A stretch of 64,000 bases of DNA from an uncultured Bacteroidota bacterium (GTDB lineage Bacteria; Bacteroidota; Bacteroidia; Flavobacteriales; Flavobacteriaceae), in assembly GCA_903913315.1 (NCBI GenBank), contig CAIWKX010000028.1:1-64000 (forward strand), written 5' to 3'. Position 1 is the stretch's first letter. Every line of letters begins with the position of its first letter. This document shows positions 1 to 64,000 of this stretch, in pieces. The notes beneath the pieces were generated by a model, which saw only the letters and a program-made list of their open reading frames with translations, ran no database searches and was not told where the DNA came from. A program made the translations under genes and the position numbers.

Positions 1-501
1 AAACCTGTTTTATATGTTTGTAATGTTGACGAAAGTTCAGCAGTGAATGGGAATAAATATGTGGATCAAGTTCGTGAATTAGTAAAAGATGAGGTTGCTG
101 AGGTGATTATACTTTCTGTTGGAGCAGAAGCTGATATTACTGAGTTGGAAAGCTATGAAGAACGTCAGGTTTTTCTAGAAGACATGGGATTATCAGAGCC
201 TGGTTCAGCTGTTTTGATACGTGCTGCTTACAAACTTTTGAAATTACAAACCTATTTCACTGCTGGAGTTAAAGAAGTTCGAGCTTGGACAATTAATGTT
301 GGAGATACGGCACCAAAAGCGGCAGGTGTTATCCATACTGATTTTGAAAAAGGATTTATACGAGCAGAAGTTATTGCTTTTGAAGATTTTTCAAATTTTG
401 GTTCCGAGGCAAAAGTAAAAGAAGCTGGAAAACTGAGAGTAGAAGGAAAAGAATATATCGTTAAAGATGGAGACGTTATGCACTTTAGATTTAATGTATA
501 A
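1..501 (+). CDS. ychF: YchF/OLA1 family GTPase-like ATPase, C-terminal part
   Basis: This is the 3' end of a gene that begins before the window. The reading frame is open from base 1, so the GTG at 43 in the ORF track is not the true start. YchF/OLA1 proteins are Obg-related P-loop NTPases that prefer ATP and bind ribosomes. The visible part covers the end of the nucleotide-binding domain ([11 protein letters not shown]), the helical insert, and the C-terminal TGS-like domain with the conserved run [20 protein letters not shown] followed by FIRAEVI and a terminal [11 protein letters not shown]. Those C-terminal motifs are highly characteristic of the family. A hairpin terminator follows within about 30 bases, so the gene ends its transcription unit. 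Confidence 0.95.
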
Positions 502-525
502 AAAAAATAAGCTTTACTAAAGCCT

Positions 526-562
526 AAAAACCTGCAAATGAAAAATTTGTAGGTTTTTTTTT
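526..562 (+). terminator. Rho-independent terminator after ychF
   Basis: The stem AAAAACCTGCAAAT pairs with ATTTGTAGGTTTTT across a short loop, with one G-T pair, and runs into a T tract. The core ACCTGCAA/TTGTAGGT recurs in the terminator after parC. Confidence 0.85.
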
Positions 563-744
563 GGTTTATAATTTTTTTTTATTTTAATTTATAATCCCAA
601 AACATAAAACATAATCTAAATGAAAAAGAAACGCATGTTATCTGACAGTATAATAATTTCTTCTTCTGCAGAAATTCACATTCCTAAACCTACTATTTTT
701 CTTATCTCTCATAAGACAATTATAACTTTTATAAATTCTAATTT

Positions 745-2280
745 ATGAAAATTGATATGAAAAAATCAGGGGTAAACTCCCATCTGAATAGACAGATTAA
801 TAAGTTTTTATTAGATGAAAACATAAGGGACAATCCTCAAGTAGTTAATTTTATCGCAGCTGTAAATCAAAGTTATTTGAATTTTGAAAAAGATTCTGAC
901 CTGCATGAACAAGCTACAAGATTAAACGATATAGAATACCACGAAGTCAATACTAAACTAAAAGAAGAACTAGAAGAAAAAGTTTATTTTGAAAATAAAC
1001 TGATTAAAACTATTTACAAATTAACTGGAGATGAAGCGCATCTGGAATCCAACAAGGATTTATTCGGTTTAATTAAAGTATTGAATAATGAAATTGAAAT
1101 AAAAAAAGAATATCAAGATAAGCTATCGATTGCTAAAGCGAATGCAGAAAGTGCCAATGAAGCCAAATCTGATTTTCTTTCCATCATGAGCCATGAAATA
1201 AGAACTCCCTTAAATGCCATTATTGGATTGATTTATATCATGGAAAAAGAGAATACTCTAAAAAGTTTTCAAGAAAACTTAGAAGTTTTAAAGCACTCTT
1301 CCAACAATTTATTTCTTTTGATTAATAATATTTTAGACTTCAGTAAGATTGAAGCTGGCAAAATAGATATTGAAAAAATACCTTTTGATTTGAAGGATTT
1401 AATTATACAAATTTCAAGATCGTTAGAAATACAAGCCTCTGAAAATTTGAATAAAATAAAATTGATTATTGATGACAATTTCATGCCTAATGTTATTAGT
1501 GATCCGTTGCGTTTGAGTCAAATTATGACTAACCTAATTTCAAATGCAATTAAGTTTACAAAAGAAGGAGAAATTACTGTAGAAGTCACTCAAATGTCTT
1601 TTATTGATGGACTATCTACTTTTAAAATTCAAGTTAAAGACAGTGGAATAGGCATTGATTTAGAGAAGTTCAATTTAATTTTCGAGAAATTTTCTCAAGC
1701 GGAAACAACAACCACTCGTAATTTTGGAGGAACAGGCTTAGGCTTAGTAATCACCAAGAAGTTATTGAATTTATTAGATTCTGATATCAATATTGATAGT
1801 AAAATAGGTAAAGGGTCTAACTTTTATTTTGTACTTCAATTACCCATTGATGAAGATTTTACCGATCAAACCGATAGAATTTTTTCTAATGATTATGAGG
1901 AAAAAGACTTAAACGGATTGAGAGTACTTTTGGTTGAAGATAATTTAATTAATGTCAAAATTGCAAATAAAATCATTAGTCAATGGAATGTTGACGTCGA
2001 TATCGCTCATAATGGTTTGATAGCTGTTGAAAAACATTTAGTAAATCAATATGATGTTATACTCATGGATTTATCTATGCCAATAATGGATGGATATGAG
2101 GCAACAACAATTATTAGAGAAAGAGATAATAACATCCCTATTATTGCTTTGACTGCTTCAGCTTCCTATGGTTATTTAGATAGAGCTATCAAATTAGGAA
2201 TTAATGACTATGTCATAAAACCATTTAGTCCAAAAGAATTAAATATGAAACTTTATAAGTATTCAAAAAGTAAGTTATAA
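745..2280 (+). CDS. Cytosolic hybrid sensor histidine kinase/response regulator
   Basis: This 511-residue hybrid kinase has no visible signal peptide or membrane segment, so it probably senses a cytoplasmic signal. The first ~130 residues are helical and unassigned. They are followed by a HisKA dimerisation helix with the phospho-accepting histidine at about H150 (FLSIMSHEIRTPLNAIIGL), then a HATPase domain with N box (LISNAIKFTKEG), G1 (VKDSGIGI) and G2 (GGTGLGLVI). The C-terminal receiver domain carries RVLLVEDN, the phospho-acceptor aspartate near D442 (ILMDLSMPIMDG) and the lysine of YVIKPF. No DNA-binding output domain is present. Phosphate could therefore pass to an Hpt protein, and one is encoded near 62 kb, though the pairing is only a guess. 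The ATG overlaps the stop of a tiny upstream ORF as ATGA. Confidence 0.92.
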   Translation: MKIDMKKSGVNSHLNRQINKFLLDENIRDNPQVVNFIAAVNQSYLNFEKDSDLHEQATRLNDIEYHEVNTKLKEELEEKVYFENKLIKTIYKLTGDEAHLESNKDLFGLIKVLNNEIEIKKEYQDKLSIAKANAESANEAKSDFLSIMSHEIRTPLNAIIGLIYIMEKENTLKSFQENLEVLKHSSNNLFLLINNILDFSKIEAGKIDIEKIPFDLKDLIIQISRSLEIQASENLNKIKLIIDDNFMPNVISDPLRLSQIMTNLISNAIKFTKEGEITVEVTQMSFIDGLSTFKIQVKDSGIGIDLEKFNLIFEKFSQAETTTTRNFGGTGLGLVITKKLLNLLDSDINIDSKIGKGSNFYFVLQLPIDEDFTDQTDRIFSNDYEEKDLNGLRVLLVEDNLINVKIANKIISQWNVDVDIAHNGLIAVEKHLVNQYDVILMDLSMPIMDGYEATTIIRERDNNIPIIALTASASYGYLDRAIKLGINDYVIKPFSPKELNMKLYKYSKSKL

Positions 2281-2391
2281 ACCCACTTTTAGAATCAAAA
2301 TTGTCAAAAACATTCTTAATAACTTTGATAAATATCATTTTAAAAATGTCTCGAAATACACTATATTAGCGCAAATTCGATACCTTTTAAA

Positions 2392-4251
2392 ATGGCAGAA
2401 ATAGAACAGTATAACGAAGATAATATTCGCTCATTAGACTGGAAAGAACACATCCGAATGCGTCCTGGAATGTACATCGGAAAGTTGGGTGACGGATCTT
2501 CTCCTGACGATGGAATTTACATTCTTCTTAAAGAAGTAATAGACAACTGCATTGACGAATTTGTTATGGGTGCGGGAAAAGTAATCGAAGTTACTATTAA
2601 AGATAAATTGGTAACTGTTCGCGATTATGGTCGTGGAATCCCCCTAGGAAAAGTGGTTGATGTAGTTTCCAAAATGAATACGGGAGGTAAATACGACTCC
2701 AAAGCCTTTAAAAAATCTGTAGGTTTAAATGGGGTTGGTACCAAAGCAGTTAATGCTTTATCTAATTATTTCCGTGTAGAATCGGTTCGTGATAATCAAC
2801 AAAAAGCCGCAGAATTCTCTGAAGGTAATTTAACTCTAGAAGAAGATGTTATAGAATCTACTAAACGCAAAGGGACCAAAGTAGCGTTTATTGCGGATGA
2901 ATTAATTTTCAAGAACTATAAATACCGTAATGAGTATATTATCAAAATGCTCAAAAATTATTGTTATCTAAATCGTGGATTAACAATATACTATAATGGG
3001 GAGAAATATATTTCAGAATATGGTTTAAAAGATTTATTAGAAGAAACTATTACTGAAGAAGACATGCAATATCCTATCATTCATCTTGAAGGTGATGATA
3101 TTGAAATTGCTTTAACACACAGTAAGTCTCAATATTCGGAAGAATACCATTCGTTTGTGAATGGTCAAAACACTACGCAAGGAGGAACACACTTAAATGC
3201 CTTTCGTGAAGCTATTGTAAAAACCATTAGAGAATATTACAACAAAGGTTTTGAAGCTTCGGATATTCGTAAATCTATTGTTTCGGCTGTTTCTATAAAA
3301 GTGGAAGAACCCGTTTTTGAAAGTCAAACCAAAACCAAATTGGGTTCCAATGATATTGGTCCTAATGGCCCAACGGTTCGGACTTTCATTCATGATTTTA
3401 TTACTACTAAACTAGATAATTTCCTTCATAAAAATCCAGAAGTTTCCGATTTGTTATTGCGTAAGATTCTACAAGCTGAACGCGAACGTAAGGAACTTTC
3501 AGGAATTAGAAAATTAGCGAAAGACAGAGCAAAAAAATCGAGTTTACACAATAAAAAACTGCGCGATTGTCGTGTGCATTTAACCGATGCTAAAAACCCA
3601 AGAAGTCTAGAAAGCACTCTTTTCATTACCGAGGGAGATTCGGCTTCGGGTTCGATTACCAAAAGTCGTGATGTAAATACGCAAGCCGTATTTAGTTTGC
3701 GAGGTAAACCTTTGAATTCTTATGGGATGTCGAAGAAGATTGTCTATGAAAATGAAGAATTCAATTTACTTCAAGCAGCTTTAGACATTGAAGAAAGTAT
3801 AGAAGATTTACGTTACAATAATATTGTGATTGCGACTGATGCCGATGTCGATGGAATGCACATTCGATTATTATTGATTACGTTTTTCCTTCAATTTTTT
3901 CCTGAAATGATTAAAGAAGGGCATTTGTATATTTTGCAAACGCCGTTATTCCGTGTTCGAAATAAAAAAGAAACTATTTATTGCTATTCTGACGACGAGC
4001 GAAAAGATGCCATTGAAAAACTAAAACCTAAACCAGAAATCACGCGATTTAAAGGGTTGGGAGAGATTTCACCAGATGAGTTCAAGAATTTTATTGGAGA
4101 AAGCATTCGTTTAGATCCTGTAATGTTAGATAAAGCCACATCTATAGAAACTTTGTTAGAATTCTACATGGGTAAAAACACACCGGATAGACAAACGTTT
4201 ATTATCAATAATTTGAAAGTGGAATTGGATAAGGAATTGGTGGAGAAGTAA
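2392..4251 (+). CDS. parE: DNA topoisomerase IV subunit B (ParE)
   Basis: ParE is the ATPase subunit of topoisomerase IV, which decatenates daughter chromosomes together with ParC. The 619-residue protein shows a GHKL ATPase domain ([25 protein letters not shown]), a transducer region ([16 protein letters not shown]), and a TOPRIM domain with its catalytic glutamate at about E414 ([11 protein letters not shown]) and the metal-binding aspartates of DADVDG from about D483. Length and motif order are normal for the family. Its partner parC lies downstream, but three unrelated genes separate the two. The last stop is only 35 bases from the first cassette start, so read-through from parE into the cassette is likely. 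Confidence 0.95.
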
Positions 4252-4286
4252 AATTGCTTAATATTGTTTGATTTAATTTTATAAAT

Positions 4287-5462
4287 ATGACTACTGAAGA
4301 AAAAGATAGATTAATGCAAGATGATTCAATTCAATTTGATTTATTTGGATTTGACGATAATGAAGTAGAAAAAGAAATTGGTAATGAGGATGTTGAAATA
4401 ATAGAGCCATTCGATCCTCAAAAGATTAATATAAAGATTGTGCCTTTAACGATAGGTCAATTGGTTGATAAATTACAATATGAAGAAGTAAAAATCCCAG
4501 AATATCAGAGAAAATCTGGATTGTGGGATTCAAAAAGAAAAAGTAGATTTATTGAATCACTCATGTTAAGATTACCTATTCCATTATTTTATTTTGATGA
4601 AAGAGAACTCGATATTTGGTGGGTTGTTGATGGTTTACAAAGAGTAACTACTATTAGAGAATTTGTTTTGAATAAAAAATTTAAATTATCAAATCTAGAA
4701 TTTTTGAAAAAATTAAATGGTTTAGGGTGGGATGATTTAGAAAGAAATTATCAAAGAAACATTAATCAATCCCAAATTACAATAAATCTAATCCAAAAAG
4801 ATACCCCTGAGAAAGTTAAGCATAATATTTTTAGAAGGATTAATCAAGGATCAATTGAATTAAGTTCTCAAGAACTTCGTACTGCATTACTCTGGGGATA
4901 TAGAATTGATTTTTTAAAACAATTAGTTAGAGGTAATTCTAAAGAAGCTCAAATTTTTTTAAAGGTTACGGATAATCGTGTTAAAGTGGATAGACAAGAG
5001 GATTTAGATTTTGCAAGCCGTTTTGTAGCATTTTATTTAAAAGGTTATCAAAAGTATGAACCTGATATGGATAATTTTCTCACTGAGGGTACACTTTTAG
5101 TTTCAGAAAGTAAATCTGAACAAGAGAAGATAAAATTTGCTTTTTATCAAGCTCTAGAAGTTGCAGATTCTATTTTTGGGAATGATGCTTTTAGGAGAAG
5201 AACGAGTATGAATGATCCAAATAGAAAACCGATAAACAAACCTTTATTTGAAGCATTATCAGTAGCTTTTGCATTACTTAATAATTCTCAAAAAGAAAAT
5301 CTGATTAAAAATAAGTTTGCCTTTTATGAATCTTTAATACAAAAACAATTAACTGATAAAAGTTTTTTAAATTCGATTTCAACTGGTACAGCGACAAAAG
5401 AAAGTGTTAACAAGAGAAATAAAGAAATAGGTGAGCTAATTAAAAGATTTTGCAATGATTAA
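4287..5462 (+). CDS. DUF262 (GmrSD N-terminal-like) protein, first gene of an inserted cassette
   Basis: This 391-residue protein carries the hallmarks of the DUF262 family, whose ParB/sulfiredoxin-like fold occurs in GmrSD, BrxU and SspE restriction proteins. The visible motifs are IPEYQRKSGLWD, RFIESLMLRLPIPLFYF and VVDGLQRVTTI, with the DGxQR signature at residues 115-119, and FRRINQGSIELSSQELR. DGxQR is linked to nucleotide hydrolysis in studied relatives. No C-terminal HNH or DUF1524 nuclease motif is visible, so this is the short single-domain form and any effector activity must lie elsewhere. The 3' end overlaps the ATPase gene by eight bases (ATGATTAA), implying coupled translation. 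Arginine is almost always AGA and AT content is high, unlike parE and parC. The function is inferred, not shown. Confidence 0.82.
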   Translation: MTTEEKDRLMQDDSIQFDLFGFDDNEVEKEIGNEDVEIIEPFDPQKINIKIVPLTIGQLVDKLQYEEVKIPEYQRKSGLWDSKRKSRFIESLMLRLPIPLFYFDERELDIWWVVDGLQRVTTIREFVLNKKFKLSNLEFLKKLNGLGWDDLERNYQRNINQSQITINLIQKDTPEKVKHNIFRRINQGSIELSSQELRTALLWGYRIDFLKQLVRGNSKEAQIFLKVTDNRVKVDRQEDLDFASRFVAFYLKGYQKYEPDMDNFLTEGTLLVSESKSEQEKIKFAFYQALEVADSIFGNDAFRRRTSMNDPNRKPINKPLFEALSVAFALLNNSQKENLIKNKFAFYESLIQKQLTDKSFLNSISTGTATKESVNKRNKEIGELIKRFCND

Positions 5463-6591
5463 ATATTTAGAAGTTAATAATTTTAAGAGTCACAAGAAAA
5501 CAAAAATTGATTTATCAAATCTTACGGTTTTTTGTGGTAGTAATAGTGTTGGTAAGTCTTCAGTTTTCCAACCCTTATTACTATTGCGAGAAGCCCATTT
5601 AAATAAAACCAATTTTGAGTATTTAGATTTATTATCAAATCCAATAAAAATTGGTACAATTGCAGATGCATTTTTTCAATATTCTGAAAATGATGAAATT
5701 ACATTTCAAATCAAAACAGAAGTAGATGATTATATTTTTTCATTTGAATTAGAAAATAATGATTACACAAAAACATTAATAAACTCAAGAAAGAATAAAT
5801 TTGAGAATGGAGTAAATCCAAAAATTAGTTTATTTAATGAGAATTTTCAATATATAAGCTCAAGTAGAGTTGGTCCTCAAGAATCGTATAAAAAAGATGA
5901 CGTAGTTGTTGAAAAATATAAGCAAATATCACTTATTGAAGGAAAAGCGGAGTTTTGTATTCATTATTTGCATAAAAATCAGTCTCATAGAGTACTGAAA
6001 GAATTGGTAAACATTAATTCATTAGAGGAAAGTCTAATTTATCAAGTAACAAGCTGGGAAAAAGAAGTTAGTAAGGGTGTAAATGTTATAGTTGATGATA
6101 TTGGTAAATTAGGTTTTGAGTTGAAGTATCAATATGATACTCAACTTGGAAATGAAAAAACAAATAAGTTTTCAGCATTAAATGTTGGTTTTGGACTATC
6201 ATATGTTCTCCCAATAATAGTAGCTATACTTTCAGCAAAACCAGATGCTTTATTAATAATTGAAAACCCAGAAGCCCATCTTCATCCAAGTGGAATTTCC
6301 AAACTTACTGAGTTAATTTGTTTGGCTGCTCAAGCAGGAATCCAAATTATTATTGAAACACATTCTGATCACATTATTAATGGAATTCTAGTGCAATCCA
6401 AACTATACGAGGAGACAAAAAAAGGAATTGATAAAAATAATGTTAGTATATATCAATTTGAAAGAGATGAAGATTGTCATTGTTCGGTAGCTACAAAAGT
6501 AGAAGTTAAAGAAGGAGGAAGAATTAGTTTTGCTCCAGAAGGTTTTTTTGACCAAAGTACTATTGATACAGATTTTTTATTTGACTTATAA
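5455..6591 (+). CDS. AAA ATPase of the DUF3696/ABC-SMC-like type, second cassette gene
   Basis: The 378-residue protein begins with an ABC/SMC-like ATPase head (IKYLEVNNFKSHKKTKIDL) and a Walker A motif at residues 28-36 (GSNSVGKSS). Later come a signature-like helix (LNVGFGLSYVLPIIVAIL), a Walker B with catalytic glutamate (ALLIIENPEAHLHPSG) and a His-switch strand (IIIETHSDHIINGI). The end, GGRISFAPEGFFDQ, matches the C-terminal DUF3696 pattern. There is no long coiled coil and no TOPRIM domain, which separates it from OLD and Rad50 proteins. Related ATPases serve as sensors or motors in several restriction and abortive-infection systems. It overlaps the DUF262 gene by eight bases and ends two bases before the next start, so the three genes form one translational unit. 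Confidence 0.85.
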   Translation: MIKYLEVNNFKSHKKTKIDLSNLTVFCGSNSVGKSSVFQPLLLLREAHLNKTNFEYLDLLSNPIKIGTIADAFFQYSENDEITFQIKTEVDDYIFSFELENNDYTKTLINSRKNKFENGVNPKISLFNENFQYISSSRVGPQESYKKDDVVVEKYKQISLIEGKAEFCIHYLHKNQSHRVLKELVNINSLEESLIYQVTSWEKEVSKGVNVIVDDIGKLGFELKYQYDTQLGNEKTNKFSALNVGFGLSYVLPIIVAILSAKPDALLIIENPEAHLHPSGISKLTELICLAAQAGIQIIIETHSDHIINGILVQSKLYEETKKGIDKNNVSIYQFERDEDCHCSVATKVEVKEGGRISFAPEGFFDQSTIDTDFLFDL

Positions 6592-6593
6592 TA

Positions 6594-7256
6594 ATGGAGC
6601 ATAATTTTGTATTTTATATTGATGATGTTTTTTTTACAGAAGGTTTGACATTAGAAATTTTAAGAGAATTTAAAATTTTATTTGAAGTGCCATTACAATT
6701 AAATATTCCAACAATATATAACAAATCAGCATTTCAAAATGCTATTGTAAATATTGAGAATGATAATTGTAGACCAAGTTATAAAAATAAAATAATTGAT
6801 GTTTTTGGAAAATTCAAAGAAGTTGAAAATTTTATTTATGACGATAATAAAATTAATATTAATCTTTCAAAGATAATTAATGTTGAAGCATTACAATTTA
6901 ATGATGCTAAAGAAATATGGGCTTTCATAAATTCAAAATTACCACAAAGAAATTTCAACCCAGCTTATACTAAACATGGTAGAAGAAAAAATGATGGAAC
7001 ATTGATACCAGCACAAATTGGAGAATCTCAATTATTAACAACTGATATACAATCTCAAAATTTACTTGATTCAGCTATTTTTGATTTAAGAAAAAGAGCA
7101 AGTTTTCATGTAAATTTTGATGAGTTTTATAATAATAAATATATTTTATTTCCTGATGAAAACACAAATGAATATACTTTTCATGCCTTTCATCTTGAAG
7201 AAAAATTATGGAGTCAAAAAGTTCCAAATTCAATAAGAAAATATTTCGGAAGATAA
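6594..7256 (+). CDS. Protein of unknown function, third cassette gene
   Basis: I do not recognise a family for this 220-residue protein. It lacks a signal peptide and membrane helices and is very rich in Asn, Ile, Lys and Phe, as expected from its extreme AT content. The N-terminal half looks like a mixed alpha/beta region with acidic stretches (FYIDDVFFTEG). The middle has a basic patch (AYTKHGRRKNDG) followed by GESQLLTTDIQSQNLLDSA. It starts two bases after the ATPase stop and ends one base before the parC start, so it was acquired or maintained as part of the cassette. Its position after a DUF262/ATPase pair suggests an accessory or effector role, but nothing in the sequence proves this. 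It is a real gene judging by its tight packing and uninterrupted frame. Confidence 0.7.
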   Translation: MEHNFVFYIDDVFFTEGLTLEILREFKILFEVPLQLNIPTIYNKSAFQNAIVNIENDNCRPSYKNKIIDVFGKFKEVENFIYDDNKININLSKIINVEALQFNDAKEIWAFINSKLPQRNFNPAYTKHGRRKNDGTLIPAQIGESQLLTTDIQSQNLLDSAIFDLRKRASFHVNFDEFYNNKYILFPDENTNEYTFHAFHLEEKLWSQKVPNSIRKYFGR

Positions 7257-7257
7257 A

Positions 7258-9972
7258 ATGAAAGACGAAGAAGAAGATAATATTAATGAGGAAGAAACTA
7301 ACGACGAGTTAGGCGATTCAACCAACGACGAAAGTGTAGACGAAGGCTTTGAGGACATAGTTTCTAGAGGCGGAAATCACTTTTATGAAAACGACGAGAA
7401 TCCCGAAGATACAATTACCAAAGTTACAGGAATGTATAAAGATTGGTTTTTGGATTACGCTTCCTATGTAATTCTGGAGCGTGCCGTGCCTGCGATTGAA
7501 GATGGTTTCAAACCCGTGCAACGTCGTATCATGCATTCTTTAAAAGAATTGGATGATGGGCGTTACAATAAAGTAGCTAATGTCGTTGGACATACCATGC
7601 AGTACCACCCTCACGGTGACGCAAGTATTGGTGATGCCATGGTGCAAATAGGTCAAAAGGAATTGTTGATTGACTGTCAAGGAAACTGGGGGAATATCCT
7701 TACCGGAGATAGTGCTGCTGCTTCGAGATATATTGAAGCGCGTTTGTCTAAATTTGCTTTAGAAGTATTGTATTCTCCTAAGATTACTGATTGGGGAATG
7801 TCTTATGATGGGCGCCGTGCTGAACCAAATAATCTTCCTGTTAAGTTTCCATTGCTTTTAGCACAAGGTGCCGAAGGCATTGCCGTTGGACTTTCGACCA
7901 AAGTATTGCCTCACAATTTTAACGAATTGATTGATGCTTCTATAAAAATTCTAAAAGGGAAACCTTTTACCTTATATCCCGATTTTCAAACCGCAGGTAT
8001 TGCTGATATTTCCAATTATAATGATGGATTGCGTGGCGGACGTGTACGTGTTCGTGCTAAAATTGCGCAATTGGACAAACAAACCTTAGTGATTTCCCAA
8101 ATTCCTTTTTCAACCAATACCTCAACTTTGATTGATAGTATTTTGAAGGCGAATGAAAAAGGTAAAATAAAAATCAAGAAGATTGAGGACAATACCGCTG
8201 CCGAAGTAGAGATATTAATTCATCTTTTTCCAGGGGTTTCTCCAGATAAAACAATTGATGCCTTATATGCTTTCACGGCATGCGAAACATCGGTGGCGCC
8301 TTTAGGTTGTGTCATTGAAGACAACAAACCTTTGTTTATTGGGGTTTCGGCGATGCTTAAAATTTCAACCGAAAGAACGGTTCAGTTATTAAAAGCCGAA
8401 CTCGAAATTCAATTGGAAGAACTTAAAAACAAATGGCACTTCTCTACTTTAGAAAAGATATTCATTCGTGAGGAAATGTATATTGATTTCAAATTGTATT
8501 CTGACAGAGAATCGCTTTATGAGTATATGTACAAACGATTTGAGCCTTTTGCAAAATCATTTGTTAGAGCAATTGAAGATGACGATTTACAAAAATTAAC
8601 TCAAATTCCGATGATTCGTATTACTCGTTTTGATTCGGATAAAGCAGATGATTTTATTGCCAAATTGGAAGACGAAATGAAAGAAGTGCAACATCATTTA
8701 GACAACCTAATTGATTTTGCCATCGACTATTTTGCTCGATTGAAAGAGAAATACGGAAAAGGTCGTGAGCGTCAAACGGAATTGCGAAGTTTTGAAAACA
8801 TTGAAGCAACCAAAGTCGTTTTAAGAAATACCAAACTCTATGTAAACAAGGAAGAAGGTTTCTTTGGAACCGGTTTGAAAAAAGACGAATATGTTGCCGA
8901 TTGTTCTGATATCGATGATGTTATTGTTTTTTTACGTGATGGAAAAATGATGATTTCTAAAGTAGATGATAAAAAGTTCGTAGGCAAAGACATCATCCAT
9001 ATTGCCGTATTTGATAAGAATGATAAAAGAACCATTTACAACATGATTTATCGTGATGGTAAAAATGGGTCCACTTTTATAAAACGTTTTAATGTATCAG
9101 GAGTTACGCGTGATAAATTTTACGATTTGACACAAGAAAAAGCAGGCTCACAAGTATCTTACTTTTCTGCTAATCCGAATGGTGAAGCCGAAGTAGTGAC
9201 CATTTTATTGCGTCAAGTAGGAAGTGTTAAGAAACTAAAATGGGATGTCGATTTTACTGACATAGCTATAAAAGGACGTGCATCTCGTGGTAATACGGTT
9301 ACTAAATATCCAATCAAGAAAATCGAATTGAAAGAGAAAGGTATTTCTACTTTGCGTCCGAGAAAAGTTTGGTTTGATGATACGGTACAACGTTTAAACG
9401 TAGATGGAAGAGGCGAATTGTTGGGGGAGTTTAGACCTAACGACCGTTTGCTAATCATCAATCAAGCAGGAAAGTTGAAAACTATTATTCCTGAATTGAC
9501 TACGCACTTTGATGAAGATATGATAGTATTGGAAAAATGGAATCCGAAGAAACCAATATCTACCATTTATTATGACGGTGAAAAAGAGCGCTATTTTGTG
9601 AAACGTTTCTTGATTGAAAACGAAAACAAAGAAGAAACCTTTATTACGGAGCATGAAAAATCACAATTAGAGATTGTTTCTACTGATTGGAGACCCGTTG
9701 CTGAGATTGTTTTTGCCAAAGTAAAAGGCGTTCAAAAAGATAATCAGACGATAGATTTAGAACAATTTATTGCTGTGAAAGGAATAAAAGCCATCGGAAA
9801 TCAATTGACTTCTGACAAATTAAAACAAGTCAATCTTTTGGAATCGTTACCTTATGAAGAACCTGAAGAAGAAACTCCAGAAGAAATGGAAGTAACCGGA
9901 GATGACACTATTTCTGAAGATATTCAAACCGAATTAGATGACGATGGACAAATCACTCTGTCATTAGAATAA
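7258..9972 (+). CDS. parC: DNA topoisomerase IV subunit A (ParC/GyrA family)
   Basis: ParC forms the DNA cleavage and rejoining subunit of topoisomerase IV. The 904-residue protein starts with an acidic, low-complexity tail of about 60 residues and enters the conserved core at YASYVILERAVPAIEDGFKPVQRR. The QYHPHGDASIGDA helix follows, and the catalytic tyrosine at Y158 lies in AAASRYIEARLS. The C-terminal third is a beta-pinwheel-like region, and the tail is again acidic (EEPEEETPEEMEV). The start codon lies one base after the third cassette gene, so parC expression now depends on transcripts crossing the cassette unless an internal promoter exists. ParC uses CGT/CGA arginine codons freely, in contrast to the cassette. 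Confidence 0.94.
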   Translation: MKDEEEDNINEEETNDELGDSTNDESVDEGFEDIVSRGGNHFYENDENPEDTITKVTGMYKDWFLDYASYVILERAVPAIEDGFKPVQRRIMHSLKELDDGRYNKVANVVGHTMQYHPHGDASIGDAMVQIGQKELLIDCQGNWGNILTGDSAAASRYIEARLSKFALEVLYSPKITDWGMSYDGRRAEPNNLPVKFPLLLAQGAEGIAVGLSTKVLPHNFNELIDASIKILKGKPFTLYPDFQTAGIADISNYNDGLRGGRVRVRAKIAQLDKQTLVISQIPFSTNTSTLIDSILKANEKGKIKIKKIEDNTAAEVEILIHLFPGVSPDKTIDALYAFTACETSVAPLGCVIEDNKPLFIGVSAMLKISTERTVQLLKAELEIQLEELKNKWHFSTLEKIFIREEMYIDFKLYSDRESLYEYMYKRFEPFAKSFVRAIEDDDLQKLTQIPMIRITRFDSDKADDFIAKLEDEMKEVQHHLDNLIDFAIDYFARLKEKYGKGRERQTELRSFENIEATKVVLRNTKLYVNKEEGFFGTGLKKDEYVADCSDIDDVIVFLRDGKMMISKVDDKKFVGKDIIHIAVFDKNDKRTIYNMIYRDGKNGSTFIKRFNVSGVTRDKFYDLTQEKAGSQVSYFSANPNGEAEVVTILLRQVGSVKKLKWDVDFTDIAIKGRASRGNTVTKYPIKKIELKEKGISTLRPRKVWFDDTVQRLNVDGRGELLGEFRPNDRLLIINQAGKLKTIIPELTTHFDEDMIVLEKWNPKKPISTIYYDGEKERYFVKRFLIENENKEETFITEHEKSQLEIVSTDWRPVAEIVFAKVKGVQKDNQTIDLEQFIAVKGIKAIGNQLTSDKLKQVNLLESLPYEEPEEETPEEMEVTGDDTISEDIQTELDDDGQITLSLE

Positions 9973-9989
9973 AAATAAAGAAATACCAT

Positions 9990-10026
9990 AGACCTGCAAG
10001 ACATTATTCTCTTGTAGGTCTTTTTA
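9990..10026 (+). terminator. Terminator after parC
   Basis: AGACCTGCAAGA pairs with TCTTGTAGGTCT around a nine-base loop and is followed by T5. Its core is the same ACCTGCAA/TTGTAGGT stem as the ychF terminator. Confidence 0.85.
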
Positions 10027-10044
10027 TATCTGATTTTTATCATT

Positions 10045-10204
10045 GAAGCCGTTTAAACTTTTTTCAATTGGCTGCAAAATTGTATTTTTATCCCATATTT
10101 CAGCTTTTTTTAATTCCGTAGCACAACTATGCACTGAAAAAAAGCTAAAAACTGAAACAAAAACCCTAATTTTTCGCTTCAATCAAAAAAGTTTAAACGA
10201 CTTC
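10045..10204. repeat. Long imperfect palindrome upstream of fhs
   Basis: GAAGCCGTTTAAACTTTTTT at the left is matched by AAAAAAGTTTAAACGACTTC at the right (19 of 20 paired), and each arm contains the palindrome GTTTAAAC. Pairing continues inward imperfectly, including TTTCAGCTTTTTTT against AAAAAAAGCTAAAAACTGAAA, so about 160 bases can fold into one long hairpin. It may be a MITE-like remnant or a structured leader. No convincing ORF lies inside; the 68-residue ORF in the track uses TTG and crosses the palindrome. Confidence 0.7.
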
Positions 10205-10261
10205 ATTTTTAAATACACAACACAACCTTATTTTTACTACAAAATATAAAATCAACACCAA

Positions 10262-11935
10262 ATGTCACAATTCCCATCCGATATTGAGATTGCTCAAAGC
10301 GCCACAATGCAACACATTCGAGAAATCGCAAAAAAAATAAACATCCAAGAAGACGATTTAGAATACTACGGAAAATATAAAGCCAAGTTGCCTTTAGAAT
10401 TGCAATCAGAAAATCCAAAAGGGAAACTAATACTGGTTTCTGCCATGTCTCCCACAAAATATGGAGAGGGAAAAACCACAATGTCTATTGGCTTAACAGA
10501 CGGATTGAACTATATTGGTAAGAAAGCCATTGCTGCGTTGCGCGAACCCTCATTAGGACCAGTTTTTGGAATGAAAGGCGGTGCGGCTGGAGGTGGCTAT
10601 GCACAAGTATTACCAATGGAAGATATCAATTTGCACTTTACTGGTGATTTTTCTGCCATTGAAAAAGCGAATAATTTACTTGCTGCGGTAATCGATAACA
10701 ATCTTCAAAATCCGAAATACTCATTGAATCTTGATCCAAAATCTATTGCATGGAAACGCGTGATGGATATGAACGATCGTTCGCTGCGTCAGATTATTAT
10801 TGGTGTGGGAACAAAAGCGAACGGCACCATGCGGGAAGATGGATTTAATATAACCCCAGCTTCTGAAGTAATGGCGATTTTATGTTTGTCAAGAGATTTA
10901 GAAGATTTAAAATTCCGTTTGGGAAATATATACGTGGGAAAAACTTTGGATGGAAAAGCTATTTTTGCACGTGACTTAAAAGTAGTTGGTGCAATGGCGG
11001 TTTTGTTGAAAGATGCCTTGAAACCCAATTTAGTACAAACTTTAGAAGGCAATCCTGCTCTCCTTCATGGTGGTCCTTTTGCTAGTATTGCCCAAGGAAC
11101 CAATACTGTTATTGCGACTAAAATGGGGCTTTCTTTAGGCGATTATGTAGTTACCGAAGCTGGATTTGGCGCTGATTTGGGAGCGGAGAAGTTTCTTCAT
11201 ATCAAATGCGAACAATCGGGATTAAAACCGGATGCCGTGGTATTGGTGGCGACCATTCGTGCGATTAAACACCATGCCGGATTGGGTGCAGAAGATTTTA
11301 AAACCGAAAATATAGAAGCCATTGCCAAAGGTTTTTGCAATCTTGAAAAACATATTGAAAACATGCAACAGTTTGGATTGAATCCTGTGGTGTGCATCAA
11401 TGCTTTTCCAGATGATACTCCTGCCGAATATAACAAATTGAAAGCTTTGTGTTTAACTAAAGGCGTTACTGCCATAGTGAGTACTGCTTTTGTAGACGGA
11501 GGAAATGGTTCGGCAGAATTGGCAGAAAAAGTAATTGCCGAAATTGAGAGCGGCAAAGCCAACTACCAACCGTTATACCAAAAAAACGATACTATTGAAC
11601 ACAAAATAAGAACGATTGCGACCCGAATTTATGGTGCAGATACCGTTGAATTTTCTTCAAAATCCAAAATACAGTTGAAGATGATCAATGATTTAGGATT
11701 TAATGAATTTCAAATTTGTATGGCAAAAACACCAGCTAGTTTCTCAGATAATGAAAAGATAATTGGACGACCAACTAATTTTACTATTACTGTGCGCGAG
11801 TTTGAAATTGCCAGTGGTGCTGGGTTTATTGTGCCGTTGCTTGGAGATGTTATGCGCATGCCAGGTTTACCAGCCGTTCCCAATGCAGAACGAATAGATA
11901 TTGATAATGATGGGAAGATTATTGGGCTGTCTTAG
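10262..11935 (+). CDS. fhs: Formate--tetrahydrofolate ligase
   Basis: The enzyme uses ATP to join formate to tetrahydrofolate, giving 10-formyl-THF for purine and one-carbon metabolism. The 557-residue length is typical for the bacterial enzyme. Visible motifs are the P-loop-like MSPTKYGEGKTTMSIGLTDG, REPSLGPVFGMKGGAAGGG, MEDINLHFTGDF and the C-terminal FIVPLLGDVMRMPGLP. It appears to be monocistronic, bounded by the parC terminator and palindrome upstream and the convergent rluD gene downstream. The palindrome in its leader region may influence transcription. A near-consensus TATTTTTA box lies about 25 bases before the ATG. Confidence 0.96.
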   Translation: MSQFPSDIEIAQSATMQHIREIAKKINIQEDDLEYYGKYKAKLPLELQSENPKGKLILVSAMSPTKYGEGKTTMSIGLTDGLNYIGKKAIAALREPSLGPVFGMKGGAAGGGYAQVLPMEDINLHFTGDFSAIEKANNLLAAVIDNNLQNPKYSLNLDPKSIAWKRVMDMNDRSLRQIIIGVGTKANGTMREDGFNITPASEVMAILCLSRDLEDLKFRLGNIYVGKTLDGKAIFARDLKVVGAMAVLLKDALKPNLVQTLEGNPALLHGGPFASIAQGTNTVIATKMGLSLGDYVVTEAGFGADLGAEKFLHIKCEQSGLKPDAVVLVATIRAIKHHAGLGAEDFKTENIEAIAKGFCNLEKHIENMQQFGLNPVVCINAFPDDTPAEYNKLKALCLTKGVTAIVSTAFVDGGNGSAELAEKVIAEIESGKANYQPLYQKNDTIEHKIRTIATRIYGADTVEFSSKSKIQLKMINDLGFNEFQICMAKTPASFSDNEKIIGRPTNFTITVREFEIASGAGFIVPLLGDVMRMPGLPAVPNAERIDIDNDGKIIGLS

Positions 11936-12019
11936 AAGGATTTTATTTGAGCATTGAGTGTTTTATAAATATATCTAGCACTCTATAAAATAGCTTTGGA
12001 AATTTCTAAAGATCTTTTC

Positions 12020-13060
12020 TTATTCCTCCTCTTCAGAAGCATTGGATTTAGAATAGTTTCTCCATTTCTCAATACAATCGGCCATATCCTTAGGGATTTC
12101 GGTGTCAAAGCGCATCATTACTCCTGTGGTGGGATGAACGAATCCTAATGTTTTAGCGTGTAGTGCTTGGCGTGGTAGTGTTTTAAAACAATTGTCTATA
12201 AATTGTTTGTATTTAGTAAACGTAGTTCCTTTTAGAATTAAATTTCCACCATAGCGTTCATCATTGAATAAAGGGTGTCCAATATGCTTCATGTGCACAC
12301 GAATTTGGTGCGTACGACCTGTTTCTAGTTTACAAGAAATCAAGGTAACATAACCAAAACGTTCCAATACTTTATAATGGGTAACGGCATGTTTGCCTAT
12401 TTCAGGGTCAGCAAAAACTGCCATTTGCATGCGGTCTTTTACATGTCGGGCAATATTTCCGATGATGGTTCCCTCCTCTTCTTTTACATTTCCCCAGACT
12501 AAAGCAATATATTCTCTTTCGGACGTTTTGTCTTCAAACTGTTTTGCTAAATGCGTCATTGCGGCTTCGGTTTTAGCTACAACCAAAAGACCAGAAGTAT
12601 CTTTATCAATTCGGTGAACCAGCCCGGGACGCTCAGAACTATTTAGTGGTAGGTTTTCAAAATGAAATGCTAAAGCGTTCACTAAAGTTCCTGTATAATT
12701 TCCATGACCGGGATGTACCACAAAATTAGGTGGCTTATTGATTAACAACAAAGCATCGTCTTCATAGACTATATCTAATGGAATATCTTCGGGGTCTACC
12801 CTATTTTCAAAAGGTGGATGAGATAATAAAATACGAATAACATCAAAGGGTTTTACCTTATAATTGGATTTTACAGGAATATCATTCACATAAATATCTC
12901 CATTGGTAGCGGCATTCTGAATTTTATTTCGTGTGGCATTAGGCACCATCAACATTAAATATTTATCAATTCTTAAAAATGTTTGTCCTTTGGGTACATC
13001 AAATCGATAGTGTTCAAAAAGTTCGTCTTCGGGCTCTTGAAAATCTATGTTATTGCTCAT
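12020..13060 (-). CDS. rluD: RluA-family 23S rRNA pseudouridine synthase (RluD-like)
   Basis: RluA-family enzymes isomerise uridines to pseudouridine in rRNA, and RluD acts on helix 69 of 23S rRNA. The 346-residue protein has an N-terminal S4 RNA-binding domain (LRIDKYLMLMVPNATRNKIQ) and a catalytic domain containing VVHPGHGNYTGTLVNAL and the HRIDKDTSGLLVVAKT motif with catalytic D152. The further signature GRTHQIRVHMKHIGHPLFNDERYG is also present. The start overlaps the end of the PASTA gene by 11 bases, so the two are co-transcribed. RluD rather than another RluA paralogue is inferred from the S4 domain and length. Confidence 0.9.
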   Translation of the reverse strand: MSNNIDFQEPEDELFEHYRFDVPKGQTFLRIDKYLMLMVPNATRNKIQNAATNGDIYVNDIPVKSNYKVKPFDVIRILLSHPPFENRVDPEDIPLDIVYEDDALLLINKPPNFVVHPGHGNYTGTLVNALAFHFENLPLNSSERPGLVHRIDKDTSGLLVVAKTEAAMTHLAKQFEDKTSEREYIALVWGNVKEEEGTIIGNIARHVKDRMQMAVFADPEIGKHAVTHYKVLERFGYVTLISCKLETGRTHQIRVHMKHIGHPLFNDERYGGNLILKGTTFTKYKQFIDNCFKTLPRQALHAKTLGFVHPTTGVMMRFDTEIPKDMADCIEKWRNYSKSNASEEEE

Positions 13061-13673
13061 TGGGGATGGTGTCTTTTAGAGTTTTTGATTTTGGGATAGA
13101 ATCTAATTGAGTCTCGTCAAAAACAACTTTTCCATCACCGAGTACTAAATCAATTTTAGACGCTTTTAATACTTTGGTACCTGCTTTTATCTTCACCCCA
13201 TTCATCCACATTTCAAGTACCATGTCTTTTCCGATGTAGGGAATGTATTTAATGGTTCCTTCTTGTAAACCAACAGCCTTCAAGGTTGGAACCGCTTGGC
13301 GATAGGTTTTCTCTACTAAATCAGGCACAGGAACCATTTTAAAAGTGGAAGCATTTAATTTTATATAAATGGTTCTTCCTCCTTTTACTTTTGACCCTGC
13401 AATAGGCTCTTGTTGTACGACCGTCAATTTTGGAAAACTCGGATTATAATCTACGGTATCAATTATTTCATAATTCAAATTGAGTTCATCTAACTTTTTC
13501 TCCACTTGTTCTGGATTTAATTTAGCCAAATTAGGAACCGCTGTTTCATTACCATGATTGGTAACAAAAGTTATCCATTGAAAAAATAAAAAAGCAATGG
13601 TAGCAATGATAGCCAATGCAGCTAAAACTTGTGCTGCAAAAACTTTGCTCGTTAGATATTTTCGTAAACTCAT
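13050..13673 (-). CDS. Membrane-anchored PASTA domain protein
   Basis: The 207-residue protein has one N-terminal membrane helix at about residues 13-32 (VLAALAIIATIAFLFFQWI) and an exported part with PASTA repeats (VPNLAKLNPEQVEKKLDELNL, VVQQEPIAGSKVKGG, VPDLVEKTYRQAVPTLKAVGL). PASTA domains bind peptidoglycan-like ligands in kinases and PBPs, but this protein has neither a kinase nor a transpeptidase domain. It lies upstream of, and overlaps, rluD. It is divergent from ddl, which makes cell-wall precursors. That proximity fits a cell-envelope role, though the precise function is unknown. Confidence 0.87.
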   Translation of the reverse strand: MSLRKYLTSKVFAAQVLAALAIIATIAFLFFQWITFVTNHGNETAVPNLAKLNPEQVEKKLDELNLNYEIIDTVDYNPSFPKLTVVQQEPIAGSKVKGGRTIYIKLNASTFKMVPVPDLVEKTYRQAVPTLKAVGLQEGTIKYIPYIGKDMVLEMWMNGVKIKAGTKVLKASKIDLVLGDGKVVFDETQLDSIPKSKTLKDTIPNEQ

Positions 13674-13723
13674 AAAAATAGTATTTATCGCAAAGATATA
13701 ATTTTTAGTTTCAACAATTGTGC

Positions 13724-13731
13724 TATTTTTG
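13724..13731 (+). promoter_or_regulatory. -7 box for ddl
   Basis: TATTTTTG matches the Bacteroidota TAnnTTTG consensus and lies 24 bases before the ddl ATG. A clear -33 TTG is not evident. Confidence 0.5.
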
Positions 13732-13755
13732 TATAGTAATTAAAATAAAATCGCA

Positions 13756-14742
13756 ATGAACGTAGCTGTTGTTATGGGCGGATATTCAGACGAATCTGTT
13801 ATCTCTTTACGAAGTGGTCAATTGATATTAACTAATTTAGAACCATCAAAATACACCCCCTTTGAAGTTCACATCCTAGTAAACGAATGGTATTGTTTGA
13901 TTGAAGATGTTAAATACCCTATCAACAAAGCTGATTTTTCATTTACAAAGGACAATCAAACTATACAATTTGACATCGCTTTGAATACTATTCATGGCAC
14001 ACCAGGTGAAGATGGACACATGCAATCTTATTGGGAATTGGTTGATTTGCCTTATACCGGTTGTAATTTCTATCAATCAGCCTTGACATTCAATAAACGA
14101 GATACGCTTTCGGTTTTATCCAAATTTGATATTCCAAAAGCACAATCCATCTATTTATCAAAAGGAGATGCCATTGATGGAAAACAAGTTGCCACACAAT
14201 TAGGGTTGCCTTTCTTTGTAAAACCCAATCAATCTGGAAGCTCCTTAGGCGTTTCAATGGTTTCAACCCTAGATGATTTTCAAAAAGCATTGGATTTTGC
14301 TTTCGCAGAAGACAACGACATTTTAATAGAATCCTATTTAAACGGAAGAGAAGTATCGGTGGGTGTCATTAAATATAAAGGAGAAACTAAAGTAATGGGG
14401 ATTACAGAAATCCTTTCACAAAATAGTTTCTTTGATTATGAAGCTAAGTATTTGGGTAAATCAGAAGAAATAACGCCTGCTAATTTATCGGAAGAAATAA
14501 AAAATCGTGTGGAGGAAACTGCTAAAAAAGTATATGAAGCATTAGGGATGACTGGTTTTTCGAGAACTGATTTTATTATCATGAATGATATTCCGCATTT
14601 TATTGAAATCAATACCAATCCAGGTTTATCGCCTCAAAGTATTTTTCCGCAACAAGCTGCTTATTCCAAAATGCCAATGAGCGACTTGTTGGATAATGAA
14701 ATTAGTTTAGCTTTACAAAGAAAACCAATTTGGAAGAAATAA
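13756..14742 (+). CDS. ddl: D-alanine--D-alanine ligase
   Basis: Ddl joins two D-alanines with ATP to make the dipeptide used for peptidoglycan UDP-MurNAc-pentapeptide. The 328-residue protein has the ATP-grasp fold. Motifs are VVMGGYSDESVISLRSG at the N-terminus, IHGTPGEDGHMQSYWE, FVKPNQSGSSLGVS, ILIESYLNGREVSVGV, and the metal-binding end HFIEINTNPGLSPQS. The TATTTTTG box upstream suggests it starts its own transcription unit, divergent from the PASTA gene. A disrupted zinc-ribbon gene and coaD follow closely on the same strand. Confidence 0.95.
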   Translation: MNVAVVMGGYSDESVISLRSGQLILTNLEPSKYTPFEVHILVNEWYCLIEDVKYPINKADFSFTKDNQTIQFDIALNTIHGTPGEDGHMQSYWELVDLPYTGCNFYQSALTFNKRDTLSVLSKFDIPKAQSIYLSKGDAIDGKQVATQLGLPFFVKPNQSGSSLGVSMVSTLDDFQKALDFAFAEDNDILIESYLNGREVSVGVIKYKGETKVMGITEILSQNSFFDYEAKYLGKSEEITPANLSEEIKNRVEETAKKVYEALGMTGFSRTDFIIMNDIPHFIEINTNPGLSPQSIFPQQAAYSKMPMSDLLDNEISLALQRKPIWKK

Positions 14743-14745
14743 TAT

Positions 14746-15362
14746 ATGATCTTATTAGTTGGAACAAGTAGCAAAATAATAAAAAAAGGAGAAGCAAATA
14801 ATATTACATGCCCTTATTGTCATTGTAATACAACTATGAAGTACTGCATTCACAATAAATATGCTGTAATTACATTGATTCCATTATTTCCTGTAGAAAA
14901 ATACGCCTCAATTTATTGTAATACTTGTAACGAAGAAATTAACCTAAAAGATTTAGATGAAAGCACATTATCAAGATTAGCTGCAGAAAATAATAACTTA
15001 ATAACTTAAGAAGCCCTCTTTGGATATTTTTTGGTAGCTTTGCTTTAGTATGTTGCCTTTTTTATGGTTCATATAGCTATTTCAAATCTGATACTAGAAC
15101 AGCTTTACTAATTAAAAATCCAATGATTAAAGATGTTTATTACACTAAAGATGATAAAGGATATTACTATACATTTAGAATTGACAACATTACTAAAGAC
15201 AGTATTTATACAACAGTAAATAATTATCAAGTTGATACACCTTATGATATAGACGACATAAATGTTTCAGAAAATTATTCTAATCAAAAAAGTGATTTTT
15301 CTAAAAATGAGTTAATGAAGCTTTATGATTCAGGCAAAATTATTTCAATAAAAAGGCAATAA
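14746..15362 (+). pseudogene. Zinc-ribbon membrane protein gene broken by an 8-bp tandem duplication
   Basis: Two ORFs in different frames read as one protein. The first encodes an 87-residue N-terminal part with zinc-ribbon cysteines (CPYCH and later CNTCN). The second frame encodes a membrane helix (WIFFGSFALVCCLFYGSY) and an exported tail rich in Asp and Tyr. At the break the sequence ATAACTTA occurs twice in tandem (14993-15008). Removing one copy gives an uninterrupted frame reading ...AENNNLRSPLWIFFG.... The ATG at 15123 alone would produce a protein without its membrane helix. The parts are therefore best read as a frameshifted gene, either recently inactivated, phase-variable, or a sequencing error. 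It ends directly against the coaD start. I cannot name a function beyond a membrane protein with a cytosolic zinc ribbon. Confidence 0.78.
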
Positions 15363-15815
15363 ATGAAAAAAGCAATATTCCCAGGTTCCTTTGATCCAAT
15401 TACCAATGGTCATTATGATATCATCAAAAGAGGCATTTCTCTATTTGACGAAGTCATTGTTGCTATCGGAATCAATGCCGAAAAAAAGTATATGTTTTCT
15501 TTAGAAGATAGAAAACGTTTTATTGAAGAAGCTTTCAAGAACGAACCAAAAGTAAGAGTTATCACTTATGAAGGTTTGACCATTGACTTATGTCATAAAG
15601 AAAAGGCACAATTCATACTTCGTGGTTTAAGAAACCCAGCCGATTTTGAATTTGAAAAAGCTATTGCACATACCAACCGATTGTTGTCAAAAATTGAAAC
15701 AGTATTCTTATTAACGGCTTCCAAAACATCGTTTATTAGTTCGAGTATTGTTAGAGATGTTATTAGAAATGGCGGTGATTATACGGTTTTAGTACCGGAT
15801 TCGGTGCGGATTTAG
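15363..15815 (+). CDS. coaD: Phosphopantetheine adenylyltransferase
   Basis: CoaD transfers AMP to 4'-phosphopantetheine to make dephospho-CoA, the penultimate step of CoA synthesis. The 150-residue protein has the nucleotidyltransferase signature FPGSFDPITNGHYDII with H17 in the T/HxGH motif. It also has ILRGLRNPADFEFEKA and the ATP-binding SKTSFISSSIVRDV near the C-terminus. Length is a little short of the usual ~160 residues but all key motifs are present. The ATG follows the stop of the disrupted upstream gene with no gap, so translation may be coupled to it. Confidence 0.96.
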   Translation: MKKAIFPGSFDPITNGHYDIIKRGISLFDEVIVAIGINAEKKYMFSLEDRKRFIEEAFKNEPKVRVITYEGLTIDLCHKEKAQFILRGLRNPADFEFEKAIAHTNRLLSKIETVFLLTASKTSFISSSIVRDVIRNGGDYTVLVPDSVRI

Positions 15816-15825
15816 TTTTCAGTCG

Positions 15826-15866
15826 CAGTCGCAGTTTTTAGATAGTATAACTGAAAACTGCGACTG
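15826..15866. terminator. Bidirectional terminator/inverted repeat between coaD and the helicase gene
   Basis: CAGTCGCAGTTTT pairs perfectly with AAAACTGCGACTG over a 15-base loop, and CAGTCG is duplicated just before it. It lies between two convergent genes, which fits a shared terminator, although the poly-T run is short. Confidence 0.6.
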
Positions 15867-15881
15867 AATACTGTGACTCAT

Positions 15882-17225
15882 TTACTCTTCCTTCTTAACA
15901 ACCTTTCTTGCTACCTCAATCTTAAACTTTTTCCCTTTCATTTTTTCATCCCGAATATTCGAAAGAAATTCTTTTACTTTTTTTGATTTTACGGCAGCAA
16001 ATGAAATAAAATCTTTGACTTCAATCAAACCTAAGTCACCTTTTTCTAGTTTTCCTTTTTGAGAAAAGAACCCTACGATGTCAATTTTATTTAACTTATT
16101 TTTCTTTCCACCACTTACATAAATAGTTTGAAATTGGGGTGGTTTGGGTAAAGTTGTATTATTGTCTACATTTAAAACTGGCATTTTATAATCTAGATAC
16201 TCCATCTTTTTCTCACTTTCATGCGCAATGATATAAGCGGTTCCAGAAGCCAACATTCTAGCGGTACGACCATTTCTATGTGTGAATTCGTCTTCTTTTA
16301 AAGGTAAATGATAATGAATTACATGTTTCATTTCGGGGATATCCAATCCACGGGCGGCTAAATCGGTCGTAATTAAGTAACTCATACTTCCGTTTCTGAA
16401 TTGAATTAAAGCTCGTTCGCGTTCCTCTTGATCCATTCCGCCATGATAATAAGTAGCGTAGATTCCTTTTTCATTTAAAGTATCGCTAATTCTTTCGGCA
16501 GCATCACGATGATTACAGAAAACAATTGCAGCTTCCGATTGTAAAGAACAAAGTAAATGGAACAGTGAATTGATTTTATCTTTTTCTTTGGAAACAACCA
16601 TTTTTAAAGAAAGATTGGAGTTTTCTTCTTCTAACGGAATAAAATCTAAAACTGTTGGATTGATAACTCTAGTATATTTTGGAATTTCAATATCAGAAGT
16701 TGCTGAAACCAAAACACGTTTATTCAACTTATTCAATCTAGCAATGATAAATGACATTTGCTCATGGAAACCCAATTGCAATGATTTATCAAATTCGTCT
16801 AAAATCAAAGTTTGAATAGCATCCGTAGAAAAAGTGCCCCTATCAATATGATCGGCTATTCTACCCGGAGTACCAATTAAAATAGCTGGTGGATTGGATA
16901 GATTTTTGATTTCAGTTTCAATAGAGTGTCCACCGTAGCATACATTTACCTTGTAATCAGTCCCCATTTTCTTCCAAACTTGTTCTATTTGCAATCCTAA
17001 TTCCCGTGAAGGAACTAAAATTAAACATTGCACCTCTTTGCCATCGTCTTGCAACATTTCGAATATTGGTAGTAAAAAAGCTAATGTTTTTCCAGAACCT
17101 GTTGGAGATAATAGCAAAACATTGGCATCATTCAAAATAGAATCTTGTGCCATTTCTTGCATTTCGTTTAAGCTTTCAATACCTAAATTTAGAAGTAAAT
17201 TGGTAGAATGTGGATTTTTATACAT
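15882..17225 (-). CDS. DEAD-box RNA helicase with DbpA-type RNA-binding domain
   Basis: This 447-residue ATP-dependent RNA helicase has the Q motif region, motif I (LLLSPTGSGKTLAFLLP), Ia (LVPSRELGLQIEQ), Ib (GTPGRIADH), a DEFD variant of motif II (LILDEFDKSLQLGF), motif III (SAT), motif V (LITTDLAARGLDIP) and motif VI (HRNGRTARM). Residues after about 370 (IYVSGGKKNKLNKIDIVGFF) match the DbpA RNA-binding domain, which targets 23S rRNA hairpin 92. A role in 50S assembly is therefore inferred. DEFD replaces the usual DEAD but keeps the acidic pair. A TACCTTTG box lies four bases before the ATG, predicting a leaderless transcript. Confidence 0.9.
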   Translation of the reverse strand: MYKNPHSTNLLLNLGIESLNEMQEMAQDSILNDANVLLLSPTGSGKTLAFLLPIFEMLQDDGKEVQCLILVPSRELGLQIEQVWKKMGTDYKVNVCYGGHSIETEIKNLSNPPAILIGTPGRIADHIDRGTFSTDAIQTLILDEFDKSLQLGFHEQMSFIIARLNKLNKRVLVSATSDIEIPKYTRVINPTVLDFIPLEEENSNLSLKMVVSKEKDKINSLFHLLCSLQSEAAIVFCNHRDAAERISDTLNEKGIYATYYHGGMDQEERERALIQFRNGSMSYLITTDLAARGLDIPEMKHVIHYHLPLKEDEFTHRNGRTARMLASGTAYIIAHESEKKMEYLDYKMPVLNVDNNTTLPKPPQFQTIYVSGGKKNKLNKIDIVGFFSQKGKLEKGDLGLIEVKDFISFAAVKSKKVKEFLSNIRDEKMKGKKFKIEVARKVVKKEE

Positions 17226-17229
17226 TTTG

Positions 17230-17237
17230 CAAAGGTA
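17230..17237 (-). promoter_or_regulatory. -7 box for the helicase gene, very close to the ATG
   Basis: On the minus strand TACCTTTG is followed by CAAA and then ATG, so transcription should begin at or next to the start codon. The region just upstream carries an AATTATGAATT direct repeat. Confidence 0.6.
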
Positions 17238-17292
17238 AATGCAATTATGAATTAAAAATTATGAATTAAGAATTTTATTGCTTTACACACAA

Positions 17293-17901
17293 TTACTTTG
17301 AATGAATAGTATTCTCTTCAATAAACAACAGCTTGATATTCTCATACGAATTATTCAAAGCTTGCTTGATTTCCTCTGGGTTTAACCATGCCACTTTTTC
17401 AATTCCTTCGTTAGCCTGAGGAATAAGTTCTCCTTCAAAATCGGTTTTCATTTCAAACCAATGAGTGATTTTTAATCTATAAACTCCATTTCGCTTAAAA
17501 ATGTGATAGGTTTTTTGAAGTTTATTAGTGATTTTAAGTCTGGTAACGCCTGTTTCTTCTTCTACTTCTCTTATAGAACAATCTTCAATAGCTTCACCTT
17601 TATCACAACCTCCTTTGGGCAAATCCCACTTTCCATTTCTATAAATGAACAAAACTTCCCCTTTTTTGTTGTAAACTAATCCTCCTCCAGCTTTCTTTAC
17701 TGGAATCTTTTCCTTTACTTTTTTCAGAATTTCTTTCTCATCTGGATAGTACAAATACGCTTTCTTAATCTTATTATTAAACATTTTCACAATAAGTTGT
17801 TCAATGTCTACACTTTCTAACAAGAACAATTGGAAATCGGTTTCCTTTGCGACTTCATTTGTCAAAAAAAGTGGTTTGTCGTTCACAAAAACTTTATACA
17901 T
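17293..17901 (-). CDS. NUDIX hydrolase
   Basis: NUDIX enzymes hydrolyse nucleoside diphosphates linked to another group. The 202-residue protein has an N-terminal extension of about 70 residues that is not part of the NUDIX fold (MYKVFVNDKPLFLTNE). The NUDIX domain follows, with the box GGCDKGEAIEDCSIREVEEETGV holding the catalytic glutamates. The C-terminal part ends in ENIKLLFIEENT. The substrate cannot be read from the sequence. It is divergent from pyrE with only seven bases between the two start codons, so each gene's promoter lies inside the other's coding region. Confidence 0.9.
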   Translation of the reverse strand: MYKVFVNDKPLFLTNEVAKETDFQLFLLESVDIEQLIVKMFNNKIKKAYLYYPDEKEILKKVKEKIPVKKAGGGLVYNKKGEVLFIYRNGKWDLPKGGCDKGEAIEDCSIREVEEETGVTRLKITNKLQKTYHIFKRNGVYRLKITHWFEMKTDFEGELIPQANEGIEKVAWLNPEEIKQALNNSYENIKLLFIEENTIHSK

Positions 17902-17904
17902 TTG
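17875..17904 (+). promoter_or_regulatory. Promoter of pyrE inside the NUDIX gene
   Basis: TTTG, an 18-base spacer and TACATTTG form a good Bacteroidota -33/-7 pair. The -7 box ends four bases before the pyrE ATG, predicting a leaderless mRNA. The whole promoter overlaps the 5' coding end of the divergent NUDIX gene. Confidence 0.7.
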
Positions 17905-17908
17905 CAGT

Positions 17909-18550
17909 ATGATTTTTAATAAAGAAACAGCCGAAAAAACAGCCGAATTGCTTTTACAAATAAATGCAATTAAATTGAATCCGTCAAATCCTTTTAAGTG
18001 GGCTTCGGGTTGGAATTCACCTATTTATTGTGATAACCGATTAACCCTTTCATTTCCAGCTATAAGAAATTATATCCGAGACGAATTTGCTAAACAAATT
18101 GAAGACATTTATGGTAAACCTGATGTAATTGCAGGGGTTGCAACCGGTGCAATTGGTATAGGAATCCTCGTTGCGGAGGAACTTGGACTCCCATTTGTCT
18201 ATGTTAGACCCGAACCAAAGAAACACGGGAGGCAAAATCAAGTAGAGGGATTTTTACAAAAAGGACAAAATGTTGTTGTGATAGAAGACTTAATTTCGAC
18301 AGGAAATAGTAGTTTACTTGCTGTTGAAGCTTTAAAAGAAGCTGGAGCCAATGTAAAAGGAATGATTGCTATTTTTTCTTATGGTTTTGACATTGCTGAT
18401 GAAAACTTTAAAAAAGCAAATGTAAATCTGAATACCTTAAGCAACTATGAACATCTTCTAGAATTGGCAGTAGAAAAGCAATACATCACAGAAACAGAAC
18501 AAACAACACTACAAGACTGGCGTAAAAGCCCATCAACTTGGGGTGTATAA
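17909..18550 (+). CDS. pyrE: Orotate phosphoribosyltransferase
   Basis: PyrE converts orotate and PRPP to OMP in pyrimidine synthesis. The start is taken at MIFNKETAEKTAELL (213 residues). The ORF track begins 35 codons earlier, inside the divergent NUDIX gene and upstream of the promoter. Motifs are FKWASGWNSPIYCDNRL, the glycine-rich VIAGVATGAIGIG, YVRPEPKKHGRQNQVEG and the PRPP-binding VVVIEDLISTGNSSL. The -7 box sits four bases before the ATG. An SRPBCC protein gene follows on the same strand after 87 bases. Confidence 0.95.
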   Translation: MIFNKETAEKTAELLLQINAIKLNPSNPFKWASGWNSPIYCDNRLTLSFPAIRNYIRDEFAKQIEDIYGKPDVIAGVATGAIGIGILVAEELGLPFVYVRPEPKKHGRQNQVEGFLQKGQNVVVIEDLISTGNSSLLAVEALKEAGANVKGMIAIFSYGFDIADENFKKANVNLNTLSNYEHLLELAVEKQYITETEQTTLQDWRKSPSTWGV

Positions 18551-18637
18551 AAATTAGAAACAACAATATAGAAAATAGAACAGAGACATAACATCTTTTC
18601 TTTCTAATCTATTTTCATTTCTTTAAAAATAAAAAAT

Positions 18638-19030
18638 ATGAACCTAGAAAGCCCAAAAGTTACAGTAGAAAAATCAGCTGACTATTTATTCCATGCATTG
18701 TCTGATGTTAATAATTATGAAAAATTAATGCCTGAAAATATTGCTAAGTTTGAAGTGCTTGGTGATGATATTTTTAATTTTGGTTTAAAAGGGATGCCTG
18801 AAATTAAATTGAGATTGAAAGAAGGAGTTCCTTATTCTAAAATCAATCTTGCTGCAGCAAGTGATAAACTTCCGTTCACATTAGTTGCACATATTGAGGC
18901 TATATCAGAAAATTCTAGTACTGTGAAATTAGATTTTGAAGGTGAATTCAATCCAATGATGGCAATGATGATCAAAGGTCCGATTTCAAAATTCATTGAA
19001 ACTTTAGCTGAAAATATGCATAAATTGTAA
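18638..19030 (+). CDS. SRPBCC/START-like fold protein
   Basis: This 130-residue protein reads as a small helix-grip (SRPBCC) domain: an N-terminal strand and helix (VTVEKSADYLFHALSDVNNYEKLMP), central strands, and a long C-terminal helix (MIKGPISKFIETLAENMHKL). Such proteins bind hydrophobic ligands, but nothing here tells which ligand. No signal peptide is seen. It follows pyrE on the same strand and is closed by a strong terminator shared with the convergent EF-G-like gene. Confidence 0.75.
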   Translation: MNLESPKVTVEKSADYLFHALSDVNNYEKLMPENIAKFEVLGDDIFNFGLKGMPEIKLRLKEGVPYSKINLAAASDKLPFTLVAHIEAISENSSTVKLDFEGEFNPMMAMMIKGPISKFIETLAENMHKL

Positions 19031-19069
19031 AGAAGAGATTCCTACGGAATGACAACTAAACATAAACAG

Positions 19070-19103
19070 AAAAACCTCGTATCAAATTTGATACGAGGTT
19101 TTT
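19070..19103. terminator. Strong bidirectional terminator
   Basis: AAAAACCTCGTATCAAATTTGATACGAGGTTTTT is a perfect palindrome with A and T tracts on both sides, placed between convergent genes. Confidence 0.92.
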
Positions 19104-19126
19104 CATTTCAAGAACTCATTTTAAAA

Positions 19127-21256
19127 CTAAACTAATTCTTCTTGATTTTTGAATTCAGCTACTAACTTTTTTTGAATTTCATAAGGAACAGGTTCGTAGT
19201 GATCAAAAGCTAAACTAAAACGAGCTCTACCTTGTGTTAAAGAACGTAAATCATTTCCAAATTCATGCATTTCTGCGTACGGAATATGCACTTTAATTAT
19301 CGTGAAATGACCTTCTGCATCCATTCCTTCAACCACAGCTCTATGTGTTTGAATATTACTCATAATTCCGCCTGTTAAATCTTCTGGAACATGAATTTCT
19401 ATATGATAATAAGGCTCTAATAATTGGGGATCAGCATTATGGAAGTTTTCTTTAAAAGCCATCATTCCTGCCAATTTAAAAGCCAAATCGTTACTATCGA
19501 CAGAGTGCATTTTTCCGTCATATAAAATTACCCTAACATCACGAACATAAGAACCTGTTAGCGGACCTTCGTTCATTTTTTCCATAATTCCTTTCAAAAT
19601 AGAAGGATGAAAACGGGTGTCAATCGCACCTCCAACAATACAATTATAGTACATTAATTTTCCACCCCAAGGCAGTTCAATTTCTTCTTTTCCTCTAATA
19701 TTGAAACCTACTGGCTCATCCATTCCTTCCTGCCAAGGTTCAATTTTCATAGAAACTTCAGCAAATTGTCCTGCACCACCTGATTGTTTTTTATGTCTAT
19801 ATATAGTATCTGCACTTTTACGAATAGTTTCTCTATAAGGAATTTTAGGTATTTTAAATTCCACTGATAATCTATAAGCATTTTCTAATCTCCATTTAAT
19901 AACCGCTAAATGTAATTCCCCATGACAATGAATTAATGTTTGTTTCAATTCTGCAGATACTTCCACTTTTATTGTTGGATCCTCTTCCACCAATTGATGC
20001 AATGCTATCGAAAGTTTTTCTTCCTCCCCTTTTTTAGTTCCTTCAACAGCAATGGTTAACGTTGGATTTGGAAATTGAATTGGAACTATTTCAATAGGTT
20101 TTCCTTTTTCATGAAGGGTATTATTAATATGAGTGTCTTTCAATTTTAAAGTGGCTCCTATATCTCCTGCAACCAATTCGTTTACGGAAGTTCTTTTACT
20201 TCCTTCCACTTCATAAAGTTGATTGATTCTTTCTACTTGACCAGTGTTTTCATTAGTCAATTCATCCCCTACTTTAACTTTTCCTGAAAGTACTTTAAAA
20301 AAGCTCAAATCTCCTACATGAGGCTCAGACAACGTTTTGTAAATAAAAATAGCTGTAGCAGCATTTTCACTACATTCAATTTCATCGCCGTCAATCGTTT
20401 TTTGTTTTGGCATTTCAAAAGCTGATGGACAAACATTATCAATAAAACTCATAATTCTACCACAACCCATATTTTTCTTAGCAGAAACACAGAAAACAGG
20501 AAAAATTTCATGTTTGATTAAGGAATGATGTAAACCTAATTTCATTTCATCTTCGTCCAATTCTCCTTTTTCGAAATAACGTTCCATTAAAGTTTCGTCA
20601 TTACCAGCAATAGTTTCTATTAATTCTTGATGTAATTGATTGGCTTTTTCTTGTTCAGAATCTGGAATAGCTAACTTCTCAGGTTTACCTCCTTGTTGTG
20701 GATATTTATACATTACCATGTTTAAGACATCAATAATCGCATCAAAACTTTCGCCTTGGTTTACTGGATATTGAACTACTACAACAGTATTCCCAAAATG
20801 CGATTTTGCTTCTCTTACCGTTTTATCAAAATCTGCTTTTTCATTATCCAAATGATTAACTGCCAATACCATTGGCAGGTTATATTCATCGGTATAAGTC
20901 CAAATAATATCAGTACCGACTTCAACTCCCATTGCCGAATTCAGTAGCATTAAACCACAATCAGCAACGCGCATTGCTCCAATTATTTCTCCAGCAAAAT
21001 CATCATATCCTGGACTATCTAATAAGTTTATTTTGTAATCTTTCCATTTGGTATAAACCAACTTAGAGAAAAAAGTTTTCCCTTTTTCGTGCTCGATATC
21101 GGTATAATCTGCAACAGTATTTTTATCTAAAATCGTTCCTCTACGGTTGATTAAACCCGCTTCAAAAAGCATTGATTCGGTAAGTGTAGTCTTACCACTA
21201 CCCGTGTGTCCAACTAAAACAACATTTTTAATGTGTTTACTATCAAAATTTGCCAT
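19127..21256 (-). CDS. EF-G-like translational GTPase (paralogue)
   Basis: The 709-residue protein has the five-domain EF-G layout: GTPase domain, domain II, and the III-V region ending with IIKVHIPYAEMHEFGNDLRSLTQGRA. The G motifs depart from canonical EF-G. G1 is GHTGSGKTTLTE, G3 is DSPGYDDF with tyrosine in place of the catalytic histidine of DTPGH, and G4 is NHLD in place of NKxD. Those changes mark a second, EF-G2-like class rather than the main elongation factor. It may have a specialised role or slower GTP hydrolysis, but that is inferred. It has its own intergenic upstream region and stands apart from ribosomal protein genes. Confidence 0.85.
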   Translation of the reverse strand: MANFDSKHIKNVVLVGHTGSGKTTLTESMLFEAGLINRRGTILDKNTVADYTDIEHEKGKTFFSKLVYTKWKDYKINLLDSPGYDDFAGEIIGAMRVADCGLMLLNSAMGVEVGTDIIWTYTDEYNLPMVLAVNHLDNEKADFDKTVREAKSHFGNTVVVVQYPVNQGESFDAIIDVLNMVMYKYPQQGGKPEKLAIPDSEQEKANQLHQELIETIAGNDETLMERYFEKGELDEDEMKLGLHHSLIKHEIFPVFCVSAKKNMGCGRIMSFIDNVCPSAFEMPKQKTIDGDEIECSENAATAIFIYKTLSEPHVGDLSFFKVLSGKVKVGDELTNENTGQVERINQLYEVEGSKRTSVNELVAGDIGATLKLKDTHINNTLHEKGKPIEIVPIQFPNPTLTIAVEGTKKGEEEKLSIALHQLVEEDPTIKVEVSAELKQTLIHCHGELHLAVIKWRLENAYRLSVEFKIPKIPYRETIRKSADTIYRHKKQSGGAGQFAEVSMKIEPWQEGMDEPVGFNIRGKEEIELPWGGKLMYYNCIVGGAIDTRFHPSILKGIMEKMNEGPLTGSYVRDVRVILYDGKMHSVDSNDLAFKLAGMMAFKENFHNADPQLLEPYYHIEIHVPEDLTGGIMSNIQTHRAVVEGMDAEGHFTIIKVHIPYAEMHEFGNDLRSLTQGRARFSLAFDHYEPVPYEIQKKLVAEFKNQEELV

Positions 21257-21378
21257 AATAATATGTTTTAATTTAGTTTTAAAATGATATCAAATTTCTG
21301 AATAAACAGAAAATAACTAAATGATATAAGTCATATAATTTTAGCACAAAAATGATTAGAATGGAATATAAATAACCC

Positions 21379-22110
21379 TCAAAATAACATCTGAATCTCT
21401 TTAATTCCAAATGTTCTCACGGCATCATCTTCAAGAATGACTTGTAACTTCCCTTCATTAGTCACACCTTGAATAATTCCCATAAATTGAATTTTATTTG
21501 AATCTATAAAAGGCATAGGGCTATTTATTTTAAAAAGATATTTATGATAATCATACCAAAGTTTTCCTGATTGATTTGAAAGTATGACACCACAATTCTT
21601 CTTTAGTTGAAAAATAATTCGTTCTAAAATAGTTTCAACATCGTATTCTTTTTGCATAACTGCAATCATTGATGATGCTTTTGGCAAGTTGTCGAAAGAC
21701 TTTTGATTTACATTCAATCCAATTCCGACTACCGATTCTATTTTATTGTCAGATTTAAAACTATTTTCTATTAAAATTCCACCTATTTTTTTATTGTCTG
21801 ACATAATGTCGTTAGGCCATTTTATAGTAAGTTTAGGAATATTATATTGCTCAAGTACTTGAATTACCGATAAAGCTGTAGCAACATTTAAGTCAAATAT
21901 TTCACTAATATCTTTTAACACCTCTTTTATCAAAACACTCATTATAAGATTTTTACTTGCTTCAGAATTCCAAGTAGACCCCATTTGACCTTTTCCTTTG
22001 GTCTGATTTTTAGTAGTAACAGTTGTGAAGTTTTCTGTAATTTGACTTCTTGATAATTCTTTTAAAAAATCGTTTGTAGAATCTACGGCATCGAGTTTGA
22101 TAATATTCAT
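21379..22110 (-). CDS. birA: Biotin--[acetyl-CoA-carboxylase] ligase
   Basis: BirA attaches biotin to the lysine of biotin carboxyl carrier proteins through biotinyl-AMP. The 243-residue protein is the short class I form without an N-terminal DNA-binding domain, so it probably does not repress transcription. Motifs are DAVDSTNDFLKEL, a GKGQMGSTWNS variant of the GRGRxGRxW adenylate loop, LTIKWPNDI, KIGGILIEN and VVGIGLNVN. Its substrate is likely the biotinyl protein of the carboxylase operon near 46 kb. It is divergent from rsfS, and the promoters of the two genes lie side by side. Confidence 0.93.
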   Translation of the reverse strand: MNIIKLDAVDSTNDFLKELSRSQITENFTTVTTKNQTKGKGQMGSTWNSEASKNLIMSVLIKEVLKDISEIFDLNVATALSVIQVLEQYNIPKLTIKWPNDIMSDNKKIGGILIENSFKSDNKIESVVGIGLNVNQKSFDNLPKASSMIAVMQKEYDVETILERIIFQLKKNCGVILSNQSGKLWYDYHKYLFKINSPMPFIDSNKIQFMGIIQGVTNEGKLQVILEDDAVRTFGIKEIQMLF

Positions 22111-22150
22111 ATGAATTATAAAAAAAGAGTTTTAAACTTATGTTAAGCAT

Positions 22151-22158
22151 CAAAAATA
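22151..22158 (-). promoter_or_regulatory. -7 box for birA
   Basis: TATTTTTG reads on the minus strand, with a TTTG 22 bases upstream that overlaps the rsfS promoter region. Confidence 0.5.
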
Positions 22159-22172
22159 ATGACAAATTTTGA

Positions 22173-22180
22173 TACCTTTG
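22173..22180 (+). promoter_or_regulatory. -7 box for rsfS-ftsH
   Basis: TACCTTTG is a near-ideal TAnnTTTG box 19 bases before the rsfS ATG. A matching -33 is weak. Confidence 0.55.
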
Positions 22181-22199
22181 CAAACTATATAAAATTTAG

Positions 22200-22571
22200 A
22201 TGACAAAAAATACAGTTAGTACAGATGTTTTATTGACAAACATCATTAAAGGAATAGAAGAAGTAAAGGGAAATGATATTGAAATACTTGATTTAAGAGC
22301 AATAGATACAGCCGTTTGTGATTATTTTGTAATCTGCAATGGTACTTCAAATACACAAGTTAATGCAATAGTAAACTCTATTCAAAAAATAGTTTCCAAA
22401 GAACTTAAAGACAAACCTTGGCATGTTGAAGGTACAGACAACGCCGAATGGGTATTGATGGATTATGTGAGTATAGTTGTTCATGTCTTCCAGAAAGAAA
22501 TTCGCGAATACTACAATATTGAAGGACTTTGGGGCGATGCAAAAATCACAACTTTAGCAAATAAAAACTAA
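22200..22571 (+). CDS. rsfS: Ribosomal silencing factor RsfS
   Basis: RsfS binds L14 on the large subunit and blocks subunit joining when nutrients are low. The 123-residue protein has the family core DILDLRAIDTAVCDYFVICNGTSNTQVNAI and the end WHVEGTDNAEWVLMDYVSIVVHVFQKEIREYYNIEGLWGDA in shorter blocks typical of RsfS/Iojap. ftsH starts 15 bases after its stop, so the two share a transcript. Confidence 0.95.
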   Translation: MTKNTVSTDVLLTNIIKGIEEVKGNDIEILDLRAIDTAVCDYFVICNGTSNTQVNAIVNSIQKIVSKELKDKPWHVEGTDNAEWVLMDYVSIVVHVFQKEIREYYNIEGLWGDAKITTLANKN

Positions 22572-22586
22572 AAGCACAATTAAATA

Positions 22587-24515
22587 ATGTCAGATAACAA
22601 AAAATCAGGTGGACTAAAATTCAGTCCATGGTGGATATCAGGAGCTATTATTTTTATGTTTATTCTTTTAAACATATTTAATGGCACTAGTATGCAGGAT
22701 CCAACTAAAATCTCTTCTTCAAAATTTGATGAACTTTTAAATAGTGGGCAGATTGAAAAAGTTATTGTTTTCAACAAAACTCAAGCAGAAGCCTATCTTA
22801 CTGCCGCAGCTCAAAAAGACAAAGCCAATAAAAAAGTTTCTAAAGATCTTTTTGGGAATCCCAATAAGGGGCCGCATTATGTTTTCGAAATTGCTGATGC
22901 TCAAAATTTTGAAAATAAGCTTATCAAAGCAAAAACAGACCTCAAGCTTAAAGACTATGATTTTAAAGTTAAAGACGATTGGTCAGGTATTATCTTTCAA
23001 ATATTGCCATTTGTTCTAATAATTGGTGTTTGGATATACCTAATGAGAAGAATGTCTGGCGGTGGTGCTGGCGGTGGCGGTGGTCAAATCTTCAATATTG
23101 GCAAATCAAGAGCTAAATTATTTGACGAAAAGTCGGAAGTTAAAACTACTTTTAAAGATGTTGCTGGTTTAGAAGGGGCAAAAGAAGAAGTACAAGAAAT
23201 TGTAGAATTTCTGAAAAATCCAGAAAAATATACTGTACTGGGAGGAAAAATTCCTAAAGGAGCCCTTTTAGTTGGTCCCCCTGGAACCGGAAAAACATTA
23301 TTAGCGAAAGCTGTTGCTGGTGAGGCTAAAGTTCCTTTCTTTTCACTATCAGGTTCGGATTTTGTTGAAATGTTTGTAGGTGTTGGTGCTTCTCGCGTTA
23401 GAGATTTATTCAAACAAGCAAAAGAAAAATCACCTTCAATCATTTTTATTGACGAAATTGATGCTGTTGGTCGTGCAAGAGGAAAAAACAACATGTCAGG
23501 TGGAAATGACGAACGTGAAAATACGCTAAACCAGTTACTAACCGAAATGGATGGGTTTGGAACTGATACACATGTAATTGTAATAGCTGCAACTAATCGA
23601 GCTGATGTTTTAGACAAAGCATTAATGCGCGCAGGACGTTTTGACCGACAAATATATGTTGACTTACCAGATATTCGTGAGCGTAAAGAAATCTTTGAGG
23701 TTCACTTAGCGCCTCTTAAAAAAGTAGAAGGATTAGATACTGATTTTTTAGCAAAACAAACGCCAGGTTTTTCAGGTGCTGACATTGCTAATGTCTGTAA
23801 TGAAGCCGCTTTAATTGCTGCAAGAAATAATAAAACAGCTGTTGACAAGCAAGATTTTCTTGATGCCGTTGACAGAATTGTAGGTGGTTTGGAGAAGAAA
23901 AATAAAATTGTTACACCTGCAGAAAAAAGAGCTATTGCTGTTCACGAAGCTGGTCATGCAACAGTAAGTTGGATGCTTGAACATGCTGCTCCGCTTATTA
24001 AAGTAACTATTGTACCTAGAGGTCAAAGTCTAGGAGCTGCTTGGTATTTACCAGAAGAACGATTAATTGTTCGTCCAGATCAAATGCTTGATGAAATGTG
24101 TGCTACTATGGGTGGTCGCGCAGCTGAGAAAGTTATTTTTGATACCATATCAACTGGAGCATTATCTGATTTGGAAAAAGTTACTAAGCAAGCACGCGCC
24201 ATGGTTACAATATATGGCTTGAATGAAAAACTTGGTAACATTACTTATTATGATTCCTCAGGACAAAGTGAATACAGTTTTAACAAACCTTATTCAGAAG
24301 ATACTGCAATTACTATCGATAAAGAAATTTCATTATTAATTGAAGGTCAATACAAAAGAGCCATAGAAATTCTTCAAGAAAACAAAGACAAATTGTTACA
24401 ATTAGCAGATATACTAATTGAAAAAGAAGTTATTTTTAAAGATGATTTAGAAACAATTTTTGGTAAACGACCTTACCATAAAGACAATGAAGATTTGGCT
24501 GATTTGACCGTTTAA
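22587..24515 (+). CDS. ftsH: ATP-dependent zinc metalloprotease FtsH
   Basis: FtsH is a membrane-anchored AAA protease that degrades damaged membrane and regulatory proteins. The 642-residue protein has two membrane helices, one near residues 11-31 ([17 protein letters not shown]) and one near residues 133-152 ([19 protein letters not shown]), with a periplasmic loop between. The AAA module has Walker A (GPPGTGKT at about 230-237), Walker B ([12 protein letters not shown]) and SRH ([20 protein letters not shown]). The zinc site is HEAGH at about 453-457. Length and order are normal. It follows rsfS and ends at a strong terminator. Confidence 0.97.
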
Positions 24516-24535
24516 AATACATTTATATAAAAAAT

Positions 24536-24580
24536 AAAAAAATCTTAATTCAAAAAATGCTTTTGAATTAAGATTTTTTT
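24536..24580 (+). terminator. Terminator after ftsH
   Basis: AAAAAATCTTAATTCAAAA pairs with TTTTGAATTAAGATTTTTT across a five-base loop. The T tract runs directly into the TATCTTTG box of the next unit. Confidence 0.9.
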
Positions 24581-24587
24581 ATCTTTG
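24580..24587 (+). promoter_or_regulatory. -7 box for the LUD-cdsA-psd unit
   Basis: TATCTTTG overlaps the last T of the ftsH terminator and lies 40 bases before the next ATG. Confidence 0.5.
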
Positions 24588-24627
24588 AAAGTTTTCAAAT
24601 GATAAATAAAGAATTTTATACAACAAT

Positions 24628-25227
24628 ATGAGTCTTTTTAGAAAAATATTTGGTTCTGGCAATGATGCTTCCGATGAGGAAAACCTAAGTGAATATAACA
24701 CTCCAAAACCTTCTAACCTTCCTGTTGACGATTTGTTTACCTTCAATTTCAAAAAAAATGGAGGTAAATTTATTTATTGTGAAAACTTAAATGAAGTTAA
24801 AGAACAATTCGAAAATATATTAGAAGAAAACGATTGGTTTGAAAGTGAAGTTTTATGTTATGAACCAAAACTGTTTAATCTGCTTGACGAAAATAAACTA
24901 ACCTATACTAATCCTTCCAGTCCTAAGTTCTTTTTTGCTAGTTGCGAAAATTTAATTGCAGATGAAGGATCTGTTTTATTTTCTTCAAATCAAATTAAAC
25001 ATAGAAAACCAAACGAACTGCCGGATAACATAGTCATTTTGGCCACAACAAGTCAGATTTTAGAATCTAAAAGTGATGGTTTACGTACCATCAAAAAGAA
25101 ATATGATAAAGATTATCCAACAAATATAACCACTATAAAATATTTTGAAAAAGTACAAGAAGAAGATTTCTTAACGTATGGTAGTTGTGCTAAAAATCTT
25201 TACTTATTGCTACTTGAAGATTTATAA
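24628..25227 (+). CDS. LUD domain protein (LutC-like)
   Basis: The 199-residue protein matches the LUD (LutB/LutC) domain pattern. After a 40-residue N-terminal segment (FRKIFGSGNDASDEEN) come KFIYCENLNEVKEQFENILEEN, an FFASCENLIADEGSVLFSS core, and GLRTIKKKYDKDYPTN. LUD proteins are linked to lactate and quinone-related electron transfer, but no lutA or lutB lies nearby, so a lactate role is not supported here. It is followed at two bases by cdsA and sits first in a unit with phospholipid synthesis genes. Confidence 0.8.
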   Translation: MSLFRKIFGSGNDASDEENLSEYNTPKPSNLPVDDLFTFNFKKNGGKFIYCENLNEVKEQFENILEENDWFESEVLCYEPKLFNLLDENKLTYTNPSSPKFFFASCENLIADEGSVLFSSNQIKHRKPNELPDNIVILATTSQILESKSDGLRTIKKKYDKDYPTNITTIKYFEKVQEEDFLTYGSCAKNLYLLLLEDL

Positions 25228-25229
25228 AA

Positions 25230-26120
25230 ATGAATGAAACTTTAAAGCGAGCAATTTCTGGGGCAATATATATATTGTTATTACTATCTTCTATATTATT
25301 TTCAACTGAAAGTTTTTATCTTTTATTTGGTGTTTTTTTACTAATTTCTGTTTATGAATTTTGTGACTTAATTCAAATCCATAAACTATTCCCTATTATT
25401 TTAGCATCCTTATTATATGCTATCGTAACTTTGATAAGCTCCTACAAAAAAGAAACAGAGTATTTTCTAAATAAAAATTTTAGAATTAACACAAGTATTA
25501 CCATTAATATTAATAGTCTCAATACTATTTTATTGGCTATAACTTTAATCGTTTCTATAAAATGTATTATTTTTTTATTTTATGATTCCATTCAAAAAAT
25601 AAGTACATCGTCAAAATATTTATATTTATTAGGTTATATTATTTTACCCTTTATATTTATTACTAAAATATCGTTTGGCGTAAATGATTATAATCCTAAA
25701 ATTATAATTGGCCTATTTATACTAATTTGGACAAATGATACATTTGCATTTTTGGTTGGAAAATCTATTGGCAAACATAAATTATTTGAAAAAATTTCAC
25801 CAAAAAAAACTGTTGAAGGCTTCTTAGGAGGAATACTATTTGCGATTTTTACAGGTTTTTTAATTTCAAAATATTATATCCAAGCCAATTCAACACACCT
25901 TCAAAAATCTATTATTATTTGGACTTCTATTGCTGTAATCGTTGGGATAATAGGCACAATTGGAGATTTAATTGAATCCAAATTCAAAAGAATTGCAGGT
26001 GTAAAAGACAGTGGAAAAATAATGCCTGGGCATGGAGGCATCTTAGATCGATTAGATAGTGTTATATTTGTAGCTCCATTTATATTTTTATTTTATCAAA
26101 TTTTAAATTATGTTCATTAA
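25230..26120 (+). CDS. cdsA: Phosphatidate cytidylyltransferase
   Basis: CdsA makes CDP-diacylglycerol from phosphatidic acid and CTP in the inner membrane. The 296-residue protein has about seven or eight membrane helices and the family signature near the C-terminus (GTIGDLIESKFKRIAGVKDSG, IMPGHGGILDRLDS). The sequence IWTNDTFAFLVGKSIGKHK and SPKKTVEGFLGG are also conserved. The 3' end overlaps the psd start by 11 bases, which fits coordinated synthesis of phosphatidylethanolamine. Confidence 0.95.
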   Translation: MNETLKRAISGAIYILLLLSSILFSTESFYLLFGVFLLISVYEFCDLIQIHKLFPIILASLLYAIVTLISSYKKETEYFLNKNFRINTSITININSLNTILLAITLIVSIKCIIFLFYDSIQKISTSSKYLYLLGYIILPFIFITKISFGVNDYNPKIIIGLFILIWTNDTFAFLVGKSIGKHKLFEKISPKKTVEGFLGGILFAIFTGFLISKYYIQANSTHLQKSIIIWTSIAVIVGIIGTIGDLIESKFKRIAGVKDSGKIMPGHGGILDRLDSVIFVAPFIFLFYQILNYVH

Positions 26121-26769
26121 ATTCCATAAAGAAGGCGCAAAAATAATTTTCATTTCACTTTCAGTATTTGTACTATTGTTATTAGTATCTCCATTGGTTT
26201 TTACAAATCCTTGGATTTTAAAGCCCGTACAGTATTTATTATTAGCACTACTTATCATCATCTTACAATTCTTTAGAAATCCTGATAGGAGTTTAGAAAT
26301 TAACGATCATACTATTATAGCTCCTGTTGATGGAAAAGTAGTAGTTATTGAAGAGGTTTTTGAACCAGAGTATTTTAAGGATAAACGCCTTCAGGTATCC
26401 ATCTTTATGTCACCTATCAATGTACACGTTACTCGATATGCTACAAGTGGAAAAGTAAAATATAGCCAATATCATCCTGGAAAATATTTGGTTGCTTGGC
26501 ATCCAAAAGCAAGTACTGAAAACGAACGAACAACAGTCGTTATTGAAAATAGAATATTCGGCGAAATCATGTACCGTCAAATTGCTGGAGCATTGGCAAA
26601 AAGGATTGTAAATTATGCCGAAGAAGGAATGAATGTCCGTCAAGGAAATGATGCTGGGTTTATAAAATTTGGTTCTAGAGTTGATTTATATTTCCCATTA
26701 GGAACTAAAATTAATGTAAAATTGAACCAAAAAGCTGTTGGTAACAGAACAATTATTGCAACAAAATAA
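26110..26769 (+). CDS. psd: Phosphatidylserine decarboxylase family protein
   Basis: The enzyme decarboxylates phosphatidylserine to phosphatidylethanolamine and matures by self-cleavage to give a pyruvoyl group. The 219-residue protein has two N-terminal hydrophobic helices (IIFISLSVFVLLLLVSPLVF, PVQYLLLALLIIILQFF). Conserved stretches are APVDGKVV, FMSPINVHVTRYATSGKV and the C-terminal NDAGFIKFGSRVDLYFP, where the Gly-Ser step is the expected cleavage site. It is the short, Bacteroidota-type form. It overlaps cdsA and touches the acyl-CoA-binding protein gene. Confidence 0.93.
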   Translation: MFIKFHKEGAKIIFISLSVFVLLLLVSPLVFTNPWILKPVQYLLLALLIIILQFFRNPDRSLEINDHTIIAPVDGKVVVIEEVFEPEYFKDKRLQVSIFMSPINVHVTRYATSGKVKYSQYHPGKYLVAWHPKASTENERTTVVIENRIFGEIMYRQIAGALAKRIVNYAEEGMNVRQGNDAGFIKFGSRVDLYFPLGTKINVKLNQKAVGNRTIIATK

Positions 26770-27042
26770 ATGCAGGAAAAAGATTTAGATACCCGCTTTG
26801 AAGAAGCCGTTGAAATGGCAAACACAATGACTCAAGCAGAGTTACCTCAAGATGTTCAATTGCGCTTGTATGCCCTATACAAACAATCTACCCATGGTAC
26901 CATCAATAGTAGGGTTTATCCCGTTTATGATTTAAGAAATGCTTTCAAGATGAATGCATGGATGCAAATAAGTCATCTAACCCAAGAAGAATGTAAAGAA
27001 TTATATATTGAAGCTATTACTTCATTAGCTAAAAAAAGATAA
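26770..27042 (+). CDS. Acyl-CoA-binding protein
   Basis: The 90-residue protein has the four-helix ACBP pattern: FEEAVEMANTM, LPQDVQLRLYALYKQSTHGT, YDLRNAFKMNAWMQIS and EECKELYIEAITSL. ACBPs bind medium and long acyl-CoA esters in the cytosol. The KQ(S/A)xxG and KxxAW-like residues are recognisable. It starts directly on the psd stop and precedes the exported superoxide dismutase gene by one base, so it belongs to a lipid-related operon. Confidence 0.9.
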   Translation: MQEKDLDTRFEEAVEMANTMTQAELPQDVQLRLYALYKQSTHGTINSRVYPVYDLRNAFKMNAWMQISHLTQEECKELYIEAITSLAKKR

Positions 27043-27043
27043 T

Positions 27044-27814
27044 ATGAGAAAAGTTATTTTCCTTTTATTCTGTACTCTTTTTACCCTTTTTATAGGCTCT
27101 TGTAAAAGAAAAAAATACACTGAAGTGGTAGAAGTTCCACTTCCCACAGCCCAACAAAAAATGACTATTGGTTCCCCAGATGATGTCAAAGCCGAATCTG
27201 GAGCATTTGAACTTACCAAACTTACTTATGGTTATGATGCTATTGCGCCTAATATTGATGCTATGACAATGGAGCTTCATTATTCAAAACACTATCTAAC
27301 CTATACTAATAATCTAAATAAGGTTTTGGCAGGTACAGAATTAGAAAAAATTCCAATAGAAGAAATTTTTAAAAAAATGGATATGAATAATACCGAGTTG
27401 CGCAACAACCTAGGTGGTTATTACAATCATACTCTATTTTTCAACATCCTTGGAGTCATAAAAAATGAAAAACCAGCTGACACTTTGGCAAAGGCTATTG
27501 ATAAAGATTTTGGTTCTTTTGATAATTTTAAAATAAAATTTGAAGAGGTTGCCGAAAAACAATTTGGATCTGGGTGGGCATGGTTGGTTGTTGATAAATC
27601 TGGCAAATTACAAGTCACGAGTACTCCAAACCAAGACAATCCTTTAATGCCACATGCTGAAATTGCTGGAACTCCAATTCTTGCACTAGATATATGGGAA
27701 CATGCTTATTATTTGAATTATCAATATAAAAGAAAAAAATATATTGATACGTTCTTTACAATAATCAACTGGAAAAAGGTCAGTGATAACTTTAAAGAAG
27801 CAATTAAAAAATAA
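27044..27814 (+). CDS. Exported lipoprotein Fe/Mn superoxide dismutase
   Basis: The 256-residue protein begins with a lipoprotein signal peptide (MRKVIFLLFCTLFTLFIGSC, lipobox cysteine C20) and then a short linker. The superoxide dismutase fold has the metal ligands in MELHYSKHYLTYTNNLN, NHTLFFNIL and DIWEHAYYLNYQYKRKKY. A typical cytosolic SOD would be about 200 residues; the extra length is the signal peptide and linker. It would therefore remove superoxide outside the inner membrane. The metal, Fe or Mn, cannot be decided by eye. It ends the cdsA-psd-ACBP unit. Confidence 0.93.
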   Translation: MRKVIFLLFCTLFTLFIGSCKRKKYTEVVEVPLPTAQQKMTIGSPDDVKAESGAFELTKLTYGYDAIAPNIDAMTMELHYSKHYLTYTNNLNKVLAGTELEKIPIEEIFKKMDMNNTELRNNLGGYYNHTLFFNILGVIKNEKPADTLAKAIDKDFGSFDNFKIKFEEVAEKQFGSGWAWLVVDKSGKLQVTSTPNQDNPLMPHAEIAGTPILALDIWEHAYYLNYQYKRKKYIDTFFTIINWKKVSDNFKEAIKK

Positions 27815-27843
27815 TATAGCTCAACATTTAAGTGAATAACAAA

Positions 27844-27872
27844 AAAAAGCCTCACAATTTGCGAGGCTTTTT
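27844..27872. terminator. Terminator between the SOD gene and typA
   Basis: AAAAAGCCTC pairs with GAGGCTTTTT around ACAATTTGC. A and T tracts on both sides suit the convergent genes. Confidence 0.88.
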
Positions 27873-27893
27873 ACTATTTAAAACTTTCTTAAA

Positions 27894-29690
27894 TTAGATT
27901 TTAAATCTTTTTCTATCTGTTTCTGTCAAATAAATTTTTCTCAAACGAATAGATTTTGGTGTAACTTCAACATATTCATCTTTTTGAATATATTCTAAAG
28001 CTTCTTCCAAAGAAAAAATAATTGGAGGAATAATCCTTGCTTTCTCATCATTTCCTGATGAACGAACGTTAGATTGTTTTTTCTCTTTAGTTACATTTAC
28101 ACACATATCATCACTACGAGAGTTTTCGCCAATTACTTGACCTTCGTAAATTTCTGCATTTGGTTCAACAAAAAACTTACCACGATCTTGCAATTTATCG
28201 ATAGAGTAAGGAATAGCTTTTCCTTTTTCCATAGAAATTAATGAACCTTTGTTACGTCCAGAAATTTCTCCTTTGTAAGGCTCATACCCTATAAAACGGT
28301 GTGCCATAATAGCCTCACCAGCAGTAGCAGTAAGTAATTGGTTACGCAATCCAATAATTCCACGTGATGGAATATTAAATTTTATAACCATACGCTCTCC
28401 TTTAGTTTCCATACTCAACATTTCTCCTTTACGTAAAGTAACAAACTCAACAGCTCTTCCAGAAAGAGTTTCTGGTAAGTCAATTGTCAATTCCTCGATT
28501 GGCTCACATTTTTTACCGTCAATTTCTTTAATGATAACTTGTGGTTGACCAATTTGTAACTCATATCCTTCTCTTCTCATTGTTTCAATAAGAACAGATA
28601 AGTGAAGTACTCCACGTCCAAAAACCATGAATTTATCTGCAGAATCAGTTTCGCCTAACTTCATCGCTAAGTTTTTTTCTAATTCTTTAGTTAAACGGTC
28701 TCTAATATGACGAGAAGTAACAAACTTACCTTCTTTACCAAAGAAAGGTGAGTCATTGATTGTAAACAACATACTCATTGTCGGTTCATCAATGGCAATT
28801 GTTTGTAATGCTTCTGGATTTTCGAAATCGGCAATAGTATCCCCAATTTCAAAACCTTCAACTCCAACAATTGCACAAATATCGCCAGCAATAACTTCTT
28901 GCACTTTTTTACGCCCAAGGCCTTCAAAAGTATGTAATTCTTTGATTCTAGATTTCATTATTGCACCATCTCTTTTTACCAAAGAAATTGGCATACCTTC
29001 CTTTAGTACTCCTCTTTCAAGACGACCAATAGCAATACGGCCTGTAAAAGCAGAGAAATCTAATGATGTAATCAACATTTGAGGAGTTCCTTCTGATACT
29101 TTTGGTGCTGGAACATGTTCCACAACCATATCTAAAAGAGGTTCGATATTATTAGTCATATTTTCCCAATGGTCGGACATCCAATTATTTTTAGCCGAAC
29201 CATAAACTGTTGGAAAATCCAATTGCCATTCTTCTGCACCTAATTCAAACATCAAATCAAAAACTTTTTCATGAACTTCTTCAGGAGTACAGTTTTCTTT
29301 ATCCACCTTATTGATAACCACACAAGGTTTTAGCCCTAAATCGATTGCTTTTTGCAAAACAAAACGAGTTTGAGGCATAGGTCCTTCAAAAGCATCTACT
29401 AAAAGGCAAACACCATCTGCCATATTTAATACACGCTCTACTTCACCACCGAAATCGGCGTGACCAGGTGTATCAATAATATTGATTTTTGTACCTTTAT
29501 ATACAACTGATACGTTTTTAGAGGTAATTGTAATACCTCTTTCTCGTTCTAAATCGTTATTATCAAGTATTAAGTCACCTGTATTTTCATTATCGCGAAA
29601 AAGTTGACAATGGTACATAATTTTATCAACCAAAGTAGTTTTACCATGATCGACGTGGGCAATAATTGCAATGTTTCTAATAGATTCCAT
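27894..29690 (-). CDS. typA: GTP-binding protein TypA/BipA
   Basis: TypA is a ribosome-binding translational GTPase involved in stress adaptation and 50S assembly. The 598-residue protein has G1 IIAHVDHGKTTLVDKI, G3 DTPGHADFGGEV and G4 VVINKVDKENCT. The C-terminal region SRGIIGLRNQLLTATAGEAIM and KEKKQSNVRSSGNDEKARI are TypA-specific. All GTPase motifs are canonical, unlike the EF-G-like paralogue at 19-21 kb. Its promoter box sits about 20 bases upstream. Confidence 0.96.
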   Translation of the reverse strand: MESIRNIAIIAHVDHGKTTLVDKIMYHCQLFRDNENTGDLILDNNDLERERGITITSKNVSVVYKGTKINIIDTPGHADFGGEVERVLNMADGVCLLVDAFEGPMPQTRFVLQKAIDLGLKPCVVINKVDKENCTPEEVHEKVFDLMFELGAEEWQLDFPTVYGSAKNNWMSDHWENMTNNIEPLLDMVVEHVPAPKVSEGTPQMLITSLDFSAFTGRIAIGRLERGVLKEGMPISLVKRDGAIMKSRIKELHTFEGLGRKKVQEVIAGDICAIVGVEGFEIGDTIADFENPEALQTIAIDEPTMSMLFTINDSPFFGKEGKFVTSRHIRDRLTKELEKNLAMKLGETDSADKFMVFGRGVLHLSVLIETMRREGYELQIGQPQVIIKEIDGKKCEPIEELTIDLPETLSGRAVEFVTLRKGEMLSMETKGERMVIKFNIPSRGIIGLRNQLLTATAGEAIMAHRFIGYEPYKGEISGRNKGSLISMEKGKAIPYSIDKLQDRGKFFVEPNAEIYEGQVIGENSRSDDMCVNVTKEKKQSNVRSSGNDEKARIIPPIIFSLEEALEYIQKDEYVEVTPKSIRLRKIYLTETDRKRFKI

Positions 29691-29709
29691 CTGATTTTTT
29701 TAGGAGGTG

Positions 29710-29717
29710 CAAAGGTA
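29710..29717 (-). promoter_or_regulatory. -7 box for typA
   Basis: TACCTTTG on the minus strand lies 19 bases before the typA ATG. Confidence 0.55.
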
Positions 29718-29837
29718 CACTTTATTTTGATAAAAAAAACCATAGCATCAATAGTTTACATTTTAATAACTCCTATTAAAAAAAAGAAGTTTAAAAGATA
29801 TTTTTGGTTAAAAAACATTTTATTGTGATTTTTTTTT

Positions 29838-29845
29838 TATTTTTG
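29838..29845 (+). promoter_or_regulatory. -7 box four bases before the PAS kinase ATG
   Basis: TATTTTTG is followed by AGTA and ATG, so a leaderless transcript is predicted, as for pyrE and the helicase. Confidence 0.5.
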
Positions 29846-29849
29846 AGTA

Positions 29850-31550
29850 ATGAAAAATAATTACAATAAAACTTTTTTTACTTATTTTCTAGTTATTCTA
29901 ATGTTGGTTTTTACTAGCCAAAGCCTTATAATAAATTTTTCTTTAAAAAATAATTATATAATTTATACTTCCTTTAGTAGTGTAGTCATTGCTATAATAG
30001 CTTTTTTATTTTTTAAAATGGCAATTAATAGAAATAAAGAATACATTAATAACCTAGAAATTGAGTTTGAAGAACTCTCAAAATCCAATGAGAGATATGA
30101 CATTGTTGCAAAAGCAACAAGTGATACTATATGGGATTGGGACATCAAAACAGGAAGTTTCATTTGGAACAAAGGTATTCAAGGAGTATTTGGTTACAAA
30201 AAAGAAGATGTTGGAGATAATCTCCAATGGTGGTTTGACAAAATACATCCAGAAGATAGTTTAAAAATGTCTGTAAAGCTATATTCATTTATTGCAGAAA
30301 AATCTGAAAAATGGCAGGATGAGTATCGTTTTTGTTGTGCAGATGGGACTTATAAATATATTTTTGATAGAGGTTTTCTAGTAAAAGATGAAACCGATAC
30401 TATTATAAGAATGATTGGTGCAATGCAAGATGTAACGAAGCAAAAAGAAGAAGAGCAAAGATTGAAATTATTAGAAACAGTAATTACTCAAACAAAAGAT
30501 ACCGTTATTATAACTGAAGCGAGTGGAATAAATACTGACATTCCAAATATAGTATATGTAAATCCTGCTTTCACAAAAATGACTGGTTATGCTGCAGAAG
30601 ATGTTATTGGTAAGTCTCCAACAATATTTATGAGTAAATATTCCGTTAAAAACGAATTAAAAAAGCTTGCGGAAGCACTAAAGAAAAAAGAAGAATTTTC
30701 ATTTGAATCAATAAACAAAAGAAGAAATGGAGAAGAATATTGGGTCAATTTCATGATGATTCCAATAACCGACAAGGATAATATTCACTCACATTGGATT
30801 TCAATACAAAGAGATATTTCAGTTGAAAAGGAACGCGAAAAAGAAAGAGAGCACCTTATTAGTGAGTTAACACAAAACAACAAAGATTTAAAACAATTTT
30901 CTTATATTACTTCACACAATTTAAGAGCTCCATTATCAAATTTAACTGGTCTTTTAAATCTTGTTGAAGATATTCCTATTGAAAATTTAGAATTAAAAGA
31001 AATAATAAATGGTTTTTCTAAATCTACCAATCAATTAAACGAAACTATAAATGATTTAGTTAATGTAATAATTATTAAAGACAGTCCTTCAATACAGAAA
31101 GAGAATATTGTGATTAAAGATATTTTTGAAAATGTTTTTAACCAATTAAGTTTTTTAATTAGGTTAAAAAAACCAATAATAAAAATGAATTTGGATGAGA
31201 AAGAAACAATAAATTTAAATAAATCATATATTGAAAGTATTTTACTTAACTTAATGACAAATTCATTACGCTATTTTGATCCTAAAAAACAATTAAAAAT
31301 CCAAATAGCTTCTAAAAAAACAGATAATGAAACGATATTAACTTTTAAAGACAATGGAATCGGAATTGACCTAGAAAGAAATAAAGACAAAATATTTGGT
31401 TTATACCAGCGTTTTCATGATTACCCAGACAGTAAGGGACTTGGTCTGTATTTAGTAAAATCTCAAGTAGAATCTATGGGAGGAAAAATCAGTGTTGAAA
31501 GTCATGTTGGTGAAGGGACAACTTTTACTATAACATTTAAAAATAAATAA
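29850..31550 (+). CDS. Membrane PAS-domain sensor histidine kinase
   Basis: The 566-residue kinase has two N-terminal membrane helices (about residues 10-28 and 35-53) with only a short loop between them, so sensing probably lies in the cytosolic PAS domains. The first PAS/PAC unit is near residues 75-195 (DTIWDWDIKTGSFIWNKGI) and the second near 205-330 (NIVYVNPAFTKMTGYAAED). The HisKA helix carries H356 in FSYITSHNLRAPLSNLTGL. The HATPase domain shows the N box MTNSLRYF, G1 FKDNGIGIDL and G2 SKGLGLYLVKSQ. A single-domain receiver gene starts three bases downstream and is the likely partner. Confidence 0.92.
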   Translation: MKNNYNKTFFTYFLVILMLVFTSQSLIINFSLKNNYIIYTSFSSVVIAIIAFLFFKMAINRNKEYINNLEIEFEELSKSNERYDIVAKATSDTIWDWDIKTGSFIWNKGIQGVFGYKKEDVGDNLQWWFDKIHPEDSLKMSVKLYSFIAEKSEKWQDEYRFCCADGTYKYIFDRGFLVKDETDTIIRMIGAMQDVTKQKEEEQRLKLLETVITQTKDTVIITEASGINTDIPNIVYVNPAFTKMTGYAAEDVIGKSPTIFMSKYSVKNELKKLAEALKKKEEFSFESINKRRNGEEYWVNFMMIPITDKDNIHSHWISIQRDISVEKEREKEREHLISELTQNNKDLKQFSYITSHNLRAPLSNLTGLLNLVEDIPIENLELKEIINGFSKSTNQLNETINDLVNVIIIKDSPSIQKENIVIKDIFENVFNQLSFLIRLKKPIIKMNLDEKETINLNKSYIESILLNLMTNSLRYFDPKKQLKIQIASKKTDNETILTFKDNGIGIDLERNKDKIFGLYQRFHDYPDSKGLGLYLVKSQVESMGGKISVESHVGEGTTFTITFKNK

Positions 31551-31553
31551 AAG

Positions 31554-31955
31554 ATGTTTAATAAAATTTTATGTGTAGATGACGACCCAATTACTCTTAT
31601 GCTTTGTAAAAAAGTAATTGAAAAATCTGAATTTTCAAAAAAAATTGATACTGCTAATAATGGTGAAGATGCACTAACTTACTTTGACAATCTCAAAATT
31701 GAACTTGCAAATAATCCGAGTATTATTTTGCCAGAGTTGGTATTTTTAGACTTGAATATGCCAGTAATGGGGGGTTGGGAATTTTTAGATCTATTTTTAA
31801 AAGATGAATATTATTTCTTTTTCCCAAATTTAAAAGTTATTGTTCTATCTTCTACAATAGACCCAAAGGATATTGAAAAGTCAAAATTATATCCCATGGT
31901 TATCGATTTTCTATCAAAACCAATAACAAAGGAAACGTTAAACTCTTTGAGTTAA
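31554..31955 (+). CDS. Single-domain response regulator
   Basis: This 133-residue CheY-like receiver has the acidic pair in ILCVDDDPITLML, the phospho-acceptor D66 in VFLDLNMPVMGGWEF, a conserved Ser/Thr (LSSTIDP) and the lysine of FLSKPIT. No output domain is attached, so it may relay phosphate or act by protein contact. It is coupled to the PAS kinase gene and ends at a strong terminator. Confidence 0.92.
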   Translation: MFNKILCVDDDPITLMLCKKVIEKSEFSKKIDTANNGEDALTYFDNLKIELANNPSIILPELVFLDLNMPVMGGWEFLDLFLKDEYYFFFPNLKVIVLSSTIDPKDIEKSKLYPMVIDFLSKPITKETLNSLS

Positions 31956-31966
31956 TAATTTAAATT

Positions 31967-32002
31967 AAAAGAAAAGCTTCCCAAAAAGGAAGCTTTTCTT
32001 TT
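31967..32002. terminator. Bidirectional terminator between the receiver gene and rpsT
   Basis: AAAAGAAAAGCTTCC pairs with GGAAGCTTTTCTTTT around CAAAAA, between convergent genes. Confidence 0.92.
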
Positions 32003-32022
32003 AAAGCAAAAAGTTTGCAATA

Positions 32023-32274
32023 TTATAATTTTGAAACGTGCTTAGTTAATTTTGATTTTAAATTAGAAGCTTTATTATCATGAATAATGTTTTTCTTAGC
32101 TAATCTATCAATCATAGAGATTACACCTGACAATTTTGCTGAAGCATCAGATTTATCAGTTGCTAATCTTAATGCTTTTATTGCATTACGAGTAGTTTTG
32201 TGCTGATATCTATTTAACACTCTTTTCTTTTCGTTACTTCTAATTCTTTTTAAAGCTGACTTATGATTTGCCAT
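32023..32274 (-). CDS. rpsT: 30S ribosomal protein S20
   Basis: S20 is a primary 16S rRNA-binding protein. The 83-residue basic protein matches the family (MANHKSALKRIRSNEKKRVLNRYQHKTTRNAIKAL in shorter blocks, IDRLAKKNIIHDNKASNLKSKL). It lies directly downstream of two tRNA-Glu genes on the same strand and probably shares their transcript. Confidence 0.97.
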   Translation of the reverse strand: MANHKSALKRIRSNEKKRVLNRYQHKTTRNAIKALRLATDKSDASAKLSGVISMIDRLAKKNIIHDNKASNLKSKLTKHVSKL

Positions 32275-32311
32275 TTTTTCTAATATTTTTTTTAAATAAA
32301 ATAATTTTTTG

Positions 32312-32383
32312 TAGCCCGTAGGGGAATCGAACCCCTCTTACCAGGATGAAAACCTGGCGTCCTAACCGATAGACGAACGGGCC
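32312..32383 (-). tRNA. tRNA-Glu (UUC), copy 2
   Basis: On the minus strand the sequence folds as a 72-nt tRNA. The acceptor stem is GGCCCGT/ACGGGCT, the anticodon arm is CCAGG-TTTTCAT-CCTGG giving anticodon UUC, and the T arm is AGGGG-TTCGATT-CCCCT. The discriminator is A and CCA is not encoded. It is identical to the neighbouring copy. Confidence 0.95.
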
Positions 32384-32429
32384 AATGTCATCCTGGGTTA
32401 AATAATAATCTCAAAATATATTGAACTTG

Positions 32430-32501
32430 TAGCCCGTAGGGGAATCGAACCCCTCTTACCAGGATGAAAACCTGGCGTCCTAACCGATAGACGAACGGGC
32501 C
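32430..32501 (-). tRNA. tRNA-Glu (UUC), copy 1
   Basis: This is the first of two identical tandem tRNA-Glu genes, with the same arms and UUC anticodon as the downstream copy. It lies about 20 bases after a good -7 box. The 46-base spacer between the copies is not repeated elsewhere. Confidence 0.95.
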
Positions 32502-32526
32502 ATTACATTATTTTGTAATGCGAGTG

Positions 32527-32556
32527 CAAAAATACAACTATTTTTATTCCACACAA
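32527..32556 (-). promoter_or_regulatory. Promoter of the tRNA-Glu/tRNA-Glu/rpsT unit
   Basis: On the minus strand TTG, a 19-base spacer and TATTTTTG form a near-ideal Bacteroidota promoter ending 25 bases before the first tRNA. Confidence 0.75.
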
Positions 32557-32585
32557 TAGCAGCAAGCACTTTTTTTAATAATTTT

Positions 32586-34064
32586 TTAATAAGCTTTTGC
32601 AAATAAAACCCTACCCGTTGATTTTGCACCTGTTAAGACACACTTACCCTCCTCTAGAGCTCTATTTAATGGAATACAACGAATAGTAGCTTTTGTCAAA
32701 TCTTTAATTTTTTCTTCAGTTTCTGGTGTACCATCCCAATGTGCAGAGATAAATCCTGCTTTATTTTCCAATACCTCTTTGAATTCTTCAAAACTATTCA
32801 CTTCTGTGATATGAGTATTTCTATAATTTAATGCTTTACCGAATAAATCATTTTGAATAGTTTCTAATAAATCATTAATATGGTCAACAATAATTTCTTT
32901 TGAAATAACTCCTTTTGTTAGAGTGTCTCTTCTTGCTACCTCAAATGTTCCATTCTCTAGATCTTTTGGCCCCACTGCGATTCTAACTGGCACCCCTTTC
33001 AATTCCCATTCAGCAAACTTAAATCCAGGTTTTTGTGTTGTTCTATTATCGTATTTAACTGAAATTCTTAATTTTTTAAATCGTGTAACTAATTCATTAA
33101 CAACTGAAGTAATTCTTTCAAGTTCTTCATCTGTTTTAAAAATTGGAACTATTACGACCTGAATTGGAGCTAAGTTTGGAGGTAATACCAATCCATTATC
33201 ATCTGAATGCGTCATTACTAAAGCCCCCATTAAACGAGTTGATACTCCCCAAGAAGTTCCCCAAACATACTCTTGTTTTCCTTCTGCATTAGCAAACTTT
33301 ACATCAAAAGCTTTTGCAAAGTTTTGCCCTAAAAAGTGTGAAGTTCCTGCTTGAAGTGCTTTCCCATCTTGCATCAATGCTTCAATACAATAGGTTTCTT
33401 CAGCGCCTGCAAAGCGTTCTGTTTCTGTTTTTAACCCTTTTATAACTGGAATCGCCATAAAATTTTGGGCAAAATCAGCATAGACATTCATCATTTTTTC
33501 AGATTCTTCTATAGCCTCCGTTTTCGTTGCATGAGCAGTATGACCTTCTTGCCACAAAAATTCAGCAGTTCTCAAAAATAAACGAGTTCTCATTTCCCAA
33601 CGAACAACATTAGCCCATTGATTTATCAATAAAGGCAAATCTCTATAGGATTGAACCCAATTTTTATAAGTACTCCAAATAATGGCTTCACTTGTTGGGC
33701 GAACAATAAGTTCTTCTTCAAGTTTCGCACTAGGATCGACAATTAATTTACCGGGTTTTTCTGGATCATTTTTCAATCTATAATGCGTCACAATGGCACA
33801 TTCTTTTGCAAAGCCTTCTGCATTTTTTTCTTCTGCTTCAAACATACTCTTTGGCACAAATAAAGGAAAATAAGCATTACTGTGCCCAGTTTCTTTAAAC
33901 ATTCTATCTAGCTCTGTTTGCATTTTTTCCCATATGGCATAGCCATATGGTTTAATCACCATGCAACCTCTAACACCTGAATTTTCAGCTAAATCAGCCT
34001 TTACTACTAGCTCATTATACCACTTGGAATAATCTTCTTCTCTTTTTGTCAAGTTCTTACTCAT
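32586..34064 (-). CDS. proS: Proline--tRNA ligase (archaeal/eukaryotic-type)
   Basis: ProS charges tRNA-Pro. The 492-residue enzyme lacks the ~180-residue editing insert of the E. coli-type enzyme and ends in the C-terminal extension ending RVLFAKAY, as in the archaeal/eukaryotic-like class. Class II motifs are visible: [20 protein letters not shown], motif 2 [28 protein letters not shown] in shorter blocks, and motif 3 near [13 protein letters not shown]. The gene is divergent from a lipoprotein gene and does not depend on the neighbouring tRNA unit. Confidence 0.95.
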
Positions 34065-34127
34065 AATTAATTGTTTGGTACAAAAATTGTTTAACTTATT
34101 TTAACTAAATATTCCGACAAAACTAAC

Positions 34128-34135
34128 TATTTTTG
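34128..34135 (+). promoter_or_regulatory. -7 box for the Trp/Gly/Tyr-rich lipoprotein gene
   Basis: TATTTTTG lies 29 bases before the chosen ATG and overlaps the upstream TTG used by the ORF track, which argues against that TTG as start. Confidence 0.5.
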
Positions 34136-34164
34136 TATTGTCCAACAATAAAAATGCTATAGAT

Positions 34165-35019
34165 ATGAAAACTAATTCTTTTTTTGCAAAAAAAATATCC
34201 ATTTATTCAATACTTGGATTTTTTACATTGATTGTAACTTCTTGTGGTTCTTATCAAAATTCATCGTATTATGATAATGATGGCGTCTATGGTTCTAATG
34301 AAAAACCTAAACAAATAGAAGAACCTAAATCTAATAGTGGCTATTATAAAGAATATTTCAGCAACTTAAATAAAGATAACGAACAAGTTTTTACTGATGT
34401 CGATAAATACTCTTCTTATAATGATACCATGCCAAATAATGGAAATGGAACGAATAACTTATATCAGGATCAATCAAACTACACTGGATGGGGTTCAAAT
34501 CCTGATAATGTTTCTGTAAATGTTTATGAAAACAATATGGGATGGAATAATTATGGTTTTTATGGTAACAATTGGGGATACGGTGCTGGATACTATGGAA
34601 ATTATTGGGGATGGAATCCATGGTATGGGCCAAGTTGGGGATGGAATCTATGGTATGGGCCAAGCTGGTATGGAAACTATGGATATGGGTATTATGGAAA
34701 TAATTGGGGTTGGAATTATGGCCATTTAGGACATAATTATGCCTATTCGGGAGGAAGAAGAAACAACAATTTAATTGGAAATGGATATGGAAATTATTCT
34801 GGCAGAAGATCTTCATCAGTAATAGGAGTACCAAGAAAAAATAATAACTCTGTTTCGCCAAGAAATTCAACAAATTATACTACTAGAAATTACAATAATA
34901 ACACTAACTCTTCTACAAGATCTTATACTCCTTCTAGTTCATCACCAAGATCTTACGGTGGCGGTGGTAGAAGTTATGGCGGTGGTGGTGGAAGATCTGG
35001 CGGTGGCGGAAGACGTTAA
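34165..35019 (+). CDS. Trp/Gly/Tyr/Asn-rich lipoprotein of unknown function
   Basis: Starting at the ATG (MKTNSFFAKKISIY) gives 284 residues with a lipoprotein signal and lipobox cysteine C27 (TLIVTSC). The central part (about residues 120-195) is low-complexity and rich in Trp, Gly, Tyr and Asn. It includes two tandem WGWNxWYGPS decapeptides encoded by a 30-base direct repeat. The C-terminal part is rich in Asn, Ser, Arg and Gly and ends in GGGGRR-type runs. No enzymatic domain is seen. It would sit on a membrane surface, perhaps as an adhesive or structural protein, which is a guess. A FadL-like porin gene follows 36 bases later. Confidence 0.8.
   Translation: MKTNSFFAKKISIYSILGFFTLIVTSCGSYQNSSYYDNDGVYGSNEKPKQIEEPKSNSGYYKEYFSNLNKDNEQVFTDVDKYSSYNDTMPNNGNGTNNLYQDQSNYTGWGSNPDNVSVNVYENNMGWNNYGFYGNNWGYGAGYYGNYWGWNPWYGPSWGWNLWYGPSWYGNYGYGYYGNNWGWNYGHLGHNYAYSGGRRNNNLIGNGYGNYSGRRSSSVIGVPRKNNNSVSPRNSTNYTTRNYNNNTNSSTRSYTPSSSSPRSYGGGGRSYGGGGGRSGGGGRR
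34606..34665 (+). repeat. Two 30-base tandem repeats inside the lipoprotein gene
   Basis: The unit TGGGGATGGAATCCATGGTA.. recurs with two base changes and encodes WGWNPWYGPS then WGWNLWYGPS, in frame. Confidence 0.85.
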
Positions 35020-35055
35020 ATTAAAAACAAAAAACATAAATAATATTAATATACT

Positions 35056-36570
35056 ATGAAAAAGATTTTTGCATTAATAATAGCTAGCTTGGCTATAACT
35101 TCAATTGAAGCCCAAGATATAAATGACGCTCTACGTTATGCTCAAACAGATTTAGGAGGAACAGCAAGATTTAGAGCTATGAGTGGTGCTTTTGGAGCAC
35201 TTGGAGGAGATTTTTCTTCTATAAATATTAACCCTGCTGGATCAGCAATTTTTGCGAATAATCAGGTTGGATTCACATTAAGCAATTACAATACAACTAA
35301 TAATTCTAGTTATTTTGGAAATAATACTTCCGATAAAAGAAACTCATTTGATCTGAATCAAGCAGGTGGTGTTTTTGTTTTTAATAATTATAACAAAAGA
35401 AGTGATTGGAAAAAATTTGCTTTTACTTTAAACTATGATAATGCTAAAAATTTAGATAACTCCACTTTTTCTGCAGGTACTAACCCAAATAATTCTGTTG
35501 CTAATTATTTCTTAGGTTATGCCAATGGTGTTTCTTTAGGAACTTTAAATAATTATAATTTTGGGGATTTATATTATAATGAGCAACAAGCATATTTAGG
35601 ATACAATTCTTATATAATTGACCCTTTAGCAAATACTGACAATAATACTGGTTATAAATCCAATGTAGCTCCTGGAGGAAACTATTATCAAGAAAATAGG
35701 ACTCAAACTACCGGATATAATAGTAAACTTGCTTTCAATTTTTCTGGACAGTATACTGATAAATGGTTTTTTGGATTGAATTTAAACTCTCATTTTGTAG
35801 ATTATAGACAATCAAGTAGTTTTTATGAATCCAATAGCAATCCAAAAAACGCTACTGGATCAACTGTTGATGTAATCCAATTTAACAACGATTTATATAC
35901 ATATGGAAGTGGATTTTCATTTAATTTAGGAACAATCTTCAAACCTGTTAAAGAAGTTCGACTTGGTTTAGCATATGAATCTCCAACATGGTATAGATTA
36001 ACTGATGAGTTAAGCCAAAGAGTTACTACTTCTGGTTATGGATTAAATTCTACTCAAGATAATACGCAATATTCAGGTGTTACAACTGACCCAAATACCA
36101 CAATGGTTTTTCAACCATATAAATTACAAACTCCAGGAAAGGTGACGGGTAGTTTTGCTTATCTTTTTGGTAAACGAGGCCTATTGAGTTTAGATTATGC
36201 GATTAAAGATTATAGTGGCACAACCTATAGTCCCGCCAATGATTTCTCAAATACAAATGCAATAATGTCTAGCACTTTAACTAAATCAAGTGAAGTTAGA
36301 ATTGGTGGTGAATATAAAATAAGAAAAGTAAGCCTTCGTGGAGGTTATCGTTGGGAACAAAGCCCCTATAAAGATGGTAAAACCATAAGCGATTTGACAG
36401 GATATTCTGGAGGTTTAGGCTTCAATTTTGGTGCAACTAAATTGGATTTAGCATATTCATATGCTAAACGTGATTATGACCAACAATTTTTCTCTCAAGG
36501 GTTAACCGATGCTGCTAGAATTAAATCCGTAAATAACAATGTAAGTTTAACTTTATTGTTTGAATTATAA
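35056..36570 (+). CDS. OmpP1/FadL-family outer membrane protein
   Basis: The 504-residue protein has a Sec signal peptide (MKKIFALIIASLAITSIEAQ) and then the FadL-like start DINDALRYAQTDLGGTARFRAMSGAFGALGGD and NINPAGSAIF. The rest alternates like a beta barrel with many Asn, Tyr and Ser residues and ends in aromatic LTLLFEL. FadL proteins let hydrophobic compounds cross the outer membrane, but the substrate here is unknown. The gene likely shares a transcript with the lipoprotein gene upstream and ends at a clear terminator. Confidence 0.88.
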   Translation: MKKIFALIIASLAITSIEAQDINDALRYAQTDLGGTARFRAMSGAFGALGGDFSSININPAGSAIFANNQVGFTLSNYNTTNNSSYFGNNTSDKRNSFDLNQAGGVFVFNNYNKRSDWKKFAFTLNYDNAKNLDNSTFSAGTNPNNSVANYFLGYANGVSLGTLNNYNFGDLYYNEQQAYLGYNSYIIDPLANTDNNTGYKSNVAPGGNYYQENRTQTTGYNSKLAFNFSGQYTDKWFFGLNLNSHFVDYRQSSSFYESNSNPKNATGSTVDVIQFNNDLYTYGSGFSFNLGTIFKPVKEVRLGLAYESPTWYRLTDELSQRVTTSGYGLNSTQDNTQYSGVTTDPNTTMVFQPYKLQTPGKVTGSFAYLFGKRGLLSLDYAIKDYSGTTYSPANDFSNTNAIMSSTLTKSSEVRIGGEYKIRKVSLRGGYRWEQSPYKDGKTISDLTGYSGGLGFNFGATKLDLAYSYAKRDYDQQFFSQGLTDAARIKSVNNNVSLTLLFEL

Positions 36571-36592
36571 TTCTTTAAAAGAAAACATATTT

Positions 36593-36622
36593 AAAACCAT
36601 TCCTCATCGAATGGTTTTTTTA
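36593..36622 (+). terminator. Terminator after the porin gene
   Basis: AAAACCATTC pairs with GAATGGTTTT around CTCATC, followed by a T run. Confidence 0.9.
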
Positions 36623-36680
36623 TACTTCATAGATGACCAACTAACAAGCCTGAAAGTTTCGCTTCTTAAAATAAATAATG

Positions 36681-36688
36681 TAATTTTG
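36681..36688 (+). promoter_or_regulatory. -7 box for rimO
   Basis: TAATTTTG matches TAnnTTTG and lies 19 bases before the rimO ATG. Confidence 0.5.
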
Positions 36689-36707
36689 CACCCCAATTAA
36701 AAAAGGT

Positions 36708-38009
36708 ATGAGAACCAAATCGGTAAAAAAAAATAAAATCAATGTCATAACACTTGGGTGTTCAAAAAACACTTACGATAGTGAGGTTTTAATGGGACAA
36801 TTAAGAGCCAGTGGAAAAGATGTTGTTCATGAAGAAGAAGGAAATATTGTAGTAATAAACACCTGTGGTTTTATTGATAATGCTAAAGAAGAATCAGTAA
36901 ATACAATATTGGAATATGCTGACAAAAAAGAGAGAGGAATTGTAGATAAAGTATTTGTAACCGGATGCTTATCTGAACGATATCGTCCTGATTTAGAAAA
37001 AGAAATTCCAAATGTTGATCAATATTTTGGAACAACTGAATTACCCCTACTATTAAAAGCACTTGGTGCCGATTATAAGCACGAGTTACTAGGAGAAAGA
37101 TTGACTACCACTCCAAAAAATTACGCCTACTTGAAAATTGCTGAAGGTTGTGACAGACCTTGTAGTTTCTGTGCAATTCCAATTATGCGAGGCAAACACG
37201 TTTCACAATCTATTGAGAAATTAGTTAAAGAGTCTGAAGGTTTAGCTAAAAATGGTGTGAAAGAATTAATTCTTATTGCTCAAGATTTGACGTATTACGG
37301 GTTGGATTTATACAAAAAACGCAATCTAGCTGAATTGCTTGAGAATTTGGTTAAAGTTGAAGGAATTGAATGGATTCGCTTGCATTATGCCTTCCCTACT
37401 GGATTTCCGATGGATGTTTTGGAATTGATGAAACGTGAACCAAAGATTTGTAATTACATTGACATTCCATTACAACATATTTCAGATAGAATTCTAAAAT
37501 CTATGAAACGTGGAACGACAAAAGAGAAAACTACTAAACTCCTTAAAGATTTCCGTGAAGCTGTTCCTGGCATGACTATTAGAACTACTTTAATTGTTGG
37601 TTATCCTGGCGAAACTCAAGAAGATTTTGAAATTATGCGAGACTGGGTTCAAGAGATGAAATTTGAACGATTGGGCTGTTTTACGTATTCTCACGAAGAA
37701 AATACTGGCGCTTTTGCTTTGGAAGATGATGTTCCTGAAGAAGTTAAAAAAGCGCGTGCTCAAGAAATAATGGATTTACAATCGCAAATTTCTTGGGATT
37801 TAAATCAAGAGAAAATTGGGAACACTTTTAAATGTGTAATAGATCGTAAAGAAGGTGAACATTTTATTGGAAGAACAGAATTTGATAGCCCAGATGTAGA
37901 CAATGAAGTCTTAATTGATGCTTCAAAATTCTATGTAAAAACAGGAGAGTTTATCAATGTGAAAATTATCGATGCCACTGAATATGATTTATATGCTGAG
38001 CCTGTTTAG
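36708..38009 (+). CDS. rimO: Ribosomal protein S12 methylthiotransferase RimO
   Basis: RimO adds a methylthio group to the conserved aspartate of ribosomal protein S12. The 433-residue protein has an N-terminal UPF0004 domain (VITLGCSKNTYDSEVLMGQL, INTCGFID, VTGCLSERY) whose three cysteines bind one Fe-S cluster. The radical SAM domain has CDRPCSFCAIPIMRG for the second cluster, and a C-terminal TRAM domain follows. The spacing favours RimO over the tRNA enzyme MiaB. It has its own promoter and is followed on the same strand by a small secreted protein gene. Confidence 0.94.
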   Translation: MRTKSVKKNKINVITLGCSKNTYDSEVLMGQLRASGKDVVHEEEGNIVVINTCGFIDNAKEESVNTILEYADKKERGIVDKVFVTGCLSERYRPDLEKEIPNVDQYFGTTELPLLLKALGADYKHELLGERLTTTPKNYAYLKIAEGCDRPCSFCAIPIMRGKHVSQSIEKLVKESEGLAKNGVKELILIAQDLTYYGLDLYKKRNLAELLENLVKVEGIEWIRLHYAFPTGFPMDVLELMKREPKICNYIDIPLQHISDRILKSMKRGTTKEKTTKLLKDFREAVPGMTIRTTLIVGYPGETQEDFEIMRDWVQEMKFERLGCFTYSHEENTGAFALEDDVPEEVKKARAQEIMDLQSQISWDLNQEKIGNTFKCVIDRKEGEHFIGRTEFDSPDVDNEVLIDASKFYVKTGEFINVKIIDATEYDLYAEPV

Positions 38010-38053
38010 AATTACAAAAAAATATTTATTTTTATACCCTTAAACAATTTGAA

Positions 38054-38545
38054 ATGAAAACATTAAAAAACATCGTAACAATTAGCTTTATTCTGTTATC
38101 TTTTAATATAGTTTCCGCACAATATGGTGGTGGTGGAATGGGTGGTGGCATGGGAGGCGGAATGAACCGTGGCGGAATGGGTAGAAATCCCCAAAGTATG
38201 CAAAACACAAATAACTTTGGTAAAAATAAAAGCCCTGAGGAAATTGAAAAAGAAAGAGCAGAAAATCTTAATAAAAGCATTGAAAAAATGACTAAAGATT
38301 TAAATTTAGATGATCTTCAAGTAATTGTTATTAGAAAAGAAATTGAAGCAGGAGCTAAAAGTATTTCAGCAGTTACAAAAAGTGAAATTTCTAACGATGA
38401 AAAAATTAAAGAAGTCGATGCCATCAATGAAAAAACAGATAGAACAATAAATACTTATTTAAACCCAGAGCAAAAAGAAAAATATAAAAAATATATTGAA
38501 GAGCGAAAAGATAGAATGGAAAAATATAAAATGTCTAGAAATTAA
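38054..38545 (+). CDS. Secreted Gly/Met-rich protein with helical C-terminal domain
   Basis: The 163-residue protein has a Sec signal peptide (MKTLKNIVTISFILLSFNIVSAQ), a Gly/Met run (YGGGGMGGGMGGGMNRGGMG) and a charged helical domain (residues ~65-160) with LNLDDLQVIVIRKEIEAG and LNPEQKEKYKKYIEERKDRM. The helical part resembles the Spy/CpxP-like pattern of small periplasmic proteins where a residue run before LxPEQ repeats. The Met-rich stretch could bind copper, but that is a guess. It is followed by a terminator. Confidence 0.75.
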   Translation: MKTLKNIVTISFILLSFNIVSAQYGGGGMGGGMGGGMNRGGMGRNPQSMQNTNNFGKNKSPEEIEKERAENLNKSIEKMTKDLNLDDLQVIVIRKEIEAGAKSISAVTKSEISNDEKIKEVDAINEKTDRTINTYLNPEQKEKYKKYIEERKDRMEKYKMSRN

Positions 38546-38569
38546 TATTTTCTTTGAAATATAAAAAAA

Positions 38570-38600
38570 TCCAAAACGTAATCGTTTTGGAGTTTTTTTA
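38570..38600 (+). terminator. Terminator between the secreted protein and DUF1573 genes
   Basis: TCCAAAACG pairs with CGTTTTGGA around TAAT and is followed by T7, between convergent genes. Confidence 0.85.
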
Positions 38601-38625
38601 TGCAAATAACAAACCCTTTATGTGC

Positions 38626-39039
38626 TTATTTTTTAGCTACAACCGTTCCTTTAAAGAGTAACGTTTTTGGAGTTTCCTCAGCACTAGTAGTAACCGTAAT
38701 AGTTTTTGAAAAAGGTCCTGCATTGGCTGCATTGAACGTAGCTTTTACATAACCTGTTTTTCCAGGTGCTATAGATTCCTTAGTGTAATCAGCATTAGTA
38801 CAACCACATCCTGGTTTTACACTGGTAATTAAGACTCCTTTTTCACTTGTATTCTTAAATTCAAACTCAATTAATTTGGGAGTTCCTTGTGGAATCTCAC
38901 CGACTTCAACGGTCTCGCTTTTCCAAGTTAATTGCGTTGATTTTAATTCTTTTATCATTCCATTTTTTGAGTTTGGAAGGATTGAGAATGACATTAGTAC
39001 TAAAGTCAATCCAAGTAATGTAATTTTTAATGTTTTCAT
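38626..39039 (-). CDS. DUF1573 secreted protein
   Basis: The 137-residue protein has a signal peptide (MKTLKITLLGLTLVLMSFSI) and a DUF1573 beta-sandwich (VEVGEIPQGTPKLIEFEFKNTSEKGVLI, VKPGCGCTNADYTKESIAPGKTGYV). The GCGCT motif is typical of the family. DUF1573 resembles immunoglobulin-like surface modules and its role is unknown. It is divergent from the two-component kinase gene, with its own -7 box about 60 bases upstream. Confidence 0.9.
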   Translation of the reverse strand: MKTLKITLLGLTLVLMSFSILPNSKNGMIKELKSTQLTWKSETVEVGEIPQGTPKLIEFEFKNTSEKGVLITSVKPGCGCTNADYTKESIAPGKTGYVKATFNAANAGPFSKTITVTTSAEETPKTLLFKGTVVAKK

Positions 39040-39099
39040 AATTTGTACTTTTTAATGTTACTATTCGTTTTTTGATTGTGTCCATTCGTTTGAACAATC

Positions 39100-39107
39100 C
39101 AAAAGTA
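39100..39107 (-). promoter_or_regulatory. -7 box for the DUF1573 gene
   Basis: TACTTTTG reads on the minus strand about 60 bases before the ATG. Confidence 0.45.
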
Positions 39108-39253
39108 TTTCAATTACTTTCATCTCCGTGTTAAGCGGTTTCAAATGTTTGTTAATGACTTGTTAACAATGAAATACTAATCTTTTTTTTAGTAATATTA
39201 CATTCGAAAACAAACAAAAATCATTACCTATTGACCAATTTGTCGTAAAACTC

Positions 39254-40507
39254 ATGAAAGCTAAAAATCTTAATATTATAATTGTTCTGGGACTTATTGC
39301 AACGATTGGAATATTGATTGCACAATTACTTTGGACAAAAGAAGCCTTCCATTTGGAGGAAAAAAAGTTTTCACAAAAAGCAAATATTGCCTTATTGGAA
39401 GTAGTGAAGAAATTATATCGAGGAACTAATAGTGAATTCCCTTCTGCTAATCCGATTAAGAAAATGGCTAACGATTATTATATTGTCAATATTGATAATG
39501 ATTTTGAGCCAAAAATATTAGAATACTATTTAAAAACCGAATTTACCAAGTTTAATATCAATACTGATTTTGAATATGCTATGTACAATTGCCAAAGTGA
39601 CGAGATGGTTTATGGAAATTATATTTCTTTAACGGATAAATCCCCAGAGAAAAGAACAGTATATTTCCCTAAACACAAGAATTTAGTCTATTACTTTGCT
39701 ATTCGCTTTCCAAATGAAACTACTTATTTGTTCAGTTCTCTTCGGTTTTGGTTTGTACTTTCTTTTGCTTTAATCATCATTTTATTGGTTTATGTGTATT
39801 CTATTTATACTATAATCCAACAAAAAAAATATTCAGAACTGCAGCGTGATTTCATTAATAATATGACACATGAGTTTAAAACACCACTATCTTCCATCCT
39901 ACTCGCTTCTAATTATTTGAATAAACAAGAGGTCATTCAGAAGGACGAGAAATTAGAAAAATATACCGAAATCATAATCAATCAAAGTAAAAAACTCAAC
40001 AGCCACATTGAACAGATTCTTACTATTGCTAAATCCGATAATGCTCCTATGAAAATGGAACTCAAAGAAGTTTCCATTATTCCAATACTAAAAGATGTAG
40101 TTGAAAACATGCAACTCAAACATGATAATTTAGTTGTCAAAATCAATGCTGACAAAGAGTTTCTTATTCAGGCTGATGAATTTCATTTTACTAATATTGT
40201 CTATAATTTATTAGATAATTCGATAAAATACTGTGAAGACAATCCATCCATAAATATTACCATTAAAGAAGAAAATAACTATGTCAAATTAGATTTTAAT
40301 GACAACGGAATTGGTATTTCTAACAAAAATTTAAATTTTATTTTTGATAAATTTTATAGAATTCCCAATAGTAAAACTAATGATGTGACGGGTTTCGGAC
40401 TTGGACTGTATTATGTTAAAAAGATTTGCACACAACACCATTGGAAGATTAGTGCCCAAAACAATAAAGGAAAAGGAATTACCATTTCTATTCTAATTGC
40501 AAGATAA
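39254..40507 (+). CDS. Membrane sensor histidine kinase (two-component)
   Basis: The 417-residue kinase has a first membrane helix at about residues 7-26 and a second at about 165-188. Between them is a ~135-residue exported sensor region with no domain I recognise. The HisKA helix has H206 in FINNMTHEFKTPLSSILLAS. The HATPase domain has the N box VYNLLDNSIKYC, G1 FNDNGIGIS and G2 GFGLGLYYVKKIC. The OmpR-type regulator gene begins four bases after its stop, so the two form a pair. Confidence 0.93.
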   Translation: MKAKNLNIIIVLGLIATIGILIAQLLWTKEAFHLEEKKFSQKANIALLEVVKKLYRGTNSEFPSANPIKKMANDYYIVNIDNDFEPKILEYYLKTEFTKFNINTDFEYAMYNCQSDEMVYGNYISLTDKSPEKRTVYFPKHKNLVYYFAIRFPNETTYLFSSLRFWFVLSFALIIILLVYVYSIYTIIQQKKYSELQRDFINNMTHEFKTPLSSILLASNYLNKQEVIQKDEKLEKYTEIIINQSKKLNSHIEQILTIAKSDNAPMKMELKEVSIIPILKDVVENMQLKHDNLVVKINADKEFLIQADEFHFTNIVYNLLDNSIKYCEDNPSINITIKEENNYVKLDFNDNGIGISNKNLNFIFDKFYRIPNSKTNDVTGFGLGLYYVKKICTQHHWKISAQNNKGKGITISILIAR

Positions 40508-40511
40508 AACC

Positions 40512-41201
40512 ATGACAAATTATAAAATACTATACACTGAAGATGACGAAACTCTTGGGTTTCTGACAAAAGACAATCTAGAACAGTATTATGATGTTAC
40601 CCATTGTGCAGATGGAGCGCTGGCTTTAACCGCATTTAAATCGGGCTCCTACGACATCTGTATTTTAGATATTATGATACCTAAAATGGACGGATTTGAA
40701 TTGGCCGAAAACATTCGGAAAATCAATTCCGATGTACCGATTATCTTTCTTTCTGCCAAAACATTAAAGGAAGACCGAATCAAAGGATTGCGTTTGGGAG
40801 CTGATGATTACTTGATAAAACCATTTAGCATTGAAGAACTCCTACTCAAGATTGAAATTTTTTTAAAGCGTTCTCATAAAAATTCTATCTCTGACAAAAG
40901 TATTTATACCCTTGGAAAATATCAATTTGATAGTAAAAATTATGTAATCTTCACCAATGCTGAAAAAATAACACTCACGCAACGCGAATCGGATTTATTA
41001 AAATTGTTTTTAGACAATAAAAATGTAGTCCTTAAACGCGAAGAAATCTTAAAATCACTTTGGGGTGATGACGATTATTTTATGGGTAGAAGTTTGGATG
41101 TTTTTATTTCTCGCTTACGCAAAATAGTTGCTAACGAAAAAGGAATTGCTATTGAAAATCTTCACGGAATTGGATTTAGGTTTAGTTTAGAAAAAAACTA
41201 A
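40512..41201 (+). CDS. OmpR/PhoB-type response regulator
   Basis: The start is placed at the ATG of MTNYKILYTEDDE (229 residues), not the TTG in the ORF track that overlaps the kinase gene. The receiver has EDDE, D53 in CILDIMIPKMDGFEL and K in DYLIKPFS. The C-terminal winged helix (LTQRESDLLKLFLDNKNVVLKREEIL and SLDVFISRLRKIV) binds DNA. It is the likely partner of the upstream kinase. Its stop codon touches the stop of the convergent LysM gene with no gap and no terminator between. Confidence 0.94.
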   Translation: MTNYKILYTEDDETLGFLTKDNLEQYYDVTHCADGALALTAFKSGSYDICILDIMIPKMDGFELAENIRKINSDVPIIFLSAKTLKEDRIKGLRLGADDYLIKPFSIEELLLKIEIFLKRSHKNSISDKSIYTLGKYQFDSKNYVIFTNAEKITLTQRESDLLKLFLDNKNVVLKREEILKSLWGDDDYFMGRSLDVFISRLRKIVANEKGIAIENLHGIGFRFSLEKN

Positions 41202-42398
41202 TTACTCAGTAATCACTCTATTAATCTGAACGAAAGTTCTTGTATAATAAGGTTCTCTAGTTGATGAAACGATAACACCAGTACTAGTGGATGAATGGAT
41301 GAACTTAATTTCACCATCATTAGAAACTTCAGTAATCATACCCACATGACTTATTCTTCTGTGTCCAAACGTGGCAAAGAAAATTAAATCACCTTTTTGA
41401 GCATGTGCTCTATCAATTCTAATACCATAAGTAGCCATTTCATAGGAAGATCTAGGAAGAGTCATATTTACATTTTTAAAGGTATTAAACATCAATCCAG
41501 AACAATCAAATCCTGCACTGGTAGTACCTCCAGGACGATAATGTGTTCCTAAGTGTTCTGAAGCTTTTCCAATTAAAAAATCAGCTTTTGCCAAATTTCC
41601 AACCGGAATATTCTTTACATCAACAGCAATATCTTTTGGTGTATTAGCAATAGAATCTGCTATTTCTTCAGGGGCACTATGAATTCCTTTTTTTACAATT
41701 AACAGATAATCTACTGGAAGTCCATTTTCAATACCTGGATTTAATTTTTCCAAATCAGCGACGGTTACACCATATTGTTTTGAAATTCGATACAATGTTT
41801 CTTTTGCAAGCACCTTATGTACCACATCCACATTAGACACTACATCATCCATTTTGGTCACCTCTACTTTTTCTGGTTTTGAAGAGGTATCATCATCGAC
41901 TTTCAGAGTAGTAGCTTCATGATTAGGCACTTTAATTTTAGCCCCTTTTTTTAAATTACTAGTTTTCAACTCCGGATTCATTTCACAAAGAGCTTCCATC
42001 GAGATCCCATATTGTTTGGCAAGGCTATACAAAGTTTCTTTAGGCAAAACTACATGAACAATCGTTGCCTCTTTTGGAATTACAACTACAGTTTTTTTGT
42101 CTTTAACCTCTTTGAGACTTTCTTTCTTATCCTTCTTTTCGGCAGCTAATTCTTTTTTAGATTTCTTTTCTTTTTCTTTAAAGTTTTTATTTGGAATTTT
42201 AATCTCTTCGTTCAACCGCAAGATGGCTCCTTTGGTTTTTGGATTCAATTCATAGATGCTTTTTTCAGATACTTTATATTTTAAAGCAAGTCCTAATATA
42301 GATTCACCGCTTTTAATTTTATGTTTCAATATTTTTTGGGAAAAAACATTGCCACTACAAAACAAAGCAATTAGTATAAAAATTTTAACGAATTTCAT
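41202..42398 (-). CDS. LysM repeat and NlpC/P60 peptidoglycan hydrolase
   Basis: The 398-residue protein has a signal peptide, then LysM repeats at about 25-70, 112-157 and 193-238 (HKIKSGESILGLALKYKVSEK, HVVLPKETLYSLAKQYGIS, HKVLAKETLYRISKQYGVT). A Lys-rich linker separates the first two. The C-terminal NlpC/P60 domain has the catalytic cysteine in AGFDCSGLMFNTF and histidine in RRISHVGMITEV, followed by FIHSST. Such enzymes cut peptide stems in peptidoglycan, with LysM holding the wall. The upstream region holds the 21-bp repeat array. Confidence 0.93.
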   Translation of the reverse strand: MKFVKIFILIALFCSGNVFSQKILKHKIKSGESILGLALKYKVSEKSIYELNPKTKGAILRLNEEIKIPNKNFKEKEKKSKKELAAEKKDKKESLKEVKDKKTVVVIPKEATIVHVVLPKETLYSLAKQYGISMEALCEMNPELKTSNLKKGAKIKVPNHEATTLKVDDDTSSKPEKVEVTKMDDVVSNVDVVHKVLAKETLYRISKQYGVTVADLEKLNPGIENGLPVDYLLIVKKGIHSAPEEIADSIANTPKDIAVDVKNIPVGNLAKADFLIGKASEHLGTHYRPGGTTSAGFDCSGLMFNTFKNVNMTLPRSSYEMATYGIRIDRAHAQKGDLIFFATFGHRRISHVGMITEVSNDGEIKFIHSSTSTGVIVSSTREPYYTRTFVQINRVITE

Positions 42399-42581
42399 GG
42401 GTACTTATTTATGCCGAAAGAACAATACTGCCCTTTTTAAGGAGGCGCAATTTACAAATAAAATGCCTTTTACCGATGATTTTAACTTTCTTTTAATGGG
42501 TAATAATTCAATTCAAACTCATTTAAAAATTACTAATAAAGTTTATAATTCATTTACTACTGAAAGTATTTTCTTTGTTTT
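42399..42581. other. Gene-free spacer between the LysM gene and the repeat array
   Basis: This AT-rich stretch presumably contains the LysM gene promoter. I see no ORF worth calling; the 141-residue plus-strand ORF runs backwards over the LysM gene and the array and looks like a shadow. Confidence 0.5.
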
Positions 42582-42728
42582 GGTAGTGATACCGAGGCTT
42601 AGGGTAGTACTACCGAACCTTACGGTAGTGATACCGGAACCTCGGGTAGTTCTACCGAGCCTTTTGGTATTGATACCGTAACTTAAGGTATTGATACCGA
42701 TCCTGCCGGTATAGATACCAAAAGCATT
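42582..42728. repeat. Array of seven 21-bp repeats with palindromic GGTAnnnnTACC cores
   Basis: Seven 12-base cores of the form GGTAnnnnTACC occur at exact 21-base spacing, starting at 42582, 42603, 42624, 42645, 42666, 42687 and 42708. The four inner bases and the nine-base spacers vary, but GGTA and TACC are invariant in all seven. On the minus strand the array also reads as heptapeptides of type G(I/S/R)(T/N/Y)Txxx in a 92-residue ORF. That ORF starts two bases after the carboxylase terminator, so its expression is doubtful. The array is not a CRISPR: units are too short and the spacers are nine bases. Confidence 0.95.
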
Positions 42729-42822
42729 GGGACCACTCACTTTTTGTAGACTAGGCATAAATTTCTGGGAGTAATCATTAGATTGTGTAAACTCTAAAAA
42801 CCACCTACTATAATATCTCATA

Positions 42823-42857
42823 AAAAAAGCCGCCTTGTTTTGAACAAGACGGCTTTT
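42823..42857 (-). terminator. Terminator of the acyl-CoA carboxylase operon
   Basis: AAAAAGCCGCCTTGTT pairs with AACAAGACGGCTTTTT with one mismatch around a three-base loop. Confidence 0.88.
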
Positions 42858-42873
42858 TAATATATAAAAGTTA

Positions 42874-44415
42874 TTACAACGGAATATTACCGTGTTTTCG
42901 TTTAGGAGTATCGACTACTTTATTTTCTAACATACTAAACGCTTTAAGTAGTTTTCTACGAGTATCTTTGGGTAAGATAACTTCATCAATAAAACCACGT
43001 TGAGCTGCTGTGTACGGATTCGCAAATAACTCAGCGTATTCCGCTTCTTTTTCTAATAATTTAGCGGCTGGGTCGGCTGCTTCGCTAATTTCTTTTTTGA
43101 AGATAATTTCAGAAGCTCCTTTAGCACCCATTACAGCAATTTCGGCACTTGGCCAAGCGAAATTCATGTCGGCACCAATGTGTTTAGAATTCATTACGTC
43201 ATAAGCACCACCATAAGCTTTACGTGTAATTACGGTAACTCTTGGCACAGTCGCTTCACTGAAAGCATACAATAATTTAGCTCCGTGAACAATGATACCA
43301 TTCCACTCTTGATCCGTTCCAGGCAAGAATCCAGGAACATCTTCTAACACTAATAAAGGGATATTAAAACAATCGCAGAAACGAACAAACCGTGCTCCTT
43401 TAATAGATGATTTCACATCTAAACATCCTGCTAAAAACTTAGGATTATTAGCCACAATTCCAATACTTCTTCCGCCTAAACGAGCAAAACCAACCACAAT
43501 ATTTTCAGCAAAATCTTTATGGATTTCAAAGAAGGAATCTTCGTCAATGATATTGGCAATTACATCATGCATATCATAGGGTTTGCTCGCATTATCAGGA
43601 ACTATCGTATCTAACTTTTCACGAACCTCGTCATTAGTAACATACGGTAATTTTGGCGTCGTTTCTCTATTGTTTTGAGGCATATAGCTCAACAACTTTT
43701 TGATGTCTTCTAAACATTCTATTCCGTTTGGAGAAGTAATATGAGCCACACCTGATTTAGTAGAGTGTGTACTGGCACCACCTAATTCTTCAGAGGACAC
43801 TTCTTCATTAGTTACAGTTTTAACCACGTTGGGACCTGTAACAAACATATAACTATTTACTTCAACCATCATAGTAAAGTCGGTCATAGCAGGCGAATAC
43901 ACCGCACCACCAGCGCAAGGTCCCATGATAGCAGAAATCTGTGGAATAACCCCACTAGATTGTACGTTTCTATAGAAAATATCAGCATAACCACCTAATG
44001 AACGAACCCCTTCTTGAATACGAGCCCCACCAGAATCGTTCAATCCAATCATAGGCGCACCACTTCTCAAAGCCATATCCATCACTTTACAGATTTTCTC
44101 TGCGTGCGTTTCTGACAAAGCACCTCCAAAAACCGTAAAATCTTGTGCAAAAACATACACTACTCTGCCATTAATGGTTCCGTAACCCGTTACCACACCA
44201 TCCCCGTAATAGATTTCTTTTTCCATTCCGAAATCGGTAGTTCTGTGAGTCACCAACATTCCGATTTCTTCAAAAGAACCTTCATCCATAAGATATTCTA
44301 CACGCTCACGTGCTGTTAGTTTTTTCTTATCGTGATGTTTGGCTATTCTTTTCTCTCCACCGCCTAATTTGGCAAGGGCAATTTTATCGTTTAATATTTT
44401 AATTTTATCTTCCAT
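42874..44415 (-). CDS. Acyl-CoA carboxylase carboxyltransferase (beta) subunit
   Basis: The subunit transfers CO2 from carboxybiotin to an acyl-CoA, most likely propionyl- or acetyl-CoA. The start is taken at [20 protein letters not shown] (513 residues); the ORF track adds 16 unlikely residues. Motifs are [70 protein letters not shown] and the C-terminal [17 protein letters not shown]. The complete fused carboxyltransferase favours the propionyl-CoA carboxylase beta class. It is last in the order biotin carrier, biotin carboxylase, carboxyltransferase, and is separated from the biotin carboxylase gene by an inverted repeat. Confidence 0.94.
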
Positions 44416-44428
44416 TTTTTTCTTTTTT

Positions 44429-44509
44429 AGAGAATAGAAACTAGAGAAAAGAAAATAGACCATTCTAAAACTTTAATCTCTATATTCTTTTTTCTATGTT
44501 CTATATTCT
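44429..44509. repeat. Imperfect inverted repeat in the accC-carboxyltransferase gap
   Basis: Arms 44429-44459 and 44479-44509 pair at 25 of 31 positions (AGAGAATAGAAACTAGAG.. against the complement of TCTATATTCTTTTTTCTATG..). In the operon mRNA it would form a long stem between two cistrons. Confidence 0.8.
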
Positions 44510-44511
44510 TT

Positions 44512-45963
44512 TTACTCAATTGGTAATCGCAAGATTTTTGTATCAGCTAGATATTGTTTTAAAGCTATCATCGCCGCAATTTCTGCTTCTGTATCTAGAT
44601 TAGCTTTCATTTTTTCAGGATTGTAATACGCTTTCACAAAACCAGTATCAAAATCGCCTGAACGGAAGGCTTCGTGCTCCATTACAAATTTTCCGAAAGG
44701 TAAGGTAGTCGCTACTCCTTCTACATGATAGTTGTCTATCGCTTTTATCATCAACTCTATAGCTTCTTCACGAGTTTTTCCGTAAGTAACCAATTTAGAT
44801 AACATTGGGTCATAATAAATTGGTACATCCATTCCTTCTTCAATACCATTATCGACGCGAATTCCTTCTCCAACAGGTAATTTATAAGTACTTAAGAAAC
44901 CAACGTTAGGTAAGAAATCATTCATAGAATCTTCAGCATATACACGAAGTTCCATTGCGTGACCATGAATCATTAAATCTTCTTGTTTGATAGTCAATTC
45001 TTCACCACGAGCGACACGAATTTGCAATTCAACTAAATCCAAACCAGAAACCATTTCGGTAACCGGATGTTCTACTTGCAAACGCGTATTCATTTCCAAG
45101 AAATAGAAATTGTGTTTGTCGTCCATTAAGAACTCAACCGTTCCTGCTCCAAGATAATCACAAGCTTTAGCTACTTTTACAGCAGCTTCCCCCATTTTTT
45201 TACGCATTTCAGGAGTTAATATTGACGATGGTGCTTCTTCCACCACTTTTTGGTGACGACGTTGAATGCTACATTCTCTTTCAAAAACATATAATACATT
45301 TCCAAAACTATCTGCCATAATTTGAATTTCGATGTGACGCGGTTTGGTTACATATTTTTCAATAAAAACAGAACCATCCCCAAACGCAGAAGTAGCCTCG
45401 CTAATCGCTCTATCCATTTGTGAAACAAAATCTTCTTCTCTTTCAACGATACGCATTCCTTTTCCACCACCACCCGCAGAAGCTTTAATCAAGATAGGGA
45501 ATCCTACTTCTTTAGCAGATCTTTTGGCTTCTTCAATATCTGTAATGGCGTGGTCAATACCCGGAACCATTGGAATATCATAATGCATTACCGCTTCTTT
45601 AGCCGCTAGTTTACTACCCATCATTTCGATGGCTTTCGATTTTGGTCCGATGAAAATGATATTGTTTTTTTCACACTCTTCAGCGAAAGCACTATTTTCG
45701 CTCAAGAAACCATAGCCTGGGTGAACAGCATCTACGCCAAGTTCTTTACAAACTTCAATGATTTTATCACCCCTCAAATACGATTGACTTGAAGCAGCCT
45801 CACCAATGCAAACCGCTTCGTCGGCATATTTTACGTGAAGTGCATTTCTATCTGCAGTTGAAAAAACAGCAACTGTTTTGATGCCCATTATTTTAGCAGT
45901 TTTCATTACCCTAATGGCAATTTCACCTCTATTGGCAACTAATATTTTTTTAATTTCTTTCAT
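44512..45963 (-). CDS. accC: Biotin carboxylase subunit of acyl-CoA carboxylase
   Basis: The subunit carboxylates the biotin of the carrier protein with bicarbonate and ATP. The 483-residue protein starts with KKILVANRGEIAIRVMKTA, then GYGFLSENSAFAEECEK, the glycine-rich loop ILIKASAGGGGKGMRIVE, ATP-grasp residues (VFIEKYVTKPRHIEIQIMAD) and FLEMNTRLQVEHPVTEMVSG. The extension beyond ~445 residues is slightly longer than E. coli AccC. It lies between the biotin carrier and carboxyltransferase genes of one operon. Confidence 0.95.
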   Translation of the reverse strand: MKEIKKILVANRGEIAIRVMKTAKIMGIKTVAVFSTADRNALHVKYADEAVCIGEAASSQSYLRGDKIIEVCKELGVDAVHPGYGFLSENSAFAEECEKNNIIFIGPKSKAIEMMGSKLAAKEAVMHYDIPMVPGIDHAITDIEEAKRSAKEVGFPILIKASAGGGGKGMRIVEREEDFVSQMDRAISEATSAFGDGSVFIEKYVTKPRHIEIQIMADSFGNVLYVFERECSIQRRHQKVVEEAPSSILTPEMRKKMGEAAVKVAKACDYLGAGTVEFLMDDKHNFYFLEMNTRLQVEHPVTEMVSGLDLVELQIRVARGEELTIKQEDLMIHGHAMELRVYAEDSMNDFLPNVGFLSTYKLPVGEGIRVDNGIEEGMDVPIYYDPMLSKLVTYGKTREEAIELMIKAIDNYHVEGVATTLPFGKFVMEHEAFRSGDFDTGFVKAYYNPEKMKANLDTEAEIAAMIALKQYLADTKILRLPIE

Positions 45964-45979
45964 ATATTTATTTTAATTT

Positions 45980-46062
45980 GCCACGAAGACACTAAGTCGC
46001 TAAGTTTTTTTTAGTAAATGAATAAAAACTTAAAATTCTTTGTGTCTTTGCGCCTTTGTGGC
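45980..46062. repeat. Imperfect inverted repeat in the accB-accC gap
   Basis: GCCACGAAGACACTAAGTCGCTAAG faces CTTTGTGTCTTTGCGCCTTTGTGGC, 18 of 25 paired. Each arm has an internal 8-base period (CTAAGnCG-like). I recall similar GCCAC/CTTTGTGTC intergenic sequences from other Bacteroidota, which cannot be checked here. Confidence 0.85.
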
Positions 46063-46077
46063 TAATTTAGTGTCTTA

Positions 46078-46563
46078 TTATTCGAATTCAATTAATAATT
46101 GTCCTTTATCTACGGCATGCCCTTTTTCAACAGCAATCGATTTAATAACCCCATCTCGTGGAGAAAGAAAACTATTTTCCATTTTCATGGCTTCCAAAAT
46201 CAACAATGGGTCATTTTCTTTAACTGTTTGACCTACTTCAACACTGATTTCTAGAATTAAACCAGGCATTGGAGCTTTAATAGCATTCACCACTTTAGTT
46301 CTACCACGCTCAATACCCATACTTTTGATTAACATGTCCAAAGCATCAGCGATAGCCACTTCATAAGTATTGTTGTTGACTTTTATTGTATATTTTTTTG
46401 CTATAAAATCAGCAGATACAATTTCTACTTTATAGGGTTTGTGGTCTTTCAGCACATGGAATTTATTGTTTTCCACACTCACGGCATCCAGATTTTTAAG
46501 GTCACTTTCGTTTAAATCAAAACTAATTGCATGATTAACCGAAAGGGTATAAGATGTACTCAT
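46078..46563 (-). CDS. accB: Biotin carboxyl carrier protein of acyl-CoA carboxylase
   Basis: The 161-residue protein carries the biotinyl domain at its C-terminus (IKAPMPGLILEISVEVGQTV) with the biotinylated lysine K127 in LILEAMKMENS. The N-terminal half is a separate acyl-CoA carboxylase-type domain with strands (YKVEIVSADFIAKKYTIKVNN). It is the first gene of the operon. The likely modifying enzyme is BirA encoded near 22 kb. A family name of propionyl-CoA carboxylase carrier would fit equally well. Confidence 0.92.
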   Translation of the reverse strand: MSTSYTLSVNHAISFDLNESDLKNLDAVSVENNKFHVLKDHKPYKVEIVSADFIAKKYTIKVNNNTYEVAIADALDMLIKSMGIERGRTKVVNAIKAPMPGLILEISVEVGQTVKENDPLLILEAMKMENSFLSPRDGVIKSIAVEKGHAVDKGQLLIEFE

Positions 46564-46697
46564 AAGGCATAAATTTTATTTTGTCGTAAATTTATAAAAA
46601 CGAAATCGATTGAGCTATGACAAAAGTCAACTAATTTGCTTATTTGATATAGGTTTATTTTAATTGAAATTTAAAATATAAAGTTGGTATTTTAGCT

Positions 46698-46705
46698 TAT
46701 TTTTG
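46698..46705 (+). promoter_or_regulatory. -7 box for the TPR gene
   Basis: TATTTTTG lies 24 bases before the TPR protein ATG. Confidence 0.45.
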
Positions 46706-46729
46706 TTTTATAATCGCAACTAAAATCAT

Positions 46730-47530
46730 ATGAGAATTTCTTTAAGTTTACTAATTTATTTTTTAATTATTACTACTGGTTTTTGTCAAAAAACAATAAA
46801 AGAATACAGATCATTAGCTAAAGAATATGGCTATAAAGAAGACTTTAAAAAAGCTATTGATTGTTATAGCAAAATTATAGAATTGAATCCTAAAGATAGT
46901 ACTGCTTATTTTGATAGAGCTGTTTTAAAAGAAGCAACCAAGGATTTTAAAGGAGCCATTGAAGATTACACGATTGAAGGAAAAATTAATCCTTCCGAAC
47001 CTGATAATTTTTTTCTAAGAGGAATAGACCGATTGAAAATTAAAGATTATGATAATGCTTATGCTGATTTTGAAAAAGGAATTGAAATGGAACCAGACAA
47101 TCCAGATGCGTATCGGTATAGGGGACAAATAAAAGAAATTAGAAAAGATTATAAAGGGGCTATGGGGGATTTTAGCAAAGCCATTGAAATTCAACCCCAT
47201 TCAAATAGTTACTGCGATAGGGCATCATTAAAATCTCATTTAAAAGATTATGACGGGGCTATTACTGATTTGAATAAAGCTATAGAAATTGACCCTTTAT
47301 TTGATCAATATTATTTTAATAAAAGCAATATTTATATAAAAAAAAATGATTTAAAAAAAGCTTTAAACGATATTAATATAGCCATCCAATTAAACAATAA
47401 AGACCCTAAATACTACTTAAAAAGAGCCACGATAAAAATTAAACTAGGCCAAAAAGATAGTGCATGTGAAGATTATACTTTTTATAAAAAATTGGGAGGA
47501 GCATTAAAGAAAAATATAAAATGCAACTAA
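46730..47530 (+). CDS. Secreted tetratricopeptide-repeat protein
   Basis: The 266-residue protein has a signal peptide (MRISLSLLIYFLIITTGFCQ) and six or seven 34-residue TPR units across nearly its whole length. Examples are GYKEDFKKAIDCYSKIIELNP, KDFKGAIEDYTIEGKINPSE and KDYDGAITDLNKAIEIDPLF. TPRs bind protein partners, but which one cannot be said. It overlaps the apbE ORF by ten bases if apbE used its upstream ATG. With the later apbE start there is a 14-base gap. Confidence 0.88.
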   Translation: MRISLSLLIYFLIITTGFCQKTIKEYRSLAKEYGYKEDFKKAIDCYSKIIELNPKDSTAYFDRAVLKEATKDFKGAIEDYTIEGKINPSEPDNFFLRGIDRLKIKDYDNAYADFEKGIEMEPDNPDAYRYRGQIKEIRKDYKGAMGDFSKAIEIQPHSNSYCDRASLKSHLKDYDGAITDLNKAIEIDPLFDQYYFNKSNIYIKKNDLKKALNDINIAIQLNNKDPKYYLKRATIKIKLGQKDSACEDYTFYKKLGGALKKNIKCN

Positions 47531-47544
47531 TCATAAACGTAACA

Positions 47545-48546
47545 ATGAAAAAAAAATACTTATCCTTATTTCTAATTGTATTTAGTACGACAGCATCATT
47601 CTGTCAATTAGAATCTGCCTATATTGAAGGGACTACACAAGGGACAACTTATCATATCAACTATTTAGACACTAAACACAGAAACTTACAACCCGAAATC
47701 GAGAAGTTGTTAGTTGATTTTGACTTTTCTGTTTCTACATATAATCCCTATTCAATTATAACAAGGGTTAATCAGAATGATAAAGATGTCGAAGTAGACC
47801 ACTATTTTAAAGTGTGTTTTAAAAAAGCCAAAGAAGTCTGGAAAAATACAAACGGAGCCTTTGATCCCACTGTTTTACCTTTAACAAATGCTTGGGGATT
47901 TGGTCCTGGAAAAAAAATGACAATTGAAAAATCAAAAATTGATAGTATATTACAATTTGTGGGGTTTAATCTAATAAAACTAAAAGGAAATAAGATAATT
48001 AAAAAAGATCCAAGAGTATCTTTAGATTTTAATGCTTTTGCTCAAGGTTATTCTGTTGATGTGGTTTCTCATTTCTTAAATAAAAAAGGAATTAAGTCTT
48101 ATATCGTTGAGATTGGTGGCGAAGTATATGCTAAAGGAACTGATATTAATGGAAAGGTTTGGACTGTAAATTTAGAAGAACCAAAAGATAATAAAACATC
48201 TATAAACAAAACAATAGCGATAGCTACATTAAATAATTCAGCTATTTCAACTTCCGGAAATAATCGCCGTTATTTTATTGAAAATGGCGTCAAATATGCA
48301 CATCATTTAGATCCTAAAACAGGGTATCCTGCAAAAAACAATTTATTAACAGCCTCTGTATTTTCCAAAAACTGTATAACAACCGATTCCAATGCGACTG
48401 GTATTTTGGTTATGGGATTAGAAAAAGCAAAAGTATTTTTAGAAAATCATCCAGAATTAGAAGCTTTTATAATTTATTCTGATGAACAAGGTAACTATAA
48501 GTATTATAAAACAGATGGAATAAAAAAGATTATAGAATTCAAATAA
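47545..48546 (+). CDS. apbE: FAD:protein FMN transferase ApbE
   Basis: ApbE attaches FMN covalently to Thr or Ser of exported flavoproteins such as Na+-NQR subunits. The start is taken at MKKKYLSLFLIVFSTTASFCQ (333 residues), giving a proper signal peptide, instead of the ATG eight codons earlier. Motifs are GTTQGTTYHINYLDTK, FDPTVLPLTNAWGFG, SLDFNAFAQGYSVDVV, EIGGEVYAKGTD, ISTSGNNRRYF, HHLDPKTGYPAKN and ITTDSNATGILVMG. It is convergent with a DUF2271 gene, a family often near ApbE and PepSY proteins, which suggests a shared extracytoplasmic redox context. Confidence 0.94.
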   Translation: MKKKYLSLFLIVFSTTASFCQLESAYIEGTTQGTTYHINYLDTKHRNLQPEIEKLLVDFDFSVSTYNPYSIITRVNQNDKDVEVDHYFKVCFKKAKEVWKNTNGAFDPTVLPLTNAWGFGPGKKMTIEKSKIDSILQFVGFNLIKLKGNKIIKKDPRVSLDFNAFAQGYSVDVVSHFLNKKGIKSYIVEIGGEVYAKGTDINGKVWTVNLEEPKDNKTSINKTIAIATLNNSAISTSGNNRRYFIENGVKYAHHLDPKTGYPAKNNLLTASVFSKNCITTDSNATGILVMGLEKAKVFLENHPELEAFIIYSDEQGNYKYYKTDGIKKIIEFK

Positions 48547-48608
48547 TAAAAAGGTCCTATACAAATTTATATCTTTTTGATGTTTCTTAACCAGCCGTAA
48601 TGAGTCCA

Positions 48609-48645
48609 AAAAAAAAGCTATTTCACAATTGCAAAATAGCCTTCT
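48609..48645. terminator. Terminator between apbE and the DUF2271 gene
   Basis: AAGGCTATTT on the minus strand pairs with AAATAGCTT around GCAATTGTG-like loop bases, with A and T tracts on both sides. Confidence 0.75.
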
Positions 48646-48664
48646 TTTATTTAAAAATATCCTA

Positions 48665-49465
48665 TTATTTTTCCAATACAACTTTGTACGTAGAAGTTGC
48701 ATTATCATCTGAAACATTTATTATATAAATCCCGTCATTAAATGATGAAAGATCTATTTTTTTAGTCGTAGATGATGTCGCTACTTTTATTTCTTCATTG
48801 TAAATAACTTTACCTGTAATATCAACTACTTGAATGTTTTTAATATCACTTTTCAAGTCTAAATTAAATATTCCTTTTGACGGTATAGGATAAACTACAG
48901 CTTCTGGTGCACTAGCAAAAGTTTCAGTAGCTAAAGTTGGTGTCCACGTAAGAGTCATGTTTGAAAAACTTGCATTAGTTGGTGTTGAACTAACTGTTGT
49001 TGTACCTTTTGTAAAAGGAAAATAAGCAACGGCAGTACTAGTACTTCCATGATCCCAAGTTTCTTCTACTGCAACTCGATAATTACCATTAGTCACAACT
49101 GTTCCTGCGGCATTAGTCCCATTCCAAGTTATTGTTTGTATTGCACCTGAAGCCCATGACATAGAAGAAGTTGAACTTACACCTGCACCTGTAACATTAG
49201 ATGAAGATGCTGTCGTCCAAGTTGGAGTATGGCTCGTTGGAACGCCTCTACCTGCCTGATACAATGTTTTTACAAAGCTCCAAGTAGTGCCAGTTGTGTT
49301 GTATTCAATCCAAACTGAAAAAACTCTTTTTGTTCCAGAATAGGTTGAACTATGCGCAACCTCCCCAATCTTAAAAGTTAATGTACCAGGAGTTGATTGT
49401 GCCCTTAAAGATGTTGAAAAGCATACTATTAATGCTATGACAACCAATTTGTAAATTTTTTTCAT
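48665..49465 (-). CDS. DUF2271 protein with type IX secretion sorting domain
   Basis: The 266-residue protein has a signal peptide (MKKIYKLVVIALIVCFSTSLRAQ). The DUF2271-like domain follows (RVFSVWIEYNTTGTTWSFVKTL, QTITWNGTNAAGTVVTNGNYRVAVEETWDHG). Its last ~75 residues form a T9SS type A sorting domain (VVYPIPSKGIFNLDL, VVDITGKVIYNEE, LSSFNDGIYIINV, TYKVVLEK), so the protein is exported through the Por/Gld machinery. The DUF2271 family is known near ApbE and PepSY genes. It is the last gene of a minus-strand envelope set. Confidence 0.87.
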   Translation of the reverse strand: MKKIYKLVVIALIVCFSTSLRAQSTPGTLTFKIGEVAHSSTYSGTKRVFSVWIEYNTTGTTWSFVKTLYQAGRGVPTSHTPTWTTASSSNVTGAGVSSTSSMSWASGAIQTITWNGTNAAGTVVTNGNYRVAVEETWDHGSTSTAVAYFPFTKGTTTVSSTPTNASFSNMTLTWTPTLATETFASAPEAVVYPIPSKGIFNLDLKSDIKNIQVVDITGKVIYNEEIKVATSSTTKKIDLSSFNDGIYIINVSDDNATSTYKVVLEK

Positions 49466-49493
49466 GATTGTTATATTTATTTTTAATTATAAT

Positions 49494-50030
49494 CTATTTT
49501 TTATCTTCTAATTCTAATTTAATAGAAATTTTAGCTGTTTCTGCTAATGTTTTCTTAGCCATTGCAGGAACTTCCAATTTATAATCACTTAACTTCACAG
49601 TAAATGTTCCTGAAATCCCTAATTTCCCTCCAGTATTTGTCACAGTAACTTTAGTTTTTACTTTATTAGTTACTCCATGAATAGTTAATTCACCATCTAC
49701 TTCATAACTTCCAGGTTTTCCATCGAATCCAGCAAGTTTTCCTTTGAAACTAGTTTTTGGAAGTTTATCACTTTCCATATAGTTTTCATTGAAATGCTCT
49801 TCCATTAAAGGAGATTTAAATTTGAATGATTTCACCATTCCCTGTACGACAAGTTCTCCAGTAGTTTTATCAAAAATTGAAGATACCGTTGTGCTAGTTC
49901 CAATTACTGGATCCATAGCTCCTGGAACGGTAGCATCAAATCTAATTTCTCCAGTACGCGTCATCATTTTTTGAGAGAACATTACAGAAGAAAAAACTAA
50001 ACATACGATTGTTACTATAATCTTTTTCAT
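49494..50030 (-). CDS. YceI-family periplasmic protein
   Basis: The 178-residue protein has a signal peptide and the YceI lipocalin-like barrel, with RTGEIRFDATVPGAMDPVIG, FKFKSPLMEEHFNENYMESDKLPKTSFKG and ELTIHGVTNKVKTKVTV. YceI proteins bind isoprenoids such as ubiquinone or polyprenyl chains. It lies between the cytochrome c lipoprotein gene and the DUF2271 gene. A link with electron transfer is suggested by that company only. Confidence 0.93.
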   Translation of the reverse strand: MKKIIVTIVCLVFSSVMFSQKMMTRTGEIRFDATVPGAMDPVIGTSTTVSSIFDKTTGELVVQGMVKSFKFKSPLMEEHFNENYMESDKLPKTSFKGKLAGFDGKPGSYEVDGELTIHGVTNKVKTKVTVTNTGGKLGISGTFTVKLSDYKLEVPAMAKKTLAETAKISIKLELEDKK

Positions 50031-50068
50031 ATTTATTTTGATTTTATTTAATTATTTAATTTTTAATA

Positions 50069-50467
50069 TTATTGTGGATAACCGTTATTAACCCAATTTG
50101 TAATAGTTGTTATACTTGAACTAGACAACGGCGCACCAGATTTAGGCATTCTATCTGCAGTACATGAACTAGCTTGAATACTACACAATAAACTAGGAGC
50201 ACCTTGAGCTCCTTGAGAATAACCATTAGCTCCATTATCATGTTGATAATCTACGACATTTTGATAAGTATCTAAACTTGGAAAATATTGTTGTCCGTTT
50301 TGCGAATGACAATTCACACATAAATTGTCTAAAATAGGCTTAACGTTTGCCGTATAAGTTGGGTTAAGAACAACTCCTTCTAAATCTTGTTGCGTTCTAG
50401 AATCACAAGAAACAAAGAAAGTAATTCCTACTAATATCGCTGCTATACTAAATTTTATATTTTTCAT
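50069..50467 (-). CDS. Cytochrome c-like lipoprotein
   Basis: The 132-residue protein is a lipoprotein (lipobox FFVSC, C21) with one haem-binding CVNCH motif at residues 50-54. A candidate distal methionine occurs in SSCTADRMPKSGAPL, and the end ITTITNWVNNGYPQ is common in such haem-binding domains. It is predicted to be a membrane-anchored electron carrier. It lies between DUF5777 and YceI genes on the same strand. Confidence 0.88.
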   Translation of the reverse strand: MKNIKFSIAAILVGITFFVSCDSRTQQDLEGVVLNPTYTANVKPILDNLCVNCHSQNGQQYFPSLDTYQNVVDYQHDNGANGYSQGAQGAPSLLCSIQASSCTADRMPKSGAPLSSSSITTITNWVNNGYPQ

Positions 50468-50479
50468 ATCTATTTATTA

Positions 50480-51349
50480 TTAAAAAACTCTATACATATT
50501 AAATCCGAAGAAAATACCTTTACCACCATTAATTCCAGATGCAGTTGTATAATAAGCAACATCATTCATTGTTTGGCTATTAGATAATACTAATTGAAAC
50601 ACATGTCCTCCTGTTTCAATATCTAAACCTAAAGTCATAGGATTATGATATGGATAAGTATATGCTTCTGGAAGATTTACTCTTGCTGCATAGTCTAAAT
50701 TAACACTTAATCTTTTTGAAATTTTACATCTTGCACCAGTTCCAACCAAATAAGTATTTTTCTGATCTGTAAGTTCATCATATAAATTTTTATGAACCAA
50801 AATTGGATTCACTTCAAGTGATATCGAATTATTAATTTTTCTTGAAATAATTAATTGAGAAGTATAGGCGAAACGATCATCAGTTCTTAACTCAGGATAT
50901 AAATCTGTTTTTAAATCACTTCTTATATCCATAGTATTGTACCCTACAATTGTAACAGGAAAACCACCATCCATTTGATTAGCAAATTTATATTTAGCCG
51001 CTAATTCATATGTTTTTTGAAAAGTATGTCTTGACAAACCTAAAGATAACCAATTGGTAACACCGTATATACCACCAAACTTAGTAAAAGCAGCATCTAA
51101 ACCAAAAAAGTTATTTAGACCATTAGTTAAATCACCAAAACGGTGAGAAACTAGAAAGTAAAATTCTCCTTTTTGAGGAAGTTTTGTCGATTGCATGTTG
51201 GCAATTTGCAACCCTTTGAAAGCTGCAGATGAGATCTCTTTTTTGTCCGATTTTGTGGCATTTAATTCATTCATCAAATCGTCTTGTGCATTGGCAAACC
51301 CAAAGCAAAAAAGAAAGAAAACAGAAAGTGTAATTTTTAGTAGTTTCAT
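50480..51349 (-). CDS. DUF5777-type outer-membrane barrel protein
   Basis: The 289-residue protein has a signal peptide (MKLLKITLSVFFLFCFGFANAQ) and a beta-barrel-like sequence with the family-type segments LPQKGEFYFLVSHRFGDLTNG, FGGIYGVTNWLSLGLSRHTF and TLGLDIETGGHVFQLVLSNSQTM. It matches the DUF5777 pattern seen in Bacteroidota. No function is established. It is co-oriented with the OB-fold and cytochrome genes. Confidence 0.8.
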   Translation of the reverse strand: MKLLKITLSVFFLFCFGFANAQDDLMNELNATKSDKKEISSAAFKGLQIANMQSTKLPQKGEFYFLVSHRFGDLTNGLNNFFGLDAAFTKFGGIYGVTNWLSLGLSRHTFQKTYELAAKYKFANQMDGGFPVTIVGYNTMDIRSDLKTDLYPELRTDDRFAYTSQLIISRKINNSISLEVNPILVHKNLYDELTDQKNTYLVGTGARCKISKRLSVNLDYAARVNLPEAYTYPYHNPMTLGLDIETGGHVFQLVLSNSQTMNDVAYYTTASGINGGKGIFFGFNMYRVF

Positions 51350-51361
51350 TTTTTTAATTAA

Positions 51362-51766
51362 TTATTTATTTATAGAACATTGATCTAATTTTAATTCGCC
51401 CAAAAGGTCATCATAACCAACCACTCTACCTTTGATTGTTAAAGATTGACCACTTTTGACAGAAGCATCAGCTGTGGTAAAACCACAGTTAACTGTTCCA
51501 TCAACAATTACTTCTTTGTCTTTAACAGAAGAAACTACTCCAGTAATAGCAACTGGTTTTTCAAGATATTTTTTGTTTGCTGCATCAGCATTAGCCGTAA
51601 ATTCAGCAATAATATCTTTTGTTTTTAATGTAAATGCGGCTGCTTCTGATTTAACATCTCTTTTACCAAGATTATTAACCATATAATCTTTTATAATTGG
51701 TAAAATGAAATAACCTCCGACAACTAATACGAGAAGTATAAGTGCAATTTTAAGTTTTTTACTCAT
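51362..51766 (-). CDS. Membrane-anchored OB-fold (tRNA_anti-like) protein
   Basis: The 134-residue protein has an N-terminal membrane helix (LKIALILLVLVVGGYFILPII) and an exported OB-fold-like domain (KPVAITGVVSSVKDKEVIVDGTVNCGF, SLTIKGRVVGYDDLLGELKLDQCSI) like the tRNA_anti-like family. It is the first gene of the minus-strand envelope set that ends with the T9SS protein. The ligand is unknown. Confidence 0.8.
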   Translation of the reverse strand: MSKKLKIALILLVLVVGGYFILPIIKDYMVNNLGKRDVKSEAAAFTLKTKDIIAEFTANADAANKKYLEKPVAITGVVSSVKDKEVIVDGTVNCGFTTADASVKSGQSLTIKGRVVGYDDLLGELKLDQCSINK

Positions 51767-51824
51767 CCTAATTTAATGTTAATTTTTATAATAAAAAATG
51801 TTTTATTTTCATTTTTATACATCG

Positions 51825-51832
51825 CAAAAATA
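51825..51832 (-). promoter_or_regulatory. -7 box for the OB-fold/DUF5777/cytochrome/YceI unit
   Basis: TATTTTTG reads on the minus strand about 58 bases before the OB-fold ATG. The rest of the ~280-base AT-rich gap holds no ORF I would support. Confidence 0.45.
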
Positions 51833-52045
51833 GATATTAAGAGCGATTATTAAAACTATTTTTCTTAATTTATTCTTAATTCACAATTTAAGAAATCAAT
51901 ATTTTTTATGATTTAACTAATGAAAAAGTGATTAATCACAATTTTAATGCATAATTCTCAAATAAAATAACAAAAAATAGATAAAACTTATTTTTAAGCT
52001 AAAAAAATGATGTTATCAGATTTAATATTATAAAAAATGCTGCGC

Positions 52046-54229
52046 TTACAAAACTAAAAGTCCAAATTCCCGTAATGTTATAAATGGTTTAGAATACCAA
52101 AACAATTCAAAATTTTCAAACGATGTTTCAAAATCAGATTTCAACTGTGTAAATGTTAGTTTGTAATCATTAAAAACAGAAATGGTTTCTAATGTTTTGA
52201 TTAACCATTGTGCTTTGTCTTTATCTAATGAAATTTCAAAAGATTCGCTTTTATCGTGAAAAGTTAATTTCGTCATTTCCCAAGAATTCCCTTTTTTAGA
52301 TTTGATAAATGCTTCTGAAATAGGCTTTCCTCCTATCCAAACAATTTTGGCAGAGGATTTGATATTGAAATCTGTTTCTTTTTCCAAGCAAGTAACAATA
52401 TAATCAGCAGGGATTTTAGTGTTTGGAATTTTAAAGTCAAACCAGTCTTGTAAAGGATAATCAAAACAAATTCCGTGCATGTAATTGAACAATGATTTCT
52501 TTAATCCAAAACTAAATTTATCATGATTGATACCTGTTTTGTCTTTGAAATTGATATCGTTATTGGCAAAAGTGATTTCGTTTTGTTCTGGAATTACTCC
52601 AAACTCTTCGGGAAACATTCCTATTGGCGAATGTGTTGTCATGGCAAATTGATGCCAAAAACCGCTTTGTAAAATTCCTAATTCAAACAATTGACGTACC
52701 ATTTCTAAACTATCGACCGTCTCTTGAATGGTTTGTGTTGGATAACCATACATTAAATAGGCATGAACCATAATACCACTTTCAGTGAAATTGCTTGTTA
52801 CCTGAGCTACTTGTTCAACGGTTACACCTTTTTTTATCAATTCTAAAAGTCGGTCGGAAGCTACTTCCAATCCACCTGAAACCGCAATGCAACCAGATTC
52901 TTTTAATAAAACACATAAATCAGCTGTAAAACTTTTTTCAAATCTAATATTGGTCCACCAAGTGACTACTACCTTTCGTTTGATGATTTCCAAAGCCACT
53001 TCTCGCATTAAAGCCGGAGGTGCGGCCTCATCAACAAAATGAAATCCATTTTCACCCGTTTGCGCAATCATTTCCTCAATTCTATCCACTAGAATTTTAG
53101 CAGCAATAGGTTCGTAAAGTTTAATATAATCCAAAGAGATATCACAAAACGTACATTTTCCCCAATAACATCCGTGCGCCATGGTGAGTTTATTCCATCG
53201 ACCATCGCTCCATAAACTGTGCATTGGATTCGCAATTTCAATAACTGAAATGTATTTATCTAACAGCAAATCTGAATAATCGGGTGTTCCAACTTCACTT
53301 TGTTTGTAATCTGATTTTGTAGAATTGTTTTTATAAACTACTTTACCCTCTTCTAGAAGAAAAGTACGTTTATATTCTTTATCAATTATCACTTGTATAT
53401 TATCAATTATCAATTGAATCGGTAGTTCGCCGTCATCTAAAGTAATAAAATCGAAGAATTCAAAAACACGTTTATCTTTTAATTCCCGAAGTTCTGTATT
53501 TGGGAAACCACCACCCATGGCAATTTTAACTTCAGGAAAATATTTTTTAATAAATTGAGCCGAACGAAAAGCACTGTATAAATTGCCCGGAAACGGTACC
53601 GAAAAACAGATCAATTTAGGTTGTACTTTTTCAATTCTTCCTTTTAGAATTTTAAGTGTAATTTTGTCAATATAAGTACTTTCTTTTTGCAAATGTTGAT
53701 ACAATTCATCAAAGGAATTGGCACTTCTTCCTAAACGTTCAGCATAGCGACTGAACCCAAAGTTTTCATCAATACATTCTACTATAAAATCGGACAAATC
53801 TTCTAGAAATAATGTACATAAATATTTGGCTTTATCTTGTATTCCCATTATTCCAAAAGCCCATTCCATATCGTCAAGTTGTGAAAATCGAGACGCTTCT
53901 GGAAGAAAATTTCCGGAGCAAATTTGACGTGCTAGCGATGGATTTTTTCCTTGAAGAAATTCAATTACAGACTCTATAGTTTTGCTGTAGCCCTCTTGAA
54001 GAGAATATATTCGTTGAAGGTTATTCTCTGTAAGTTGTAATTGGCTAACTGTTGAAAAAATATTTTGTAATCCTTCTTTTGAAAACAATTCTAAAATCAC
54101 TTCAATTCCCAAATCCATTTGAAAAGCCGATATACTTTTGGTATTTAGAAACCCTTTTATATAAGCCGTTGCTGGATACGGAGTATTAAGTTGTGTAAAA
54201 GGAGGCGTTATTAAGAGAATATCTTTCAA
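52046..54229 (-). CDS. B12-binding radical SAM protein
   Basis: The start is placed at the TTG before KDILLITPPFTQLNTPYPA (728 residues). The ATG of the ORF track lies upstream of a good -7 box, so it cannot be on that transcript. The N-terminal part is a cobalamin-binding-like domain ending near KIAMGGGFPNTELRELK. The radical SAM cluster motif is CYWGKCTFCDISLDY, followed by HFVDEAAPPALMREVALEI and VSGGLEVASDRLLELIKKGV. The substrate is unknown. It is divergent from bshC, and the two promoters lie close together. Confidence 0.83.
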   Translation of the reverse strand: MKDILLITPPFTQLNTPYPATAYIKGFLNTKSISAFQMDLGIEVILELFSKEGLQNIFSTVSQLQLTENNLQRIYSLQEGYSKTIESVIEFLQGKNPSLARQICSGNFLPEASRFSQLDDMEWAFGIMGIQDKAKYLCTLFLEDLSDFIVECIDENFGFSRYAERLGRSANSFDELYQHLQKESTYIDKITLKILKGRIEKVQPKLICFSVPFPGNLYSAFRSAQFIKKYFPEVKIAMGGGFPNTELRELKDKRVFEFFDFITLDDGELPIQLIIDNIQVIIDKEYKRTFLLEEGKVVYKNNSTKSDYKQSEVGTPDYSDLLLDKYISVIEIANPMHSLWSDGRWNKLTMAHGCYWGKCTFCDISLDYIKLYEPIAAKILVDRIEEMIAQTGENGFHFVDEAAPPALMREVALEIIKRKVVVTWWTNIRFEKSFTADLCVLLKESGCIAVSGGLEVASDRLLELIKKGVTVEQVAQVTSNFTESGIMVHAYLMYGYPTQTIQETVDSLEMVRQLFELGILQSGFWHQFAMTTHSPIGMFPEEFGVIPEQNEITFANNDINFKDKTGINHDKFSFGLKKSLFNYMHGICFDYPLQDWFDFKIPNTKIPADYIVTCLEKETDFNIKSSAKIVWIGGKPISEAFIKSKKGNSWEMTKLTFHDKSESFEISLDKDKAQWLIKTLETISVFNDYKLTFTQLKSDFETSFENFELFWYSKPFITLREFGLLVL

Positions 54230-54244
54230 TAGAATGGTTTTTTG

Positions 54245-54252
54245 CAAAAGTA
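54245..54252 (-). promoter_or_regulatory. -7 box for the radical SAM gene
   Basis: TACTTTTG on the minus strand lies 15 bases before the TTG start and downstream of the ATG used in the ORF track, which supports the TTG. Confidence 0.6.
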
Positions 54253-54320
54253 AAATTAATATTCTAGGAATTAACAATTATTGCGAAAATTGAATTTGTA
54301 AATTGAAATCTAATTTTAAG

Positions 54321-54328
54321 TACTTTTG
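54321..54328 (+). promoter_or_regulatory. -7 box for bshC
   Basis: TACTTTTG lies 14 bases before the ATG, with TTTG 22 bases upstream. It is the mirror of the box for the divergent gene. Confidence 0.6.
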
Positions 54329-54342
54329 TAAAAAAATAACCA

Positions 54343-55932
54343 ATGTCAAGCGATTATATTAGCTATCAAAAATCAGGATATTTCACTAAATTAATTACCG
54401 ATTATTTAGATGAAAAGTCAGAGTTAAAACAATTATATAATCGTTTTCCAAAGATTAAAAATTTCAAAGACCAAATTGAGGAAAAACTTAACAATTTCTC
54501 TTTTGAAATTAGGCAAGTTTTAGTTTCTGAATTAGAGAAACAATATTCTAATTTTGAAGTTTCTGAAATTACATTAAATAATATTACTCTATTAAAAGAT
54601 TCCAAAACTTTTACAGTAACAACTGGACATCAACTAAATCTATTTACAGGTCCATTGTATTTCTTGTATAAAATTGTTTCTACTATCAATCTATGTAAAG
54701 AATTAAAATCAAATTATCCTGAATATAATTTTGTTCCAATTTATTGGATGGCTACAGAAGATCATGATTTTGAAGAAATCAATTATTTCAACTTTAAAAA
54801 TAAAAAAATCAAATGGAATTGTGAAAGCTTTGGTCCTGTAGGAAGACTTTCAACTAATAATTTAAATGAAGCTTTTAAAAATTTTTCAAATGAAATAGGA
54901 ATTGGTGAAAATGCAGAATATCTAAAATATTTATTCCAAAAATCTTATTTAGAACATTCTAATTTAGCTGATGCTACACGATTCTTAGCTAATGAATTAT
55001 TTAAAGCTGAAGGGCTAGTAATCCTTGATGGAGATTCAATTGACTTGAAAAAGTTGTTTATTCCTTATATAAGAAGAGAACTTTTAGAACAAACTTCATT
55101 TAAGAAAGTTACCGAAACCATTACACTTTTAAAAGACTATTTTGTTCAAGTAAATCCACGTGAAATTAATTTGTTTTACATTGATCATAATCTTCGTGAA
55201 CGAATTGTTTATGAAAATGGGATTTATAAAATCAATAATACTTCCCTACAATTTAGTGAAAGTGAAATTTTAGACGAATTAAAAAATCATCCTGATAAAT
55301 TTAGTCCTAATGTAATTTTACGCCCATTATATCAGGAAATTATTTTACCTAACCTATGTTACATTGGCGGTGGTGGTGAATTAGCTTATTGGTTGGAATT
55401 AAAGTCAAATTTTGAAGAAAACAACGTTACTTTTCCAATACTTTTACTTCGGAATTCTGTCCTATTGACTACAAAAAAACAAGCCGATAAAGCAGCTAAT
55501 TTAAATTTGAGCTGGGCAGATTTATTTTCAAATCAACAAGAGTTATTCAATAAAAAAACAAAAGAATTTTCTAGTTTAAAAATAGATTTTACGGAACAAA
55601 AGGAAGTTTTGAAAAAACAATTTGAAAATTTATCATCAATAGCTAATCAAACAGACAAATCGTTTATTGGTGCCGTAAAAGCACAAGAAACTAAACAAAT
55701 AAAAGGTGTTGAAAATTTAGAAAAAAGGTTGTTAAAGGCTGAAAAAAGAGTTCATGCAGATAAATTGGACCGCATTTTATTACTTCAAAATGAATTGTTT
55801 CCAAACCAAAGTTTACAAGAACGAAAATCTAACTTTTCTGAGTTTTATTTGGAATATGGACAAAAATTATTCTCCTTATTGTTACTAAAATTAAAACCAT
55901 TAAAACAAGAGTTTAAAGTTTTAATACTCTAA
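54343..55932 (+). CDS. bshC: Bacillithiol biosynthesis cysteine-adding enzyme
   Basis: BshC adds cysteine to glucosaminyl-malate to finish bacillithiol, a low-molecular-weight thiol. The 529-residue length fits the family. Motifs are VTTGHQLNLFTGPLYFLYKIVSTI, WMATEDHDFEEINYF, NVILRPLYQEIILPNLCYIGGGGELAYW and a C-terminal coiled coil (QKEVLKKQFENLSSIANQT to the end). The bshA and bshB genes are not in the window. Confidence 0.94.
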   Translation: MSSDYISYQKSGYFTKLITDYLDEKSELKQLYNRFPKIKNFKDQIEEKLNNFSFEIRQVLVSELEKQYSNFEVSEITLNNITLLKDSKTFTVTTGHQLNLFTGPLYFLYKIVSTINLCKELKSNYPEYNFVPIYWMATEDHDFEEINYFNFKNKKIKWNCESFGPVGRLSTNNLNEAFKNFSNEIGIGENAEYLKYLFQKSYLEHSNLADATRFLANELFKAEGLVILDGDSIDLKKLFIPYIRRELLEQTSFKKVTETITLLKDYFVQVNPREINLFYIDHNLRERIVYENGIYKINNTSLQFSESEILDELKNHPDKFSPNVILRPLYQEIILPNLCYIGGGGELAYWLELKSNFEENNVTFPILLLRNSVLLTTKKQADKAANLNLSWADLFSNQQELFNKKTKEFSSLKIDFTEQKEVLKKQFENLSSIANQTDKSFIGAVKAQETKQIKGVENLEKRLLKAEKRVHADKLDRILLLQNELFPNQSLQERKSNFSEFYLEYGQKLFSLLLLKLKPLKQEFKVLIL

Positions 55933-56027
55933 AAAAAAATATTTTCTTTAATAGTCTAACATAATTATTACATAGAATATAAACTAGAAAAAAGTTACTA
56001 TTTGCAAATAAAACTTTTAAAACTGAG

Positions 56028-56058
56028 TTTGTAACTTCAATCTAAAGTTGTACTTTCG
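56028..56058 (+). promoter_or_regulatory. Promoter of ndk
   Basis: TTTG, a 19-base spacer and TACTTTCG form a -33/-7 pair, with one mismatch to TAnnTTTG, 34 bases before the ATG. Confidence 0.6.
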
Positions 56059-56092
56059 CACCCGAATTTAAAATAAATAAATTAAAATAAAA

Positions 56093-56512
56093 ATGGCTAC
56101 AAATAGAACATTTACAATGATTAAGCCTGATGCTGTTGAAAAAGGACACATCGGTGGGATTTTAAATATGATTGCTGAAGGTGGTTTCAAAATTGTTTCT
56201 TTGAAATTGACTCAATTAACTATAGCTGATGCTCAAGCCTTTTATGCTGTTCACGCTGCAAGACCATTTTTTGGTGAGTTAGTTGAATTCATGACAAGAG
56301 GACCAATCGTTGCTGCTATCTTAGAAAAAGATAATGCAGTTGAAGACTTTAGAAATTTAATTGGTGCTACTAATCCAGCTGATGCTGCTGAAGGAACAAT
56401 CCGTAAAAAATATGCAACTTCAATTGGAGAAAATGCAGTTCATGGTTCAGATTCTGATGAAAATGCAGCTATCGAAGGTGCTTTTCATTTTGCTGGAAGA
56501 GAGCAATTCTAA
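56093..56512 (+). CDS. ndk: Nucleoside diphosphate kinase
   Basis: Ndk balances nucleoside triphosphates by moving phosphate through a histidine. The 139-residue protein has [40 protein letters not shown] and the active-site region [17 protein letters not shown] with the phosphohistidine. It is monocistronic, with a strong terminator at the end. Confidence 0.97.
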
Positions 56513-56562
56513 TATTTAGCACAACAACTGACTGAGTTCAGTGATTAGAGTGCCTAAAAAAT

Positions 56563-56593
56563 AAAAAACCCGTTTCAATGAAACGGGTTTTTC
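56563..56593. terminator. Bidirectional terminator between ndk and the DUF721 gene
   Basis: AAAAAACCCGTTTCA pairs with TGAAACGGGTTTTT with A and T tracts on both sides. Confidence 0.93.
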
Positions 56594-56889
56594 TATCTTA
56601 AAACTATTTCTTTTACGACTTCTTTTCGAAGTTCTTCGTTTAGCATGCTAATAATTTTTTGCTTCCCATAGCTCAATTCTTCTCTTAAAACAGCCGAAGT
56701 TAATTTAACATACAATGTACTTCCTTTCAGAATAACTTCTTGAGTATAACTATTTACACCATTTCCCATAAGTGACTTCCACGCTTGTTCCACATCAATT
56801 TTATCCATACCTGATTCCAATTTATTTTGTTGAATAAACTGTTGTAAAACTTCTGAAATAGAACTTTGATTGCTTAAACGTTTTGCCAT
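56593..56889 (-). CDS. DUF721/DciA-family protein
   Basis: The 98-residue protein matches the DUF721 pattern (ISEVLQQFIQQNKLESGMDKIDVEQAWKSLMG and LYVKLTSAVLREELSYGKQKIISMLN). DciA, a member of the family, loads the replicative helicase DnaB in many bacteria without DnaC. A DciA role here is possible, but the family is diverse. It is followed upstream by a lipoprotein gene on the same strand with a 21-base gap. Confidence 0.85.
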   Translation of the reverse strand: MAKRLSNQSSISEVLQQFIQQNKLESGMDKIDVEQAWKSLMGNGVNSYTQEVILKGSTLYVKLTSAVLREELSYGKQKIISMLNEELRKEVVKEIVLR

Positions 56890-56910
56890 TTTTGAATAAT
56901 TAATTTTAAC

Positions 56911-57330
56911 CTATTTTATTGAAAAGGGGACTTGTCGTTTGTAATGATATTCTAAATTGGCTTTATTCTTAAGAACTAAAACAGAATCCTTAACTTCAAT
57001 AATTTCTTCTTTCCACTTTCCAAAATTAGTTGAATAATTTATATAAAAATCCCCTCCAACTTTTGAAATAGTAATATTCTCCTTTATATTATTAGTTAAA
57101 TAAGTTCCATTCAATTGCGGCATCACTTTTTGGCGAAATCCAATATTATTTTTGATTTCAAAAAAATCAATTGTTTCATTTACTTTATATTCCTTCTTAT
57201 CTCCTTGAGGAAGTTTAACTTTTTGAATCTCCCAATAACCATTTATTTTGGCAATATCTTTATCCGTGATAGTTTGCTTACAAGAAACTATTACTACTCC
57301 GATAAGGAAAAATACAATTATTTTTTTCAT
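56911..57330 (-). CDS. Small lipoprotein with lipocalin-like pattern
   Basis: The 139-residue protein is a lipoprotein (MKKIIVFFLIGVVIVSC, lipobox cysteine C17). The rest reads as a small beta-rich domain with INGYWEIQKVKLPQG and FFEIKNNIGFRQKVMPQLNGTY, similar to lipocalin-like Bacteroidota lipoproteins. The ligand is unknown. It is upstream of the DUF721 gene and probably co-transcribed. Confidence 0.8.
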   Translation of the reverse strand: MKKIIVFFLIGVVIVSCKQTITDKDIAKINGYWEIQKVKLPQGDKKEYKVNETIDFFEIKNNIGFRQKVMPQLNGTYLTNNIKENITISKVGGDFYINYSTNFGKWKEEIIEVKDSVLVLKNKANLEYHYKRQVPFSIK

Positions 57331-57378
57331 AGTATAAATAAAATCTAAAATTACAATTTATTTTAAAGAATAAAAAAG

Positions 57379-57386
57379 TATTTTTG
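57379..57386 (+). promoter_or_regulatory. -7 box for the serine hydrolase gene
   Basis: TATTTTTG lies 46 bases before the ATG. Confidence 0.4.
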
Positions 57387-57432
57387 ATTAAACCTATTTG
57401 CTATTAATTATTCAAATAAAATAAAATTTGCC

Positions 57433-58527
57433 ATGAATAAAATTTTACTCTTATTAATTATAACTCTTTTTATTTTAGGTTGTAGCGCTGAACATGCCAC
57501 AGACTCATCTCCAATAGTTGAATCCATGTACTTTCCTCCAAACGATGGCAGCAATACTTGGGAAACCAAAACTATTTCTGATTTAGGTTGGAATCAAGAT
57601 GCAGTACAACCTCTTTTAGATTATTTACAATTAAAAAACTCAAAATCTTTTATGATTTTAGTAAATGGCAGGATAGTAATGGAAAATTATTTTAATGGTC
57701 ATACTGCAACAACTCCTTGGTATTGGGCAAGTGCTGGTAAAACATTAACTTCAATTGTAACTGGAATTGCACAACAAGAAGGTTTTGTAAATATCAATAA
57801 TAAGGTTTCTGATTATATTGGGACAGGTTGGACAAGTGAAACTTTAGCTCAAGAAAATTTAATTACTTGCAAAAATTTATTATCAATGACTTCAGGCTTG
57901 GATGATGCTTACAATGACAATTCAGATTCAACGTTAGATGACTGCGTTATTCCTTCTTGTCTAATTTATAATGCAGATGCAGGCACCCGATGGGCTTATG
58001 ACAATGTATATGTAAAACTGCAAGATGTAGTTGCTAATGCAACGAACCAAACTTGGAGCAATTATTTCAACACAAAACTAAGTACTAAAATTGGTATGAC
58101 TGGTTCTTGGATTCAATCAGACAATAACAGCGTGTTTTGGAGCACCACAAGAAGTATGGCGCGGTTTGGTCTAATGGCACTAAACAATGGACTTTGGAAT
58201 GGAACACAAGTAATCAATCAAACCTATTTTAATTCTGCAACTAACACTTCACAGTCTATTAATCAAGCTTATGGCTATTTATGGTGGTTAAACGGAAAAG
58301 CAAGTTATCATTTACCACAGAGTCAATTGCAATTAAATGGGAGTATAATTCCACACGGACCAAATGATATGTTTATGGCATTAGGGAAAAACGACCAAAA
58401 AATATATGTTATTCCAAGTAGGAAAATGGTAGTAATTAGGATGGGGAACGCTGCAGATTCTGTAAATATGGCATTATCAAATTTTGATGATGCTCTTTGG
58501 CAAAAAATAAGTGCCTTATATCAATAG
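57433..58527 (+). CDS. Lipoprotein serine hydrolase of the beta-lactamase class C fold
   Basis: The 364-residue protein is a lipoprotein (MNKILLLLIITLFILGC, C17). The penicillin-binding-like fold has the SxxK motif in YWASAGKTLTSIVTGI, the YxN motif in RWAYDNVYVKL and a late motif near SIIPHGPNDMFMALGKNDQ. Such proteins can be D-alanyl-D-alanine peptidases, esterases or lactamases; the true substrate cannot be read. It stands alone on the plus strand. Confidence 0.9.
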   Translation: MNKILLLLIITLFILGCSAEHATDSSPIVESMYFPPNDGSNTWETKTISDLGWNQDAVQPLLDYLQLKNSKSFMILVNGRIVMENYFNGHTATTPWYWASAGKTLTSIVTGIAQQEGFVNINNKVSDYIGTGWTSETLAQENLITCKNLLSMTSGLDDAYNDNSDSTLDDCVIPSCLIYNADAGTRWAYDNVYVKLQDVVANATNQTWSNYFNTKLSTKIGMTGSWIQSDNNSVFWSTTRSMARFGLMALNNGLWNGTQVINQTYFNSATNTSQSINQAYGYLWWLNGKASYHLPQSQLQLNGSIIPHGPNDMFMALGKNDQKIYVIPSRKMVVIRMGNAADSVNMALSNFDDALWQKISALYQ

Positions 58528-58540
58528 GGCACTCTGTAAT

Positions 58541-58729
58541 CTATTTGAATCTTGAATTAAAGAATTTTATTAAAGCATAAAAAAACAAAATAAAAGTAAC
58601 AAGTTCTAATCCCATCGAAAAACTAGCAAACCATTTCTCAATAAATTTAGCTAAAACTTCAATTACAAAGCAAATTAGAATCAATAGTAATGGAGAAGCA
58701 GATTTAAAAAATAAAAAAAACCTATTCAT
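58541..58729 (-). CDS. Small two-helix membrane protein of unknown function
   Basis: The 62-residue ORF has two hydrophobic helices (ASPLLLILICFVIEVLAKFI and LVTFILFFYALIKFF). Its start is seven bases after the ftsY stop on the same strand, so it could be the last gene of the ftsY unit. No family is recognised. The helix pattern and spacing support a real gene, but the length is short. Confidence 0.5.
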   Translation of the reverse strand: MNRFFLFFKSASPLLLILICFVIEVLAKFIEKWFASFSMGLELVTFILFFYALIKFFNSRFK

Positions 58730-58736
58730 ACGCTAA

Positions 58737-59690
58737 TTATTTAAAGAAACTGTCTACAAATTCATATTTATTAAACACTTGTAAATCTTCAATACCTTCG
58801 CCCACACCTATATATTTTACAGGAATTTGAAATTGATCGGAAATACCAATTACTACACCACCCTTTGCCGTCCCATCTAATTTAGTTACAGCTAAACATG
58901 AAACTTCTGTTGCAGCTGTAAATTGTTTTGCTTGTTCAAAAGCATTTTGACCTGTAGAACCATCTAAAACTAAAAGTACATCATGAGGAGCCTCTTCCGA
59001 TACTTTTTGCATTACACGCTTTACTTTAGAAAGCTCACTCATCAAACCAACTTTATTATGTAAACGACCAGCAGTGTCTATAATAACAACATCTGCGTTT
59101 TGAGAAATTGCGCTTTGCAAAGTATCAAAGGCAACCGACGCAGGATCACTTCCCATTTGTTGTTTTACAATAGGAACCCCTACTCTATCAGCCCAAATTT
59201 GTAATTGATCAATTGCTGCGGCTCTAAAAGTATCGGCGGCACCAAGAACAACTTTATATCCAGCTTTTTTGAATTGATAAGCTAATTTTCCAATAGTTGT
59301 TGTTTTTCCAACACCATTTACACCAACAACCATAATCACATACGGCTTTTTGTTGGCTGAAATTTTAAATTCCGATTCTTCACCCGATTTAGTTTCAGAT
59401 AAAAGTCCTGATATTTCTTCACGAAGAATTTGATTTAATTCATCAGTTCCTAGATATTTATCATTGGAAACCCTTTCTTCAATACGCTTGATTATTTTCA
59501 AAGTAGTTTCAACACCTACATCAGAAGAAACTAGAATTTCTTCTAGGTTATCTAAAACTTCATCATCAACTTTAGACTTTCCGGCAATAACTTTAGTAAA
59601 TTTAGAAAAAAACGAAGTCTTTGTTTTCTCTAAACCTTTATCTAATGTTTCCTTTTTTTCTGAGGAAAATATTCTTTTAAAAAAACTCAT
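58737..59690 (-). CDS. ftsY: Signal recognition particle receptor FtsY
   Basis: FtsY docks ribosome-SRP complexes at the membrane. The 317-residue protein has a short N-terminal helix region (FFKRIFSSEKKETLDKGLEK), the N domain, and the G domain with G1 VVGVNGVGKTTTIGKLAYQF, DTFRAAAIDQLQIWA, DTAGRLHNKVGLMSEL and the GTP-binding AVTKLDGTAKGGVV. It follows the ribosomal protein and DUF4295 genes. A hairpin with a T tract lies between DUF4295 and ftsY, so transcription may be partly stopped there. Confidence 0.96.
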   Translation of the reverse strand: MSFFKRIFSSEKKETLDKGLEKTKTSFFSKFTKVIAGKSKVDDEVLDNLEEILVSSDVGVETTLKIIKRIEERVSNDKYLGTDELNQILREEISGLLSETKSGEESEFKISANKKPYVIMVVGVNGVGKTTTIGKLAYQFKKAGYKVVLGAADTFRAAAIDQLQIWADRVGVPIVKQQMGSDPASVAFDTLQSAISQNADVVIIDTAGRLHNKVGLMSELSKVKRVMQKVSEEAPHDVLLVLDGSTGQNAFEQAKQFTAATEVSCLAVTKLDGTAKGGVVIGISDQFQIPVKYIGVGEGIEDLQVFNKYEFVDSFFK

Positions 59691-59772
59691 TTATATAATT
59701 TATGTTTTAGAAATAAGGAATTAAAAATAACTTTTTACCTTACAAATAAAATTAGAGACAAATATAAAAATA

Positions 59773-59800
59773 AAAAAGCTACCCGTAAGAAAGTAGCTTT
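59773..59800 (-). terminator. Terminator-like hairpin between DUF4295 and ftsY
   Basis: On the minus strand AAAGCTAC pairs with GTAGCTTT around TTTCTTACGG, followed by TTTTTTATTTTT. It could lower expression of ftsY relative to the ribosomal genes. Confidence 0.75.
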
Positions 59801-59821
59801 GATATAAATTTTATTTAGGAT

Positions 59822-59974
59822 TTATTTCTTTTGCAAGAAAGCATCCACCTCTTCTGGAGTCATAATGCTTTCAACGAAAGTATATGCACCTGTTTTAGGA
59901 GACTTAACCATTTTAATAGCTTTGGTTAATCTTTTAGAAGCTGTCTGTAATGTTGCAACGGTCTTTTTTGCCAT
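59822..59974 (-). CDS. DUF4295 protein (50 residues)
   Basis: This 50-residue basic protein is too short for the ORF track. It reads MAKKTVATLQTASKRLTKAI...TPEEVDAFLQKK. It matches the DUF4295 family, found beside rpmG in Bacteroidota, where it is suspected to be a ribosome-associated peptide. It lies directly downstream of rpmG. Confidence 0.9.
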   Translation of the reverse strand: MAKKTVATLQTASKRLTKAIKMVKSPKTGAYTFVESIMTPEEVDAFLQKK

Positions 59975-60015
59975 GATTCAATGAGTATTTGAAATTTTAT
60001 AAGAAAAATTTCTAA

Positions 60016-60198
60016 TTATTTAATTTCTTTATGAACAGTCATTCTCTTTAAGATTGGATTAAATTTTTTAATCTCTAATCTATCTGGAGTATTCTTTTTG
60101 TTTTTGTTTGTAATGTAACGAGAAGTTCCTGGAAGACCAGTTGCTTTGTGTTCTGTACATTCTAAAATTACTTGAATTCTATTACCTTTCTTTGCCAT
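60016..60198 (-). CDS. rpmG: 50S ribosomal protein L33
   Basis: The 60-residue protein matches L33 ([35 protein letters not shown]). It lacks the zinc-binding cysteine pairs seen in some L33 forms, so it is the zinc-independent type. It sits between rpmB and the DUF4295 gene. Confidence 0.96.
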
Positions 60199-60225
60199 CT
60201 TACTTTATTTTTATTGGATGAAGGA

Positions 60226-60462
60226 TTATTTAATAAATCCGTTAGCTTTTGCCGTTTTCAACACAGCAGCTAATCCATTTTTATTGATTGTTTTAATTGT
60301 AGAAGCAGCTACTCTCAAAGTAACCCATCTGTCTTCTTCAGCAAGATAGAAACGTTTTTTAACTAAGTTTACAGAAAATTTTCTCTTAGTTTTGTTCATT
60401 GCGTGAGAAACATTATTTCCTACCATCGCTCTTTTACCTGTAAGGTCACAAACTCTTGACAT
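60226..60462 (-). CDS. rpmB: 50S ribosomal protein L28
   Basis: The 78-residue protein matches L28 ([32 protein letters not shown] in shorter blocks, [22 protein letters not shown]). It is the first gene of the rpmB-rpmG-DUF4295-ftsY set. Confidence 0.97.
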
Positions 60463-60498
60463 TATACTTATCTTTTATCGTTATTCAAATCGAGGGTG

Positions 60499-60530
60499 CA
60501 AAGAAACAAAAAAGAAACCTTATACACAAA
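60499..60530 (-). promoter_or_regulatory. Promoter of the rpmB operon
   Basis: On the minus strand TTTG, a 20-base spacer and TTTCTTTG resemble a -33/-7 pair, with one mismatch in the TA of the -7 box. Confidence 0.55.
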
Positions 60531-60536
60531 AAAAAA

Positions 60537-61787
60537 TTATAGATTTTTTAAAATTTCTTTCTGCAACATTTCAAATGCTTTATTTACCGTTCTATCTATC
60601 ACTTTTTCACGTGGTTGTCCAAAATTAAACTCTTCTACTATTACTTTATCCGTTGTGGCTAATGCAATAAAAACAGTTCCGACCAAGGCATCTGCCTCCC
60701 CCTTTGTCGGACCTGCATTACCAGTTGTTGCTATTGCATAATCTGTTTTCATCAATTTCTGTATTCCAAGAGCCATTTCTGTTGCAACTTGTGAACTTAC
60801 AACTGAATTTCGATCAATTATTTCTTGGGAAACACCTAGAACAGAAACTTTAACATCTGTAGCATAACTCACTACACTCCCTCTAAAATAATTTGATGCT
60901 CCTGCAACTGAAGTCAATACTTCAGCAATTTTACCTCCAGTGCAACTTTCTGCAGTAGAAATAGTTTTACCCAATCGTGCTAATTGCTGTCCTAAAACAA
61001 CTTCTATAGTTTCATTTTCATCAAATCCAACTATAATATCACCTATAATTTTAGCCAACAACTTTACGTTTTCATCTATTGCTTTTTCGAGAATTTCTTT
61101 ATCAATTCCTCTTGCAGATAAACGTAATCGAACTCTTCCTGGAGCAGGTAAATAGGCTAATTTTATAAATTCCGGTAATTTATTTTCCCAATCTTCTATT
61201 CGTTCAGCGACCAGACTTTCTCCTTGTCCATACGTTAAAATTGTTTTGTGCAAAATATAAGGACGTTTATACTCACGTACAACTTTAGGAATGATTTCTG
61301 TTTCAACGAGATATTTCATTTCATATGGAACTCCTGGCAATGAAATATAAACCGTCTCTTCTTTTTTCATCCACATCCCTGGAGCAGTCCCAACTTTATT
61401 AAACAACACTTCACATTTTGAAGGAACTAATGCTTGATCGCGGTTCATTTGGGTTATTGGCCTTTTAAAAACACTTTCAATTAACTCTGTAACATGAGCT
61501 AAAACTTCTTTATTTTCTATTAAAACATCGTCAAAATATTCACAGAAAGTTTTTTTTGTGATGTCGTCTTTTGTAGGACCTAAACCGCCCGTTATTATAA
61601 CCAAATCAACTTTATTTTGAAGTGATGAAAAAGTATTCAATATGTGATGCTTATCATCAGAAATAGAAAGCATTTCTGTAATTTGGACCCCAATTTTATC
61701 AAGTGATTTAGCTATAAAACCTGAGTTGGTATCGACTATTTGTCCAATTAAAATTTCATCGCCAATAGTAACAATGGTTGCTTTCAA
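60537..61787 (-). CDS. cinA: CinA family protein (competence/damage-inducible)
   Basis: The 416-residue protein has the MoCF_biosynth-like N-terminal domain ([41 protein letters not shown]). The C-terminal CinA domain ([24 protein letters not shown]-type [20 protein letters not shown]) can hydrolyse pyridine nucleotide derivatives in other bacteria. Length is typical of the two-domain form. It stands upstream of the ribosomal genes on the same strand but has its own start region. Confidence 0.93.
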
Positions 61788-61897
61788 AATAGAGTTTTAG
61801 ATATTAGATTGTTAGAATTCTTAGAGTAAAAAGAAAAAAGTTAACCTAGAAAACAGAGAAAAAAAAAGGTTTTTTAGGGCGAGATTAAAAAGAAAAT

Positions 61898-61928
61898 CGG
61901 GAATAACCATCATGTTGATTATTCCCGA
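61898..61928 (-). terminator. Terminator after the Hpt gene
   Basis: CGGGAATAA pairs with TTATTCCCG, with partial inner pairing, followed on the minus strand by a T-rich tract. Confidence 0.8.
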
Positions 61929-61939
61929 AAAATTTTCTT

Positions 61940-62287
61940 CTATTTAATATCGAAATCTTTCTTGATTTCTTTAATCGCTTTGTCAATTTGATCCTGAATG
62001 CTTTCAAAAGTAGCTTCAATTTCATTTTTCTTTCCTTCAGCTCTTGTCCAAGCTTCAACTTGTAGAATTTCTTCAAAGGCCATAGTCATACCTAGTAAAT
62101 CTAGGGTTGGTTTTATTTTATGAGCGTAAGCATAGGCTTGCTTATGGTCTTTTTCTTTTATTCCAATTTCAATTTGCTTCAAGTCCTGAGGAACTTCAGT
62201 AACAAAAAGATCTATAATTTGCAACACAAATTCTTCATCATTGTCAGAAAGTGCGTAAACTTTTGATAGGTTATAATTTATTGCCAT
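61940..62287 (-). CDS. Hpt domain phosphotransfer protein
   Basis: The 115-residue protein is a single Hpt four-helix domain. The phospho-accepting histidine is H56 in YAYAHKIKPTLDLLGM, with the helix FVLQIIDLFVTEVPQDLKQI before it. It could relay phosphate between a hybrid kinase and a response regulator. The hybrid kinase at 0.7-2.3 kb is one candidate, though they are far apart. Its start touches the stop of the FAH-family gene. Confidence 0.9.
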   Translation of the reverse strand: MAINYNLSKVYALSDNDEEFVLQIIDLFVTEVPQDLKQIEIGIKEKDHKQAYAYAHKIKPTLDLLGMTMAFEEILQVEAWTRAEGKKNEIEATFESIQDQIDKAIKEIKKDFDIK

Positions 62288-62898
62288 TATTTAACTTGTA
62301 TTCTAAATGATTTTTTATTTTCAATGTATCCTTCTAATATATCATTTGGTTTTACAGCGCTAACGCCTTCTGGTGTTCCTGTAAAAATAATATCTCCTTT
62401 TTTTAATGTGAAAAATTGAGAAACATGTGAAATCAACTCATCAATTTTCCAAATCATATGATTTGTATTTCCTTTTTGAACTACATTACCATTATTGATT
62501 AACTCAAAATTAATGTTTTCTAATGAATTAAACTCATTTATCGGATAAAAGTCACCAATTACCGCTGAACCGTCAAAAGCTTTCGATTTTTCCCAAGGAA
62601 GACCTTTTTCTTTCAACTTACTTTGCAAATCTCTTGCTGTAAAATCTATTCCTAATCCGATTTCATCATAATAGTTATGAGCAAATTTAGGTTCGATGTA
62701 CTTTCCTACTTTATTTATTTTAACTAAAACTTCAACTTCATGATGCACATCATTGCTAAACTCTGGAATCACAAAGGGATGTTGTTTCAATAATATTGCA
62801 GAATCTGGCTTTAAGAAAACTACAGGTTCATCGGGCCTTTCATTTTGAAGCTCCTCAATATGTTTTACATAATTTCTTCCGATGCAAATTATTTTCAT
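62287..62898 (-). CDS. Fumarylacetoacetate hydrolase family protein
   Basis: The 203-residue protein matches the FAH family, with ICIGRNYVKHIEELQNERPDEPVVF, the metal-site glutamates of HHEVEVLVKINKVG, GIDFTARDLQSKLKEKGLPWEKSKAFDGSA and the end DIIFTGTPEGVSAVKPND. Family members hydrolyse or decarboxylate keto acids. Oxaloacetate or acylpyruvate are possible substrates but not shown. It overlaps the Hpt gene by one base. Confidence 0.92.
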   Translation of the reverse strand: MKIICIGRNYVKHIEELQNERPDEPVVFLKPDSAILLKQHPFVIPEFSNDVHHEVEVLVKINKVGKYIEPKFAHNYYDEIGLGIDFTARDLQSKLKEKGLPWEKSKAFDGSAVIGDFYPINEFNSLENINFELINNGNVVQKGNTNHMIWKIDELISHVSQFFTLKKGDIIFTGTPEGVSAVKPNDILEGYIENKKSFRIQVK

Positions 62899-62941
62899 TT
62901 CTATACTTAACTTTACAAAGTAACTTTGTTTTTTAACATCT

Positions 62942-63724
62942 TTAACTTAATTTATTATTAAGTTTTCTTAATTTGATTCCTGTTAAAACCTTTTTAGTAT
63001 ATAATGGAAAGTCGGCTCCTTGAATCCAACCATAATATCCAGGCTCCTTTTCAAGAACATCCTCTACCAATTGTCCTTTGTTTTTCCCAAAAGTAAAAAT
63101 TTCTTTTCCTTCATTATTCAATGCAATGAATCCTGCGAAATCAACTGATTTTTTTCGAGTAGTGAAATCAGATAACCATTTCATATCGTTATCTAAATCT
63201 TCATATCTATCCAATTGTGCCTTTAGAATTTCGTAAGTTGCCATAGTATCGGCTTCAGCTGAATGAGCATTCTCTAGGCTTGTTCCACAATAAAATTTTA
63301 AAGCAGCACTCAAAGTGCGCTCTTCTTTTTTGTGAAAAATTGTTTGGACATCTACAGAAACTCTATTTTTCATATCAAAATCTACCTCGGCACGAAGCAA
63401 TTCTTCTGCCAAAAGAGGAATGTCAAATCTATCGGAGTTATATCCCGCCAAATCGGAATCTTTAATCATGTTATGCACTTGAGCGGCCAATTCTTTGAAA
63501 GTTGGTTCATTGGCTACTTTTTCATCAGAAATACCATGAACTGCTGTAGATTGAGGTGGAATTGGGATTGTAGGGTTAACCAACCAAGTTTTACTTTCTT
63601 TGTTTCCGTTGGGATACACCTTGAAAATTGATATTTCAACAATTCTATCTTTAGCAACATCAATCCCTGTAGTTTCAAGATCGAAAAAACAAATGGGTCT
63701 GTTTAATTTTAATTCCATCATCAA
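62942..63724 (-). CDS. DnaQ-like 3'-5' exonuclease
   Basis: The 260-residue protein has the DEDDh-type exonuclease motifs: Exo I ICFFDLETTGIDVAKDRIVE, Exo II AGYNSDRFDIPLLAEEL and Exo III AHSAEADTMATYEI with its histidine. Between them is HGISDEKV. The C-terminal ~80 residues form an extra domain (FIALNNEGKEIFTFGKNKGQ, YYGWIQGADFPLYTKKVL). It may act in DNA repair or proofreading, but the exact role is unknown. A -7 box precedes it. Confidence 0.92.
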   Translation of the reverse strand: MMMELKLNRPICFFDLETTGIDVAKDRIVEISIFKVYPNGNKESKTWLVNPTIPIPPQSTAVHGISDEKVANEPTFKELAAQVHNMIKDSDLAGYNSDRFDIPLLAEELLRAEVDFDMKNRVSVDVQTIFHKKEERTLSAALKFYCGTSLENAHSAEADTMATYEILKAQLDRYEDLDNDMKWLSDFTTRKKSVDFAGFIALNNEGKEIFTFGKNKGQLVEDVLEKEPGYYGWIQGADFPLYTKKVLTGIKLRKLNNKLS

Positions 63725-63735
63725 TAATTAGGGGA

Positions 63736-63743
63736 CAAATATA
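63736..63743 (-). promoter_or_regulatory. -7 box for the exonuclease gene
   Basis: TATATTTG on the minus strand lies 11 bases before the ATG. Confidence 0.5.
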
Positions 63744-63797
63744 AAATAATGAACTTACCCTTTATCGATTATTTGATTTTTTTCAATCTTTAAAATA

Positions 63798-63826
63798 AAA
63801 AACCCTTTCACTTTACTGAAAGGGTT
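63798..63826 (-). terminator. Terminator after the E2 gene
   Basis: AAACCCTTTC pairs with GAAAGGGTT around ACTTTACT, followed on the minus strand by a T run. Confidence 0.8.
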
Positions 63827-63847
63827 GATTTGTAATTATTTGAAAAA

Positions 63848-64000
63848 TTAATACTCTCTATTGACATCAAATGCTTCTAGATATTCGGCTACTCGTTTTA
63901 CAAAACTTCCACCAAGCGCACCATCTACCACTCTATGATCGTAACTGTGCGACAAGAACATCTTTTGACGAATTCCAATAAAATCACCTTCGGGAGTTTC
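63848..64000 (-). CDS. 2-oxo acid dehydrogenase E2 component, C-terminal end
   Basis: The frame is open to the end of the window, and the gene continues beyond it. The 50 visible residues end in DVNREY and carry the acyltransferase active-site motif HSYDHRVVDGALGG with its histidine and aspartate. E2 transfers acyl groups from lipoyl-lysine to CoA. Which complex (pyruvate, 2-oxoglutarate or branched-chain) cannot be told from this part. The ORF track did not list it. Confidence 0.9.
   Translation of the reverse strand, partial: ETPEGDFIGIRQKMFLSHSYDHRVVDGALGGSFVKRVAEYLEAFDVNREY

Follow-up and report, generated by a model that had tools for sequence, protein, structure and literature searches.

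A palindrome in front of fhs as a recently inserted MITE of a probable Flavobacterium, with probable IS5-family drivers

The imperfect palindrome of about 160 bp that precedes fhs in an uncultured member of the Flavobacteriaceae, probably of the genus Flavobacterium (contig CAIWKX010000028.1, positions 1 to 64,000, the whole stretch analysed and hereafter called the window) is, with a probability of roughly 0.95, a non-autonomous miniature inverted-repeat transposable element (MITE), which would have been moved by an IS5-family DDE transposase encoded at another locus of the genome. A first-pass annotation, made from the letters of the window, had proposed either a MITE-like element or a long hairpin leader of fhs; the former is borne out by the presence of multiple copies, by a sister genome whose exact empty site reveals a 3-bp duplication, and by an IS5-family partner whose ends match. 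What can be read from the sequences compared thus comprises an insertion with exact ends, its 3-bp duplication, a multi-copy family and IS elements whose ends match and which are likewise flanked by duplications. Going by sequence, this is a new MITE family of a known kind, as far as the literature searched shows, in which no description of a comparable Flavobacterium element was found.

The element occupies positions 10045-10204, is an imperfect palindrome from end to end, and lacks any ORF of at least 80 aa. It starts with GAAGCCGTTTAAACTTTTTT and finishes with AAAAAAGTTTAAACGACTTC. Its terminal inverted repeats, the left one at 10045-10064 (plus strand) and the inverted copy of it, GAAGTCGTTTAAACTTTTTT, at 10185-10204 (minus strand), pair over 20 bp with one mismatch, as first described, and are of the same kind as the ends of IS5-family elements; with up to three mismatches allowed, such a terminal-repeat pattern is expected by chance 0.08 times per window. 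The annotated extent is exact. The inner arms pair in patches, so that, folded end to end, the stretch reaches -39.9 kcal/mol versus -19.4 +/- 3.1 for shuffled sequences (z = -6.6; 0 of 200 shuffles as stable). The hairpin tip is an apical stem-loop, CCGTAG-N-CTATGCA (10116-10132), which is the best-conserved part of the body: in the alignment of diverged copies its stem columns are nearly invariant, while the loop varies. The motif GTTTAAAC, noticed early on in each outer arm, is indeed present in both, but by itself it does not exceed its chance frequency, with 3 occurrences in the window versus 3.1 expected.

Comparison with the sister genome G276, whose sequence around the start of fhs is 93% identical, shows the palindrome to be a recent insertion into the fhs spacer and not a built-in leader of this gene. 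Between the parC-like gene and fhs, G276 has no element and reads TGATTTTTATC-ATT-TTTAAATACAC (contiguously TGATTTTTATCATTTTTAAATACACAAC; in longer context CTTGTAGGTCTTTTTATATCTGATTTTTATC-ATT-TTTAAATACACAACACAACC), where the window has ATC-ATT-(160 bp)-ATT-TTTAAATACAC, equalling G276 up to ATC-ATT and resuming after the 160 bp with ATT-TTTAAATACACAACACAACC. The empty site that the first-pass annotation had suggested looking for in sister strains is therefore at hand, and its single ATT, together with the direct repeats at other copies, identifies the ATT at 10042-10044 and the ATT at 10205-10207 as the left and right copies of a 3-bp target-site duplication. That role had been tentatively given to ATTTTTA, described as lying just outside both ends. 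Copies of this heptamer flank the element at 10033-10039 and 10205-10211, but 5 bases separate the left one from it, and since both copies are present in the G276 empty site and hence pre-date the insertion, they are native sequence and the true duplication is ATT. More distant relatives likewise have fhs spacers devoid of the MITE, and ATTTTTATCATTT is kept in four of them (L106, L125, L126, L131). Elsewhere, G276 possesses a near-identical copy (99%), whose location is apparently common to G276 and the genome of the window (L025), and matching 3-bp repeats flank it in both. Because G276 combines this near-identical copy with an empty fhs site, the fhs copy can be placed after the species split and traced to a pre-existing family.

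A search for further copies of the 160 bases, also proposed at the outset, revealed about 16 long relatives of 76-98% identity in the own genome of the element, as well as about 10 short hairpins, mostly of about 49-58 bp, that feature the same ends; all seven copies checked for context in this genome are intergenic. Among the short hairpins, L040, L041, L042, L044 and L045 (49-53 bp) consist of the MITE ends with almost no body, and some of them have 3-bp duplications, namely ATT on either side in L041 and L045. These 49-53-bp hairpins are reduced versions of the MITE, which may nevertheless have moved. Of 400 congeneric genomes, at least 21 contain the family, a match at E < 1e-8 being counted as presence, and phage and plasmid collections yielded no copy. 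The combination named in advance as refuting the proposal, a single copy that is conserved within the fhs leader, is thus not what is observed: the sequence is multi-copy and absent from the fhs spacers of relatives. Full copies are nearly always 153-161 bp long, including those that have diverged from the window element to about 72-75% identity. The congener G016 is particularly rich in the family: the end motif is found 139 times at up to three mismatches versus 3 times for a reversed control, there are about 30 full 160-bp copies, and several copies are nested one in another, as in TTTTTATT-ATT-(160)-ATT-CCG, where 323 bp equal 160 + 160 + 3 bp. Three 160-bp MITEs of this genome (L051, L059, L064) lie within a larger second repeat with ends like CCCAAATTACGCATTAGA...TCTAACGCATAATTTGGG, and further copies (L065, L066, L069, L071) have a different common set of flanks; these G016 copies seem to have been carried along inside other repeated elements.

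Target duplication is not confined to the fhs site. Of 67 elements for which both ends could be assigned, 23 have identical 3-bp flanks on the left and right, versus a mean of 5.8 and a maximum of 15 in 2000 rounds with shuffled partners and 0-5 in shifted frames. The matched repeats are AAT (nine), ATT (six), TAT (four) and ACT, AGT, GAA and AAA (one each), so that 17 of the 23 are of the ANT type (AAT, ATT, ACT, AGT), to which the ATT of the window copy belongs. About two thirds of the scored elements are without a perfect 3-bp repeat, owing to decay, nesting, recombination or wrong end calls. An A-N-T duplication points to the IS5 family, as such duplications fit bacterial IS5 transposons (Han et al. 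2015, PMC4482050).

The same genome also contains a candidate partner whose ends match. A profile search for DDE_Tnp_1 yielded two genes, one of them on contig C75 within a 904-bp IS5-family element, which encodes a 274-aa transposase, ends with AAACTGATTTAAACTTTT and GAAGTGATTTAAACTTTT (inverted ends in full: AAACTGATTTAAACTTTTG and GAAGTGATTTAAACTTTTA) and has AAT on either side. The transposase matches DUF4096, DDE_Tnp_1 and, above the cut-off, the IS5-family model NF033580 (4e-37); its class rests on the latter match, and the ISL2 subgroup is a candidate placement. Derivation of the MITE from this ISL2-like subgroup of the IS5 family is consistent with both the similarity of the ends and the 3-bp ANT duplication. 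The C75 transposase and its relatives occur in 9 of 300 congeneric genomes, the own genome included. G022 contains five copies of an IS that measures about 917 bp, ends in GAAGTGATTTAAACTTTT and has the 3-bp duplications TTT, ATA, TAT, ATT and TAA. Moreover, within the set of elements compared, end variants of the MITEs run parallel to those of the IS: MITEs with GAACTCATCTTGAC ends pair up with IS with GAAGTCATCTTGAC ends, and IS ends of GAAGTCATCTTGACTTTT or close to it (G146, G181, G292) correspond to the GAACTCATCTTGACTTT ends of MITEs from other species, with 15 bases identical. Among GTDB contigs, the C75 transposase found two matches only, both in Prevotellaceae, including one complete element with GAACTCATTTAAACTTTT ends. 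On L133, from a Prevotellaceae MAG, a related IS5-family element with GAACTCATTTAAACTTTT ends (761-1687) apparently interrupts another transposase-like gene.

The relation between MITE and IS is restricted to the ends. The longest exact run common to the C75 IS and the window MITE at their ends is 11, and comparison of the MITE interior with the IS elements gave no convincing relation; hence, the MITE is not a simple deletion product of an IS seen here, and the C75 IS, which has only terminal bases in common with it, may not be the true parent. Likewise, G016, the genome with most copies, lacks a transposase close to that of C75, which implies that its copies were moved by some other enzyme. 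PF01609 matches at G016 contig ends were considered as partners and dismissed for want of matching ends.

The proposed course of events is as follows. A transposase supplied by the 904-bp IS on C75, or by a lost relative of it, would recognise the ends of roughly 18 bp, GAAGTSRTTTAAACTTTT, whereupon a 160-bp copy would enter the AT-rich spacer, which extends from the terminator behind the parC-like gene to the fhs promoter, and cutting of the target with a 3-base stagger would lead to duplication of ATT. The C75 IS in particular may have been the mover of the fhs copy, and transposition of the family may be going on to this day, the genomes bearing traces of movement only.

The spacer that was entered is bordered upstream by an intrinsic terminator (9990-10029, plus strand, from a terminator scan) of the parC/gyrA-like gene at 7258-9972, which lies outside the MITE and resembles a hairpin in the empty spacers of relatives. 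Downstream follows the ORF of fhs, encoding formate-tetrahydrofolate ligase (10262-11935, plus strand, 557 aa), a name adopted from the first-pass annotation and consistent with the sequence. A TGATTTTTATCA box (10032-10043) adjoins the insertion and overlaps the left ATT copy; it is conserved in the fhs spacers of G276, L125, L126 and L131, while those of L106 and L109 have it with a single mismatch. The box resembles a dyad regulator site, and the MITE now parts it from the fhs promoter region. An effect of the insertion on fhs would accompany the MITE reading and not compete with it. An altered expression of fhs is possible, if somewhat doubtful: the insertion point adjoins this conserved box at a distance of about 55 bp from the fhs start codon, and the element shifts the box 163 bp further from that codon and places a long hairpin upstream of or within the 5' region of the gene, yet the promoter-proximal 54 bp have stayed intact and hardly differ from the G276 empty site, and a scan of the fhs strand finds neither promoter nor terminator inside the MITE. 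Elsewhere in the window, two tandem tRNA genes of 57.8 bits each were observed on the minus strand at 32312-32501, probably a recent duplication.

The arms of the hairpin are kept complementary across copies. In a set of 35 copies that represent two species, pairing extends to 93.5% of cells, both sides have changed in 14 pairs, no shuffle reaches the observed covariation, and 62 double-change cells contrast with at most 16 in slid controls; among 21 copies from many species, 88.7% of cells pair, and the 90 double-change cells exceed both the 35.8 of shuffles and the maximum of 12 seen with slid controls. As related copies inflate the comparison with shuffles, the slid controls are relied upon. 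This covariation, along with a stable fold directly upstream of fhs, would suit a hairpin leader or riboswitch, that is, a cis-acting RNA belonging to the gene. One-sided changes, on the other hand, are of the G-U kind in 13-17% of cases versus about 31% expected without selection, so that an RNA fold under selection is not supported as the cause of the covariation, and maintenance of the palindrome at the DNA level is favoured instead. The element also has no match in Rfam, its copies adjoin other genes, and G276 as well as other relatives, with fhs at the same place, lack it in this spacer, which rejects a leader as its origin; the second proposal of the first-pass annotation is accordingly abandoned as very improbable. 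Equally improbable is a palindrome of the REP/REPIN type, spread by a Y1 (RAYT) transposase. Repeated intergenic palindromes, a GAAG tetranucleotide at the ends and short forms of 49-58 bp are all reminiscent of such elements, but single-strand transposition by Y1 enzymes makes no target duplications, whereas 3-bp duplications accompany the insertions found here, including the site defined by G276, and the ends match those of IS5-family DDE elements.

With the MITE reading thus preferred, the upkeep of its body calls for an explanation. We infer that the arms are held complementary by DNA-level exchange, namely template switching within the hairpin, and/or by selection on the ends. An IS5-type transposase should need the ends only. 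Since the hairpin persists at full length over wide divergence, with co-varying arms, a size fixed at about 160 bp and a nearly invariant apical CCGTAG/CTATG stem, the body might have a function of its own, for instance as an extruded cruciform that aids transposition or binds a host protein, though this is rather unlikely. The constancy of a full-length hairpin in a MITE whose ends follow those of IS elements is of wider interest. Beyond that, the exact empty site proves that the palindrome before this metabolic gene is a mobile element inserted recently, and a MITE family present in at least 21 congeneric species is defined along with the IS5-family elements that probably drive it.

Among described elements, the IS5-type MITEs of Porphyromonas gingivalis and an IS982-type MITE of Cardinium come closest. 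As regards the IS, the C75 element is akin to ISL2-like members of the IS5 family such as ISCaa2 and ISCaa3 of Amoebophilus (about 915 bp, 275 aa; PMC3196728) in its size (here 904 bp, with a transposase of 274 aa), and to ISL2-like IS in its inverted ends of about 18 bp and the 3-bp A/T-rich target duplication, although ISCaa2 and ISCaa3 show no visible duplications (PMC3196728). The window element differs from such IS in that it is 160 bp long, gene-less and wholly palindromic, with an interior unrelated to the IS. MITE239, MITE464, MITE700 and BrickBuilt of P. gingivalis are likewise gene-less elements of Bacteroidota whose ends match a resident IS5-family element, but these IS5-type MITEs have other end sequences (GAGACC... 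or ACGTCAG...), and BrickBuilt contains a minisatellite and generates duplications of varying length (PMC4596501). MITECca01 of Cardinium resembles the present family as a Bacteroidota MITE that has spread beside intact copies of its partner IS, but belongs to the IS982 family, measures about 240 bp and keeps some of the parental internal sequence (PMC9769881).
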